From Apostichopus japonicus (Eukaryota > Echinodermata > Holothuroidea > Aspidochirotida > Stichopodidae): 64,000 nucleotides of DNA. The translations under genes were made by a program, and so were the position numbers. A model generated the notes under the pieces. It saw only the letters and a list, made by a program, of their open reading frames with translations, was not told the DNA's origin and made no database searches. The first letter of the stretch is position 1. Each line of letters opens with the position of its first letter. Shown here in pieces: positions 1-64,000 of the stretch. Location: NCBI RefSeq assembly GCF_037975245.1, contig NC_092569.1:12508501-12572500 (forward strand). The letters run 5' to 3'.

Positions 1-1633
1 CATATTTCAAAGAACGGTGATGCGCGCTACGAGAATGATCTCTTAAAGTGAGGGCAGCATACAACATTTAGTAACCCAAATAAAGGTAATGAAGCAATTA
101 CGCACTGTGAGTTAGTGAAAAGTTGTACGTATGTTCATGGCAGGGGTTTAGATAGAACTGGCCATCGTAACTTCGATAGTTCTGTACAGTGCATGTGCTT
201 CTGATTAAGGCAGTTGGTTACATTCTGGTCGACTCTACATGCTTGCCTATTCCCGATTGGTATTTTTATTGATGGACCAGTTGCGACAACCATAAAGGGA
301 CAAGGAGCACGTCCAACCGCCCCCCCCCCAACCCCGCTTTCTGAATGATTGGGGACACAAATATCAAATGTCCCTCCAGGTTTGGTGACTGACTCGTGTA
401 GGCGCTAGGCCTATCAGGCTCATGATGACTCGTGTATCTCATAAAAGGAGCACAAACATTGTGCTGTGAGATTAGTAATTATTAATGTTTTATTCTCATC
501 TGCCCCCATCCCCCACCCCGATGAAAAGAAGGAATTACGGATTTCATTTATAGCGTAAATTAAATGATTGTATAAATGTTGTATTATCACGTACAAGCAA
601 TATAAAACTTTATGTAAATTATTTTGTGCATTCAGTTTGGTTAGCAATGCCAGTCATGGTAGTTTTAAGTGTTTTTGAAATTATTATATATTTCATAGGA
701 GTTTTGAGACAGATACATATATGGTGCTAAGCCTGGGTGCTAAGCTGCTATAGTCATGATGTAGTGATAACCATGTTACTCATTATACCTCAAGTATGCT
801 AGTTTAGTACTTACGCACATATGTTCACAAAAAAGTTTATGTGTGATTACGTTAACTGATGTCATGTGGGGGGGGGGTGATTGGTTGGGGAGGGGTGGTT
901 GATGGGGCAGGGTGGTGATGACAGTGCGTTTGCTTTGTTTTGTTTTCACGAGTTTGGTCAGAATTACAATAAACGTAGAGACCTCATATATTATCCTGCG
1001 TGAACAGTGTAGCAGTCTAATGTGAAACTACGGTTCATGCATATATGTATTACGACTATATGTTTTATATATATACCTATCAATTTCATTGTTAGCCCCT
1101 ATATCAGTGCCCCAATGTTTCAACTAAGAATATTGAGTCACAGACCCCTACACGGTCCTACCACTCGCGGTTTGTGCTACGCGCACACTCCTTCAGTTCT
1201 ATCCATGATCAGTCATTTATGTACACGCCCTCACTTTTCAATTGGGATTGACGCCCTGGGACCAGGGAGTAGCTACAGCCTGGACAGACTGACGCAGTTG
1301 TCCACGATTTCAAACTACCCATTTTCGACAAATGTAACCAACACCGAAAGAAAGAAACTCTGCATGTTACCTAAATGAACCAACCGTTCTTAAATGGAAC
1401 AAACAACAAAAATCAAACTCAACCTTTGCTGCAGGCTTTCTGTCGACAATATTCTCGAGCATATGATAGCGAGCATAATCCCAAATAGGATTGCCGTTAG
1501 TCACATTTAATGGACTCATATATCTAAGTGTTTCATTGCAGATAAGTAGGGGTGGGGTGGGGTCGGGTGGGGTTGGGGGGGGGGAGGAAATCATATCAGC
1601 GATCGATTGGACGTAAAATACGTTAAATGAGAC
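1..1633. other. Intergenic, copy A left edge
   Basis: I see no gene here. The stretch has poly-C and poly-G runs and only short chance reading frames. It aligns with 40950-42850 of copy B, where about 380 extra bases sit at 42040-42418. The A junction has a short shared CTC at the breakpoint, which fits a microhomology deletion in A as well as an insertion in B. Confidence 0.6.
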
Positions 1634-2823
1634 AGAAACCCAACAATCATCTTTGGTCAATGTGATGGTGTGATAACACTGATAAACAGTGATAAGACAG
1701 TGATATCACAGTGATAACACAGTGATAAGACAGTGATATCACAGTGATAACACAGTGATAATACAGTGATAACACATACACAACACAGTGATAACACTGA
1801 TAAACACCTTCGCCAAACAGTTAAGGAAAAATCTGATTCCATTTAGCCAGATATTGCAGGTTTAATGATCCCGACACAGACATCGCTGAAGCCTTTATTA
1901 AGTCTAAATCATATATTATCAACGTACTATATGCTTTAATTTGTGCTGTTTTGTGTTTGAATTGATTTAATGTCGGTTATGGAGGTGCGTTATGAAGTTA
2001 TATTAAAAAAATATTGATTTATTGTCGGTTATGGAGGTGCGTTATGAATTTATATATATAAAAAAAGATTAACACGCTAAGATGCCTTCTAAGAAAAGGA
2101 AAAAGAAAATGGGAGGTAGGCGAGCAAAATAATAGATTAATTTATGGATCAAAATTCTGCCCCTTTCATGCACAGCCTATAACTTAGCAAACCTAATTCT
2201 AGAGAACGTTTATTGACTGTCGGATATCCTCACCCCCCACCCTCCCCGCTGTCCTGTTTCTATCTCAATGTATTGTGAAAGTAGATTCTAGTTCTGACGA
2301 AGAGAAGAAAGAAAGAAATCCACACATATAATATGCATGTGAAGTTCCTATTTACTCTCCCTAAAACAATAGAAATTATAAAATGACTTAAAATCGTCGA
2401 CTCATTTCAGTATCAACAATGTTATACGGACTTCAACTTTTTTTGAAGTGAATCGAAACAATATCGCAATTTATAGAGATACGGGTATGGCCACTGAACA
2501 AAAGGTACGTCTTTGCTTTCCCAACATTTCCCTTGGCAACCAATTCTGTGACTACTGATTTCTCTAGGTCAGCCACGACCGATATCTTCTAAGGCCTAAA
2601 AATGGCCCGTTATATACTATAGTTGATAAACTGATTAAACTGCACATTAGTTGATATTGGCTGCAATGGAAATATGCACTGAAAGTTATTTCAACAACTG
2701 CACACATATACATATTTATCAAAATCGTTGGTGGAGGAGGGGGGAGGGGATTGGGGGGGGGGAGCACTATGAGACAGGAAGTTTACTCTCAGCTTACTTT
2801 GGAAACTTTTGCTACCATTTACT
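1634..2823. other. A-only segment of about 1.2 kb
   Basis: Copy B passes directly from the sequence matching about 1633 to the sequence matching about 2824 (near 42868-42885), so this segment is an insertion in A or a deletion in B. It contains an 11-bp minisatellite and a ~60-bp direct duplication (starts near 1969 and 2022, sharing GTCGGTTATGGAGGTGCGTT). No gene, inverted ends or target duplication were recognised. Confidence 0.6.
1667..1806. repeat. 11-bp minisatellite, unit CAGTGATAACA
   Basis: There are roughly eight clean tandem units of CAGTGATAACA with variants in the last bases (AAGA, ATCA, AATA), plus degenerate units at both ends. The array lies inside the segment unique to copy A. 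The reading frame through it on the minus strand is a by-product of the repeat. Confidence 0.85.
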
Positions 2824-3376
2824 GATGTTTGTTGGTTTTCAATTCCCCATCTCGCGACCAAACGAAAACATTTTAGCGATCCATGTTTGGATCGCTAGCT
2901 ATAATTTGGAAGCGTGCCTGTACACAGAAACGTTAGAAACACACACACACACACACAAAAAAAACACAAAGTGCGCCACCTATTCAGTAGGGCAATGTTG
3001 GTATGATAAAAACCAAACCCAGTTCTCTGATAAGTTACACCTACACTCTAAACACAAAAGAGTGAAAAAAATCACTCTTAACCGAGAGTGATATTTTATC
3101 ATTCCATAAGAGCCAAAATTCACTCTATATAAGAGCGAAATTTGTTGGTGTTCAGTTCCTCTAGTTACTTCTCTGTACACTCTTTGACCCGGAGTGAATA
3201 ATATGTGTATGTTGACATGTGAATAGCCAATAACATTGACGAATGCTGCCGCTCTTTTTGATCTATTATCTGACAGGCAATAAATTGCCTACATAACATA
3301 CTACAATATAATGTATGCAATATCGCAAAGACAATTCAATCGAAACCACGCAGAGATTTTTCTGAGGCAATTGAAG

Positions 3377-6300
3377 ATGTCTGTCCAAAACTGGTTGGAG
3401 TGTCATGGTTTTGGAGAAAACATTGTACAGTTATTTGAAGGTAAGTCAATCTATCTTTAATAAGTCGAATAATCACATACTAGCCATATGTACTATATGA
3501 GTAGTTGTAGTAGGCTACTAGGCAAGGGTATGTTGTTATTGTCAATATATATATATATAAACTTATAACGTAGGCTTTGGGCTAGGTCCAACGCAACACT
3601 AACAAAGTAACGTACAAGTGACCTGGTGAGGTTTAATCTTTATTGAACATTTAGCATATAGGCCTATGCTGTTAAAATAATAAACTAACCCATTACTATA
3701 ACTTAGGCCTTCATAATTTAACCGTAGCCTACTACCAGTAACAATATTAATCAGGCCAAATCGAGGTAACTCGGATATGGAATGTACTTTAAATTCAGAC
3801 TTCATACCGTTAAATTAAATATAAAAAAGGGTTTTCAAATGATCAATCAATCAATCAACAAAGTCATTTAATTAACTTTCCACCTGGTTTTACTTGCGTT
3901 AGTGTGCTTAATTTCTGACCTATTGTATAACGCTGAAATTATAAGTAGGCCATACAAGGGTAAAGATTAGGTTCGTAACATACGCCCCGCTTACGGAAAA
4001 CCTTCGTTTATTTAGCACGTCAAAACATCGATCCATTTTACACACTAAATTCCAATAGACGATGGTCGTTGAAGAAAAATTCCTACTTAGACTTACTCAA
4101 GTTCACTGCTAAACTTGTTGAATGAGATTTCATAAAATAGCTGTTAGTAATCCTGATGCTGGAGAACTTCAAATTCATCAAAATAAAACACCTGTTTGGG
4201 CTGATGACTTTACAACTCAGGTTTACATGAGGGATATTTAAAACACACATAGACTGAGTAGAGTCTTGAGGGTAATGTAAAACTGAATATTCTAAACTAA
4301 TTGCAAATTTAAATTCACTAAATTTATGTTTCACTAAGTGAAGTTTGTTACTTAGTTTGTTGACAGGATTTTCAAGCAAAACATCTCGGAACACAGACAC
4401 CTTGGCAAGATTTTGTTGGAGGAGATGGAAGATAGTCACGTGACCATAACATCAAGAAAGAAGTCAGTGCAAGTTATGGTCGCTTATCTCATAGAGGTGG
4501 ACTCAAAGTAAGTATAATGATCTAGTTATCACATGACTAGCTTAGCTAAGAAAGGAAGTAACTATAGATTTATGACATTATCAACGATGACCCCACAAGG
4601 CAGTAAGGGAGGGGGGGGGGGGTGGGTGGGTGGGCGAGGGCCTTAACAACTGATGTTGTTTGCCTACATATAATTTGATGTATACATTGTTCAATTCAAT
4701 TCAATAATGTCATATCTTGTCATTGCTCCCTAGATTAACCTTGGATTTGAGCAACTCTTCCCTATACGGGGAGTAAAATTATAATCAAAATGGCAATGGC
4801 AAAATCATCAAAGTGGCTCAGGGTGTAAAGAAATAAATTCTTGGGTGCCATTTTTCTGAAATATAAAGATGGAGATGGTACAAGCAAAGGGTACATTGGA
4901 ACCATATAGCAGACATTTTATCATAGTTGCTTTATTCTCAACATAATGCCATGAGGTCAAGAAGACTATTCAATTAACCATTTAGTCAGGATCAGGCTAT
5001 AGTTCCCACATATTTAAAAAGTCAACATTTCATAGTTCCCCTTGTGCGGGTATTGAGACATATAAGCTATGGATACCAATGGTCATCTGCAATTATGTTT
5101 CAACACAACGTAATTGCAAGTAAACAGAATAATTTTTTATGTGCTTTACGCGAACATGTTTCTCACATCTCTTTTGCTGTGGCCAACACTTTTCCGAGGC
5201 TACGCCAATTAGTGTCCACTGCATATATAAAGCTCCATGTGAGAGGACATACATTGAATTGAAAGTCATGTCATTACCCATTATGAGTCATCTTAGCTAC
5301 TAGACAATGTTCCTTAAAGGCATTGGAGACTCGCCCCAAAACCGCGTGCCGCCATCTGAAAAGTTAACTTTCCGTTGCTTGCTAATTACGTTTTCTTCCT
5401 GTCGCTACAAAATGCAGACAGTAACGAAACGTGATATCTTGTTATCTTTTATCTAGACCTGAGATGTCCACGCTGCTATGTACACTGTGTTGTGGATATT
5501 GACTGTAGCTTTATGTATCGACTGTACCCACTAGTGTCTAAGTACCGACAATGATGACTTACTTGCAATAAGTTTGTATTGGTTTGTATTATTCTTTGTT
5601 TAAATGGTTCATATAATAATTGTTCAAAGCTATATGGTTCAAATGTGTTTGCAATTTAGATGTTTTTTTATGGGTTGGGGGGGGGGGGTTGTGGCAGCTA
5701 GGATGTATATGCTTGAGCCTGGTGAAAATGTTTAAACATTTATTATCAAGGCCTGAGCTTTGGAGATAAATTCAAGATCAAACAGTATGACAAATTTCGA
5801 GTTAATTAAGCGTTTAATTTCTTCACAGCTTTTATACCCTACATACCAAATTTGGTGCCTACTTATCTGAACAAACTTTTGTCTATCAAAGGAGAAAAGC
5901 ACCCAACAGATAATATAATATAATGTGGTAGAGAAGGACAAGATTTGCAGTATATTGTATGAAAAATTTAATCAGTTTAACTCAAAACAAAATAAGTTCA
6001 AACTGATGTTCCAGGTTCACAAACAGATCATTGTTTTGTATTTGTTATCAATATCTTTCTTATTGACAACTATTACTATTATCTACACTGCTACAAAGAT
6101 GTAGTAGTTTGTGTTATTCACATACTAATTCTACCAGCATGTGTTCAGCAGCTGCTGTAGTTAAGTACTTAACAAAGTATTAACTTTATGAAGGGATTTA
6201 TACTTCTAGTGACTCTTTAACAACATGTAAAACTAAAATATAAGCTATTGTGTTTGGTAGTAAATATAGCTGATTCTATTTGCCACACCTCAACACATCT

Positions 6301-6539
6301 GCTAGGATTATTTTACAAGAATTATAGCAGGCATGGCAACCACTTATCAAAATTACAATGCCTGAAATTACACTTATCTTAATTTGAAACTGTTTTTATA
6401 GTAATTTGAAATAATAAAAAAAAAATGTTATTTTTACTTTCAGGTTGGAACCGATGTTGGTCAGTGGTGCACAGAAAAGATTGAGGACTTCACTCACCCT
6501 TTCTTATTAAGTCTTGGGCCAGCCAGCAGGCCAAGTTAG
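3377..6539 (+). pseudogene. SAM-like exons of a SAMD3-like gene, probably partial (copy A)
   Basis: Three exon-like pieces are visible. Exon 1 (3377-3440) starts at an ATG and encodes MSVQNWLECHGFGENIVQLF followed by GTAAGT at 3441; the pattern fits the first helices of a SAM domain. A second piece (4367-4507) follows TTGACAG and ends before GTAAGT; it encodes a basic, hydrophobic segment containing RKKSVQVMVAYLIE. A third piece (6444-6539) follows a TTTCAG acceptor and runs to a stop as VGTDVGQWCTEKIEDF and so on in one frame. Exon 1 ends in phase 1 while piece 2 needs a phase-2 donor, and the spliced frame from piece 2 into piece 3 gives a different, shorter ending. An exon is therefore missing or the gene is dead. 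Conservation of splice sites in copy B supports exons. The SAMD3-like assignment is inference. Confidence 0.4.
5314..5560. mobile_element. TTAA-type MITE, right end lost (copy A)
   Basis: This begins TTAAAGGCATTGGAGACTCG and matches the full copy at 45632-45986. The right part is replaced by sequence matching about 46646 onward, so A has suffered a deletion spanning the right end of the MITE and roughly 0.7 kb of flank. Confidence 0.6.
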
Positions 6540-8034
6540 TATTTTATTATGTGTGAATACACCAACATACCTGTTGGTGAATCTATAATAGTAGCATTTG
6601 ACAGGCTATTCAAGTTTCATTATATCCTGAATCTGCACTTTGCTCTACCTTTATCTACTTTTTTTAAAACTTATTTGAAGGTCTCATTTATATGGTGGTC
6701 ATGATGAGTTACACTCACAAGTTAGGTCATTTAATGTATCACTCAATAATATGCCTAATTAAGAGCATGTTCCAGCTATATGAGCATAAACCATAAAAAC
6801 AAACTAAAATAGATAACAGCATTCCTTAAATAAACTATCAACATGCTTTCAAGTGACTCCTTCTTATTCCATTATAGTTACTCCTACCTCATGAACCTTC
6901 CTCTAACTTCTATGTTGTCCTTAACAATCCTATTTTATCCTACTTTTTTTTGACTTGCCACCATCAAAATAAGTATTTATGAAGCATATTAATAAACTGT
7001 GAATATAAAAAATGTCATACGATTTTGTCGACATTGTTGGGTATCGGTGAAAACATCTAATGAAAGCCTGCAGAAGTCTCGTTTGTCCTCTTCGTTTGTA
7101 AACTTGATCCTACTAATACTAGTTGTATCTTACAATCCCACCTGTGTCCCACCTGATGGTCCACTTGAGAAAACCTTTATCCAGAATAGCTTATAGGACT
7201 GTAAGGCTTTCATTGCACTTTAATATTTAGTTTATGCTTGACTGAAACTATTGTTTGATTTGTACATCACAGAAGGTAAGGAGGCATAATGACCGGTGCT
7301 TGATGTTTTATGCTTACTTTGATAACATTTTTGTATGATTGCTGAATATGGAAATTATTTTTTATAACATATTAACATGTCAGTTACTGAAGCAGATATT
7401 TTATAACTTTTAATTTAAGATTTATTTTATATATATTTTTTATCAGTTTACTATTACTAGTCTATACCATTCACCATCTGTGTGTTGTTCTATATGTATA
7501 CGTAGTTCATCCATGACCTTTTATATTTGCCTGAAACTACTGATTAAGTTCCCTATTCAAATATATACAACAAAAATGTAAGAACATATTTTATGTCCTT
7601 TCTTTGCAATTTCGCTACAATGCCATGCAATCTTTCGGTAGTTTCATTCTGTTACATTTTAGATATTATGTTGTTTATAATATGTTAATTTCGACGTGTG
7701 AGTGGGAAAGTTACTCTCCAACGATAAACCCATAATCCTGTCCGGTGTAAATTGCAAGTTCTTCATTGCGATGCCTTGATTTGTAATACCACCATCTTTA
7801 ACTGTTCAGCAAAGATTAGACTAAAATTGCTGGTTCCTTTTAACCAACACCATAAATAACATCACTCCTTTAGAGTGACTTTTCACTCTCAACCTTAGTG
7901 AATTTCACTCTTTTATGGAGTGAAATAATTCACTCTGTACAGGAGTCTGTAAAAGAGTGAAATTTACTCTTTGAAGAGTGGTCCCTCTATCTACTCCATT
8001 AGAGTGAATTTTCACTCTTTTGTTTTTAGAGTGT
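6540..8034. other. AT-rich non-coding stretch
   Basis: No gene is seen. The stretch continues the ACACTCT-ended element and finishes in its right terminal region (about 7860-8034), a cluster of AGAGTGA and TCACTCT motifs in both orientations. Copy B keeps the order at 47647-49223. Confidence 0.5.
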
Positions 8035-8589
8035 TATATGCCGGCCTATCGTGAGGTTGGCTCAAACGTCGGGTGGGAGAGGGTGGGGGGGGGGTCCACT
8101 CAGTGGGCATACTACTGTGTGCCGAATTTGTGACAACATCATATTTACAAAAGTTGCATAAGTTACAGGACACGGGCATTTTACCCTCCATATAGTGGTT
8201 GCCTCTCCGTAAATTGTTTGTGCCCCCCCCCCCCCAAGACAGATTTTCCAATAATGAGAAACATTTTGTGGTGACAAAAAAAAATAATAATAATAAGATA
8301 ATTCCTGATACAAACAAATGTATTGGTGCAGAACATATGTATAGCAATTAAACTTCATTTTAAATTTTGAACAGATGTATTCCATTAGGCTTTAATTCAA
8401 TCGATTTAGCTTTGAGTGCTCAGACACGACACTGGTGGTTTGACAACTCTGGGGAATAATATACAATTTAAAGCTGAAGAGCGCCACAGTTTTATCCAAA
8501 CTAGTTTGAATGCAACAGAGGGAGACAAACCCAACCAACATCATCAGCTTATACACCATAGATATTCTTAAAGAACAACCCACCCCCTC

Positions 8590-8785
8590 AGAAATATCTT
8601 ATAATAATAATCTTATAATAATCACCAGTTATGTTTAACGACGCTTAAGCGACCACAAATTGTGGGAGAAACCCGCAGGGTTAATGGATTACAACTTACA
8701 CGTCGGGTTGCTTCCAATTCAACATTTGTTACTCAAATTTGGAATTGCGATGAAAAACTCACCTAACTACGACCCGGCCGCGATT
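8590..8785. other. A-only segment of about 195 bp
   Basis: Copy B runs straight from the sequence matching about 8590 to the sequence matching about 8775 (49790-49805). The extra segment includes a short AATAAT run and unique sequence. It has no target duplication and no recognised family. Confidence 0.4.
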
Positions 8786-9607
8786 TTTTTTCCCAAAACG
8801 AACTGACGCTGAAATTATTTCCTCGATTCTGATTGCCTGATAAAAACCTATATTAGTGAATTTGAGCTCTCGAACTAATACGAATACGTATATACGGTTA
8901 ATGCAGGTCTATACTAGGTCACCATGTACAATAACTTCTAATGGTGCCGGTAAACATCTGTGTTTCCGTACGTATAGGTTATAAAGCTATATACAACTAG
9001 TTAACAAGTCAAAAGACACAGATATATCGTCAAATGCCTTTTTTTGTGTACACTCACTGGCTTGCACACTCACTCGCCGTCTTCATAGCCACTGCATATA
9101 CGACTAGGCCTATCATGATTCATTGACTGAAAACATTTTGAATTTATGATTATAAAACTAAAAGTATTGCAACTCCGAATGTACACAAACACCTCGTACA
9201 TATATACATCGGCTACATGTATACAATTACAAATGCACTGTGTTTTATTGTGTTGTATACTATACAGAGTACAATAGGCTACATTACATGTGTTGTTTAG
9301 AGCGGAGTCAAGCGAGTAAACAAACGACCAATGACTGCCTATAATGGGCGCAGTAGTTGGGAATAGTTGCTTCATTGTGTTAAGAACACTATATACTTTC
9401 GTTCATATATACCTACCAAAAATTCTGGAAAGTTGCTAATGTGAATATCTTGAATTTGTTCGTGTTGATCATACTGATATCGACAGAGTATGGAGGGATC
9501 CATGTTGAATACTAAAGTATATCACGTGCTCACTGAGAGCCAATCAGAATCGAGGAAATAATTTCAGTGTCAGATCAGTTTGGGAAAAAAAAATCCCGAC
9601 CCGGCCG
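8770..9607. repeat. Inverted repeat pair, ~67-bp arms (copy A)
   Basis: The arm at 8770-8836 is repeated in inverse orientation at 9541-9607. Both contain GAAATTATTTCCTCGATTCT or its complement and end in CGACCCGGCCG. The ~700 bp between the arms is AT-rich without a recognised gene. The right arm abuts a tRNA-like sequence. The pair could be the ends of a non-autonomous element or two divergently oriented SINE copies. Confidence 0.55.
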
Positions 9608-9690
9608 GATAACGAAACCGGATACCTCCCGATTGCTAAGCCTCATTGCTTCAAATGCCAACGCCTTTATCCGATCGGCCACAGCACCAT
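9596..9690 (-). repeat. tRNA-derived SINE head (copy A)
   Basis: On the minus strand the sequence reads GGTGCTGTGGCCGATCGGAT, resembling a type-II tRNA A box (TGGCCGA-GG). About 50 bases later comes a B-box-like GGTTTCGTTATCC (GGGTTCGTTATCC in copy B). The 5' end does not pair with the 3' end to make an acceptor stem, so this is not a working tRNA gene. A tRNA-Ser or tRNA-Leu derived SINE is the likeliest reading. Confidence 0.45.
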
Positions 9691-9699
9691 ATCTTAATT

Positions 9700-10373
9700 G
9701 TTACCTTTGAGATATATCGTGCTTTGAAAGTGTCTGGGAGCTGTCTCTTTGTAAAACTATGATGTCACAGTGTCACTAAAATCTGAAACCTTTTACTTCT
9801 CTTTATTTTTCTTTCACATTTCCAAGGTGGAATGTTAGAACAACATTGACACCTGCAATCAATGTCATCATTAGGTCATGTTAAGATGTCCGATCATGTG
9901 CAAAGTCACCATTACATGATATAATCGTTGAAATGAAAAAAAAAGAAAAATAGAAAAGTAGGAAGCCCGTTGTGACTTGATGATGTCATATTTAGAATTG
10001 ATCAAGTCATCAACATTGTGTGTGAATACGTTCACATTAAAATTCGTGATATCTCCCAAAACAAATTACATCTTTCCCAGCTGTTTGGGGAAATATTTAA
10101 GAGATTTATGGCTGTCACTAAGACCAGTAATGATGGTCGGTTTTGTGACTCCTTCTTTTGAAAGTGGCAAGGTTCGTCTTAAATGTTAAGGGTTTTTAAA
10201 TCTCATAAGTGAGGAAATTTCGACATTTTTCGGCAAAATAACACAATAGTTGTCTATCAAATATCACCAACTTAAAACTAAAATCTTAAAACTACAAAGA
10301 GATGAATTATGCTCATATCAGAAAGAAATCATTTATAAAAGAAAGTTAGACCAATTGTTTATGTCCTTGTCTA

Positions 10374-10420
<47 letters not shown>

Positions 10421-12243
10421 AATATATATATATATACCATGGCTAAATATGATGTTAGACTTTGTTTCTTTTTAAAATACGAGAAAAAATTTGGATATTC
10501 GAATGGAACTTATGAAATGACTCCAAACATCCAAATGAAAAATAATAGTTAACATGAATGTGAAGTTATTTACTGTAACCTACGATGTTCAAAATAGGAA
10601 TATTTGAAAAGCTGCGTCCAACATCTGCTTCGTAGGAGAGCGTAGAAAGTGTAGAAACATATTGACGACTTACACACGTTGCACAACGTCAAATATATGA
10701 AAATGACCGTTTAGAAGAGATGTACTGTTTGTCTATAACGGAAAAAATCTGAAAATTACATTTGCACTTCTTAAAAAGCTTCATTTCGTTTGGTTACTTC
10801 CTCCCTGTTTTAATTGATTTATTTTTAATTAGATATTGTAAAGTAGCGAAATGTTCCTTTTTCGGTGTTTAAGTGGTGTCATTGGTGCAGTATTTGTCTC
10901 TCACACTCGATTTTGAGGAAATAAAAAATTTAAGTAATACTTAACCTTTACCACTACATTTTATACGCGTTTTGACGGTTATTCAGAAACAAAAACACAC
11001 TCGGGATGAGTGGTTATCTCACACGGAAGTAATATACCAATTATAAAAATATTAGCCGGACGGGGCCTTAAAAGGTCATCGATATCTTCGCATCATACAT
11101 AATATGTCAGCATACACTTAAGGTATCGTTCCTCCATACTGAGATATTCAATTGACAATGTTAGTAAATCTCCAGTGGCTCGGAATAATTTATATGACTG
11201 AGCCCCCCCCCCCCCCCCAGAAAATTATTTTGGCACTCTCAGTCTAGCAGCTTTTGTGTTAGTGTGTTTGACATTTTCGTCAATAACATCGATCGGGACA
11301 TTCTGGACACATATGCATAAATATGCACAGATCATTGCAAGATAACACTATAGCAATCGTGGAGCTTGTAAGACTTCAAATGATGTGTTTACAATGCATT
11401 TCAATTATAGCAAATGAGATATCAATTTTTAGATGTCACCCAGGGGTATATACACAATGGATTGACCTTAACATTTAAGTATGCAACGAGGAGCCGACTT
11501 CATTACCATTGTAGCATTAAAAGAAAACGTAAGAAAACACACCGAAAAAAAAACACAAAAAAAAAACCCCAGAGGAAATGATTCTGTTTCTGTTTCTTCA
11601 TGTTTGCTTTATAATTGTTAATTTCATTGATATTGGAGACAACTTTGGGACCGACTTGGGATCGACTTTTGGTATTCACTAGGGTGACACAACCACCCAC
11701 CCACCCCTTCCCTCGAAAGTACACTCTATAGGAACAGTCAGAGGGAAATTGGAATGGCTATACAGACTATAGGCTACATAAATTGCACTCAATTCTTTCT
11801 TTTGCTTGTTGACCTATTATAATATATTCTACCTACTGTTATCTTTTAAAACGCTTTCGTATGGTTACGATTAATCTTTCACAAACAAGCCTGTGAAGAA
11901 CTTTACTTTGTTATTTTTTTAATACATGAGTAAAGCTGGTATGCACCTGCACAAGGTATACACTTCTGTAAATTTGTGACGTCATTCTGGCATAAGCGAG
12001 ATATTAATTGTCTTTCAGGGAAAGCAATGTGCTTCCGTTAGGTCAGCGTAGGTTTCGGTGATAAAAACCATAGCAACTATATCTATATAACAAAGTGTAT
12101 AGTGCAAACACATCTAATATCAAAATGAAAACAACATGTATGCTTGATAAAACAGCTTAGAAATATATGTATAGTTAGTGCGTAAGATTCTAACAAGGTT
12201 AAAATAACACATAAAAATGAATAAGCAATGAACTGAAGTTATA
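9700..12243. other. Intergenic, copy A
   Basis: No gene is supported. The stretch contains an AT microsatellite (about 10376-10434), a poly-C run near 11205-11218 and short chance frames. At 11375-11383 it holds the unoccupied CTTCAAATG target that is filled by the foldback element in copy B. Confidence 0.55.
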
Positions 12244-12592
12244 TTGGAGACTCGCCCCAAACCGCGTGCGGCCATCTGAAAAACTTAACTTTCTGTTGCT
12301 TGCAAGTAACGTTTTGTTCGTGTCGCTAGGTCGTAATGAAACATGATACCTTGTAACTTTAGCTGGACCTGAGATGTCCATCGCTGTATCGTTTGTACAC
12401 TGTGCTGTGGATATTGACTGCAGCTGTATGTACCGACTGTACACTAGTGTCTAATTACCGACGGTAGCAAGCTGTGTGTGTATTTTCTGGGATCGATGGT
12501 GGTGTTTAACACTTCTGTTACACCTCATTCGAAACTAGGTCAGATTACCGGCATTAGACGTTTCTTTTCTCGCCAGTCTTCACACCCTTTAA
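12244..12592. mobile_element. TTAA-type MITE inserted only in copy A
   Basis: This ~345-bp sequence matches the MITE at 45632. Copy B has the empty site (near 54925) reading TTATATTAAAGGTTC. In A the right junction is CCCT-TTAA-AGGTTC, exactly element plus TTAA plus target. The left junction has lost about nine bases (expected TTAAAGGCATTGG, seen TTGG). The empty site demonstrates insertion into TTAA. Confidence 0.8.
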
Positions 12593-12721
12593 AGGTTCTA
12601 AATGATCAGACTGTATGAATATTGCAGCACGGTAAATGAAATAATTCCGATATACAGTTGAATTCTGTATTTCTGAACTTCGGAAAGATGTACGTACGGA
12701 TCTCTGAGGTGTTTGCTGGAT

Positions 12722-13386
12722 TCGATCAAAAGACCGGTGTAAGTGGGACATGCAATGTATGGTTTTTGTCAACAGTTTTGTCCGTCAACAATTTTACAAC
12801 AGTTTGCTTCACGTACACAGATTTTTTAATATTTCGTGCCTCAAACAAGGCTTTTATTTACACTTTTTTTCTCGTGCACAGAGAGCTAAAACAAAAATCG
12901 CAAACGTATACATTATGCAAAAACCAAAGTACATACAACAATAAAAAATAAAAAAACACATATATGATCTTGTTATTTATATTACATTACATTATGGGAA
13001 ATTACAAGTCATTCAATCAAAAACTCAAGTATCATTGTTACAATATGCCTCTAGAACATTCCATTTGCCAATGAATTTAACCATGTTGCCATTATTTACT
13101 GCAATCTGCTGTATAACTTATAGTGAAATTTTATCAAATAGTAAAATGCTGCAATTGAAGGAATTTGATTCCTGAATCTTCCATCATGAATGACTTTTTT
13201 TTACTAAAATGAAGCACAAATTGATTCACCTACATGCACAGATGATACGAGGAACTGTTGAAATATTTAAACTGTTGAAATTAAAACTGACTATTATTGC
13301 ACTGTCCGTATATTTCGGAGCAGCTGCATGGGCGCTATTATTCACCTGTTAACCGATACCCTCAGTCAAAAAACATATAGTTTGAA
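12722..13386. other. A-only segment of about 665 bp
   Basis: Copy B joins the sequences matching 12721 and 13387 directly (near 55055). The segment is AT-rich, without inverted ends, target duplication or a recognised gene, so a deletion in B is as likely as an insertion in A. Confidence 0.45.
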
Positions 13387-13668
13387 GGTTTATATACATG
13401 TACAGATGAAACCAGTCACCTGTAACTGGCTGAACTTTAGCCTATTGAAACAAATAGTCAACACATCCGTGCACAAAGTACAATTCAGTGACTTTAATAT
13501 CAGTGGTCCTCTATGGGCACCCTGCGGGTCCATTCCGGCGCGAGCAAGATTCAATTTTATACCCGCGAAACTGCGAAAGGAACATCGCCCCCACAATCTT
13601 GCAATAACAGGCTTAACTTCCACCCTATACGATTGCGCAATCTAGGTGTAGTTAGTTTATAGTGATGT

Positions 13669-13674
13669 TTTATT
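13669..13674 (-). promoter_or_regulatory. Candidate poly(A) signal of fucosyltransferase A
   Basis: AATAAA on the minus strand, about 163 bases past the stop codon at 13837. The equivalent hexamer is kept in copy B at 55340-55345. Confidence 0.5.
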
Positions 13675-13836
13675 CTTACCGACCCCTTTGTTCCAACGAA
13701 TGAGTTTGTTTATGGTCCTCGTAGGAAATTAATGAAGATCCCTCGCTCTGTTGTCTGTTTCACAGAACATTTTGAATGATTCATATCACTGCATTAAAAT
13801 ATGTAAAATAAAAATTGTCACCCTCCTCCCAACATT

Positions 13837-15069
13837 TCATTTCAAAAATTTCAAAAAGTTTGAATAATCTTTGATCCATTTGTGATGTCCACATTCGTTA
13901 CACCCCCCTAGCCAATTTAGCCCATATGGGTCGAAGACTCGCTTTGATAAATCTTTTTTTTTTGCTTCCAGGAAGTCGATTAATCTACAAACACCGAAAT
14001 CTGTAAGTGATGTTATATCTCTAATAGGGTTACATTTCACTGTGCCATTGGTTTTCCATTGAAAATATGAATCATAGAGATCTTTATCCTTTGATACCCT
14101 TAGGATATAGTCTGCCAAATCCTTCAACGAATCAAAATCGTCAGCGTGAATGAACGAATTAGACGGAGCCTGTCGTTCGTAATCCACTTTTGGGGCACCT
14201 ATTACAACAGGAATAGCTTTAAAGAGAGAGAAAACATTCCAAAATTTTTCTGTAATATAACCCCCACAACAACTATTTTCGAATGCAGCAATAAATTTGT
14301 ACTTTCTGAAAACCCTTGTGCAGTTCACCCAAGATTGCTTAGGACAGGATATTTCACCACAATCCCCGTACATGTCGATTGGTATGTAGTTTCCAAGATC
14401 ATGTACGGCATCCGATCTCCTCCACATTGGGGTACTGCAATGACTTGAGACCCACGCCATCAAATGTTCCTTCTGATAGAAATTTGACTCGAACTTTAAA
14501 GCTGTTTTTTCCTCACCGGTGAAGGGAGAGAAAGCTCCATATGGGGTATAAATATCTGATTTGGGATGATACGTAGAACTGATGTTAAAATGAATATCAC
14601 TCATTTCTATGGGTGGAATAAACTTCCTGGAAGTAAACGCACTCTCCTCGGTTGCAAATACCCACAGTTGATTATGTTGCCTTCTTTTCGCAAGTTCCTG
14701 CCAAATGTCAATGTCACCAATTATTCCCGAGAAAATCAATACATCTGCTCGTTGAGTATTACCAGATTCATAGGTAGCTTTTTCAATTCGGACCGATGAA
14801 TTTTCAATCCGTAGTTCGCAAGTAACGAATCTTGGAAGTATTAATTGATTTGCCCAAAAGACCGAAGTGGCGACAATAGCTACTCGGTATTGCACATCAG
14901 TACCTTCGACAGGCGTTTGTAAACCCCTTGACATAACATCTCTTTGAAGAGGGATTGTTGAGTCATACAATAATTTACCGTCCATCGTTAATAAACCGAA
15001 GCAAGTTATCGAAACTGTTAAGAACATAACCAAGACACAAGCAATTAAGATATGTTTGGTGTTTGCCAT
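13837..15069 (-). CDS. Alpha-1,3-fucosyltransferase (GT10), copy A
   Basis: Single-exon gene of 410 residues. Glycosyltransferase family 10 enzymes transfer fucose from GDP-fucose to GlcNAc-containing glycans in the Golgi. Residues 6-27 form one hydrophobic segment behind a short basic tail, the usual type II anchor. Family landmarks in order: DMYGDCG (232-238), FENSCCGGYITEKFW (263-277), VVIGAP (288-293) and FIHADDF (306-312), then a cysteine-rich C-terminus ending GGCNECGHHK. The GYITEK stretch has Gly where most animal members have Asp. Sequons are at Asn 90, 162, 249 and 341. The start is the ATG at 15069; upstream codons in frame are TTG, CTG and ACG, then a TGA near 15099, so this is the first Met. 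The last residues FLKFLK reflect a 9-base tandem repeat absent in B. Acceptor specificity cannot be read from sequence. In an echinoderm, fucosylation of sulfated polysaccharide or Lewis-type glycans are both possible. Confidence 0.93.
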   Translation of the reverse strand: MANTKHILIACVLVMFLTVSITCFGLLTMDGKLLYDSTIPLQRDVMSRGLQTPVEGTDVQYRVAIVATSVFWANQLILPRFVTCELRIENSSVRIEKATYESGNTQRADVLIFSGIIGDIDIWQELAKRRQHNQLWVFATEESAFTSRKFIPPIEMSDIHFNISSTYHPKSDIYTPYGAFSPFTGEEKTALKFESNFYQKEHLMAWVSSHCSTPMWRRSDAVHDLGNYIPIDMYGDCGEISCPKQSWVNCTRVFRKYKFIAAFENSCCGGYITEKFWNVFSLFKAIPVVIGAPKVDYERQAPSNSFIHADDFDSLKDLADYILRVSKDKDLYDSYFQWKTNGTVKCNPIRDITSLTDFGVCRLIDFLEAKKKDLSKRVFDPYGLNWLGGCNECGHHKWIKDYSNFLKFLK

Positions 15070-16383
15070 CGTCAGCAAACGGTCGATGATAAATCAAAGC
15101 AATATCAAAAATAAGCTCCACGAATGGGACAAATAAAATCCGAACGACTGAAATGTATTAACAGAAGTATAACGTCATATAGCTATGTCGTCGAAGAAAG
15201 TGGAGTTGCAATCAGTGAATGTTCACATGACTCGCTTACTACTAATTTTCTGTTAACGTTTGAATCCAGATGGAACATTATTATAATTTAACTATGATGA
15301 TAAAATGAATGATGCTAGACTAAAGCCTTCTGACAAATCATGCCTGCAATGTGGTGTAACATCCATCGGCGGCTAGCTATAGTATATAGGCATTCCGCTG
15401 AGTTTGAAGGTGAACGCGAATTATGACATTGTTATACGTATGCCATAAATGAACAAAACAGTAGGCCTATTGATACCAAATTCTCCTTCAATTGTGTTCG
15501 GTCAAGGTGATTCTTTTCTCTGAAGTGTGATACCAGCTTATCAGGGAAAATACTGTCCTTTTGAATTGATTATGGAAGATTGTATTTGGTCGATGTGGCA
15601 TATAGCTGCTCATCAGGTGTGGGCTTCTTCGTATAACCTATATAATGAGCTGCTATAGTTCTAGACTATATTCAGACCTACATCCTTGCAGTCTAATCAA
15701 CACTCTGCATTCTGTAATAAACGCACACGAACCGATGTCATTTCCTGACCTGGTTTGGCAGATTCCCTACAGTTGCATTGTTATTTTAAGGTATACTTCT
15801 GTTATCTCATCGCTCCCATAGGAAACTAAGTAGGCCATGGCTAGTAATATAGGCTCTAGTATTACTTGCCATTTTTTCTCTTCATTTCATGTATATATAT
15901 ATATTGCACAGGCATGTACTATAGAACAATGACCTCTCTTCTTGTACCTATAGTGTACATTGCATTTAGATATATAACAAATAAATCACCATTTCATCAC
16001 TTCCCAAATGAGCTTACATGACTACCTCAAAACCAAACCCTAACCCCCACCCCCTTCCCTCTCCAACCTTGTCGCACATCAGACTTCTGTATAATTGCAT
16101 CCAATGGAAACACGTAAGAAGTTAGCAATTCGGTCTACCTCAAGCCAACGTCAACCTCCTTCCACCTCCGAAAAACTCCCCACTCGGGCAATCAGAAATG
16201 TCTTTCAAGAATCGGAGCTATCCTCAATAATAGGGTGTAAATACACTCAAATTAGTACAACATAAGGTGGGGGCGGGGGGACTTACCACTTTATGTAAAT
16301 GACACTGAATTTTTATATAACTTGTTCAAGTCTTTCACTCTGCCAAAATCACCTTGGATCTCCGTCCGTATACAGAATATTAT
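15070..16383. other. Upstream of fucosyltransferase A, intergenic
   Basis: No other gene is seen. The first few hundred bases should hold the 5' UTR and promoter, but no clear TATA box or upstream exon can be named. Copy B (56735-58063) is colinear with small indels. Confidence 0.45.
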
Positions 16384-16394
16384 GATATATATAT

Positions 16395-16425
<31 letters not shown>

Positions 16426-16460
16426 AATATATATATACATATATATATATATACATATAC

Positions 16461-16528
<68 letters not shown>
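16384..16528. repeat. AT microsatellite, ~145 bp (copy A)
   Basis: (TA)n interrupted by AAATAT and CATATA variants. It is orthologous to the ~531-bp pure (TA)n tract at 58064-58594, with the same flanks (ATACAGAATATTAT and GGTCGACTTAGG). Confidence 0.97.
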
Positions 16529-16530
<2 letters not shown>

Positions 16531-17798
16531 TCGACTTAGGAATTTTCACCCAACTCCCTTAACATGTAAGAATATTTGAAAGCTCCCAAAAAGTAACATA
16601 ATCAACTGTCTGATTGCAAAATTTGACAAAGATACAACTCTACCAGCAGCAGTAGCTAAAATTTCTTGCATAGATACGTAAAATGATCTGTTCATAGTTA
16701 CTTTAGTTTCAATTATACATCATCATTCATTAAACATTATCACATGAACATTTCAAAAAACCTAATCTTCTGTGTCCTGTGAGATTTGCAACTTAAACAT
16801 GCTGGTATATAATTGAGCATTGTAGTACCGTTCCAACGAGGTAAACTTACTATCAGCTCTTTGACAGGATTATGATGCAATACTATTAAGCAAAATGGAT
16901 CAATACTTATACATCCTCAAGTTAGAGGATGGATCTTGAATATTTGGTGGTAGTCAGTTAACACTGAAATTATTTTTCTTCACTTTTCACATAAATACCC
17001 CACCTCTTTAACGTTTACAGTAAACATCATTTTAAAGCTAAAGTTAAATCATAATCAACTGTCGGCCATGAAGAAAATGACAAAGATAGACTTTTCCTGT
17101 AGCTACCCATATATAAGCAGTATTTTCATAATCTGCTGCAGATGATAGTTTAATTTCAACTAAGAGTCAACAATTAACCATTACCAAATAAAGAATGAAG
17201 AATGAAATGAACCGATATAGTTATCTTGAAAGAAAATGGAACAATAGTGAACTTTGTGACATGAAACATATTTGCATTAAAACTGACCATTAGCATTCTT
17301 GGGACACTGAATGCTATGACAGTATATCAATTTCATGTTACAGTTTGTGTAATAAATGTTACATTCACCATGGTAAGCACACAATCATCACATTGATTGG
17401 ATTTATTAATATAAGGCTGAGTATTAAGCACAACGAATCTAAACACTCTTACAATAACAACAATCCCTCAAGTCATCCGATGTGACTGGTCTGAAAATGT
17501 AATGACAAAGAAACAACTCTTCCTGAAGTCAATTTAAAACAAGCAAAAACTTTAGATACACAGTGATTTGTTCATTATTATAGTTAAATTTGAATTAGCA
17601 TGCAAACCAATCAAAACAAGTAGTGGCGAAATGAAAGGATATAATCTTTTTTTTATTATCAGAAACTGGAAGATATACATCAAAGTGAACTTTGAGATGT
17701 GGAAACGTGGAATGCTGACTATGACGACTGCTACACTGCAGTTACATTGTCTTTGATGTTGGCACGGTAAGCACGAACATCCTGAATCTGCTTGCACT
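16529..17798. other. AT-rich non-coding stretch
   Basis: Downstream (3') of the SAMD3-like terminal exon on the minus strand; it may contain its 3' UTR. No coding exon was recognised. It is conserved at 58595-59854 in copy B. Confidence 0.45.
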
Positions 17799-18028
17799 TT
17801 ACACTACCAGTCCAGGCAACTCATAAACAACTTTTTGGTAAAATTCCCAGGCATCAAGGCATGCCTTTTGGAATTCCAGATTAAACACATACAATGATTT
17901 GAAGCACACACCAATGGCCTTCATAAATGTCCTCTGAGGTAGGGCATGTCTCTCGATGATCACAAATAACTGCTGAGGATGTATTTTGCCTTCTCCAAGA
18001 AGTAACACATATGGCCGCTGAGGCTTTT
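17799..18028 (-). CDS. Terminal exon of a SAMD3-like protein gene (copy A)
   Basis: The exon begins after the acceptor ATATTTCAG and runs 75 codons to TAA at 17799, entering with two bases of a split codon. It encodes a hydrophobic, conserved-looking segment with PYVLLLGEGK, QLFVIIERHA, CFKSLYVFNLEFQKACLDAW and FYQKVVYELPG. This resembles the C-terminal block of the large, poorly characterised SAMD3-like / uncharacterised-LOC family of fish and marine invertebrates (recalled resemblance, not a search). A hAT-like element sits only 23 bases upstream of the acceptor, inside the intron. No convincing upstream exon was found on this strand, so this may be an orphaned exon. Copy B differs by only two residues over the wider frame. 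Confidence 0.5.
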
Positions 18029-18050
18029 CTGAAATATTTTGCAAATAATC

Positions 18051-18849
18051 CAGGGGCGTAGCCGGGATTTTTAAAGTTGTAGGCACGACTATCTGAGCGG
18101 AGCGCCACCATCGGTTTTACAAAACCCCAGATGGCCGGAAACGGCCCTTCCCGAGTGTTCATTCTGGTTCCCTGGCCTCTTGCTAACTTGAGACACCTCA
18201 TTCAATATCACTTTTAAACCCCCAAAACAAACGAGCTATAATAGTACGTAATGATACCCAATTCTGAGTTTACAAGCGCAAATATGAATGTGTGAATGTT
18301 GAGAAATAATAGTGAAATGTAGGCTCAACCCTAGTTAGCGTAAGTACTTACACTTTGATGAAAATGACGCCGATGTAGAACATCGTGAATGAACCCAAGA
18401 GAAGTTGGTATCGAAAAGGCTGTTTAGGAACTTCGACGGCGATCGTGACAACAACAGGCAACAAAGTTATTGCAGCTCTATAAAGTATGTTAATCAACGA
18501 TAGGCTTATTTGACTGTGGAATGTTTCTCAACTGAAATATTATCTGCGTAAACGGGTTCTTAACTAGATGTTAAAAACTGACAAGGTCGGATCCTAGTCT
18601 TTTTCGGCGGGTAGAGTGTTGAATGAAACGGCACGCGATAGAAATGACAGCCTAGATGACAGAAGAATAGGCCACTTAATTTAGCCATATTCTTGCTACG
18701 TTCATTTCAATAGTTTTTCCTGTCTAGATTCTTAAACTCGTCCAGCAAGTTTATGGATTTGAATTATGGGTGTTTTTAAAAAAAAAAATATAACTTGGCC
18801 AAAAATGTGTAGGCCCGGGCCTACAGTGCTACATACTGGCTACGCACTG
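18051..18849. mobile_element. hAT-like element with exon-like cargo (copy A)
   Basis: The left end is CAGGGGCGTAGCCGGG; the reverse complement of the right end is CAGTGCGTAGCCAG. Such ends are typical of hAT transposons. No 8-bp target duplication is visible. The arms (18051 to about 18252 and about 18527-18849) match the element at 24026-26145 in inverse orientation, but the interiors differ completely. Present in both A and B, so it is older than their split. No transposase: non-autonomous. Confidence 0.7.
18352..18477 (-). pseudogene. Exon-like fragment carried by the hAT-like element
   Basis: On the minus strand the segment follows an acceptor ACTTTATAG and ends AAAGT before GTAAGT. It has one open frame of 41 codons, including LLPVVVTIAVEVP, KQPFRYQLLLG and FTMFYIGVIFIK, which reads like one or two membrane helices of a host protein. 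I cannot name the protein. It lies exactly in the part of the element not shared with the related copy at 24026-26145, which suggests capture of a genomic fragment including intron edges. The same sequence is in copy B at about 60414-60539. It could alternatively be an exon of a host gene into which the arms were rearranged. Confidence 0.4.
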
Positions 18850-21110
18850 TAGGCCCTTCTATTTTATGTCTGTCATAATAAGAAAAAAGACCTGTGGTAC
18901 ATTACGCCCTGTCCACTGATTACTATGCATGATATCTGCACCAAAAACAACAGGGACCACCCTTGGGTTAATGGTTATAATCATACCTAGTATCAACTCA
19001 AACATAAATTGATTTTTTCAGATTTTGTGTTTACATGCTTATTTCAGAAATATTCTCATTTGGCCACGCCAATCATCAATATTTAATAAGCAAACCCAAA
19101 ATGGCAGTGAAAACATAGTGATGATGGTCCCAAGGCTCCACACCAAATATTAAGTAAATGTCAGCTACTTGGAATTGCCTTGTTTTAAGTTTAGCACATT
19201 AAGCCCCCCACCTCCCCCCCCCCCCAATTCCTATACAAGATATCTTCACTGCAAACAACAGGGAACACCATTCTGCTATGTATCAACTCAAAATAATGTA
19301 GGATTCTTGACATATCATGTATACAAGGAAACATCTCACGCACAGGACATCACCATTAAAAAAGAAAGCCCAAGTGTTGGAGTGTTGGAAAACAATGTTC
19401 AACGATATAATTTCTCCATAAAAAACATTCATCTTAAAAATCAGTACCTTTGACAAATTTACCCTCTACCAGGATTTAAGTAGTTGGTAACAATTCTTCA
19501 TTCCATTAAGATCAAATATATCTGCATCAAATGTTTGCATAGTATCCCAAACACAAACTGACATAATAACAAATGTGGTGGGCATAAGGTCAGGCAAACT
19601 TACACAATGGAAGTCTACGAAAGCCGCACATGATTCCTTTACATATAGTTGTTGCATCTCCCAGGAACAAGTTTGCCAACTGCATACTTAAGTTAAAGTT
19701 AGGCCTAAAGTACAGGTAGGCATGGCCGCACTAACATTTACATCGTCCTCGTCCTCGAAAGGGACTTTTATTGTGCTCATTTATATTTTTCTTCTCTCAA
19801 GAATGACAAAATTAAATACAAATAAAAACATACATAGATACATAAGTTACATGCTTTGTTAGTAATAATGATAACATATTTTTACATAAATATAACAAAA
19901 AACAATCGAAGAATGTTTGGTTACCTTTCATAAAGGCAACAAAATGTTAATAAGTGCAAAAAAGTTATACCATGGTAGCCAGAACTTTTCCCATTTATCT
20001 TCAGTCATGTTGCTTGAAAGAGTATATATTTTTTGCACCAAGCAAAATAATCTTTCAGAAAATGATTCATGTTATTGACTGAAGGACTTGTCTTCTTCAA
20101 TTTTTGAAAGAAAGATGACATATTTTACCAAAATTATTATAAGGTTAAAGATTTTATCAAACTTCCCACCAAGTAAAATCGATTTAGGATTTAAGACAAA
20201 AAAAAAATTGATGTAGGAAAGTGACTCGGGCTAGCCAAGATTTTGTAAAATCATTGAACATTGAAATAATTCTTTCTTTCCACACATAAAGTAGCAATGT
20301 ACTGTATAGCACTAAGCACACCAGTCACAGTTGCCACAAGTTCCAGTTATTGTTATGGAACTTGTGCTTAATTGTAGAATGCCCGCCACCTTTTGAATCT
20401 CACACATTATGACCGGAAGTCCTTATAGTAAGCAATTGCTCCGGCAATTGATATCGTAGGAACAATAATGAATCTGAAGATTAATGACTCAACAAAGGTA
20501 GCTAGGTCAATTACAAACAGTAGGCCTACACCATCATTAGTTACAACGCAAGGCTGGGATGTAAATGATGAACAATGGACCCTGTGGTATGGCCCAATCA
20601 GATCAGCCTACACGTGTTAAACTCTTTGTATCCTATAGGCTGTAAATATTTACACAGCAAACTGATCCTAACTTAGTGCTATAGAAATAGAACAGGCTAT
20701 TGTTAGTAGTGTAGTAGTGCACTATACAAATGCTACAAAAAGGACCTAGTATATGCCTGTCGTGTTATGGCTAATATCTTTCACCAACGGTAGCTTACCC
20801 TTCGGTTTCTCTTTCACTTAAGAAGTTATTCTTTTGCTATCTGAGGAAAGAGCTCGTCTCTGTTTTGAGATTTCGGTAAAATACTGGTAACATTTTTTAT
20901 TGCATTCTCCTCTGTCTCTTAGGCTATACCCATAACACACTTTGTTTGCAGTGTCCAAGACTTTTCCGAATTCTTTTAACGAAATCAAGTCACGACCTTT
21001 CATGTATTACATCTATTACTGCGAAACAAAGTATCTATGTTAATGATATTTCATGTATCTTATCATCTAATGTATTTATGTGATCTAATGTATCTACATT
21101 TAATGTATCT
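18850..21110. other. Conserved stretch without a confident gene
   Basis: This is almost identical between A and B (to 63172). Two minus-strand pieces look weakly exon-like: about 19612-19687, which follows TATGCAG and ends before GTAAGT, and 20818-21003, a 61-codon frame from ATG to stop with several Cys and basic residues whose translation is unchanged in copy B. Neither matches a family I recognise, and unchanged translation means little where the DNA is also unchanged. Confidence 0.35.
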
Positions 21111-21122
21111 TATCATAAGCTG
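21111..21122. other. Empty target site of the copy-B SINE insertion
   Basis: TATCATAAGCTG occurs once here. In copy B it is duplicated on both sides of a 115-bp SINE fragment (63173-63184 and 63300-63311). Confidence 0.8.
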
Positions 21123-22653
21123 TGACAAACACGAAGAACTTAATCGCTCTTTTATCGCTGTGGAGCTCAGATTTTTGATTGTTTAATGTCAGGGGGTGGG
21201 GGGGGGCGGAGCAGGGTCACAGGGTTCCATGCAGCCAAGGTTTGTGAAAACTGAAAAAAAAAACATCAGAAGAGACCTTTCCATAAATGAGAAGTGTGTT
21301 TTTTGTTGATGAAAGGACCCTTCCATATTTTTGTAATGGGAAAGGTGCCCTTTTGTGGAGAAGTGTATCAGAGAGTGTAACTAAACCAGTCTGATATGTT
21401 ACTGAAGAATGCACAGACCCATTATTTGTCGGTAAGGTTAATTGAGATAAGTTTGTCTCCCTGCCCCCACCCCCCCCCCCATCACCTCCAGTGAGCCATC
21501 TTCGGCCTGCACGCCGTGACTGGTTGCATTTTCTGAATATAGCTTAGGATAGCTAGGATAGGATAGGATTGGAAACAGACAGCTGCGAGCAACATTCATA
21601 AAGTAATAATTAATTAATTAATTAATTAAAGAATGTCTATCAACTGAGGCTTCAGTGCGACAGGTTGTTCCTGTACCTTTTCATGCTCAATTCCGAAATA
21701 CCTGCTAGGTTTTGCCCCCCCCCCCCACATCTTTTAATTTTTTTTTTGGTTTCTGACAATCAGATAAATCATTGTCGTCTATATACCACTGCCATATCAC
21801 GTGCATTAGTTAAAATGAGTAAAGAAAACGAAGCAGTGAGTTGCATTAATAATCCTATCAAATGTATGGGGTGTATTGTGAACAAATACCCCGTCACCCC
21901 CTTCACCCCCCCCGCACGCAAAAAAAAAAAGAAAGCAAGGAACTACACATCATCCGCTGTATACTTCACAAATATCATGTACATTATTGCTTAATGTACG
22001 TATATACATTATACATGCTTTGAAATATAATATAAGAGAAAATGAGCAGCTACGTAAATTCTGCCGGTGCGGCCAACGACACCTCGTGCCCTCTAAAACA
22101 AGTGACACCCATCTTCCGGTGAAGACTATATCGTTAGCTGGCGAAGTGGCTGGTAATGCTATTAAACGTGCAGTCAGTTAACCAATTGGACCCCATGTAC
22201 ACTAGTTAATTACATGCTTATATCATTTAGAGATCCAGATGTCCCCAGATGGCCCCACTCCTTTAACATATACCTTCGGAGCCACCGAAAGGACTGTTGA
22301 GGCATCTCATAATACGTACCCACCAAACTAACAACTCGGAACGGAAGCCTGAAAGTGCCATAGTATTCTGGTAACACGAGGTGCCAAATATAGCAATTTG
22401 TCTCATCCCAGCTCCCCCAACCCACCCCACCCCACCCTGGTTGGGTTCGTGTTGAAGTCAGCTCTTCCCTGGGGTCCCATTTGTATTGCCACACATGCAT
22501 GGCCCATGTTAGTCCTTGTTTTGATCCTTAAAACACATGCTTTAAAAAAAAAAAATACTTCAAGTAACAACAGTTACAGGACAGAATATTTACAAAGATC
22601 GACGAGTGTTGATATCTTCAAAAGATTCCAACTAAAAGTAAACATCTATAAAG
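21123..22653. other. Intergenic, end of copy A and 3' flank of the fibrinogen-related gene
   Basis: Contains poly-G and poly-C runs, an (ATTA)n tract near 21609-21630 and the last sequence paired with copy B (to 21815). From 21816 onward the sequence has no partner in the window. No gene was recognised. Confidence 0.5.
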
Positions 22654-23216
22654 TCAATATGGTCTCAATTTCATCTCGACAAATTTAACAACATAACGGT
22701 GCTCACTAAGCAGCTTCCAGTAAATACCCTTCAATTCGGATCCATTGTATTGGCCATTGGGATTGAAAAGACTGCACCATTTCCTCGCGTCGTACCAAAA
22801 GGCTCCGTGGTTCTCCACAGCGCATTCAAAGTCATTTGTCCCTTCGACATTGTCGGCATTATCTCGGTCTTTGGTAGACCATGGCGCACCAAGGTTGAAT
22901 ATCATTGAGGGACGAGCTAAAGAAAAGAAAATCTTAATATATATATATATATATATATATATGTTGATACTAGTTGAGACTAGCGGAACACTAGTAGTTG
23001 TACTTCAACATATATTCCGCTCTGTCCACTGGACTTAGAGCACTCTGCGCCAAGATAGACGCCAACCAACCAACCAACTCTCTCTCTCTCTCTATATATA
23101 TATATAAACACATATATATATATATATATATTTATAAACATACAACCAACTTTATATAAACAAATACATAAATATATTTTTTGTTTACTTGAATAAAACA
23201 AACGAAAATTAAAAAG

Positions 23217-23254
<38 letters not shown>

Positions 23255-26200
23255 CTCATGTGATTTTTGTTCAGCGTCTCGAAAAACGTGGGATAATAAT
23301 AATAATAATGTTACTTATCTACTAATGTACACAGAACCAGGGACGTAGCCAGGGGGGGAGCAGGGGGAGCGACCGCTCCCCCCCTTTCAGTGTCGATTTT
23401 TTTTAAACTGTCGTTTTTTAGCATGGTATTTTGTCAGTGCTCTTTTGATCTTGAATACTCGTCAGCTCCGTTAACTCGATTGTAATCGTAGTAACATTCA
23501 CGCCTACTGATTCAACTACTTACTTAGTTTGGCAGATGCAATTAGCTAAATTTAGCTTATAGCCAATTACAAGCCTACAGTTGGCCACTGTGTAATAAAA
23601 TATATATTGCCTACCTATACCTAACCGCACTCTATGGAATGTCACGACCTGTATGCACAACAACGTTCGTTCTATGAGTCGTCCTAAGGTGTTGCACGAA
23701 CAGCATGTTATGAAGCTAAGCTAGCAATCGTACGTGATACGCACTTCCTGTAATAATTATTACACTGCTAATACACTGCGATAACGATATTTGTTTTTAG
23801 GCCACTGCATATCTGGCAATATTACAAAATATGAAAGTTTATATTGTCCATCAGTTAAGTTCGTCAAATGTATTAAAGTCCAGACATTGGACAATAAACA
23901 AGAATCATCCTACTGGAAAAAATTGTAAAAGAGCAATATGTTTGTCTTTCTGATTTATTATGTAAAAGAACATGTAAAAGAATTCAAACAGGAAACAAAA
24001 TCTGCTGATTATGATATCATATGATCAGGGGCGTTGCCAGTATGTAGCACTGTAGGCCCGGGCCTACATTTTTTTTGGCCAAGTTATCTTTTTTAAAAAA
24101 CACCCATAATTCAAATCGATAAGCTTGCTGGACGAGTTTAAGTGTCTATAGACAGGACAAACTATTGAAATGAACGTAGCAAGAATATGGCTAAATTAGG
24201 TGACCTATTCTTCTGTCATCTAGGCTGTCATTTCTATCGCGTGCCGTTTCATTCAACACTCTACCCGCCGAAAAAGATTAGGATCCGATCTTCTCAGTTT
24301 TTTAACATGTAGTTAAGAACCCGTTTACGCAGATAATATTTCAGTTGAGAAAACAGTTGAGAAATTTGCAACAGATTGCAATCGTCGGATACCTCTCGCC
24401 TTCTCTTATTAGGCTAACTTAAACATTTAATAGCTACAGTTGTATCAAAGACAATGACTGCATGCTATAGTTATATCAAAGACATTTCAGGCCTATCTTT
24501 GTATCTATAAGTATCAGAAGTTGAAACGTAAGACTACTCTGTACATGTACCTTGCTAATTTTAAATACATTATGTAGTATTGAATTAGACATTTAATAGC
24601 TACAGTTGTATCAAAGACAATTACTGCATGCTATAGTTGTATCAAAGACATTTCAGGCCTATCTTTGTATCTATAAGTATCAGAAGTTGAAACGTAAGAC
24701 TACTCTGTACATGTACCTTGCTAATTTTAAATACATTATGTAGTATTGAATTAGACATTTAATAGCTACAGTTGTATCAAAGACAATTACTGCATGCTAT
24801 AGTTGTATCAAAGACATTTCAGGCCTATCTTTGTATCTATAAGTATCAGAAGTTGAAACGTAAGACTACTCTGTACATGTACCTTGCTAATTTTAAATAC
24901 ATTATGTAGTATTGAATTAGACATTTAATAGCTACAGTTGTATCAAAGACAATTACTGCATGCTATAGTTGTATCAAAGACATTTCAGGCCTATCTTTGT
25001 ATCTATAAGTATCAGAAGTTGAAACGTAAGACTACTCTGTACATGTACCTTGCTAATTTTAAATACATTATGTAGTATTGAATTAGACATTTAATAGCTA
25101 CAGTTGTATCAAAGACAATTACTGCATGCTATAGTTGTATCAAAGACATTTCAGGCCTATCTTTGTATCTATAAGTATCAGAAGTTGAAACGTAAGACTA
25201 CTCTGTACATGTACCTTGCTAATTTTAAATACATTATGTAGTATTGAATTAGACATTTAATAGCTACAGTTGTATCAAAGACAATTACTGCATGCTATAG
25301 TTGTATCAAAGACATTTCAGGCCTATCTTTGTATCTATAAGTATCAGAAGTTGAAACGTAAGACTACTCTGTACATGTACCTTGCTAATTTTAAATACAT
25401 TATGTAGTATTGAATTAGACATTTAATAGCTACAGTTGTATCAAAGACAATTACTGCATGCTATAGTTGTATCAAAGACATTTCAGGCCTATCTTTGTAT
25501 CTATAAGTATCAGAAGTTGAAACGTAAGACTACTCTGTACATGTACCTTGCTAATTTTAAATACATTATGTAGTATTGAATTAGACATTTAATAGCTACA
25601 GTTGTATCAAAGACAATTACTGCATGCTATAGTTGTATCAAAGACATTTCAGGCCTATCTTTGTATCTATAAGTATCAGAAGTTGAAACGTAAGACTACT
25701 CTGTACATGTACCTTGCTAATTTTAAATACATTATGTAGTATTGAATTAGACATTTAATAGCTACAGTTGTATCAAAGACAATTACTGCATGCTATAGTT
25801 GTATCAAAGACATTTCAGGCCTATCTTTGTATCTATAAGTATCAGAAGTTGAAACGTAAGACTACTCTGTACATGTACCTTGCTAATTTTAAATACATTA
25901 TGTAGACTAATATAATGTAGTAGTGAATTACGTACTATTTTAACTCATTTGTTTTTGGGGTTTAAAATTGATATTGAATGAGGTGTCTCAAGATAGCAAG
26001 AGGCCAGGGAACCAGAATGAACACTCGGGAAGGGCCGTTTCCGGCCATCTGGGGGGTTTGTAAAACCAAAAATTTTCTTGTACGCTCCGCGCCAACCGAT
26101 GGTGGCACTCCGCTCAGATAGTCGTGCCTACAACTTTGAAAATCCATATCAATCGCAAAAAGTGCTCCCCCCCTATCAAATTCCTGGCTACGTCGCTGCA

Positions 26201-28903
26201 CAGAACAGGAGCTAGAATAACATTCCCAATGTTAATAATTGTACTAATGTACAATAGCTAGCATTATAAACATAATGTCAGTTACTGTATTGATGTACAA
26301 AAGCTAGCATTACATACCTAATGTAAATTGTCTATAGTAATGTAAATTGTCTATAGTAATGTACAATAGCTAGCATAACAAACCTAATCCAGTTATGTAC
26401 AATAGCTAGCATTACATACCTAATGTAACTAATCTAGTAATGTACAATAGCTAGGATTACAAACCTTCAGATCCGGTTCCTTGGATAATATCCGTCAGGG
26501 TGTAATTGTTTTCTTCGTTTCCTATTCTGAAAATGTCATGCTCTGCGTAATGATGCATATCATCAGTTGATAAGTCAATACGGAGTTTGTACTCTCGTTG
26601 GTGAGTAATAAGGTGTATTTTGTCATTTCCGAGCCAATGTTCTTGGTCTTCGTCTCCAAAGCCTTCTTTATAATCAGCCCAGTTGAGGTAGAAGTCGACA
26701 GATCCGTCAACCCGACGCTGAAATACCTACACATTGAGAAAATTACGTTCAAACATGTAACGATGTGTGTCATAGTATAACGATAACTATAAGCAGAACC
26801 CGATTTAAGAGTATAATTGAAAGAGTTGTGAGCTTGTAAGGTGGCCAACCCTCACCCACCCCACCATCCCACCACCCACCCAGCCACCCCGCCCCTCGAC
26901 AATGTGTTCGTTAAATATATATTGCCTTGAGTATCACATCAGTGTTATGACGTAGTGAATGTTTTATTGAGACATGCGAACGGAATACATTATGCAATAT
27001 TCAATAGTAACCAATAATAACATGGAAACTTATACGGAAATGTAAAAATCACACAGTCAAGGTAAACTATGAAAAGTCGTAATACACAAAGTTACATGGC
27101 TGGAGATATTAACAGACAGACTTACATAATGCTGAAAAAAAATCTTTTTAAGAAAAGTCACCCAGGAAAGAACCTGGGAACGAAAAACCAAACAACCTAA
27201 CGACTGATCCGCTCTCAACCCCAACCCCCTTTCTCGAGACTGTGAATGTGTGATCATCTTCAGGTGTGTATCACGATTCCCCTCCAAGGGGAAAAAAGAT
27301 ACTACACATGATCTTAGCCAAAGGCCGAGAAGCTGATAAACGAGAATAGCCACTGCAAAATTTAAACAAACGGGACCATGTCTCCAGAAGCTAGCTAGAT
27401 AATGGCTGCAATATAACTTTTTTTTTGCACTGTCAACCCAGAACAGTGTGGCAATAGGCAGATATAAGGAAAAACAAATCTTAAAGGGCAGCATTGCATG
27501 AGGATGAGTGATCCCAAATGAAACATTCCTGACATGACATTCACGATTGACAGACAAGAATTATGAATACAAGACGATTGAAGCTGTACTCACCGTCCAG
27601 CCACCTCCCGAGGTAGCCATATCACAGTAGACTTCAAATGGTCCTCTTGTCCAGTTTTTCGGCGTGATCAGATAAGTACCATTTTCAACGAATCCAGCAT
27701 TATGGTAGTCAGCGCAGTCGAGAGCCAAAGTACAATTTAATCCGTTGCCATAGAAACCATCGTTACAAATACATGGTACATCGTTGAGATTCTGTTGTTG
27801 GCATGTTGCATTATCGCTGCATCGAAATTCGTAATCACACACCAAGTCTCCCTGACTACATACACACCGCATCGAGCAGTCGCTGTTTATGAAGACTTCC
27901 CCCTGCTGCAGGGGAATGATAAAAGGAAAGGCCGTAACCTAAATTGTGTGTGTGTGTTTAGTATAAAATGGAAGGAAGAAGCGTTTAGTTCGATTACCAA
28001 ACCTATCATGGAAGAGCGAAAAGATCCTCATATGAGTCTTCTTACAACAGTAATCTTTTTTTACATTGTAGCACCCGCGCATTCTTTAATTGACCTCTTC
28101 ATATTATAGGGAGAAAAAACCCTGCGATTAAATACCCACAGTTGGTATTGATGGGGGGGATGGGGTGGGGGAGGGGGAAGATGATACAGTCATTTCAGCA
28201 TTAAGGGAAGAAGAAGCTCACACTTTACTCCTTTCCCCAATTTCCAAGTAACGTGGTACCATATGAAAAGATCAACTTCGAAAATGTATGTGAAATTATG
28301 TTTTCGTTTTTAAACTGTTATGACAGCCACACGGGCATTTATAGATATTTCCCATGGATTCTGGAAATATCGCATCAAATGTTATAAGTGACAATTATTC
28401 AACATATGTGCCCCCCCCCCCCTTGTCATATCCTATCTTCATGAGAGGGACATGCAGTTGGTCGTCAATAATGTCCACGCTCACCAACATCTTAATTGTT
28501 ATGTTTGGCTGATGCGGTTGGACATTTTATAAGCCAGTTTTAACGTAGATATTATTATTGATTGTGATTGAATTTGAACAGTCTGTTAATTAACTATATA
28601 AATTTAACTTACTTGCAAGATCCCAACGTCTTCAACATAGCATCCGCAGTCTTCCATGGGAACACAGTCCTCCCCGTTCATCAAGAATCCATCCGGTGGA
28701 CAAATGCAGATGTCAGAATCGGTACAGTTTCCGTGGCAACCAAAAGGGTCTACACAAGTTCCCAGACAGGTGCAGTTTCCCACTACCATGTTCATAGGGC
28801 ATTTACTTATTTGAGACTGTTGCGAAGACATTTCCTCGAAAGTACATAAATCTATCAGAGGAGCTATGAAGAGAAAAACATACAATATATGTATTTATAT
28901 ATA

Positions 28904-28948
<45 letters not shown>

Positions 28949-29336
28949 ACTTGAATTTAATTTCAGTAAAATGGAATAATATGAAACTGAGATCAGATAC
29001 GACACGAATTAACCATCCTCTAATATAACGGCCCAGATTGAAACACCGAACTATCACACGTTACAATGACAGTGAACAATGAATTGCACTGTTGCAGAGT
29101 GCATAATAATACTACGCGGAATTACCACAAGGAATCTATGAAAGTCGTGCATTATATCAGGCCACCGAGAAAGTCAGTTTAATTGAAACATCATCAAATT
29201 AGTGGACATGCAATGGGCCTCTATATAATAACACACTCTACCGCATACAAATATAATTTTACTTACCTACGGCATCAACTACACTGCATAACGTTAACGT
29301 CACGTTCAGCAGTATAGAAAAACGGCTACTAGTCAT
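22654..29336 (-). CDS. Secreted TIL-TILa-EGF-fibrinogen domain protein, five exons
   Basis: Exons 29267-29336, 28613-28863, 27594-27905, 26465-26726 and 22654-22916 join in matching phases (1, 0, 0, 1) with GT-AG introns to give 385 residues. Residues 1-23 are a signal peptide (begins MTSSRFSILL). A TIL domain follows (about 45-98; CTCLGTC, CHGNC, CICPPDG). Next come a TILa/VWC-like segment (about 108-136; CSMRCVCSQG) and an EGF-like module (136-165; CICNDGFYGNGLNC). A fibrinogen C-terminal domain fills about 169-385: FEVYCDMATSGGGWT, VFQRRVDGSVDFYLNWADYK, the calcium-site sequence STKDRDNAD and the ending VEMKLRPY. The family includes ficolins, tenascin ends and invertebrate FREPs; secretion and carbohydrate or microbe binding are inferred. 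The TIL-TILa-EGF block resembles zonadhesin or FCGBP modules. There is no collagen stalk. Several sequons are present. Confidence 0.88.
22936..23251. repeat. Cluster of TA microsatellites
   Basis: Three (TA)n tracts at about 22936-22961, 23092-23131 and 23219-23251, with a CT run at about 23079-23093, all inside intron 4. Confidence 0.9.
24026..26145. mobile_element. Inner hAT-like element with satellite interior
   Basis: Starts CAGGGGCGTTGCCAGTATGT and matches the element at 18051-18849 in inverse orientation over both arms (24026 to about 24355, and about 25920-26145). Its far terminal repeat has been lost. The interior is a 166-bp tandem array instead of the exon-like cargo. Confidence 0.65.
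24423..25906. repeat. 166-bp tandem satellite, about nine units
   Basis: The marker TAGCTACAGTTGTATCAAAG recurs at 24431, 24597, 24763, 24929, 25095, 25261, 25427, 25593 and 25759, exactly 166 bases apart. Units 2-9 look essentially identical; unit 1 has a few differences (ACAATGACTG for ACAATTACTG). Within each unit a 14-base motif (TGTATCAAAGACAN) occurs twice. The last unit is truncated. It has no coding frame and no variable spacers, so it is not a CRISPR array. Confidence 0.97.
26235..26465. repeat. Imperfect short tandem repeat next to a splice donor
   Basis: The motif AATGTACAATAGCTAGCATT recurs four to five times with variable spacing and a duplicated AATTGTCTATAGTAATGTA. The repeat runs up to the donor site of exon 4 on the minus strand. 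Confidence 0.7.
27144..27337 (-). repeat. SINE with a U2 snRNA-derived head
   Basis: On the minus strand, 27337 to about 27297 reads ATCAGCTTCTCGGCC..., matching the first ~40 bases of U2 snRNA, including GTGTAGTATC (branch-point recognition region), with one missing T, one inserted A and one substitution. It then diverges at the U2 position following GTAGTATC. The body has a CCCCTTGGAGGGG hairpin and the 3' end a CCCAGGTTCTTTCCTGGG stem-loop, then CTTAAAAAG. The last ~115 bases recur at 63185-63299, so this is a dispersed element and not a lone U2 pseudogene. It lies in intron 3 of the fibrinogen-related gene, in the sense orientation. Confidence 0.8.
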
Positions 29337-30253
29337 CTTATGTTCAGTGTGTAACTTGTCTGACAGTCTTAACACTATTGAAACCTATTCAATGAACTAA
29401 GAAGTATCTGTGATAGCGATACGAACAATTCCATGTGAATCACGATCTGAGTGTACTTGTTCGCCTCTTGTTTCTAACTTCAGATAGCACGATCAACCAG
29501 TTATTATCATTTAATATTGCGTTCAAGTCACAATTTCCAAACTTTGCAATAATACTTTTGATCGACAAGACCACCTGCTTGTTTTTAGTTTTTCGAAGGA
29601 AATCAATTCACGAAGCTCAGTTACTCGTAGTGGTAAAGAATGTTATCGATTAATTTAGATTTGATAATTTTGAAAGTCTAGTGGATTAAAATGAAAGTTG
29701 AAACGCACAATGCCTTTATTCATGTTAGTGGGTTCCTCTGGAACAATAGTCTGCAGCAATATTGCTACATGTATTTTCTTTCTAAGAACATTTCCATTAT
29801 AGCGTCTCCGATGCGAGGCTGCAATATCGCCAACGTGTGAGGGCGTTCGTACGAATATGTAGTACTGTTACGTGATAAAATTACATGACCGGTGACCCCT
29901 TTTCCATTCACCGAGTATATATATATTTGGGCACTTCATTTGGGTGTTCTCAGTGTATTTATTGTAGTGCGCGTGCGCCCTACAATATTGGCATAAGTGA
30001 ATGAAAACTACATGACTGGACGTTGAAACTTAAAAGTTTCATATAGTCTCTGTACATTTGCAGTTTCAGAGGCTGCAGCTGCGTAGCCAACTTATTCTGA
30101 ACCTGTCAAGGCGCTCACAAGCGCCCTCACTTTGTAAGTACCTATATGACTTACTCCCTGGTGGGTTGTCTGCTCAAAATATAACACCATGAACAGCAGA
30201 AATATTCTTCCTTATACTGCAAGTACTCCACACTCACTACAATATTCACTCAC
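29337..30253. other. Upstream region of the fibrinogen-related gene
   Basis: Expected to hold the 5' UTR and promoter of the minus-strand gene, but no TATA box or upstream exon is clear. Otherwise AT-rich with no gene recognised. Confidence 0.4.
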
Positions 30254-30536
30254 TCACTCAGTCCCATGACTGTGAAGTTGTCGGGGAGACATAACGGTTG
30301 CAGCTGACATCGTCCTCCATGCATATTTGTTAGCAGCAGTGGCGAGCAGGTCTGGCATGTCCAAGCCGGTTCAGTCCTACACGTTGTCGGACCAGTTTCT
30401 CCTCTGACGTCCTCGTCTGCGACCGCCCTCAATGCCCTGGAGTATTACATTGGAGATGCTATCATGCCTTGTGACGTGGCAAAACCACGCCAATTTCGGA
30501 CGTTTGACTGTTGACAGGAGTGGTTCATATGGGCCC
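30254..30536 (-). pseudogene. LINE reverse-transcriptase C-terminal remnant
   Basis: The minus-strand frame reads LLSTVKRPKLAWFCHVT, RHDSISNVILQGIEGG, RRRGRQRRNW, then two in-frame stops, then TGLDMPDLLATAANKYAWRT and a stop at 30254-30256. KLAWFGHV-RHD, a basic GRRRGRQRRNW stretch and W-G-DLL-A--R-AWR are characteristic of the C-terminus of endonuclease/reverse-transcriptase polyproteins of non-LTR elements. After the stop come TGAG repeats, a plausible 3' end. Dead and 5'-truncated. Confidence 0.75.
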
Positions 30537-30592
30537 ACCAGGTCTCACGGTCTTACGTTGGTCTTACGGTCGGTGTATAGATGCGGATCTTT

Positions 30593-30926
30593 GCAAAGTT
30601 CTTCCCTTAATATTGCAAGCACTCCACGCGCACTACGATACTGCGTATTTGCAAAGTTCTTTCTATTACTGCATGCACTTCACATGCACTACAATACTGC
30701 GTATGTGCAAAGTTCTTCCTGATACTGCAAGCACTTCACACGCACTACAATACTGCGAATTTGCAAAGTTCTCACTGATACTGCAAGCGCTTCACACGCA
30801 CTACAATACTGCGTATGTGCAAAGTTCTTCCTGATACTGCAAGCACTTCACACGCACTACAATACTGCGTATGTGCAAAGTTCTTCCTAATACTGCAAGA
30901 ACTTCTCGCGCAATACAATACTGCTA
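30593..30926. repeat. 56-bp minisatellite, six units
   Basis: GCAAAGTTCTTCC marks units starting near 30593, 30649, 30705, 30761, 30817 and 30873. Each contains ATACTGCAAGCACTTCACAC with substitutions. A detached unit lies at about 30205-30248 on the other side of the LINE fragment, suggesting that the LINE inserted into a longer array. Confidence 0.9.
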
Positions 30927-31340
30927 TTTACAGGCATATGCAGATCTATTTGTTTTTGCATTTTCTGAGATGTTTAGATAATCATCTAAACATTTTGACC
31001 TACATATGCAGAATATATCGGCAAGTTTTGTTAGCAATCGACTCCAACCACCAGAATATAACTTTAAGTGACAAACTGTGAAGGGTATTGGAACATCTTA
31101 GCCAACTGAACAATGGAAAGCACCAATTAATCTTTAACTGACGTCTAAGTGTGACATCAACAATAAGAAACAGAGCTACTAAACATCTTATGTGGTCAAA
31201 TAAATCACCTTTAAACGGCCAATTTAAAATTATTAAAATTGGATGCTAATCTTCAGAATACTATTCATGCACCTTGTCAACCTTAATACTGGAAAAATGA
31301 CCCCCAAAATGGAAATGTAACTAGGGTTACAAAAACCTAA

Positions 31341-31842
31341 GGACATTTAATGGCGTGCGCAAGAGTGAAGTAGGGAGTGTCCATGCATTCCACCTCCGTC
31401 AAAAGTCGGAGGAGAGGGACGTTCAATCAGGGAAGAATTAGATCATTACGAGTCCTGTCACAGGATGACCTTCCATTAGGTTAAAGTCCCCTACCTTAAT
31501 CAGTCGGATGATGTTTGAACTTTGAAATTATGACCAGTATTAAACGTAAAGGACATTTAATGACGTGCGCATGAGTGAAGTAGGGAGTGTCCATGCATCC
31601 CACCTCCATCAAAAGTCGGAGGAGAAGGACGTTCAATCAGGGAAGAATTAGATCATTACGAGTCCTGTGACAGGATGACCTTCCATTAGGTGAAGTAGGG
31701 AGTGTCCACGCATCCCACCTCCGTCAAAAGTCGGAGGAGAGGGACGGTAAATCAGGGAATGATTATTTCAATACGATTCCTGTCTCAGGTTGGCCTTCCA
31801 TTAATCAGTCGGACGCTGTTTGACCTTTGAAATTATGACCAC
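31341..31842. repeat. Three-unit local direct repeat
   Basis: AGTGAAGTAGGGAGTGTCCA recurs at about 31365, 31576 and 31690, each followed by CACCTCCGTCAAAAGTCGGA or a variant. Units are about 211, 140 and 150 bp because a CAGTCGGATGATGTTTGA-type block is missing from the middle one. No coding content. Confidence 0.8.
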
Positions 31843-34217
31843 CTTTCGAGGGCCAATACTAACGATTTTTTATTCATTCGAGCATACATCCGTCCGTCGG
31901 CGGTCATCATTTCACATTGTATATATGAAATTAAAAGAGGCCCTTTCTTTTCTCAGTATTCATAACCTTGTAAATTGAAACTTGTCCTCGAGACTGTATC
32001 TATATACTGCTCGTAAATATACAGCTATAAACACAAATGTATATATTATGGAACAAGCAATATTCAATGAGTATAAAAAAAGCACAATCATCTGTAGATG
32101 AGCGAACAGCTGAAAATCACAAACAATGTCCATTCGAAGGCAAAGACGTGATCATTTGCAATAAAATCATAATATCTTCAGTAATATGGTAAAATCGATT
32201 TTCTTTGCTTTAATTTCAGTTTTTAAACAACTCGCTCTTCTTAATAAATTTCAGTATATTCAATGTGCTGATATTATTATTCAAGCTATAATATTAGGCG
32301 GTACCTTGATTAGAAATTTTGCACATCTCGGTATCAATTTTATGAGTTTTCGATCGCTCTTCATGGCGAAAGGGAAGATTATTCTTTCCTAAGGTGAATC
32401 GATTTTTTTTGGCCCGGATCGATCATGTGTTCATGCACTTCGAGTACGTTATGACCAAACATCTTTTGATTAACTCTGCATGTCTCAGCAAATATTGCTT
32501 TTCATCTTTCAACGAATGATTAGAATGACCTGTACACCTTTACCTCTCTCTCTCTCTGTATATATATATATATATGTTAACGACTTTTGTGACACAGTTT
32601 GCACTACAAATATTGACGATCAATTTCAGTTATTTGAATAATAACATAATGTAATCAGGTAGGTGTCACAGAGAGTAAATAAATAAATAAAACCCGCTGG
32701 GAATGAGCATTGGACCCGCCGCCGCCAATATTATCAACAAATGAGGGCAAAGTAGTATACCAAAGCTGGTATAGTCTAGTTTTCATCGACAAATTTCTGA
32801 AAACATAACACCTGTGCATATTTTACGGTAAGCAAATTTTCGAAATCAGAATGATGTCTTCTATCAACCCCGAGGAAGCCATTCTGAAAACCAAAATAAT
32901 ATCTTTGACGACAAATCATATTTAACATATTCCTAATGCATATTCAGCACTGTGTAGCATCAGTATTATAAGTAAACGGAGAAAATCTGCAACTCATGTT
33001 TATCTTAATGTGTAACGTGTTTAGAAAAACGATTCAACCGCAAGGCACTAAAGTACGTAGTATATTATGATAAGCCGAGACGATCATCTCAATTTCGTAT
33101 CCGTTCAATGACTTGTTATTAATTTTATTGGCTTAAATTGGAACATTTCAATCGATAATCTTACGTCCATGGTATAGTTTTCTCATCGATATATGATCCT
33201 TTTCAGAATAATTGTGTTATTCCCCTTTCTCTGGTCCTTTTGTTTCAATTATTTCAATTGTTTCAATATACGAAAAATTTTCGTCTTTCTCCTGCACGTA
33301 ATCGATTAACTTTCATTTCAAATTGAGAAAAAAATAACGTCCAATATCGTAAGTCTACTTTTATTCATTTAAAAAAAAAGAAAAAAGATGTAGGCATAAA
33401 ACAAAGGTTAAAACTAGGTATATCGGTTTCCACCACTGGAACTATTAATTTAAAGCAACAAACAGTACTATTACATATTAAAGATAAACACATCACAAAA
33501 AAAAATCCAATTCACAAACTATTTCGTCCTTTTGGGACATATCAAGTTTAACAGTTTTCTGGTGGGTTTGTCTTTAATCGTTTTCCGTCGTACCACCTGT
33601 AGTCGTTCTACGGGGGAGAGGTTGTGGGAGCGGGGGGGGGGTTGAAAAAGTAATCTCCTTGGTCCTAGTGGGTGTTTCCTACTTGAGTAGACCGAGATTA
33701 GTCGGGCTGTGTGCTGCGGCAGGGGATTTGTATCACATTCTTTGTGATATGTAGTTATTTCGGTATAACAATTCTTTGCAATCGTTTGTAAACGTGTCTG
33801 GAAGCAGAAGGCTTACTGAACATTCATTTATCGGGAACATGATTCTAAGATTACATAATGTGTGAATACCAGTCTGTAGTTTATGCTTCACGTCAGCTGC
33901 TGTACGAAATAGAGTTTAAGTCTGCAATAGCTCAATGGGTCACGAAACCTATAGATTACTATGTTACTTGAGGATTGGTAGTAGCAATGTTCTTCTGATT
34001 GGGCATCTGATCGGCAACGGGGAGTTTGGAATTGTAAATATTAATTTCGCATGCCTCCTGCTCATCAGTGATAAACGAGATATGTATACTTGAAACAACA
34101 TTTATGATTCATATGATGCAGGAGCCATGAAAGAGGATGTGGCACTTGGGTAGTTTGAGAGATTATACACACTGTCCTCCTATCCCGACAACTAAGTTAT
34201 AGCAACTATAGGTTATA
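31843..34217. other. AT-rich intergenic region
   Basis: No gene, RNA or organised repeat was recognised, apart from a short CT and TA run at about 32543-32575, an AAATAAATAAATAAA tract near 32676 and a poly-G run near 33630. Confidence 0.5.
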
Positions 34218-34411
34218 TTTCGAAATTCCAAACATTGGCAGTTACTCCACTTTGTTGTTTCCTTCTTTAGTAATTGAATTAGATCGGTGAGGGCGTGGGA
34301 ATGGTTTGGTTTTGGGAATTCCAAGCATTGGCAGTTACTCCACTTGGTTTTGTCTTTCTTTAGTAATTTAATGGAATCGGTGAGGGGTGGGGTGGGTTTT
34401 GGTTTTGGGTT
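34218..34411. repeat. ~95-bp tandem duplication
   Basis: AATTCCAAACATTGGCAGTTACTCCACTT... through TTTGGTTTTGGG is repeated once with about 10-15 percent divergence (units about 34218-34314 and 34315-34411). Confidence 0.75.
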
Positions 34412-34952
34412 GATAGGTGGGGAACGACCGAGACCGTGTTTTGACCAGAAAGGTATTTAAAAACCATCCTCTACCTCCATTCGATCCTTCTTCTCAGACT
34501 TACATGTTACGTCATATCATTAAGTCATATCCTTTAAGCGTCTTCCACGAATTAGCTTTCCTGTCTTTTAATCGAAAAATTCTACCAGTGGAAAGCTTAC
34601 GACTGCATGGTGTTTGTTATAGATACGCCTAGGTGTAGGCCTATAGTGATAGAACCCGTTCACGTAGCTCCGTCGGGGGGGGGGGTCGGGAAAGCGATTA
34701 CGTAATAAAGACTCAAACAGTAACATGGAACACTGCACATATACAGGTAAAGTATTCAGTCGTCAACAGATGTAAGCAGCAAAAGGCTCGAGGAAAAAAT
34801 TCCAGGAGACTGTGGGGTATAGATGAGTGGACATGAGCCGCAGTCTACCTCAGACAGATACGGATACCCATTTCCATGCTATTTATCTGTTTACCCACCA
34901 CTATATTTCTTCCATTGTTACCCTCTCCATGTCCTTGGTAAGCTTGCCCTAT

Positions 34953-34955
<3 letters not shown>

Positions 34956-35026
<71 letters not shown>
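34956..35026. repeat. TA microsatellite
   Basis: About 70 bases of alternating TA. The open frames that cross it are artefacts. Confidence 0.95.
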
Positions 35027-35028
<2 letters not shown>

Positions 35029-35189
35029 CTTTATAGTACCCTCTCCCAACACTCACCCTAGATTGACCCTGATATTACTTGCACACCTTGTGCGTCGCGT
35101 TCATACAATGAATCCGACAGCAGCGAAAATAAAAATTAAACCCGCATCAAACCGTGGCATACTCCATCTAGTGTTCATATGAACCCGAA

Positions 35190-35595
35190 CAGTTATATGG
35201 CAGAATAACATATTTTTGGATACGTTGGCAAACTATTGAGCTTGGAACAAATTGTTCCAGATCCCTTGTCGAAATGGATCTCTCTTTGTATGTGGCTTGG
35301 ATGTCAGAGTAGATATATATGGCATTACATGGTTTGAAACATTTTGGGGAAATTGAGGCAATTTTAGACCGCATTATAAGACATTCAAGAGCAGTGTACG
35401 ACAATAATGTTTACTGTTGAGTAAACAGGCTAGTTCACAAGTTTGGGCTCTGATACGGAAACTTGACGGTGCCATGAATCGTCAACGTGGAAACTTCTGC
35501 AAGGACTTAAAGATCACATTTAGTGTTCAGGGTGTAAGTGAACGGGGTGGTTATATGGAGCATCCTACCATACGTAAAGCTCGCAAAACGAGGGC
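35190..35595. repeat. Diverged copy of the 466-bp element E
   Basis: Shares GGCAATTTTAGACC, AGCAG(C/T)GTA, TTTACAAGT-type and GGTGCCATGAA blocks with the E units of the array that follows, in the same order and at lower identity. It is an older member of the family directly to the left of the array. Confidence 0.6.
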
Positions 35596-35616
35596 AGCAC
35601 AGTGTTATTTCGTAAA

Positions 35617-38600
35617 GTGGCATACTCCTATTAGAGTCTATATCAATCCGCTCGATTGTTCTCTTTCAGGAAAAGTGCCAAAAAGCAGCGGGAGAACATC
35701 TTTTGTGACCTGTTATCAATCATAATCTAGTTTTTTGTGGCTTGCATGTTGAAGAGCATGAATGGAAGTACATGTGGTGAGAAAATTGGGTCAATTGAGG
35801 CAATTTTAGACCCCTTTAGGCCTCCCGGGAGCAGCGTAGGAAATTTGTTTACCACTGAGTGAAGAGGTTTGTTTACAAGTGACGAAAACTTCCGGCTCGG
35901 ATAGCAAAAAATCTTCATGGTCATGGTACGGAAAATTGATGGTGCCATGAAAGGCCAACTTGTCAGCTATCCGGTGATGGGTAGCGTTTAGCTAGTGAAA
36001 ACTTCTATCTAGACTTAGAGACCACATTACTTTTGTGATTTAGTGTGTAAGTCAATGGGGCTTTTAATGGGCGTATGCTACCTTAGGCAAAAATGCCAAA
36101 TTTTTCATTTTAAGTGCTAGAAGTCCCAATTTTGGTTCAAAGTAGTTGCTATGGTGTGTAAAAATGGTTTTCAAGCAAACGTCAGAAAATTTCAAGCTTG
36201 GTTGATTTTTACGCATAAATTAGTATTACAGCCTTAAAGTACCACAAAGAGCATGTGCGTTTCTATACAGTAGACTAGAACAGCCTTCTGAGCATTTCTG
36301 ACCAGTTTTTCCTCCCCAATAAACTATTGGGTCATTAAGCCTTGACCTACCAAAGCTTCTGTAGTATGATTCCTGCCTTGAATCTGCTAAGTAGGTGCCA
36401 AATGCACGAAATTCAAAATCCTTCAGAATCAGACCAAAATGCCTGCAGTGTGTGTGACGTGAACGACTAAGTTCAGTGAAATTTGACATCTGTGGGCACC
36501 TAAAGTACATGGTAATCATATTTTAGGTTATTTTTGCTAAAGTTGGAAGTACCTGGTGTTTAACTAAGGACAAAAACTCAGTTTCAATGCATGAAATACC
36601 CCTAATGTTGTTAGCTTAGGCCTAGGCCTCAGGTTCATAATGGCGCTACGTTAGTATCCTAGACCAAGTCTACACCAGCTGTAGCACAATGTTGTATGAG
36701 GTCTGTATCCTAAGTGGAGTGGCTGCTGAGTGCTAATACCTTGCACAGAGAATATTTTGAGTCTTATTTAGCAAATAATCCACAAAGGTATGCATTTTCT
36801 GCCCCTGCATATGTGCACCAAGGGGTTTTTGAGCCTACTCACTCCTCATTAGTTTTCTGTTGTTTTGTCAATTTTCAGAGAAAGTTGATGTGCTAAGTCC
36901 TTAGCATGCACAGCTATATACTTTGAATGGGTGTGGTATCAATGGACTCAACTGGTTAGATCAGGTAACAACGAATCCTAAACAACTCTGACAGCAGAAA
37001 GAGATATCCTGATGCTTCCATGGGAGATCTGCTCTAGTAACTAATAGGAACCAGTGCTTGCCACCAATGGAGAATAAGGTAATTTGACGTTGTTGTTCTT
37101 TGCCGAGCAACAGATTTGAATGTTTTATCATGAAATATGCCCCCCTATCCACCTCTCTTCTCTTATAACTGTCTTTAATACATTGTTACAACCTATGCAC
37201 AAACCTTTAAATGGACTGGGTGTGCTATTGAGGTGAACAGTGTATCTAGATAGCATTCCAGTAAGCTTTCCTTTTGACTACTGTAATACTGTTACAGTGA
37301 GGCTGTTGTTTACAAATCACGATGATCCAGTTTTGGCAAAGAACACCTTCAATTCTCTTCTTTTATTCTTAGTAACTTAACAGTTGCACTGGAGTGACAT
37401 GCAATATCAGTTTAACATGTTCCAAACAGTTCAGGAATACATTGGGGTATGTCCTGTGGGTCAGTTTGTGAGGAATCTGCTGAGCTAAACAAAAGTAGTT
37501 TTCATCACTTTTCAGAGCCAGAGACGAAAAAGCCCTCACCGCTATCACTTCTATGGATGATGTTTCTGCAGGTAGGGCAAGCCAGACCAAGTGGACTGTG
37601 ATCAGGGATACCAATAATACCTGCAAGAATCATAGATGCACCCAAATTGGTCAAGCTTATCAAAATTGGTGACTGGAAGTGTTGTTGCAGACATAGACCT
37701 GGTTACTGCTTACACAGTATTGCTCATATGTGTATTTACACACTGCACCGTGCATACTGAAATCTCTGAAATACATCTTTATGGACCTAAAATGATAATT
37801 GCATAGATTTCTGTTGTGGTTTATATGGTGACGACTATGAAAAGTATCATTTTGGTGATAAAAAAAATTCAACTCTCACTTAAGGTGGCATACTCCTATT
37901 AGAGTCTATATCAATCCGCTCGATTGTTCTCCTTCAGGAAAAGTGCCAAAAAGCAGCGGGAGAACATCTTTTGTGACCTGTTATCAATCATAATCTAGTT
38001 TTTTGTGGCTTGCATGTTGAAGAGCATGAATGGAAGTACATGTGGTGAGAAAATTGGGTCAATTGAGGCAATTTTAGACCCCTTTAGGCCTCCCGGGAGC
38101 AGCGTAGGAAATTTGTTTACCACTGAGTGAAGAGGTTTGTTTACAAGTGACGAAAACTTCCGGCTCGGATAGCAAAAAATCTTCATGGTCATGGTACGGA
38201 AAATTGATGGTGCCATGAAAGGCCAACTTGTCAGCTATCCGGTGATGGGTAGCGTTTAGCTAGTGAAAACTTCTATCTAGACTTAGAGACCACATTACTT
38301 TTGTGATTTAGTGTGTAAGTCAATGGGGCTTTTAATGGGCGTATGCTACCTTAGGCAAAAATGCCAAATTTTTCATTTTAAGTGCTAGAAGTCCCAATTT
38401 TGGTTCAAAGTAGTTGCTATGGTGTGTAAAAATGGTTTTCAAGCAAACGTCAGAAAATTTCAAGCTTGGTTGATTTTTACGCATAAATTAGTATTACAGC
38501 CTTAAAGTACCACAAAGAGCATGTGCGTTTCTATACAGTAGACTAGAACAGCCTTCTGAGCATTTCTGACCAGTTTTTCCTCCCCAATAAACTATTGGGT

Positions 38601-40618
38601 CATTAAGCCTTGACCTACCAAAGCTTCTGTAGTATGATTCCTGCCTTGAATCTGCTAAGTAGGTGCCAAATGCACGAAATTCAAAATCCTTCAGAATCAG
38701 ACCAAAATGCCTGCAGTGTGTGTGACGTGAACGACTAAGTTCAGTGAAATTTGACATCTGTGGGCACCTAAAGTACATGGTAATCATATTTTAGGTTATT
38801 TTTGCTAAAGTTGGAAGTACCTGGTGTTTAACTAAGGACAAAAACTCAGTTTCAATGCATGAAATACCCCTAATGTTGTTAGCTTAGGCCTAGGCCTCAG
38901 GTTCATAATGGCGCTACGTTAGTATCCTAGACCAAGTCTACACCAGCTGTAGCACAATGTTGTATGAGGTCTGTATCCTAAGTGGAGTGGCTGCTGAGTG
39001 CTAATACCTTGCACAGAGAATATTTTGAGTCTTATTTAGCAAATAATCCACAAAGGTATGCATTTTCTGCCCCTGCATATGTGCACCAAGGGGTTTTTGA
39101 GCCTACTCACTCCTCATTAGTTTTCTGTTGTTTTGTCAGTTTTCAGAGAAAGTTGATGTGCTAAGTCCTTAGCATGCACAGCTATATACTTTGAATGGGT
39201 GTGGTATCAATGGACTCAACTGGTTAGATCAGGTAACAACGAATCCTAAACAACTCTGACAGCAGAAAGAGATATCCTGATGCTTCCATGGGAGATCTGC
39301 TCTAGTAACTAATAGGAACCAGTGCTTGCCACCAATGGAGAATAAGGTAATTTGACGTTGTTGTTCTTTGCCGAGCAACAGATTTGAATGTTTTATCATG
39401 AAATATGCCCCCCTATCCACCTCTCTTCTCTTATAACTGTCTTTAATACATTGTTACAACCTATGCACAAACCTTTAAATGGACTGGGTGTGCTATTGAG
39501 GTGAACAGTGTATCTAGATAGCATTCCAGTAAGCTTTCCTTTTGACTACTGTAATACTGTTACAGTGAGGCTGTTGTTTACAAATCACGATGATCCAGTT
39601 TTGGCAAAGAACACCTTCAATTCTCTTCTTTTATTCTTAGTAACTTAACAGTTGCACTGGAGTGACATGCAATATCAGTTTAACATGTTCCAAACAGTTC
39701 AGGAATACATTGGGGTATGTCCTGTGGGTCAGTTTGTGAGGAATCTGCTGAGCTAAACAAAAGTAGTTTTCATCACTTTTCAGAGCCAGAGACGAAAAAG
39801 CCCTCACCGCTATCACTTCTATGGATGATGTTTCTGCAGGTAGGGCAAGCCAGACCAAGTGGACTGTGATCAGGGATACCAATAATACCTGCAAGAATCA
39901 TAGATGCACCCAAATTGGTCAAGCTTATCAAAATTGGTGACTGGAAGTGTTGTTGCAGACATAGACCTGGTTACTGCTTACACAGTATTGCTCATATGTG
40001 TATTTACACACTGCACCGTGCATACTGAAATCTCTGAAATACATCTTTATGGACCTAAAATGATAATTGCATAGATTTCTGTTGTGGTTTATATGGTGAC
40101 GACTATGAAAAGTATCATTTTGGTGATAAAAAAAATTCAACTCTCACTTAAGGTGGCATACTCCTATTAGAGTCTATATCAATCCGCTCGATTGTTCTCC
40201 TTCAGGAAAAGTGCCAAAAAGCAGCGGGAGAACATCTTTTGTGACCTGTTATCAATCATAATCTAGTTTTTTGTGGCTTGCATGTTGAAGAGCATGAATG
40301 GAAGTACATGTGGTGAGAAAATTGGGTCAATTGAGGCAATTTTAGACCCCTTTAGGCCTCCCGGGAGCAGCGTAGGAAATTTGTTTACCACTGAGTGAAG
40401 AGGTTTGTTTACAAGTGACGAAAACTTCCGGCTCGGATAGCAAAAAATCTTCATGGTCATGGTACGGAAAATTGATAGTGCCATGAAAGGCCAACTTGTC
40501 AGCTATCCGGTGATGGGTAGCGTTTAGCTAGTGAAAACTTCTATCTAGACTTAGAGACCACATTACTTTTGTGATTTAGTGTGTAAGTCAATGGGGCTTT
40601 TAATGGGCGTATGCTACC
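35617..40618. repeat. 2,268-bp tandem array, structure E-S-E-S-E
   Basis: E (466 bp) occupies 35617-36082, 37885-38350 and 40153-40618; the ~1.8-kb spacer S occupies 36083-37884 and 38351-40152. Units are nearly identical: only a handful of single-base differences were seen (for example CTCTTTCAGG against CTCCTTCAGG, and GATGGTGCC against GATAGTGCC in the last E). E starts GTGGCATACTCC and ends GGCGTATGCTACC, an imperfect inverted repeat; the inner E copies are flanked by TTA. No protein of a known family is encoded, although several 60-97-codon frames repeat with the unit. Confidence 0.95.
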
Positions 40619-40949
40619 GTAAGTGTGGAAATACATGCCCCGCTGAATGTTTAATAAACAGAACGGTAATACACTTTTTAACTAAATCTGAAAGAGAAAA
40701 CACATTTGTATGGACCCTTTGGAAGCGGTTTGCAACGCAATACTGAAAATATGTTAATTGATCCATGATATTTTATTTTATTACGTAACATGAATTAACT
40801 GATCAACAAAATGCATGGAAGCATTGAAAGGATTTGGCATGATGGCACTGCCCCACCTCCTCCCCTCCCCCGAAAATATATTATCTACAAAAAAAAATGG
40901 AAACATTCTGAAAAGTAAATGTTTGATTTTATTTTGTGTGAATATTGTT
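40619..40949. other. Junction between the tandem array and copy B
   Basis: About 330 bases with no match elsewhere in the window and no gene. The start of homology to copy A is near 40950 but cannot be fixed, because copy A is cut by the window edge. Confidence 0.5.
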
Positions 40950-42039
40950 CCGCACATTTCAAAAGAAGGCGATTCACTCTACAAGAATGATCTCTAAGTG
41001 AGGGCAGCATACAACTTCGAATAACCCAAATTTGAAGCAGTTATGCACTGTGAGTTAGTGAAATGTTGTACGTCTCATTATGGCAGGGGTTTATATAAAA
41101 CTTCGATAGTTCTGTAGAGTGCATGTGCTTCCGATTAAGACAGATAGTTACATTCTGGTCGACTCTGCTTGTTTGCCTATTCCCGATTGGTATCCTCATT
41201 GATGGACCAGGCAGGTGCGTCAATCATGAAGGGACAAGGGGCACGTCCCCACCCCAACCCCACTTTCTGAGGGGTTGGGGACTCAAATATATAATGTCCC
41301 CCAGGTTTGGTGACTGACTCGTGTAGGCGCTAGGCCTAGGAGGCTCATAATGACTGGTGTATCTTATAAAAGGAGCTCAAACATTTTGCTGCCCCCCCCC
41401 CCATACCCCGATGAAAAGTAGGAACTACGGATTTCATTTATAGCGTAAATTAAATGATTGTATAAATGTTGTTTTATCACGTACAAGCAATATCAAATTT
41501 TATGTACATTATTTTGTGCATTCAGTTTGGGTTAGCAATGCCAGTCATGATAGTTTGAATCGTTTTTCATATAATTATATATTTCATAGGAGTTTTGAGA
41601 CAGATACATATACGGTGCAAAGCCATGGGTGCTAAGCTGCTATAGTCATGATGTAGTTATAACCATGTTATTCATTATACCTCAAGTACTAGTTTAGTAT
41701 TTTATGCATATATGTTCACAAAATATTTTATGTGTGGTTAAGTTAACTGATGCCAGGTGGTGGGTAATTGGTGGGGTGGGGTGGAGGGGTGATTGATGGG
41801 GGCATGGCGGTGATGACCGTGCGTTTGCTTTGTTTTGTTTTCACGAGTTTGGTCAGAGTAACAATAGCACTGTGAACAGTGTAGCAGTCTAATGTGAAAC
41901 TATACGGTTCATAAATATATTTATTAAGACTATATGTTTTATATATATACCTATCAGTTTCATTGTTAGCCCCTTTATCATTGTCCCAATGTTTTAACTA
42001 AGAATATTGAGTCACAATCCTCTACACGGCCCTACCACT

Positions 42040-42418
42040 CAGCTCTTCTCCCCCACCCGCCCCCCCCCCCCCCAAATAAGTCCTTTCCTGGCATGAAAAA
42101 ACAAATAATGATAACACAAACATAACAATTATTTTAAACCTAAATTTCCCATATGGCTTCCCCTCAGCTTATTATATAGGCAACGCTACCATCAGAATGC
42201 CCTAGCGGTACAAAGTGATTTTCTTCTAACTTACATTTTTTCCTTGGAAGAATAAATTTCTAGAACATGAAATCTCAAAGTTAAGAATGTGTAGATGCAA
42301 CTTACAAGGCCATGGAAGTGGCATTTCCGGCAATCTGGGAGGCATTTTTGGCCCAAAAAAATGCACTGTTACGACCCCTAGACACCACCCAATAAAGTCA
42401 CAGCACTAAGGCGCTCGC
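42040..42418. other. B-only segment of about 380 bp
   Basis: Absent from copy A near 1163. It contains a poly-C run and a CCGGCAATCTGGGAGGCATTT stretch that looks repeat-derived. The right junction GGCGCTCGCGG against A's ACTCGCGG shares CTCGCGG, consistent with deletion in A at microhomology. Family unknown. Confidence 0.4.
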
Positions 42419-43652
42419 GGTTTGTGCTACGCGCACTCTCCTTCAGTTTTATCAATTTTCAGTAATTTATGTTCACGCCCTCACTTTTCAATTGGGATTG
42501 TCGCCCCTGGGACCAGGGAGTAGCTACAGCCTGAACGGACTGAAGCAGTTAACGGTGGTCCACGATCACAAACTGCACATTTTCACCAAATGAAACCAAC
42601 ATTGAAAGGAAGAATTTCTGCATGTTACCTATAAATGAACCAACTGTTCTTAAATGGTACAAACAGGCAAAATCAAACTAAACCTATGCAGAAGGCTTTC
42701 TGTCTACTATATTCTCGAGCATATGATAGCGAGCATAATCCAAAATAGAATTGCCGTTCGTCACATTTAAGGGTCTCATACATCTAAGTGTTTCATTGCA
42801 GATAAAGTAGGGGTGGGGGAGGGGTAGGGGGGTGGAAATAATATCAGCGATCGATTGGACGTAAAGTACGTTAATGCTGTTGTTTGTTGGTTTTCCAGTC
42901 CCCACCTCGCGACCCAACGTAAAAATGTTAGCGATCCATGTTTGGATCGCTAGCTATAATTTGGAAGCGTGCCTGTACATACAACCGTTAGGGGCTCCGG
43001 AGAAACGTTCTAGAAAAAACAAAAACAAAGTGCGCCACATATTCAGTAGCATAATGTTGGTATGATACAATCAAAACTCAGTTCTCTGATAAGTTACCCC
43101 TACATTCTAAATAAAAAAGAGTGAAAAATTCACCTAACTGAGAGTGATTCTGTCTCTCCATAAGAGCCAAAATTCACTCTATAAGAGCGAAATTTGTTGG
43201 TGTTCAGTCCCTCCAGTTATTTCTCTGATCACTCTTTGACGCGGAGTGAATAATAAGTATGTGTTGACATGTGAATAGCCAATTACATTGACGAATGCTG
43301 CCGCCCTTTTTGATTTATTATATGACAGGCAATTTTCCTACATAACATACTACAGTATAATGCTTGCAATATCGCAAAACAATTCAATCGAAACCACGCA
43401 GAGGTTTTTCCTGAGGCAATTGAAGATGTCTGTCCAAAACTGGTTGGAGTGTCATGGTTTTGGAGAAAACATTGTACAGTTATTTGAAGGTAAGTCAATC
43501 TATCTTTAATAAGTCGAATAATCACATACTAGCCATATGTACTATATGAGTAGTTGTAGTAGGCTACTAGGCAAGGGTATGTTGTTATTGTCAATATATA
43601 TATAAACTTATAACGTAGGCTTTGGGCTAGGTCCAACGCAACACTAACAAAG

Positions 43653-43939
43653 CAGGCCGTGGCTATTCTTACGACTAGTCGTAACAATTATTTATAAACT
43701 ATTCTTACGACAAAGGCGAACTCAAGCGCAGTAAAGTAAATAAAGCAACTGCGCATGTAGTAGGGGTAACCCTAACCCTAACTTTAACCCTAAACCCCAA
43801 TCCTAACCCTAACACTAACCCTAACCGGAAATTATTGTTACTCCTGGTTGTAAAAATAGTACTCCTGTCATAGAAATAGCAACTGCGCATGCGTAATCGG
43901 AAATTATTCTTACGAACAGTTGTAAGAATAGCCACTTTG
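43653..43939. mobile_element. 287-bp inverted-repeat element carrying telomere-like repeats
   Basis: Flanked by AACAAAG on both sides (43646-43652 and 43940-43946). Copy A has the single unoccupied site near 3600. The ends are CAGGCCGTGGCTATTCTTAC and, reversed, CAAAGTGGCTATTCTTAC, sharing GTGGCTATTCTTAC. Further inner repeats (GGAAATTATT, AACTGCGCATG) occur in pairs. The centre is a run of CCCTAA-type units. No coding capacity. Confidence 0.82.
43766..43826. repeat. Interstitial telomere-like (CCCTAA)n tract
   Basis: About nine CCCTAA units with variants (CTTTAA, CCCTAAA, CCCAAT, CACTAA). It lies inside the 287-bp element and is not at a chromosome end. Confidence 0.9.
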
Positions 43940-45631
43940 AACAAAGTAACGTACAAGTGACCTGGTGAGGTTTAATCTTTATTGAACATTTAGCATATGC
44001 TGTTAAAATGATAAACTAACCCATTACTATAACTTAGGCCTTAATAATTTAACCGTAGCCTACTACCAGTAACAATATTAATCAGGCCAAATCGAGGTAA
44101 CTCGGATATGGATTGTACTTTAAATTCAGACTTCATACCGTTACATTAAATATAAAATAGGGTTTCAAATAGGGGATCAATCAATCAATCAACAAAGTCA
44201 TATAATTAACTTTCCACCTGGTTTTACTTGCGTTAGTGTGCTTAATTTCTGACCTATTGTATAACGCTGAAATTATAAGTAGGCCATACAAGGGTAACGA
44301 TTAAGTTCGTGACATACGCCCCGCTTACGGAAAACCTTCGTACATGTAGCACGTGAATACATCCATCCATTTTACACACTAAATTCCAATTGACGATGGT
44401 CGTTGAAGAAAAATTCCTAGTTAGACTTACTCAAGTTCACTGCTAAACTTGTTGAATGAGATTTCATAAAATAGCTGTTAGTAATCCTGATGCTGGAGAA
44501 CTTCAAATTCATCAAAATAAAACACCTGTTTGGGCTGATGACTTTACAACTCAGGTTTACATGAGGGATATTTAAAACACACATGGGCTAAGTAGAGTCT
44601 TGAGGGTAATGAAAAACTGAATATTTAAACTAATTGCTAATTTCAAATTAACTAAATTTATGATTAACTAAGTGAAGTTTGTTACTTAGTTTGTTGACAG
44701 GATTTTCAAGCAAAACATCTCGGAACACAGACACCTTGGCAAGATTTTGCTGGAGGAGATGGAAGATGGTCACGTGACCATATCATCAAGAAAGAAGTCG
44801 GTGCAAGTTATGGTCGCTTATCTCATAGACCAGGTGGGCTCAAAGTAAGTATAATGATCTAGTTTATCACATGACTAGCTTAGCTAAGAAAGAAAGTAAC
44901 TATAGATTTATGACATTATCAACGATGACCCCACAAGGCAGTAAGGGAGAGGGGGGGTGGTGGGGCGAGGGCCTTAAAAACTGATGTTGTTTGCCTACAT
45001 ATAATTTGATGTATGCATGATCAATTCAATTCAATAATGTAATATCTTGTCATTGCTCCCTAGATTAACCTTGGATTTGACCAGCTCTTCCCTTACGGGG
45101 TGTGAATTAATAAACAAATGGCAATGGTAAAATCATCAAAGTGTCTCAGGGTGTAAAGAAAGAATTCTTGGATGCCATTTTTCTGAAATATAAAGATGGA
45201 GATGGTACAAGCAAAGGTTACATTGGACCGAATAGCAGACAGTTTATCATAGTTGCTTTATTCTCAACATAATGCCATTAGGTCAAGAAGACTATTCAAT
45301 TAACCATTTAGTGAGGATCAGGCTATAGTTCCCACATATTTAAAAAGTCAACATTTCATAGTTCCCCTTGTGCGGGTATTCACGCATAAGCTATGGATAC
45401 CAATGGTCATCTGCAATTAAGTTCAACACAACGTAATTGCAAGTAAACAGAATAATTTTCTATGCACTTCACGCCAACATGTTTCTCTAATCTCTTTTGC
45501 TGTCGCCAACACTTTTCCAAGGCTAGGCTATGAGTGTCCACTGCATATAGCTCCATGTGAGAGGACATACATTGAATTGAAGGTCATGTCATTACCCATT
45601 ATGAGTCATCCCAGCTACTAGACAATGTTCC

Positions 45632-45990
45632 TTAAAGGCATTGAAGACTCGCCCCAAACCGCGTGCCGCCCTCTGAAAAAAATAACTTTCCGTAGCTTGC
45701 TAATTACGTTTTCTTCTTGTCGCTAAAAAATGCAGACAGTAATGAAACGTGATACCTTGTTATCTTTTATCTAGACCTGAGCTGTCCACGCTGCTATGTA
45801 CACTGTGTTGTGAGTATTGACTGTAGATGTTTGTCTCGTCTGTACACTAGTGTCTAATTACCGACGGTGTGCGTATTTTCTGGGATCGATGGTGGTGTCT
45901 AACACTTCTGTTACACCTCATTCGAAACTAGGTCAGATTACCGGCATGAGACGTTTCTTTGTGCGCGAGTCTTCACACCCTTTAAACTAT
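45632..45990. mobile_element. TTAA-type MITE, complete copy in B
   Basis: The element is about 350 bp. Its left end is AGGCATTGAAGACTCGCC; the reverse complement of its right end is AGGGTGTGAAGACTCGCG. Both sides are flanked by TTAA. A TTAA target is typical of piggyBac and Kolobok families. It has no coding capacity and is non-autonomous. Confidence 0.75.
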
Positions 45991-46645
45991 CATGCCTGCA
46001 TATTCTTCATATTTCTAGTGTCATATTAAGTTATATGGGTAATTGGTCATTTCTTATCATATAATAGAACAGCGCAATCAGAGATATAATGTGGCATCAT
46101 TAACATTTTTCTTCCTTTGTGCAGCTGACGTATGTGCCCTGGAACTACTGGTCACGATGCTGAGGACCACAAATTACAGAAAGGAGAAAAGATCATCTAC
46201 TGTATCAGCCAGTATACAGTGCATGCCGTATGATACAGAATAGAGTGGTAAATAAATACTTTTTAATGCAGGGTTTCCCTAACTTTATCCCACTGTCAGA
46301 GTTGTCCACGAACCCAAACTTTTCGAGACATGATCTGAGTCATTATTATACTATAATACGCGCATAGCAGTGCTTCGTAAAAGATCAAGTTCATAGTGTA
46401 ATATTGTGGAGTTTGTCGATAGGTACGAATTTATACATTACTAAATTATATGATATATCAGATTTTAGTTTAAAAAAAGTACTCTAGTTTTGACTTTCAG
46501 AAACGTCTCACGAACGTCTCATGGGATTAACTCACGCAACCCCTGGGGGTTCATGCACCCGAGTCAGGGAACCCCTGATTTAAAGGAAGCCAATTTGCAT
46601 AAAAAGCTGTTCAGCTAAGTACACAATATGATCAAAATAGCTATC
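45868..46645. other. B-only stretch of about 0.78 kb
   Basis: Includes the right half of the TTAA-type MITE and the sequence beyond it. Copy A lacks it, most likely through a deletion there that removed the MITE's right end. No gene was recognised. Confidence 0.5.
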
Positions 46646-46699
46646 AATGATGACTTACTTGCTATATGTTTGTATTTATAATGGTTCATAATAATTGTT

Positions 46700-49000
46700 C
46701 AAAGCTATTTGGTGCAAAGGTGCAAATTACAACTTAAATGGGTTTTCTTTTTTTGTGGGTGTGTGTGTGTGTGGGGGGGGGGGGGGGTGGTAGTGGCAGC
46801 TAGGATGTATATGCTGGTGCCTGGTGTAAAATGTAAATTAAATGCTTTTTAAATATTTATTATCAAGGCCTGAGCTTTGGAGATAAATTCAAGATAAAAA
46901 AGTATGACAAATTTCAAGTTATTTGAGCGTTTATTATCTTCACAGCTTTTATACCCTACATACCAAATATTGGTGCCTACTTATCTGAATAAACTATTGT
47001 CTATCAAAGGAAAAAAGCACCCAACAGATAATATAATATAATGTGGTAGAGAAGGACAAGATTTGCAGTATATTGTATGAAAAATTGAATCAGTTTTACT
47101 CAAAACAAAATAAGTTCAAACTGATGTTCCAGGTTCACAAACAGATCATTGTTTTGTATTTGTTATCAATATCTTTCTTATTGACAACTATGATTATCTA
47201 CACTGCTACAAAGATGTAGTAGTTTGTGTTATTCACATACTAATTCTACCAGCATGTGTTCAGCAGCTGCTGACACTTAACAAAGTATTAACTTTATGAA
47301 GGGATTTATACTTCTAGTGACTCTTTAACAACATGTAAAACTAAAATATAAGCTATTGTGCTTGGTAGTAAATACAGCTGAATCTATTTGCCACACCGCA
47401 ACACATCTGCTAGGATTATTTCACAAGAATTATAGCAGGCATGGCAACCACTCATCAAAATGACAATGCCTGAAATTACACTTATCTTAATTTTAAACTG
47501 TTTTTATAGTAATTTGAAATAATAAAAAAAAATCTTATTTGTACTTTCAGGTTGGAACCGATGTTGGTCAGTGGTGCACAGAAAAGATTGAGGAGTTCAC
47601 TCACCCTTTCTTATTAAGTCTTGGGCCAGCCAGTAGGCCAATTTAGTATTTTATTATGTGTGAATACACCAACATACCTGTTGGTGAATCTATCATAGTA
47701 GATTTTGACAGGCTTATCAAGTTTCATTATATCTTGAACCTGCACTTTGCTCTACCTTTATCTACTTTTTTAAAAACTTATTTGAAGTTCTCATTTATAA
47801 GGTTTTCATGACAAGGTACACCCACAAGTTAGGTCATTTAATGTATAGCGCTCAATAATATGCCTAATTAAGAGCATGTTCCAGCTATATGAGCATAAAC
47901 CATAAAAACAAACTAAAGTAGATAACAGCATTCCTTAAATAAACTATCCAAATGCTTTCAAGTGACTCCTTCTTATTCCACTGTAATTACTCCTACATTA
48001 TGAACCTTCCTCTTACTTCTACGTTGTCCTTAACAATCCTATTTTATCCTACTTTTTTGACTTGCCACCATCAAAATAAGTATTTATGAACTTGCATATT
48101 AATAAAATGTGAATATAAAAAATGTCATACGATTTTGTCAACATTGTTGGGTACCGGTGAAAACTTCTAATGAAAGCCTACAGAAGTCTCACTATTGTCT
48201 TACGTTTGTCCTCTTCGTTCATAAATTTAATCCTACTTACACTAGTTGTTTCTTATAATCCCACCTGTGTCCTGATTTCAGAATTTATTTTAGAATTTTC
48301 AGAATTAGTCCTTTATCCAGAATAGCTTATAGGACTGTAAGGCTTGCATTAAACTTTAATATTTAGTTTATGCTTTACTAAAACTATTGTTTGATTTGTA
48401 CATCACAGAAAGGAAGGAGACATGATGACCGGTGCATGATGTTTTATGCTCAATTTTGATAACATTTTTGTATGATTGCTGAATATGGAGATTACTTTTA
48501 TAACATGTTAACATGTCAGTTACTGAAGCAGATATTTTATAACTTTTGATTTAAGATTTATTTATATATATATATATTTTTTTTTTATCAGTTTACTATT
48601 ACTAGTCTATACCATTCACCATCTGTTTGCAGTGTCTTGTGTGTGTGTTGTTCTATATGTATACGTAGTCCATCTATGACCTTTTATACTTGCCTGAAAA
48701 TTCTGTTTAAAGTTCCTTATTCTAATACATACAACAAAAATGTGAGAACATATGTTATGTCCTTTTTTTTTAAATTTCTCTAAAATGCCATGCAAATCTT
48801 TCGCTAGTTTAATTCTGTTACATTTTAGATCTTATGTTGTATACTTTATGTTAATTTCGATGTGTGAGTGAGAAAGTATACTCTCAAATGAAAAACCCAT
48901 AATCCTGTCCGGTGTAAATTACAAAAATTCTTCATTGCGATGCCTTGATTTGTAATACCACCATCTTTAACTGTTCAGCAAAGATTAGACTAAAATTGCT
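46700..49000. other. Non-coding stretch of copy B
   Basis: Colinear with about 5600-7830 of copy A. Contains the third SAM-like exon piece (47551-47646) and a GT/G run near 46757-46790. Nothing else was recognised. Confidence 0.45.
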
Positions 49001-49803
49001 GGTTCCTTTTCAACAACACCATAAATAACATCACTCCTTTAGAGTGACTTTTCACTATCAACCTTAGTGAATTTCACTCTTTTATGGAGTGAAATAATTC
49101 ACTCTGTACAGGAGTCTGTAAAGGAGTGAAATTCACTCTTTGAAGAGTGGTCCCTCTATACACTCTTTGAAAAATTGAAAATCCACTCCACTTGAGTGGA
49201 TTTTCACTCCTTTTTTTAGAGTGTTATATGCCGGCCTATCGTGAGGTTGGCTCAAACGTCGGGTGGGAGAGGGTGGGGGGGGGGTCCAACCAGTGGGCAT
49301 ACTACTGTGTGCTGAATCTGTGACAACATCATATTTACAAAAGTTGCATAAGTTACAGGACACGGGCATTTTACCCTCCATATATTGTGGTTGCCTCTCC
49401 GTAAATTGTTTGTGCCCCCCCTCCAAGACAGATTTTCCAATAATGAGAAACATTTTGTGGTGACAAAAAAAAAATAATAATAAGATAATTCCTGATACAA
49501 ACAAATGTATTGGTGCAGAACATATGTATAGCAATTAAACTTCATTTTAAATTTTGAACAGATGTATTCCATTAGGCTTTAATTCAATCGATTTAGCTTT
49601 GAGTGCTCAGAGATATATGTCACACACGACACTGGTGTTCTGATAACTCTGGAGAATAATATACAATTTAAAGCTGAAGGGCGCCACAGTTTTATCCAAA
49701 CTAGTTTGAATACAACAGAGGGAGACAAACCCAACCAACATCATTAGCTTAAACACCATAGATATTCTTAAAGAACAACCCACCCCACCCCCTCAGACCT
49801 TGC

Positions 49804-50634
49804 CGCGAATTTTTTTTTCCCAAACTGAAACGACGCTGAAATTATTTCATCGATTCTGATTGGCTGATCAAAACCTATATTAGTGAATTATCTCGAATTA
49901 ATACGAATGCATGTATATACGGTTAATGCATGCCTACTGGGTCACCATGTACAAGAACTTCTAATGGTGCCGGTAAACATCTGTGGTTCCGTACGTATAG
50001 GTTATAAAGCTATATACAACTATATAGTTAAAAAGTTAAAAGACACAGACATATCGTCAAATGCCTTTTTTGTGTACACTCACTGGCTGGCACACTCGCT
50101 CGCCGTCTTCATGGCCACTGCATATACGACTAGGCCTATCATGATTCATTGACTGAAAACATTTTGAATTTATGATTATAAAACTAAAAGTATCGCAACT
50201 CCGAATGTACACAAGCACCTCGTACATAAATACATCGGCTACATGTATACAATTACGAATGCACTGTGTTTTATTGTGTTGTATACTATACACAGTACAA
50301 TAGGCTACATTACATGTGTTGTGTAGAGCGGAGTCAAGCGAGTAAACAAACGACCGAGGACTGCCTATAATGGGCGGAGAAGTTGGGAATAGTTGCTTCA
50401 TTGTGTTAAGAACACTATATACTTTCGTTCATATATACCTACCAAAAGTTCTGGAAAGTTGCTAATGTGAATATCTTGAATTTGTTCGTGTTGATCATAC
50501 TGATATTGACAGAGTATGGAGGGATCCATGTTGAATACTAAAGTATATCACGTGCTCACTGAGAGCCAATCAGAATCGAGGATATAATTTCAGTGTCAGA
50601 TCAGTTTGGGAAAAATAATTCGCGACCCGGCCGG
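49804..50634. repeat. Inverted repeat pair, copy B
   Basis: This is the counterpart of 8770-9607, with arms at about 49804-49868 and 50565-50632. The interior is conserved with small changes. Confidence 0.5.
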
Positions 50635-50720
50635 ATAACGAACCCGGAACCTCCCGATTGCTACGCCTCATTGAATTGCTTCAAATGCCAACGCCTTTAT
50701 CCGATCGGCCACAGCACCAT
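50622..50720 (-). repeat. tRNA-derived SINE head, copy B
   Basis: This is the same tRNA-like sequence as 9596-9690, with a better B box (GGGTTCGTTATCC) and a small insertion in the anticodon region. There is no acceptor stem. Confidence 0.45.
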
Positions 50721-51411
50721 ATCTTAATTGTTACCTTTGAGATTTATCGTGTTTTGAAAGTGTCTGGGAGCTGTCTCTTTGTAAAACTATGATGTCACAG
50801 TGTCACTAAAATCTGAAACCTTTTACTTCTCTTTATTTTTCTTTCACATTTTCAAGGTGGAACATAATAACATTGACACCCGCAATCAATGTCATCATTA
50901 GGTCATGTTAAGATGTCCGATCTTTTATATTCAACATGTGCAAAGTCACCATTACATGAAATAATCGTTGAAATAAAAAAAGAAAAAATAGAAAAGTAGG
51001 AAGCCCGTTGTGACTTGATGATGTCATATTTAGAATTGATCAAGTCATCAACATTGTGTGTGAATACGTTCACATTAAAATTCGTGATATCTCCCAAAAC
51101 AAATTACATCTTTCCCAGCTGTTTGGGGAAATATTCAAGAGATTTATGGCTGTCACTAAGACCAGTAATGATGGTCGGTTTTGTGTCTCCTTCTTTTGAA
51201 AGTGGCAAGGTTCGTCTTAAATGTTAAGGGTTTTTAAATCTCATAAGTGAGGAAATTTCGACATTTTTCGGCAAAATAACGCAATAGTTGTCTATCAAAT
51301 ATCATCAACTTAAAACTAAAAACTTAAAACTACAAAGAGATGAATTATGCTCATATCAGAAAGAAATCATTTATAAAAGAAAGTTAGACCAATTGTTTAT
51401 GTTCTTGTCTA

Positions 51412-51452
<41 letters not shown>

Positions 51453-52366
51453 TTTAAAAATTTTAAAATACGAGAAAAATGATTGATATTCGAATGGAAC
51501 TCATGAAATGATTCCAAACATCCAAATGAAAAATAATAGTTATCATGAATGTGAAGTTATTTACTGTAACCTACGATGTTCAAAATAGGAATATGTGAAA
51601 AGCTGCGTCCAACATCTGCTTCGTAGGAGAGCGTAGAAAGTGAAGAAACATATTGACGACTTAACACACGTTGCACAACGTCAAATATATGAAAATGACC
51701 GTTTAGAAGAGATGTACTGTTTGCCTAAAACGGAAAAAATCTGAAAATTACATTTGCACTTCTAAAAAAGCTTCATTTCTTTTGGTTACTTCCTCCCTGT
51801 TTTAATTGATTTATTTTTAATTAGATATTATAAAGTAGCGAAATGTTCTTTTTTCGGTGTTTAAGTGATGTCATTGGTGCAGTATTTGTCTCTCACACTC
51901 GATTTTAAAGAAATAAAAAAATTATGTAATACTTAACCTTTACCACTACATTTGATACGCGTTCTGACGGTTATTCAGAAACAAAAGCACACTCGGGATG
52001 AGTGGTTATCTCACACGGAAGTAATATACCAATTATAAAAATATTAGCCAGACGGGGCCTTAAAAGGTCATCGATATATTCGCCCTATACATAATATGTT
52101 ATAGCATACACTTAAGATATGGTTCCTCCATATATGAGATATTCAATTGACTATATAGTCAACATATGTTAGTAAATTTCCAGTGGCTTGGAATAATTTA
52201 TATGACTGAGCCCCCCAGGAAATTATTTTGGCACTCTCGGTCTAGCAGTTTTTGTGTTAGTGTGTTGGCATTTTCGTCCATAATATCGGTCTGGACATTG
52301 CTGGACACATATGCATACGCACAGATCATTGCAAGATAATACTAACAATGCATGCAGCTTGTATGA
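50721..52366. other. Intergenic, copy B
   Basis: Colinear with 9691-11374. Contains a TA microsatellite at about 51412-51450 (shorter and purer than in A). No gene. Confidence 0.5.
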
Positions 52367-52429
52367 CTTCAAATGGAAGCAGGACACTTCGCCCAACAAC
52401 CATTTCGCCCAACTGCCATATCGCCCAAC

Positions 52430-52627
52430 CAGCCTGGTCATTTCGCCCAACCAGCCTGGTCATTTCGCCCAACCAGCCTGGTCATTTCGCCCAACCAGCC
52501 TGGTCATTTCGCCCAACCAGCCTGGTCATTTCGCCCAACCAGCCTGGTCATTTCGCCCAACCAGCCTGGTCATTTCGCCCAACCAGCCTGGTCATTTCGC
52601 CCAACCAGCCTGGTCATTTCGCCCAAC
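52430..52627. repeat. Left 22-bp array of the foldback element
   Basis: Nine perfect units starting at 52430 and then every 22 bases to 52606. All three frames stay open through it, producing repetitive artefact ORFs. Confidence 0.97.
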
Positions 52628-52639
52628 CTTGATTAAATA

Positions 52640-53000
52640 TGATACTTCAAAAGGAAATGTTCGGGAATTCGGGGATACGAACCGAATATTAAGGAAACTT
52701 GAGGATGGATCAGTGTGTTAGTGGTTAGGTTTGATAGTAAACGTTCGAATATTCAGGAATATTAAGGAAACTTGAAGTCCTTTACTTTGTATAACTTTAG
52801 TAAGGAGAGGTTCGGGAATTTTTAACGTTACAGGATACGAACCGAATATTAAGGAATCTTGAGGATGGATCAGTGTTTTAGGGGTTAGGTTTGATAGTAA
52901 ACGTTCGGGAATTGTTAACGTTACGGGATACGAACCGAGTATTAAAGAAACTTGAAGTCGTGGTTTAATTGATTCCATAATTGATTACATATAGTTCCTC
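52640..53000. repeat. Internal direct repeats of the foldback element
   Basis: GATACGAACCGAATATTAAG and GAGGATGGATCAGTGT-type blocks recur in direct orientation. Further to the right, CCCAAAATAAATCAAATT (three times) and CCCCTTTGTTTGTATAATAA (twice, near 53218 and 53643) recur on either side of the LINE fragment. Confidence 0.8.
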
Positions 53001-53410
53001 AAATATGCAAACGGCTCTTCTAAGGGCCACTCAATGCTCTAGAAAAAAAGACAACTATACAGTTCCTCAAACATGCAAAGGGCTCATTGCGTAACTTTTG
53101 TCAGACTACGATCGACATCGAACGGACATCACTTTATTAACCTACCAATAATATAACCCAAAATAAATCAAATTACACTAGTGAAATAAAAACGGTTATA
53201 TTATTTCACATCGATTCCCCTTTGTTTGTATAATAATATAACTTCCATATAATAATAATATAACTTCCAATAATGTAACCCAAAATAAATCAAATTGAAC
53301 TAGTGAAATAGAAACGGTTATATTATTTTCATGTTTTCTAAAAGTATTTGTACCAGAGGTCATTGTCTTAAACTCCAAAAGTCACATAGTAGGATTAATA
53401 TTCGGCATAA

Positions 53411-53634
53411 CTTTTTTCTAACAGGGTTGTGAATGAGTGGAATGGTTTGTCTGAGAAAGTTGTACTTGCAAGTAGTGTCAATGGGTTTAAGAATGCTTTG
53501 GACAAGCACTTTAAGCATTGTAATCGGGTCTGAGTGTTAGTGTCTTTAGTTTTTTTTTCTCTCTCTCTATAGGGTCCTTGATGGGGACTTAAGTGTCCCT
53601 CCTGATCCTTTTTTTCTACTAAACTAAACTAAAC
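53411..53634 (+). pseudogene. CR1-like LINE 3' fragment inside the foldback element
   Basis: Codons 53411-53533 read LFSNRVVNEWNGLSEKVV, then LASSVNGFKNALDKHF and a stop. This is the typical extreme C-terminus of CR1/L2-type reverse transcriptases (NRVVN-WN-LP--VV---S---FK--LD). The following 3' UTR has a GGGACTTAAGTGTCCC hairpin and ends in repeated ACTAA(A), as CR1-like 3' ends do. Severely 5'-truncated. Confidence 0.82.
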
Positions 53635-53862
53635 ACCGATTCCCCTTTGTTTGTATAATAATATAACTTCCATTGTATGCGTAAACGCCTAAAGTAGTGT
53701 AATCCTCCCATTATACCCGAAATAACTGCTCAGATTTCGATCGATATCGAGCGGACTTCACTTTATTTACCTATTACGAAGTAACCTAACCCAAAATAAA
53801 TCAAATTGAACTAGTGGAATAGAAAAAGTAATATTATTCTGACTGAATATTAGTAAAAATAA

Positions 53863-54040
53863 GGTTGGGCGAAATGACCATGCTGGTTGGGCGAAATGAC
53901 CATGCTGGTTGGGCGAAATGACTATGATGGTTGGGCGAAATGACCATGCTGGTTGGGCGAAATGACCAGGTTGGTTGGGCGAAATGACCAGGCTGGTTGG
54001 GCGAAATGGCAGTTGGGCGAAATGGTTGTTGGGCGAAGTG
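53863..54040. repeat. Right 22-bp array of the foldback element, inverted
   Basis: Units of GGTTGGGCGAAATGACCATG-type starting near 53863, 53885, 53907, 53929, 53951 and 53973, then shorter terminal units. More variable than the left array (CATGCT, CTATGAT, CCAGGTT variants). Confidence 0.93.
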
Positions 54041-54059
54041 ACTAGAAAGCCTTCAAATG

Positions 54060-55507
54060 ATGTGTTTACAATGCATTTCAAATATGGCAAATGAGATATC
54101 AATTTTTAGATGTCACCCAGGGGTATATATACACAATGGATTGACCTTAACATTTAAGTATGCAACGAGGAGCCGACGTCATTACCATTGTAACATTAAA
54201 AGAAAACGTAAGAAAACACACACAAAAAAACAAAAACAAAAAAACCCCAGAGGAAATGATTCGATTCTGTTTCTTCATGTTTGCTTTATAATTGTTACTT
54301 TCATTGATATTGGAGACAACTTTGGGACCGACTTGGGATCGACTTTTGATATTCACTAGGGTGACACAACCACCCACCCACCCCTTCCCTCGAAAGTACA
54401 CTCTATAGGAACAGTCAGATGGAAATTGGAATGGCTATACAGACTATAGGCTACATAAATTGCACTCAATTCTTTCTTTTGCTTGTTGACCTATTATAAT
54501 ATATTCTACCTACTGTTATCTTTTAAAACGCTTTCGTATGGTTACGATTAATCTTTCACAAACAAGTCTGTGAAGAACTTTACTTTATTACTTTTGTAAT
54601 ACATGAGTAAAGCTGGTATGCACCTGCACAAGGTTATACACTTCTGTAAATTTGTGACGTCATTCTGGCATAAGCGAGTTATTAATTGTCTTACAGGGAA
54701 AGCAATGTGCTTCCGTTAGGCCAGCGTATAGGTTTCAGTGATTAAAACCATAGCAACTATATCTATATAACAAAGTATATAGTGTAAAGACATCGAATAT
54801 TAAAATGAAAACAACATGTATGCATGATAAAACAGCTTAGAAATATATGTATAGTTAGTGCGTACGATTCTAACAAGGTTAAAATAACACATAAAATGAA
54901 TAAGCAATGAACTGAAGTTATATTAAAGGTTCTAAATGATCAGACTGTATGAATATTGCAGCACGGTAAATGAAATAATCCCGATATACAGTTGAATTCT
55001 GTGTTTCTGAACTTCGGAAAGATTTACGTATGGATCTCTGAGGTGTCTGCTGGATAAGGTTTATATACATGTACAGATGAAACCAGTCACCTGTAACTGG
55101 CTGAACTTTAGCCTATTGAAACAAATAGTTAACACATCGTGCACAAAGTACAATTCAGTGACTTTAATATCAGTGGTCCTCTATGGGCGCCCTGCGGGTC
55201 CATTCCGGCGCGAGCAAGATTCAATTTTATACCCGCGAAACTGCGAAAGGAGCATCGCCCCGACAATCTTGCAATAACAGGCTTAACTTCCACCCTATAC
55301 GATTGCGCAATCTAGGTGTAGTTAGTTTTATAGTGATGTTTTATTCTTACCGACCCCTTTGTTCCAACGAATGAGTTTTTTTATGGTCCTCGTAGGAAAT
55401 TAATGAAGATCCCTCGCTCTGTTGTCTGTTTCACAGAACATTTTGAATGATTCATATCACTGCATTAAAATATGTAAAATAAAAATTGTCACCCTCCTCC
55501 CAACATT
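54060..55507. other. Intergenic, copy B, 3' side of fucosyltransferase
   Basis: Colinear with 11384-13836 minus the MITE and the 665-bp segment present in A. It holds the empty TTAA site near 54925 and the fucosyltransferase 3' UTR. Confidence 0.5.
55340..55345 (-). promoter_or_regulatory. Candidate poly(A) signal of fucosyltransferase B
   Basis: AATAAA on the minus strand about 163 bases past the stop codon, matching the site in copy A. Confidence 0.5.
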
Positions 55508-56734
55508 TCATTTCAAAAAGTTTGAATAATCTTTGACCCATTTGTGATGTCCACATTCGTTACAACCCCCTAGCCAATTTGGCCCATATGGGTCGAAGAC
55601 TCGCTTTGATAAATCTTGTTTTTTTGCTTCCAGGAAGTCGATTAATCTACAAACACCGAAATCTGTAAGTGATGTTATATCTCTAATAGGGTTACATTTC
55701 ACTGTGCCATTGTTTTTCCATTGAAAATATGAATCATAGAGATCTTTATCCTTTGATACCCTTAGGATATAGTCTGCCAAATCCTTCAACGAATCAAAAT
55801 CGTCAGCGTGAATGAACGAATTAGACGGAGCCTGTCGTTCGTAATCCACTTTTGGGGCACCTATTACAACAGGAATAGCTTTAAAGAGAGAGACAACATT
55901 CCAAAATTTTTCTGTAATATAACCCCCACAACAACTATTTTCGAATGCAGCAATAAATTTGTACTTTCTGAAAACCCTTGTGCAGTTCACCCAAGATTGC
56001 TTAGGACAGGATATTTCACCACAACCCCCGTACATGTCGATTGGTATGTAGTTTCCAAGATCATGTACGGCATCCGATCTCCTCCACATTGGGGTACTAC
56101 AATGACTTGAGACCCACGCCATCAAATGTTCTTTCTGATAGAAATTTGACTCGAACTTTAAAGCTGTTTTTTCCTCACCGGTGAAGGGAGAGAAAGCTCC
56201 ATATGGGATATAAATATCAGATTTGGGATGATACGTAGAACTGATGTTAAAATGAATATCACTCATTTCTATGGGTGGAATAAACTTCCTGGAAGTAAAC
56301 GCACTCTCCTCGGTTGCAAATACCCACAGTTGATTACGTTGCCTTCTCTTCGCAAGTTCCTGCCAAATGTCAATGTCACCAATTATCCCCGAGAAAATCA
56401 ATACATCTGCTCGTAGTTGAGTATAACCAGATTCATAGGTAGCTTTTTCAATTCGGACCGATGAATTTTCAATCCGTAGTTCGCAAGTAACGATTCTTGG
56501 AAGTATTAATTTATTTGCCCAAAAGACCGAAGTGGCGACTACGGCTACTCGGTATTGCACATCAGCACCTTCGACATGCGTTTGTAAACCCCTTGACATA
56601 ACATCTCTTTGAAGAGGGATTGTTGAGTCATACAATAATTTACCGTCCATCGTTAATAAACCGAAGCAAGTTATCGAAACTGTTAAGAACATAACCAAGA
56701 CACAAGCAATTAAGATATTTTTGGTGTTTGCCAT
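55508..56734 (-). CDS. Alpha-1,3-fucosyltransferase (GT10), copy B
   Basis: Single-exon gene of 408 residues, the partner of 13837-15069, with the same anchor and GT10 motifs. By eye there are about 15 amino-acid replacements, one inserted codon (Leu in TQLRAD) and loss of three C-terminal residues. Notable changes are DMYGGCG for DMYGDCG and NVVSLF for NVFSLF just after YITEKFW. About eight silent changes were counted, so replacement is not strongly suppressed, although the frame is intact and no motif residue known to be catalytic is broken. It is a functional paralogue or the other allele of the same gene. The start is the ATG at 56734, chosen for the same reason as in A. Confidence 0.92.
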   Translation of the reverse strand: MANTKNILIACVLVMFLTVSITCFGLLTMDGKLLYDSTIPLQRDVMSRGLQTHVEGADVQYRVAVVATSVFWANKLILPRIVTCELRIENSSVRIEKATYESGYTQLRADVLIFSGIIGDIDIWQELAKRRQRNQLWVFATEESAFTSRKFIPPIEMSDIHFNISSTYHPKSDIYIPYGAFSPFTGEEKTALKFESNFYQKEHLMAWVSSHCSTPMWRRSDAVHDLGNYIPIDMYGGCGEISCPKQSWVNCTRVFRKYKFIAAFENSCCGGYITEKFWNVVSLFKAIPVVIGAPKVDYERQAPSNSFIHADDFDSLKDLADYILRVSKDKDLYDSYFQWKNNGTVKCNPIRDITSLTDFGVCRLIDFLEAKKQDLSKRVFDPYGPNWLGGCNECGHHKWVKDYSNFLK

Positions 56735-58058
56735 CGTCAGCAAACGGTCGATGATAGATCAAAGCAATATCAAAAATAAGCTCCACGAAAGGGACAAATA
56801 AAATCCGAACGACTGAAATGTATTAACAGAAGTATAACGTCATATATAGCTATATGTGTCGTCGAAAAAGTGGAGTTCAATCAGTGAATATTCATGTTGT
56901 CAATGGCCGTCCATATGACTCTCTTACTAATAATTTTCTGTTAACGTTTGAATCCAGATGTAACATTATTATAAGGTAACTATGATGATAAAATGAATGA
57001 TACTAGACTAAGGCCTTCTGACAAATCATGCCAGTGTGGTGTAACATCCATCGGCGGCTAGTATATAGGCATTCCGCTGAGTTTGAAGGTGAACGCGAAT
57101 TATGACATTGTTATACGTATGCCATAAATGAACAAAACAGTAGGCCTATTGATACCAAATTCTCCTTCAATTGTGTTCGGTCAAGGTGATCCCTTTCTCT
57201 GAAGTGTGATACCAGCTTATCAGGGAAAATACTGTCCTTTTGAATTGATTTTGGAAGATTGTATTTGGTAGATGTGGCATATAGCTGCTCATCTCAGGTG
57301 TGGGCTTCTTCGTATAACCTATATAATGAGCTGGTATAGTTCTAGACTATATTCAGACCTACATCCTTGCAGTCTAATCAACACTCTGCATTCTGTAATA
57401 AACGCACACGAACCGATGTCATTTCCTGACCTGGTTTGGCAGATTCCCTACAGTTGCATTGTTATTTTAAGGTATACTTCTGTCATTTCATCGCTCCCAT
57501 AGGAAACTAAGTAGGCCTTGGCTAGTAATATAGGCTCTAGTATTACTTCCCATTTTTTCTCTTCATTTCATGTATATATTGCACAGGCATGTACTATAGA
57601 ACAATGACCTCTCTTCTTGTACCTATAGTGTACATTGCATTAAGATATATCACAAATAAATCACCATTTCATCACTTCCCAAATGAGCTTACATGACTAC
57701 CTCAAAACCAAACCCTAACCCCCACCCCCTTCCCTCTCCAACCTTGTCGCACATCAGACTTCTGTATAATTGCATCCAATGGAAACACGTAAGAAGTTAG
57801 CAATTCGGTCTACCTCAAGCCAACGTCAACCTCCTTCCACCTCCGAAAAACTCCCCACTCGGGCAATCAGAAATGTCTTTCAAGAATCGGAGCTATTCTC
57901 AATAATTGGCTGTAAATTCACTCAAAAGTACAACATAAGGTGGGGGCGGGGGGACTTACCACTTTATGTAAATGACACTGAATTTTTATATAACTTGTTC
58001 AAGTCTTTCACTCTGCCAAAATCACCTCGGATCTCCGTCCGTATACAGAATATTATGT

Positions 58059-58596
<538 letters not shown>

Positions 58597-59854
58597 TCGA
58601 CTTAGGAATTTTCACCCAACTCCCTTAACATGTAAGAATATTTGAAAGCTCCCAAAAAGTAACATAATCAACTGTCTGATTGCAAAATTTGACAAAGATA
58701 CAACTCTACTAGCAGCAGTAGCTAAAATTTCTTGCATAGATACGTAAAATGATCTGTTCATAGTTACTTTAGTTCCAATTATACAAAACATCATCCCATG
58801 AACATTTAAAAAAAAACCTAATCTTCTGTGTCCTGTGAGATTTGCAACTTAAACATGCTGGTATATAATTGAGCATTGTAGTACCGTTCCAACGAGGTAA
58901 ACTTACTATCAGCTCCTTGACAGGATTATGATGCAATACTATTAAGCAAAATGGATCAATACTTATACATCCTCAAGTTAGAGGATGGATCTTGACTATT
59001 TCGTGGTAGCCAGTTAACACTGAAATTATTTTTCTTCACTTTTCACATAAATACCCCACCTCTTTAACGTTTACAGTAAACATCATTTTAAAACTAAAGT
59101 TAAATCATAATCAACTGTCGGCCATGAAGAAAATGACAAAGATAGACTTTTCCTGTAGCTACCCATATATAAGCAGTATTTTCATAATCTGCTGCAGATG
59201 ATAGTTTAATTTCAACTAAGAGTCAACAATTAACCATTACCAAATAAGAATGAAGAATGAAATGAACCGATATAGTTATCTTGAAAGAAAATGGAACAAT
59301 AGTGAACTTTGTGACATGAAACATATTTGCATTAAAACTGACCATTAGCATTCTTGTGACACTAAATGCTATGACAGTATATCAATTTCATGTTACAGTT
59401 TGTGTAATAAATGTTACATTCACCATGGTGAGCACACAATCATCACATTGATTGGATTTATTAATATAAGGCTGAGTATTAAGCACAACGAATCTAAGCA
59501 CTCTTACAATAACAACAATCCCTCAAGTCATCCGATGTGACGGGTCTGGAAATGTAATGACAAAGAAACAACTCTTCCTGAAGTCAATTTAAAACAAGCA
59601 AAAACTTTAGATACACAGTGATTTGTTCATTATTATAGTTAAATTTGAATTAGCATGCAAACCAATCAAAACAAGTAGTGGCGAAATGAAAGGATATAAT
59701 CTTTTTTTTTATTATCAGAAACTGGAAGATATACATCAAAGTGAACTTTGAGATGTGGAAACGTGGAATGCTGACTATGACGACTGCTACACTGCAGTTA
59801 CATTGTCTTTGATGTTGGCACGGTAAGCACGAACATCCTGAATCTGCTTGCACT

Positions 59855-60084
59855 TTACACTACCAGTCCAGGCAACTCATAAACAACTTTTTGGTAAAAT
59901 TCCCAGGCATCAAGGCATGCCTTTTGGAATTCCAGATTAAACACATACAATGATTTGAAGCACACACCAATGGCCTTCATAAATGTCCTCTGAGGTAGGG
60001 CATGTCTCTCGATGATCACAAATAACTGCTGAGGATGTATTTTGCCTTCTCTAAGAAGTAACACATATGGCCGCTGAGGCTTTT
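59855..60084 (-). CDS. Terminal exon of a SAMD3-like protein gene (copy B)
   Basis: Partner of 17799-18028. The acceptor is ATATTCCAG here, still AG. Within the exon Gly is replaced by Arg (LLLREGK). Otherwise the encoded segment is the same, which is more conserved than the surrounding DNA in the left half of the duplication but not clearly more than its immediate neighbours. Confidence 0.48.
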
Positions 60085-60106
60085 CTGGAATATTTTGCAA
60101 ATAATC

Positions 60107-60905
60107 CAGGGGCGTAGCCGGGATTTTTAAAGTTGTAGGCACGACTATCTGAGCGGAGCGCCACCATCGGTTTTACAAATTCCCAGATGGCCGGAAACGG
60201 CCCTTCCCGAGTGTTCATTCTGGTTCCCTGGCCTCTTGCTAACTTGAGACACCTCATTCAATATCACTTTTAAACCCCCAAAACAAACGAGCTATAATAG
60301 TACGTAATGATACCCAATTCTGAGTTTACAAGCGCAAATATGAATGTGTGAATGTTGAGAAATAATAGTGAAATGTAGGCTCAACCCTAGTTAGCGTAAG
60401 TACTTACACTTTGATGAAAATGACGCCGATGTAGAACATCGTGAATGAACCCAAGAGAAGTTGGTATCGAAAAGGCTGTTTAGGAACTTCGACGGCGATC
60501 GTGACAACAACAGGCAACAAAGTTATTGCAGCTCTATAAAGTATGTTAATCAACGATAGGCTTATTTGACTGTGGAATGTTTCTCAACTGAAATATTATC
60601 TGCGTAAACGGGTTCTTAACTAGATGTTAAAAAACTGACAAGGTCGGATCCTAGTCTTTTTCGGCGGGTAGAGTGTTGAATGAAACGGCACGCGATAGAA
60701 ATGACAGCCTAGATGACAGAAGAATAGGCCACTTAATTTAGCCATATTCTTGCTACTTTCATTTCAATAGTTTTTCCTGTCTAGATTCTTAAACTCGTCC
60801 AGCAAGTTTATGGATTTGAATTATGGGTGTTTTAAAAAAAAATATATAACTTGGCCAAAAATGTGTAGGCCCGGGCCTACAGTGCTACATACTGGCTACG
60901 CACTG
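60107..60905. mobile_element. hAT-like element with exon-like cargo (copy B)
   Basis: Same insertion as 18051-18849, with nearly identical sequence, including the central exon-like piece and its splice sites. Confidence 0.68.
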
Positions 60906-63172
60906 TAGGCCCTTCTATTTTATGTCTGTCATAATAAGAAAAAAGACCTGTGGTACATTACGCCCTGTCCACTGATTACTATGCATGATATCTGCACCAA
61001 AAACAACAGGGACCACCCTTGGGTTAATGGTTATAATCATACCTAGTATCAACTCAAACATAAATTGATTTTTTCAGATTTTGTGTTTACATGCTTATTT
61101 CAGAAATATTCTCATTTGGCCACGCCAATCATCAATATTTAATTAGCAAACCCAAAATGGCAGTGAAAACATAGTGATGATGGTCCCAAGGCTCCACACC
61201 AAATATTAAGTAAATGTCAGCTACTTGGAATTGCCTTGTTTTAAGTTTAGCACATTAAGCCCCCCACCTCCCCCCCCCCCCCAATTCCTATACAAGATAT
61301 CTTCACTGCAAACAACAGGGAACACCATTCTGCTATGTATCAACTCAAAATAATGTAGGATTCTTGACATATCATGTATACAAGGAAACATCTCACGCAC
61401 AGGACATCACCATTAAAAAAGAAAGCCCAAGTGTTGGAGTGTTGGAAAACAATGTTCTTCAACGATATAATTTCTCCATTAAAAACATTCATCTTAAAAA
61501 TCAGTACCTTTGACAAATTTACCCTCTACCAGGATTTAAGTAGTTGGTAACAATTCTTCATTCCATTAAGATCAAATATATCTGCATCAAATGTTTGCAT
61601 AGTATCCCAAACACAAACTGACATAATAACAAATGTGGTGGGCATAAGGTCAGGCAAACTTACACAATGGAAGTCTACGAAAGCCGCACATGATTCCTTT
61701 ACATATAGTTGTTGCATCTCCCAGGAACAAGTTTGCCAACTGCATACTTAAGTTAAAGTTAGGCCTAAAGTACAGGTAGGCATGGCCGCACTAACATTTA
61801 CATCGTCCTCGTCCTCGAAAGGGACTTTTATTGTGCTCATTTATATTTTTCTTCTCTCAAGAATGACAAAATTAAATACAAATAAAAACATACATAGATA
61901 CATAAGTTACATGCTTTGTTAGTAATAATGATAACATATTTTTACATAAATATAACAAAAAACAATCGAAGAATGTTTGGTTACCTTTCATAAAGGCAAC
62001 AAAATGTTAATAAGTGCAAAAAAGTTATACCATGGTAGCCAGAACTTTTCCCATTTATCTTCAGTCATGTTGCTTGAAAGAGTATATATTTTTTGCACCA
62101 AGCAAAATAATCTTTCAGAAAATGATTCATGTTATTGACTGAAGGACTTGTCTTCTTCAATTTTTGAAAGAAAGATGACATATTTTACCAAAATTATTAT
62201 AAGGTTAAAGATTTTATCAAACTTCCCACCAAGTAAAATCGATTTAGGATTTAAGACAAAAAAAAAATTGATGTAGGAAAGTGACTCGGGCTAGCCAAGG
62301 TTTTGTAAAATCATTGAACATTGAAATAATTCTTTCTTTCCACACATAAAGTAGCAATGTACTGTATAGCACTAAGCACACCAGTCACAGTTGCCACAAG
62401 TTCCAGTTATTGTTATGGAACTTGTGCTTAATTGCAGAATGCCCTCCACCTTTTGAATCTCACACATTATGACCGGAAGTCCTTATAGTAAGCAATTGCT
62501 CCGGCAATTGATATCGTAGGAACAATAATGAATCTGAAGATTAATGACTCAACAAAGGTAGCTAGGTCAATTACAAACAGTAGGCCTACACCATCATTAG
62601 TTACAACGCAAGGCTGGGATGTAAATGATGAACAATGGACCCTGTGGTATGGCCTAATCAGATCAGCCTACACGCGTGTTAAACTCTTTGTATCCTATAG
62701 GCTGTAAATATTTACACAGCAAACTGATCCTAACTTAGTGCTTTAGAAATAGAACAGGCTATTGTTAGTAGTTTAGTAGTGCACTATACAAATGCTACAA
62801 AAAGGACCTAGTATATGCCTGTCGTGTTATGGCTAATATCTTTCACCAACGGTAGCTTACCCTTCGGTTTCTCTTTCACTTAAGAAGTTATTCTTTTGCT
62901 ATCTGAGGAAAGAGCTCGTCTCTGTTTTGAGATTTCGGTAAAATACTGGTAACATTTTTTATTGCATTCTCCTCTGTCTCTTAGGCTATACCCATAACAC
63001 ACTTTGTTTGCAGTGTCCAAGACTTTTCCGAATTCTTTTAACGAAATCAAGTCACGACCTTTCATGTATTACATCTATTACTGCGAAACAAAGTATCTAT
63101 GTTAATGATATTTCATGTAACTTATCATCTAATGTATTTATGTGATCTAATGTATCTACATTTAATGTATCT
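60906..63172. other. Conserved non-coding stretch of copy B
   Basis: Nearly identical to 18850-21110. It carries the same weak minus-strand exon-like pieces (near 61672-61747 and 62880-63065). No confident gene. Confidence 0.35.
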
Positions 63173-63184
63173 TATCATAAGCTG

Positions 63185-63299
63185 ATGATCACACAGTCAC
63201 AGTCCCGATGCAAGGGGACTGGGGCTGAGAGCGGATCAGTCGTTTGGTAGTTTGGTTTTCGTGCCCAGGTTCTTTCCTGGGTGACTTTTTCTTAAAAAG
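63185..63299 (+). repeat. 5'-truncated copy of the U2-headed SINE, insertion unique to copy B
   Basis: This matches the 3' ~115 bases of the element at 27144-27337, including GAGCGGATCAGTCGTT and the CCCAGG/CCTGGG hairpin, ending CTTAAAAAG. It is flanked by the 12-bp duplication TATCATAAGCTG (63173-63184 and 63300-63311). Copy A has the single unoccupied site at 21111-21122. The truncated 5' end plus target duplication is the hallmark of LINE-driven retrotransposition. Confidence 0.88.
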
Positions 63300-63311
63300 T
63301 ATCATAAGCTG

Positions 63312-64000
63312 TGACAAACACGAAGAACTTAATCGCTCTTTTATCGCTGTGGAGCTCAGATTTTTGATTGTTTAATGTCAGGGGGTGGGGGGGGGGCGGA
63401 GCAGGGTCACAGGGTTCCATGCAGCCAAGGTTTGTGAAAACTGAAAAAAAACATCAGAAGAGACCTTTCCATAAATGAGAAGTGTATGTTTTGTTATGTT
63501 TTGTTGATGAAAGGACCCTTCCATATTTTTGTAATGGGAAAGGTGCCCTTTTGTGGAGAAGTGTATCAGAGAGTGTAACTAAACCAGTCTGATATGTTAC
63601 TGAAGAATGCACAGACCCATTATTTGTCGGTAAGGTTAATTGAGATAAGTTTGTCTCCCTGCCCCCACCCCCCCCCCCCATCACCTCCAGTGAGCCATCT
63701 TCGGCCTGAACGCCGTGACTGGTTGCATTTTCTGAATATAGCTTAGGATAGCTAGGATAGGATAGGATTGAAAACAGACAGCTGCGAGCAACATTCATAA
63801 AGTAATAATTAATTAATTACTTAAAGAATGTCTATCAACTGAGGCTTCAGTGCGACAGGTTGTACCTTTTCATGCTCAATTCCGAAATACCTGCTAGGTT
63901 TTGCCCCCCCACATCTTTTAATTTTTTTTTTTGGTTTCTGACAATCAGATAAATCATTGTCGTCTATATACCACTGCCATATCACGTGCATTAGTTAAAA
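63312..64000. other. Right edge of copy B
   Basis: Colinear with 21123-21815, with small indels in the poly-C, poly-G and ATTA tracts. No gene. Confidence 0.5.

What the first reader, a model, noticed from the sequence alone, without database searches (positions are those of the whole stretch)
52376..54050. Foldback transposon with termini built from inverted 22-bp minisatellites
The insertion has an exact 9-bp target duplication, an empty site in copy A, and inverted ends that share the same non-repetitive outermost modules followed by nine (left) and about six (right) 22-bp units. This is the architecture of FB elements (9-bp duplications) and echinoid TU elements. The left array is perfectly homogeneous and the right varied, which suggests the two ends evolve separately. 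It may be a new foldback family.
Basis: partly seen in the sequence, partly recalled or inferred. Interest (0 to 1): 0.75.

Follow-up and report, generated by a model that had tools for sequence, protein, structure and literature searches.

The report
Foldback DNA transposon in sea-cucumber genome
A jumping gene whose two ends are mirror-image stacks of a short repeated DNA word occurs in hundreds of copies in what is probably a sea-cucumber genome; it works like known insect and nematode Mutator-type "foldback" transposons, and adds a clean example with two differently tipped ends.

Summary
The insertion is real: a non-autonomous DNA transposon of 1,676 bp (52375-54050), absent from paralogous copy A. 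It belongs to a high-copy family: 856 exact end-word matches genome-wide, reversed control 0; 410 A-ends, control 0.

The 9-bp duplication is not right. In 32 independent two-ended copies it is exactly 8 bp in 28 and 9 bp in one; in the window the ninth base is the element's own first G.

All 32 have one "A" tip (GGAAGCAGGA or variants) and one "B" tip (GCTTTCTAGT, GCTTGCGAGT or variants). These 10-nt tips are not inverted repeats. Inside them lie inverted arrays of a 13-bp core with 3/5/9-bp spacers. In 2 of 21 copies the interior is flipped, as by recombination between the arrays.

Two members carry the C-terminus of a MULE transposase; its closest examined relative outside the family looks like a PHD+FLYWCH+MULE gene. 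A FLYWCH-MULE element with inverted 17-bp minisatellite ends lies on C17.

So it is a new foldback family of Mutator/Phantom type, close in architecture to Muta1 and Tm1. No autonomous copy was found.

The parts
52367..52374 (.). left target-site duplication CTTCAAAT (8 bp)
   Evidence: empty site 11374-11381
52375..52384 (+). A tip GGAAGCAGGA, outside the inverted repeat
   Evidence: same tip or a close variant in all 32 two-ended copies; 410 matches of the degenerate A-end pattern genome-wide, control 0
52385..52416 (+). two outer 16-bp modules (core CAYTTCGCCCAAC + AAC / TGC)
52417..52614 (+). A array: nine 22-bp units CATTTCGCCCAAC+CAGCCTGGT (first unit with one mismatch)
52615..52627 (+). 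last A-side core, then the A-inner junction CTTGATTAAATATG
52628..53863 (.). interior: about 365-nt A-inner and about 230-nt B-inner blocks shared with other members, variable middle; no transposase match
53328..53632 (+). about 305-bp private insertion with a TAAAC tail (LINE 3'-end-like by recalled motif); no match over 100 bp in the 20 other copies
   Evidence: a 37-aa frame from it has no Pfam match
53864..54008 (-). B array: last core (53864-53876) and six 22-bp units with spacers CAGCCTGGT, CAACCTGGT, CAGCATGGT, CATCATAGT, CAGCATGGT, CAGCATGGT (outside in)
54009..54040 (-). two outer 16-bp modules of the B end
54041..54050 (-). B tip GCTTTCTAGT, outside the inverted repeat
54051..54058 (.). 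right target-site duplication CTTCAAAT
11374..11381 (.). empty target site CTTCAAAT in paralogous copy A

Best explanation
The feature is one copy of a high-copy, non-autonomous cut-and-paste DNA transposon family of foldback type in the Mutator (MULE) superfamily, Phantom-like. SHOWN: 8-bp (rarely 9-bp) target duplication; two fixed, different 10-nt tips; inverted arrays of a 13-bp core; MULE transposase remnants in two members; flipped interiors in two of 21 copies. INFERRED: a transposase of PHD/FLYWCH/MULE type, made elsewhere, binds the repeated 13-bp core CATTTCGCCCAAC at both ends (many binding sites per end), cuts at the A and B tips and inserts with an 8-bp stagger. Array length drifts by slippage or unequal exchange, and the two arrays can pair and recombine, inverting the interior while the tips stay in place.
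For: Family and ends: 856 end-word matches, control 0; 410 A-ends, control 0. Target duplications: exactly 8 bp in 27 of 31 independent two-ended copies plus L079, so 28 of 32; chance about 2.6e-5 per copy; 9 bp in L021. All 32 have one A and one B tip. Empty site. MULE link: a profile of the C-termini of three MULE ORFs of this genome hits the L017 interior at E 1.1e-8 among 2,483 ORFs of 47 loci; no hit at E<=1 in 4,855 reversed or shuffled control ORFs. The same peptide finds C22 and C20 loci beside MULE-domain hits on the same strand, a second member L079 (83%), and L080 (54%) with FLYWCH 2.8e-7 (over cut-off), PHD 6.5e-5 (0.7 bits under cut-off) and a partial MULE match 1.9e-4 (under cut-off). 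Same-architecture element on C17: 503-aa frame with MULE 7.4e-13 and FLYWCH 3.2e-4 (2.4 bits under cut-off) between inverted 17-bp arrays, 9-bp duplication. Flipped interiors: L020, L026. Precedents: Muta1/Muta5 (passages), Tm1; tandem repeats as extra transposase sites: Galileo (abstract).
Against: No autonomous copy with these ends was found: 0 of 20 MULE loci (+/-1.5 kb) and 0 of 11 loci read at 4.8-7.5 kb (eight of them the same loci, so 23 distinct of 38 MULE matches) carry the TTCGCCCAAC arrays; 15 MULE matches were not read. The remnant was found in 1 of 47 loci by profile and in one more by genome search; two further high-identity pieces (C8, C21) were not read. Pfam alone does not recognise the remnant. 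The 17-bp element does not share the 22-bp unit. 8-bp duplications also fit hAT and P elements, whose transposases I did not search for. Binding to the core is untested.
Confidence: 0.8

Rival explanations
1. A foldback element of MULE-like look that is moved by an unrelated 8-bp-duplication transposase (hAT, P/THAP, Merlin, KDZ); the MULE fragment in L017/L079 is a captured passenger.
For: 8-bp duplications are usual for these groups (general knowledge); Galileo shows that foldback ends can belong to the P superfamily; some members carry unrelated inserts (L049; the window's own 305 bp).
Against: The remnant is in two members with different insertion sites, whose DNA matches at 96% over 512 bp from within the remnant onward. 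Muta-type MULEs have the same layout of terminal motif, tandem core and 8-9 bp duplications. A same-genome FLYWCH-MULE has inverted minisatellite ends. One 9-bp duplication (L021) is MULE-like. hAT, P and other families were not searched for in this genome.
Confidence: 0.13
2. The C-terminal MULE fragment was gained by gene capture (Pack-MULE style) from another transposon, so the family is a MULE but its own transposase is not the PHD/FLYWCH type.
For: The first 10 codons of the L017 frame resemble interiors of other members that lack the rest (9 of 10 residues in several, weak: E about 0.3); capture of gene fragments is documented for MULEs.
Against: Both members keep the fragment in the same A-to-B orientation and ending at the same stop, as expected for internal deletion of an autonomous ancestor.
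Confidence: 0.2
3. No transposon: an inverted duplication of a minisatellite or an assembly artefact.
For: Tandem arrays can invert and assemble badly (general knowledge; no call).
Against: Empty paralogous site, exact target duplications in 28 of 32 copies, 27 distinct target sequences among the 27, fixed tips.
Confidence: 0.01

Closest known systems
Muta1 / Muta5 (Aedes aegypti MULEs; placed with Phantom by PMC6446971, passages)
   Same: 8 or 9 bp target duplications; a 10-bp (8-bp in Muta5) terminal motif outside tandem 12-bp (15-bp) subterminal repeats; in Muta1 these are separated by 3-4 bp spacers; hundreds of non-autonomous derivatives, often with variable repeat number in Muta1 (passages of PMC5225508)
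   Different: In Muta1 the terminal motif is an imperfect palindrome within the inverted repeat; here the two tips are different, non-inverted 10-mers. Core and spacers differ; no active transposase is known here.
Tm1 (root-knot nematode Mutator/Foldback family)
   Same: asymmetric 7-bp motifs A1/A2 outside the inverted repeat; tandem about 14-bp units of variable number; 8-10 bp duplications (passages and part 1 of 2 of the Discussion of PMC3169594)
   Different: different sequences and tip length (10 nt); mostly 9-bp duplications there, mostly 8-bp here
Drosophila FB elements
   Same: long inverted termini made of short tandem units
   Different: 9-bp duplications and unit sizes are recalled; no FB sequence was compared
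Echinoid TU elements
   Same: foldback elements of an echinoderm with tandem units in the inverted repeat and 8-bp duplications (recalled; a passage of the Tetris paper only mentions a sea-urchin foldback)
   Different: no TU sequence was available here, so kinship is untested
Galileo / Tetris (Drosophila)
   Same: internally repetitive inverted ends; in Galileo the repeats hold extra transposase-binding sites (abstract)
   Different: Galileo encodes a P-type transposase; Tetris units are about 220 bp (passages)
FLYWCH-MULE element at G000:C17:19936411-19943828 (this genome)
   Same: inverted minisatellite arrays, unlike terminal stretches outside them, FLYWCH+MULE frame
   Different: 17-bp unit, 9-bp duplication, 7.4 kb, one copy examined

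Membership tests
Foldback-type transposon (structural class) | long inverted termini built of tandem short units, variable in number | tested here: met
   1-9 A-side and 0-7 B-side 22-bp units counted by the parser across 21 copies; in L051 23 A-side cores recognised, about 30 if the 22-bp spacing is unbroken
Foldback-type transposon (structural class) | insertion flanked by a target duplication, with an empty site elsewhere | tested here: met
   8-bp in 28 of 32 copies; empty site (window copy only)
Drosophila FB family | 9-bp target duplication | tested here: not met
   8 bp in 28 of 32, 9 bp in 1 of 32
Drosophila FB family | sequence kinship | not tested
   no FB sequence was compared
Mutator superfamily (MULE) | 8-11 bp target duplication (PMC6446971, passage) | tested here: met
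Mutator superfamily (MULE) | MULE transposase encoded by the autonomous member | tested here: inconclusive
   C-terminal remnants in L017 and L079; no full-length member found in the loci read
Phantom/Muta clade | FLYWCH + MULE transposase | tested here: inconclusive
   closest examined relative of the remnant outside the family (L080, 54%) has FLYWCH (over cut-off), PHD and a partial MULE match (both under cut-off); the family's own N-terminus was not found; no tree was made
Phantom/Muta clade | terminal motif outside tandem subterminal repeats (as in Muta1, Muta5, Tm1) | tested here: met
Echinoid TU | sequence and domain order of TU inverted repeats | not testable with these tools
   no TU sequence in the held sources; 0 occurrences of 'TU elements' in the 20 of 22 papers listed
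hAT / P / Merlin / KDZ | matching transposase and canonical tips | not tested
   not searched; P and hAT tips recalled as CA/CAG, unlike GG/GC here

The most novel reading that the evidence does not exclude
The two ends are functionally unlike: the transposase must pair one A tip with one B tip (32 of 32 copies), reads target DNA in a set orientation (R-A-Y next to the A tip), and uses the symmetrical minisatellites only as a copy-number-variable docking array that also flips the cargo by recombination. Tip hexamers that run as a direct rather than inverted repeat (GGAAGC ... GAAAGC/GCAAGC) would be part of that polarity.
Probability: 0.35. Interest if true: 0.6.

Novelty: new member of a known kind. 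Interest (0 to 1): 0.42.

Why it matters
It is an unusually legible foldback family: hundreds of copies, exact target duplications, a readable unit order in each array, and members caught with flipped interiors. That makes it possible to test how foldback ends form and what the repeats do. It also gives a candidate transposase class and a same-genome element of like architecture, and shows why a single copy can mislead by one base about target-duplication length.

Tried and rejected
9-bp duplication: rejected by the other copies. Filler DNA at the ends (the 9/10 nt that do not pair): rejected, they are the fixed A and B tips. L051's long 'ORFs' as transposase: rejected, they are read-through of a long array. 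L049 as a 9.8-kb autonomous element: rejected, it is a member with a Gypsy-like retrotransposon nested in it (recognised by eye from open frames; no domain search). L078: a MULE locus without these ends (its SWIM-like, multi-exon look is recalled). Viral contigs: 0 matches. Rfam: 0. Literature: the end words occur in 10 papers on unrelated subjects, presumed primers (listing only). Searches listed no description of this family; their lists are capped (20 of 39, 20 of 22, 12 of 24, 12 of 147, 10 of 577, 10 of 10), so this is not proof that none is in print. Host: assembly size and scaffold count (671,581,487 bases, 35 contigs) match Apostichopus japonicus (671.60 Mb, 34 scaffolds; passages of PMC10344927); inference only. 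A genome-wide B-tip count and a count of the 17-bp family were not obtained.

Selection: one search listed only its first 100 places (contigs C1-C3), so the copies read come from C1-C3, plus the window (C9) and L079 (C17). The 20 copies were the first 20 listed pairs on C1-C2 with both 17-mers intact within 2 kb (the C2 12.08-Mb cluster left aside; 7 further listed pairs on C2-C3 were not fetched), so intactness is over-represented. In one search I fetched 16 of 17 further unpaired plus-strand ends and one unit of the cluster. Dropped before the TSD count as duplicates: L003/L004 (=L009), L005/L006 (=L010), L007/L008 (=L011), L061 (=L026). Set aside because no second end was recognised: L001, L052, L053, L054, L056, L057, L058, L059, L062, L063, L064.

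Full report
CHECK OF THE OBSERVATION. The window copy has two inverted arms (52385-52562 and 53863-54040, 178 nt, 96%), nine and six 22-bp units, and an empty counterpart in a tandem-duplicated segment (copy A about 1-21.8 kb, copy B about 41-64 kb), where CTTCAAAT stands once at 11374-11381. The stretch CTTCAAATG does occur on both sides. The left G at 52375, however, belongs to the element. That could not be seen from one copy.

THE FAMILY. The word CACTTCGCCCAACAACC has 444 forward and 412 reverse exact matches in the window's own assembly (671,581,487 bases, 35 contigs), reversed-pattern control 0. The A-end pattern GGAAGCWGGWCACTTCGCCCAAC has 410 matches, control 0; these counts include single ends and duplicated clusters. 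I read 31 independent two-ended copies (duplicates removed; all from contigs C1-C3 except the window copy) and one more, L079. All 32 have one A tip and one B tip. Exact 8-bp duplications flank 28 of 32; L021 has 9 bp, L009 7 of 8, L019 and L022 none. Chance identity of 8 bp at a fixed offset is about 2.6e-5. The 27 target sequences used are all different. They show a weak preference R-A-Y at positions 6-8, next to the A tip (information 0.62, 0.47, 0.41 bits; 95% of random samples have a maximum under 0.34).

ANATOMY. From outside in, each end is: a 10-nt tip (A: GGAAGCAGGA and variants; B: GCTTTCTAGT, GCTTGCGAGT, GCTTTCTGGT); two 16-bp modules, core CAYTTCGCCCAAC plus AAC or TGC, with occasional losses or changes; on the A side in 20 of 21 copies an 18-bp module (5-nt spacer, mostly CTTAC; missing in the window copy); then 22-bp units, core plus a 9-bp spacer. 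On the A side 80 of 97 spacers read CAGCCTGGT. On the B side, of 98 spacers, CAGCATGGT is the commonest (33), then CAGCCTGGT (23), CGTGTTGGT (19) and CATCATAGT (8), and their order recurs between copies. The parser counts 1-9 A units and 0-7 B units in 21 copies; its zeros include ends with mutated modules. In L051, 23 A-side cores are recognised with at most one mismatch, about 30 if the 22-bp spacing is unbroken. The tips are not inverted repeats of each other. Read along one strand they look like a direct repeat (GGAAGC at the left, GAAAGC or GCAAGC at the right), a small resemblance that may be chance.

INTERIOR. Members share an A-inner block (about 365 nt) and a B-inner block (about 230 nt) with a variable middle; some copies keep less. 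In L020 and L026 (2 of 21) both blocks are in reverse orientation relative to the tips, and the module lists show A-type units running into B-type ends, as expected if the two inverted arrays recombined. The window copy carries a private insertion of about 305 bp (about 53328-53632) with a TAAAC tail, without a match over 100 bp in the 20 other copies; its reading as a LINE 3' end is recalled, and a 37-aa frame from it has no Pfam match.

TRANSPOSASE. Pfam MULE (PF10551) has 38 matches in the genome. None of the 20 loci fetched with 1.5-kb flanks has the family's core word, and none of 11 loci read at 4.8-7.5 kb (eight of them the same loci) has its arrays, only isolated 6-7-mers; 15 of the 38 were not read. 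But L017, an 1,800-bp member with an exact 8-bp duplication, holds a 124-aa open frame that matches a profile of the C-termini of three MULE transposases of this genome (E 1.1e-8 among 2,483 ORFs of 47 loci; nothing at E<=1 among 4,855 control ORFs; tblastn E about 1e-4). It is the only one of the 47 loci that does. Pfam does not recognise this part of the protein. In the genome the peptide has 21 matches. C22:1441988-1442272 and C20:7580270-7580533 lie next to MULE-domain hits on the same strand. C17:10586417-10586683 (83%) is inside a second member, L079, 2,365 bp, TSD CCTCATAA. C8:2944700 (98% over 45 aa) and C21:6291033 (92% over 24 aa) were not read. C17:21195366 (54%) belongs to a broken gene, L080, with FLYWCH (2.8e-7, over its cut-off), PHD (6.5e-5, 0.7 bits under its cut-off) and a partial MULE match (1.9e-4, under its cut-off); no inverted repeat was seen in its 5 kb. 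The family is therefore best read as deletion derivatives of a PHD/FLYWCH/MULE transposon. PMC6446971 (part of its table) lists a PHD finger for Rehavkus; the Tm1 paper gives FLYWCH for Phantom.

A SAME-GENOME PARALLEL. At C17:19936411-19943828 a 503-aa frame with MULE (7.4e-13) and FLYWCH (3.2e-4, under its cut-off) lies between inverted 17-bp minisatellites (about 52 and 31 units within L067; the left array runs on into L073), with a 9-bp duplication GTTGGCTTT, found by comparing the stretches around the two array ends, and unlike sequence outside the arrays. Of the 10 MULE loci read at 7.5 kb, it is the only one with such arrays around the frame; L068, L074 and L075 have inverted repeats beside it. 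It shows that a FLYWCH-MULE with inverted minisatellite ends exists here, but its unit differs, so it is not shown to move the 22-bp family.

MECHANISM. Shown: insertion with an 8-bp target duplication; fixed unlike tips; inverted core arrays; transposase remnants in two members; flipped interiors. Inferred: transposase bound to many cores per end; cutting at the tips; trans-mobilisation; array change by slippage or unequal exchange. The precedent for repeats as binding sites is Galileo (abstract); the precedent for layout is Muta1/Muta5 (passages) and Tm1, which also has asymmetric motifs outside the inverted repeat.

AGE. Over about 200 bp of the B-inner block the window copy differs from its nearest sampled relative (L016) by 1.5%; the closest pairs among 20 copies differ by 0.5%. 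The insertion came after the copy A/copy B duplication, or was lost cleanly from copy A.

VERDICT. Observation partly confirmed; interpretation partly supported. I found no description of the family in the searches made, which give capped lists and do not cover Repbase or most subscription journals. It is a new member of a known kind; the strict A/B polarity with oriented target use is the part most worth following.

Noticed in passing
G000:C17:19936411-19943828 (L067, L073): FLYWCH+MULE transposon, 7.4 kb, open 503-aa frame, inverted 17-bp minisatellite ends, 9-bp duplication GTTGGCTTT.
   Followed up: partly
G000:C2:12081449-12108786 (first unit read as L050): Tandem array of roughly 4.9-kb units by spacing of the end words; in the one unit read (L050) one member is inserted inside another, both with exact 8-bp duplications.
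   Followed up: partly
L051 (G000:C1:12157982-12162000): Family member whose A array has grown to about 30 units, a possible step from transposon end to satellite.
   Followed up: partly
L049 (G000:C3:1149985-1159958): Family member with a Gypsy-like retrotransposon nested in it, recognised by eye.
   Followed up: partly
window 1-21815 and about 40950-64000: Large tandem segmental duplication (about 82-99% identity by piece); each copy has a GT10 fucosyltransferase in one open frame (13840-15093 and 55511-56758, minus strand).
   Followed up: no
window 24419-25905: 166-bp satellite, nine copies, 99%.
   Followed up: no
window 35613-40618: 2.27-kb tandem duplication at 99.85% identity.
   Followed up: no
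window 58059-58594: (TA)268 tract at a copy A/copy B alignment break.
   Followed up: no
window 43767-43826: Interstitial telomere-like TAACCC repeats.
   Followed up: no
G000 C17 and C11: Pieces of FLYWCH-MULE relatives cluster: 32 of 60 matches lie on C17 and 16 of 60 on C11 (matches are exon pieces, not genes).
   Followed up: no
L052, L053, L054 (C1:16967849, 21220558, 21257041): Three single A-ends with the same 18-nt left flank, likely one solo end spread by duplication or within another repeat.
   Followed up: no
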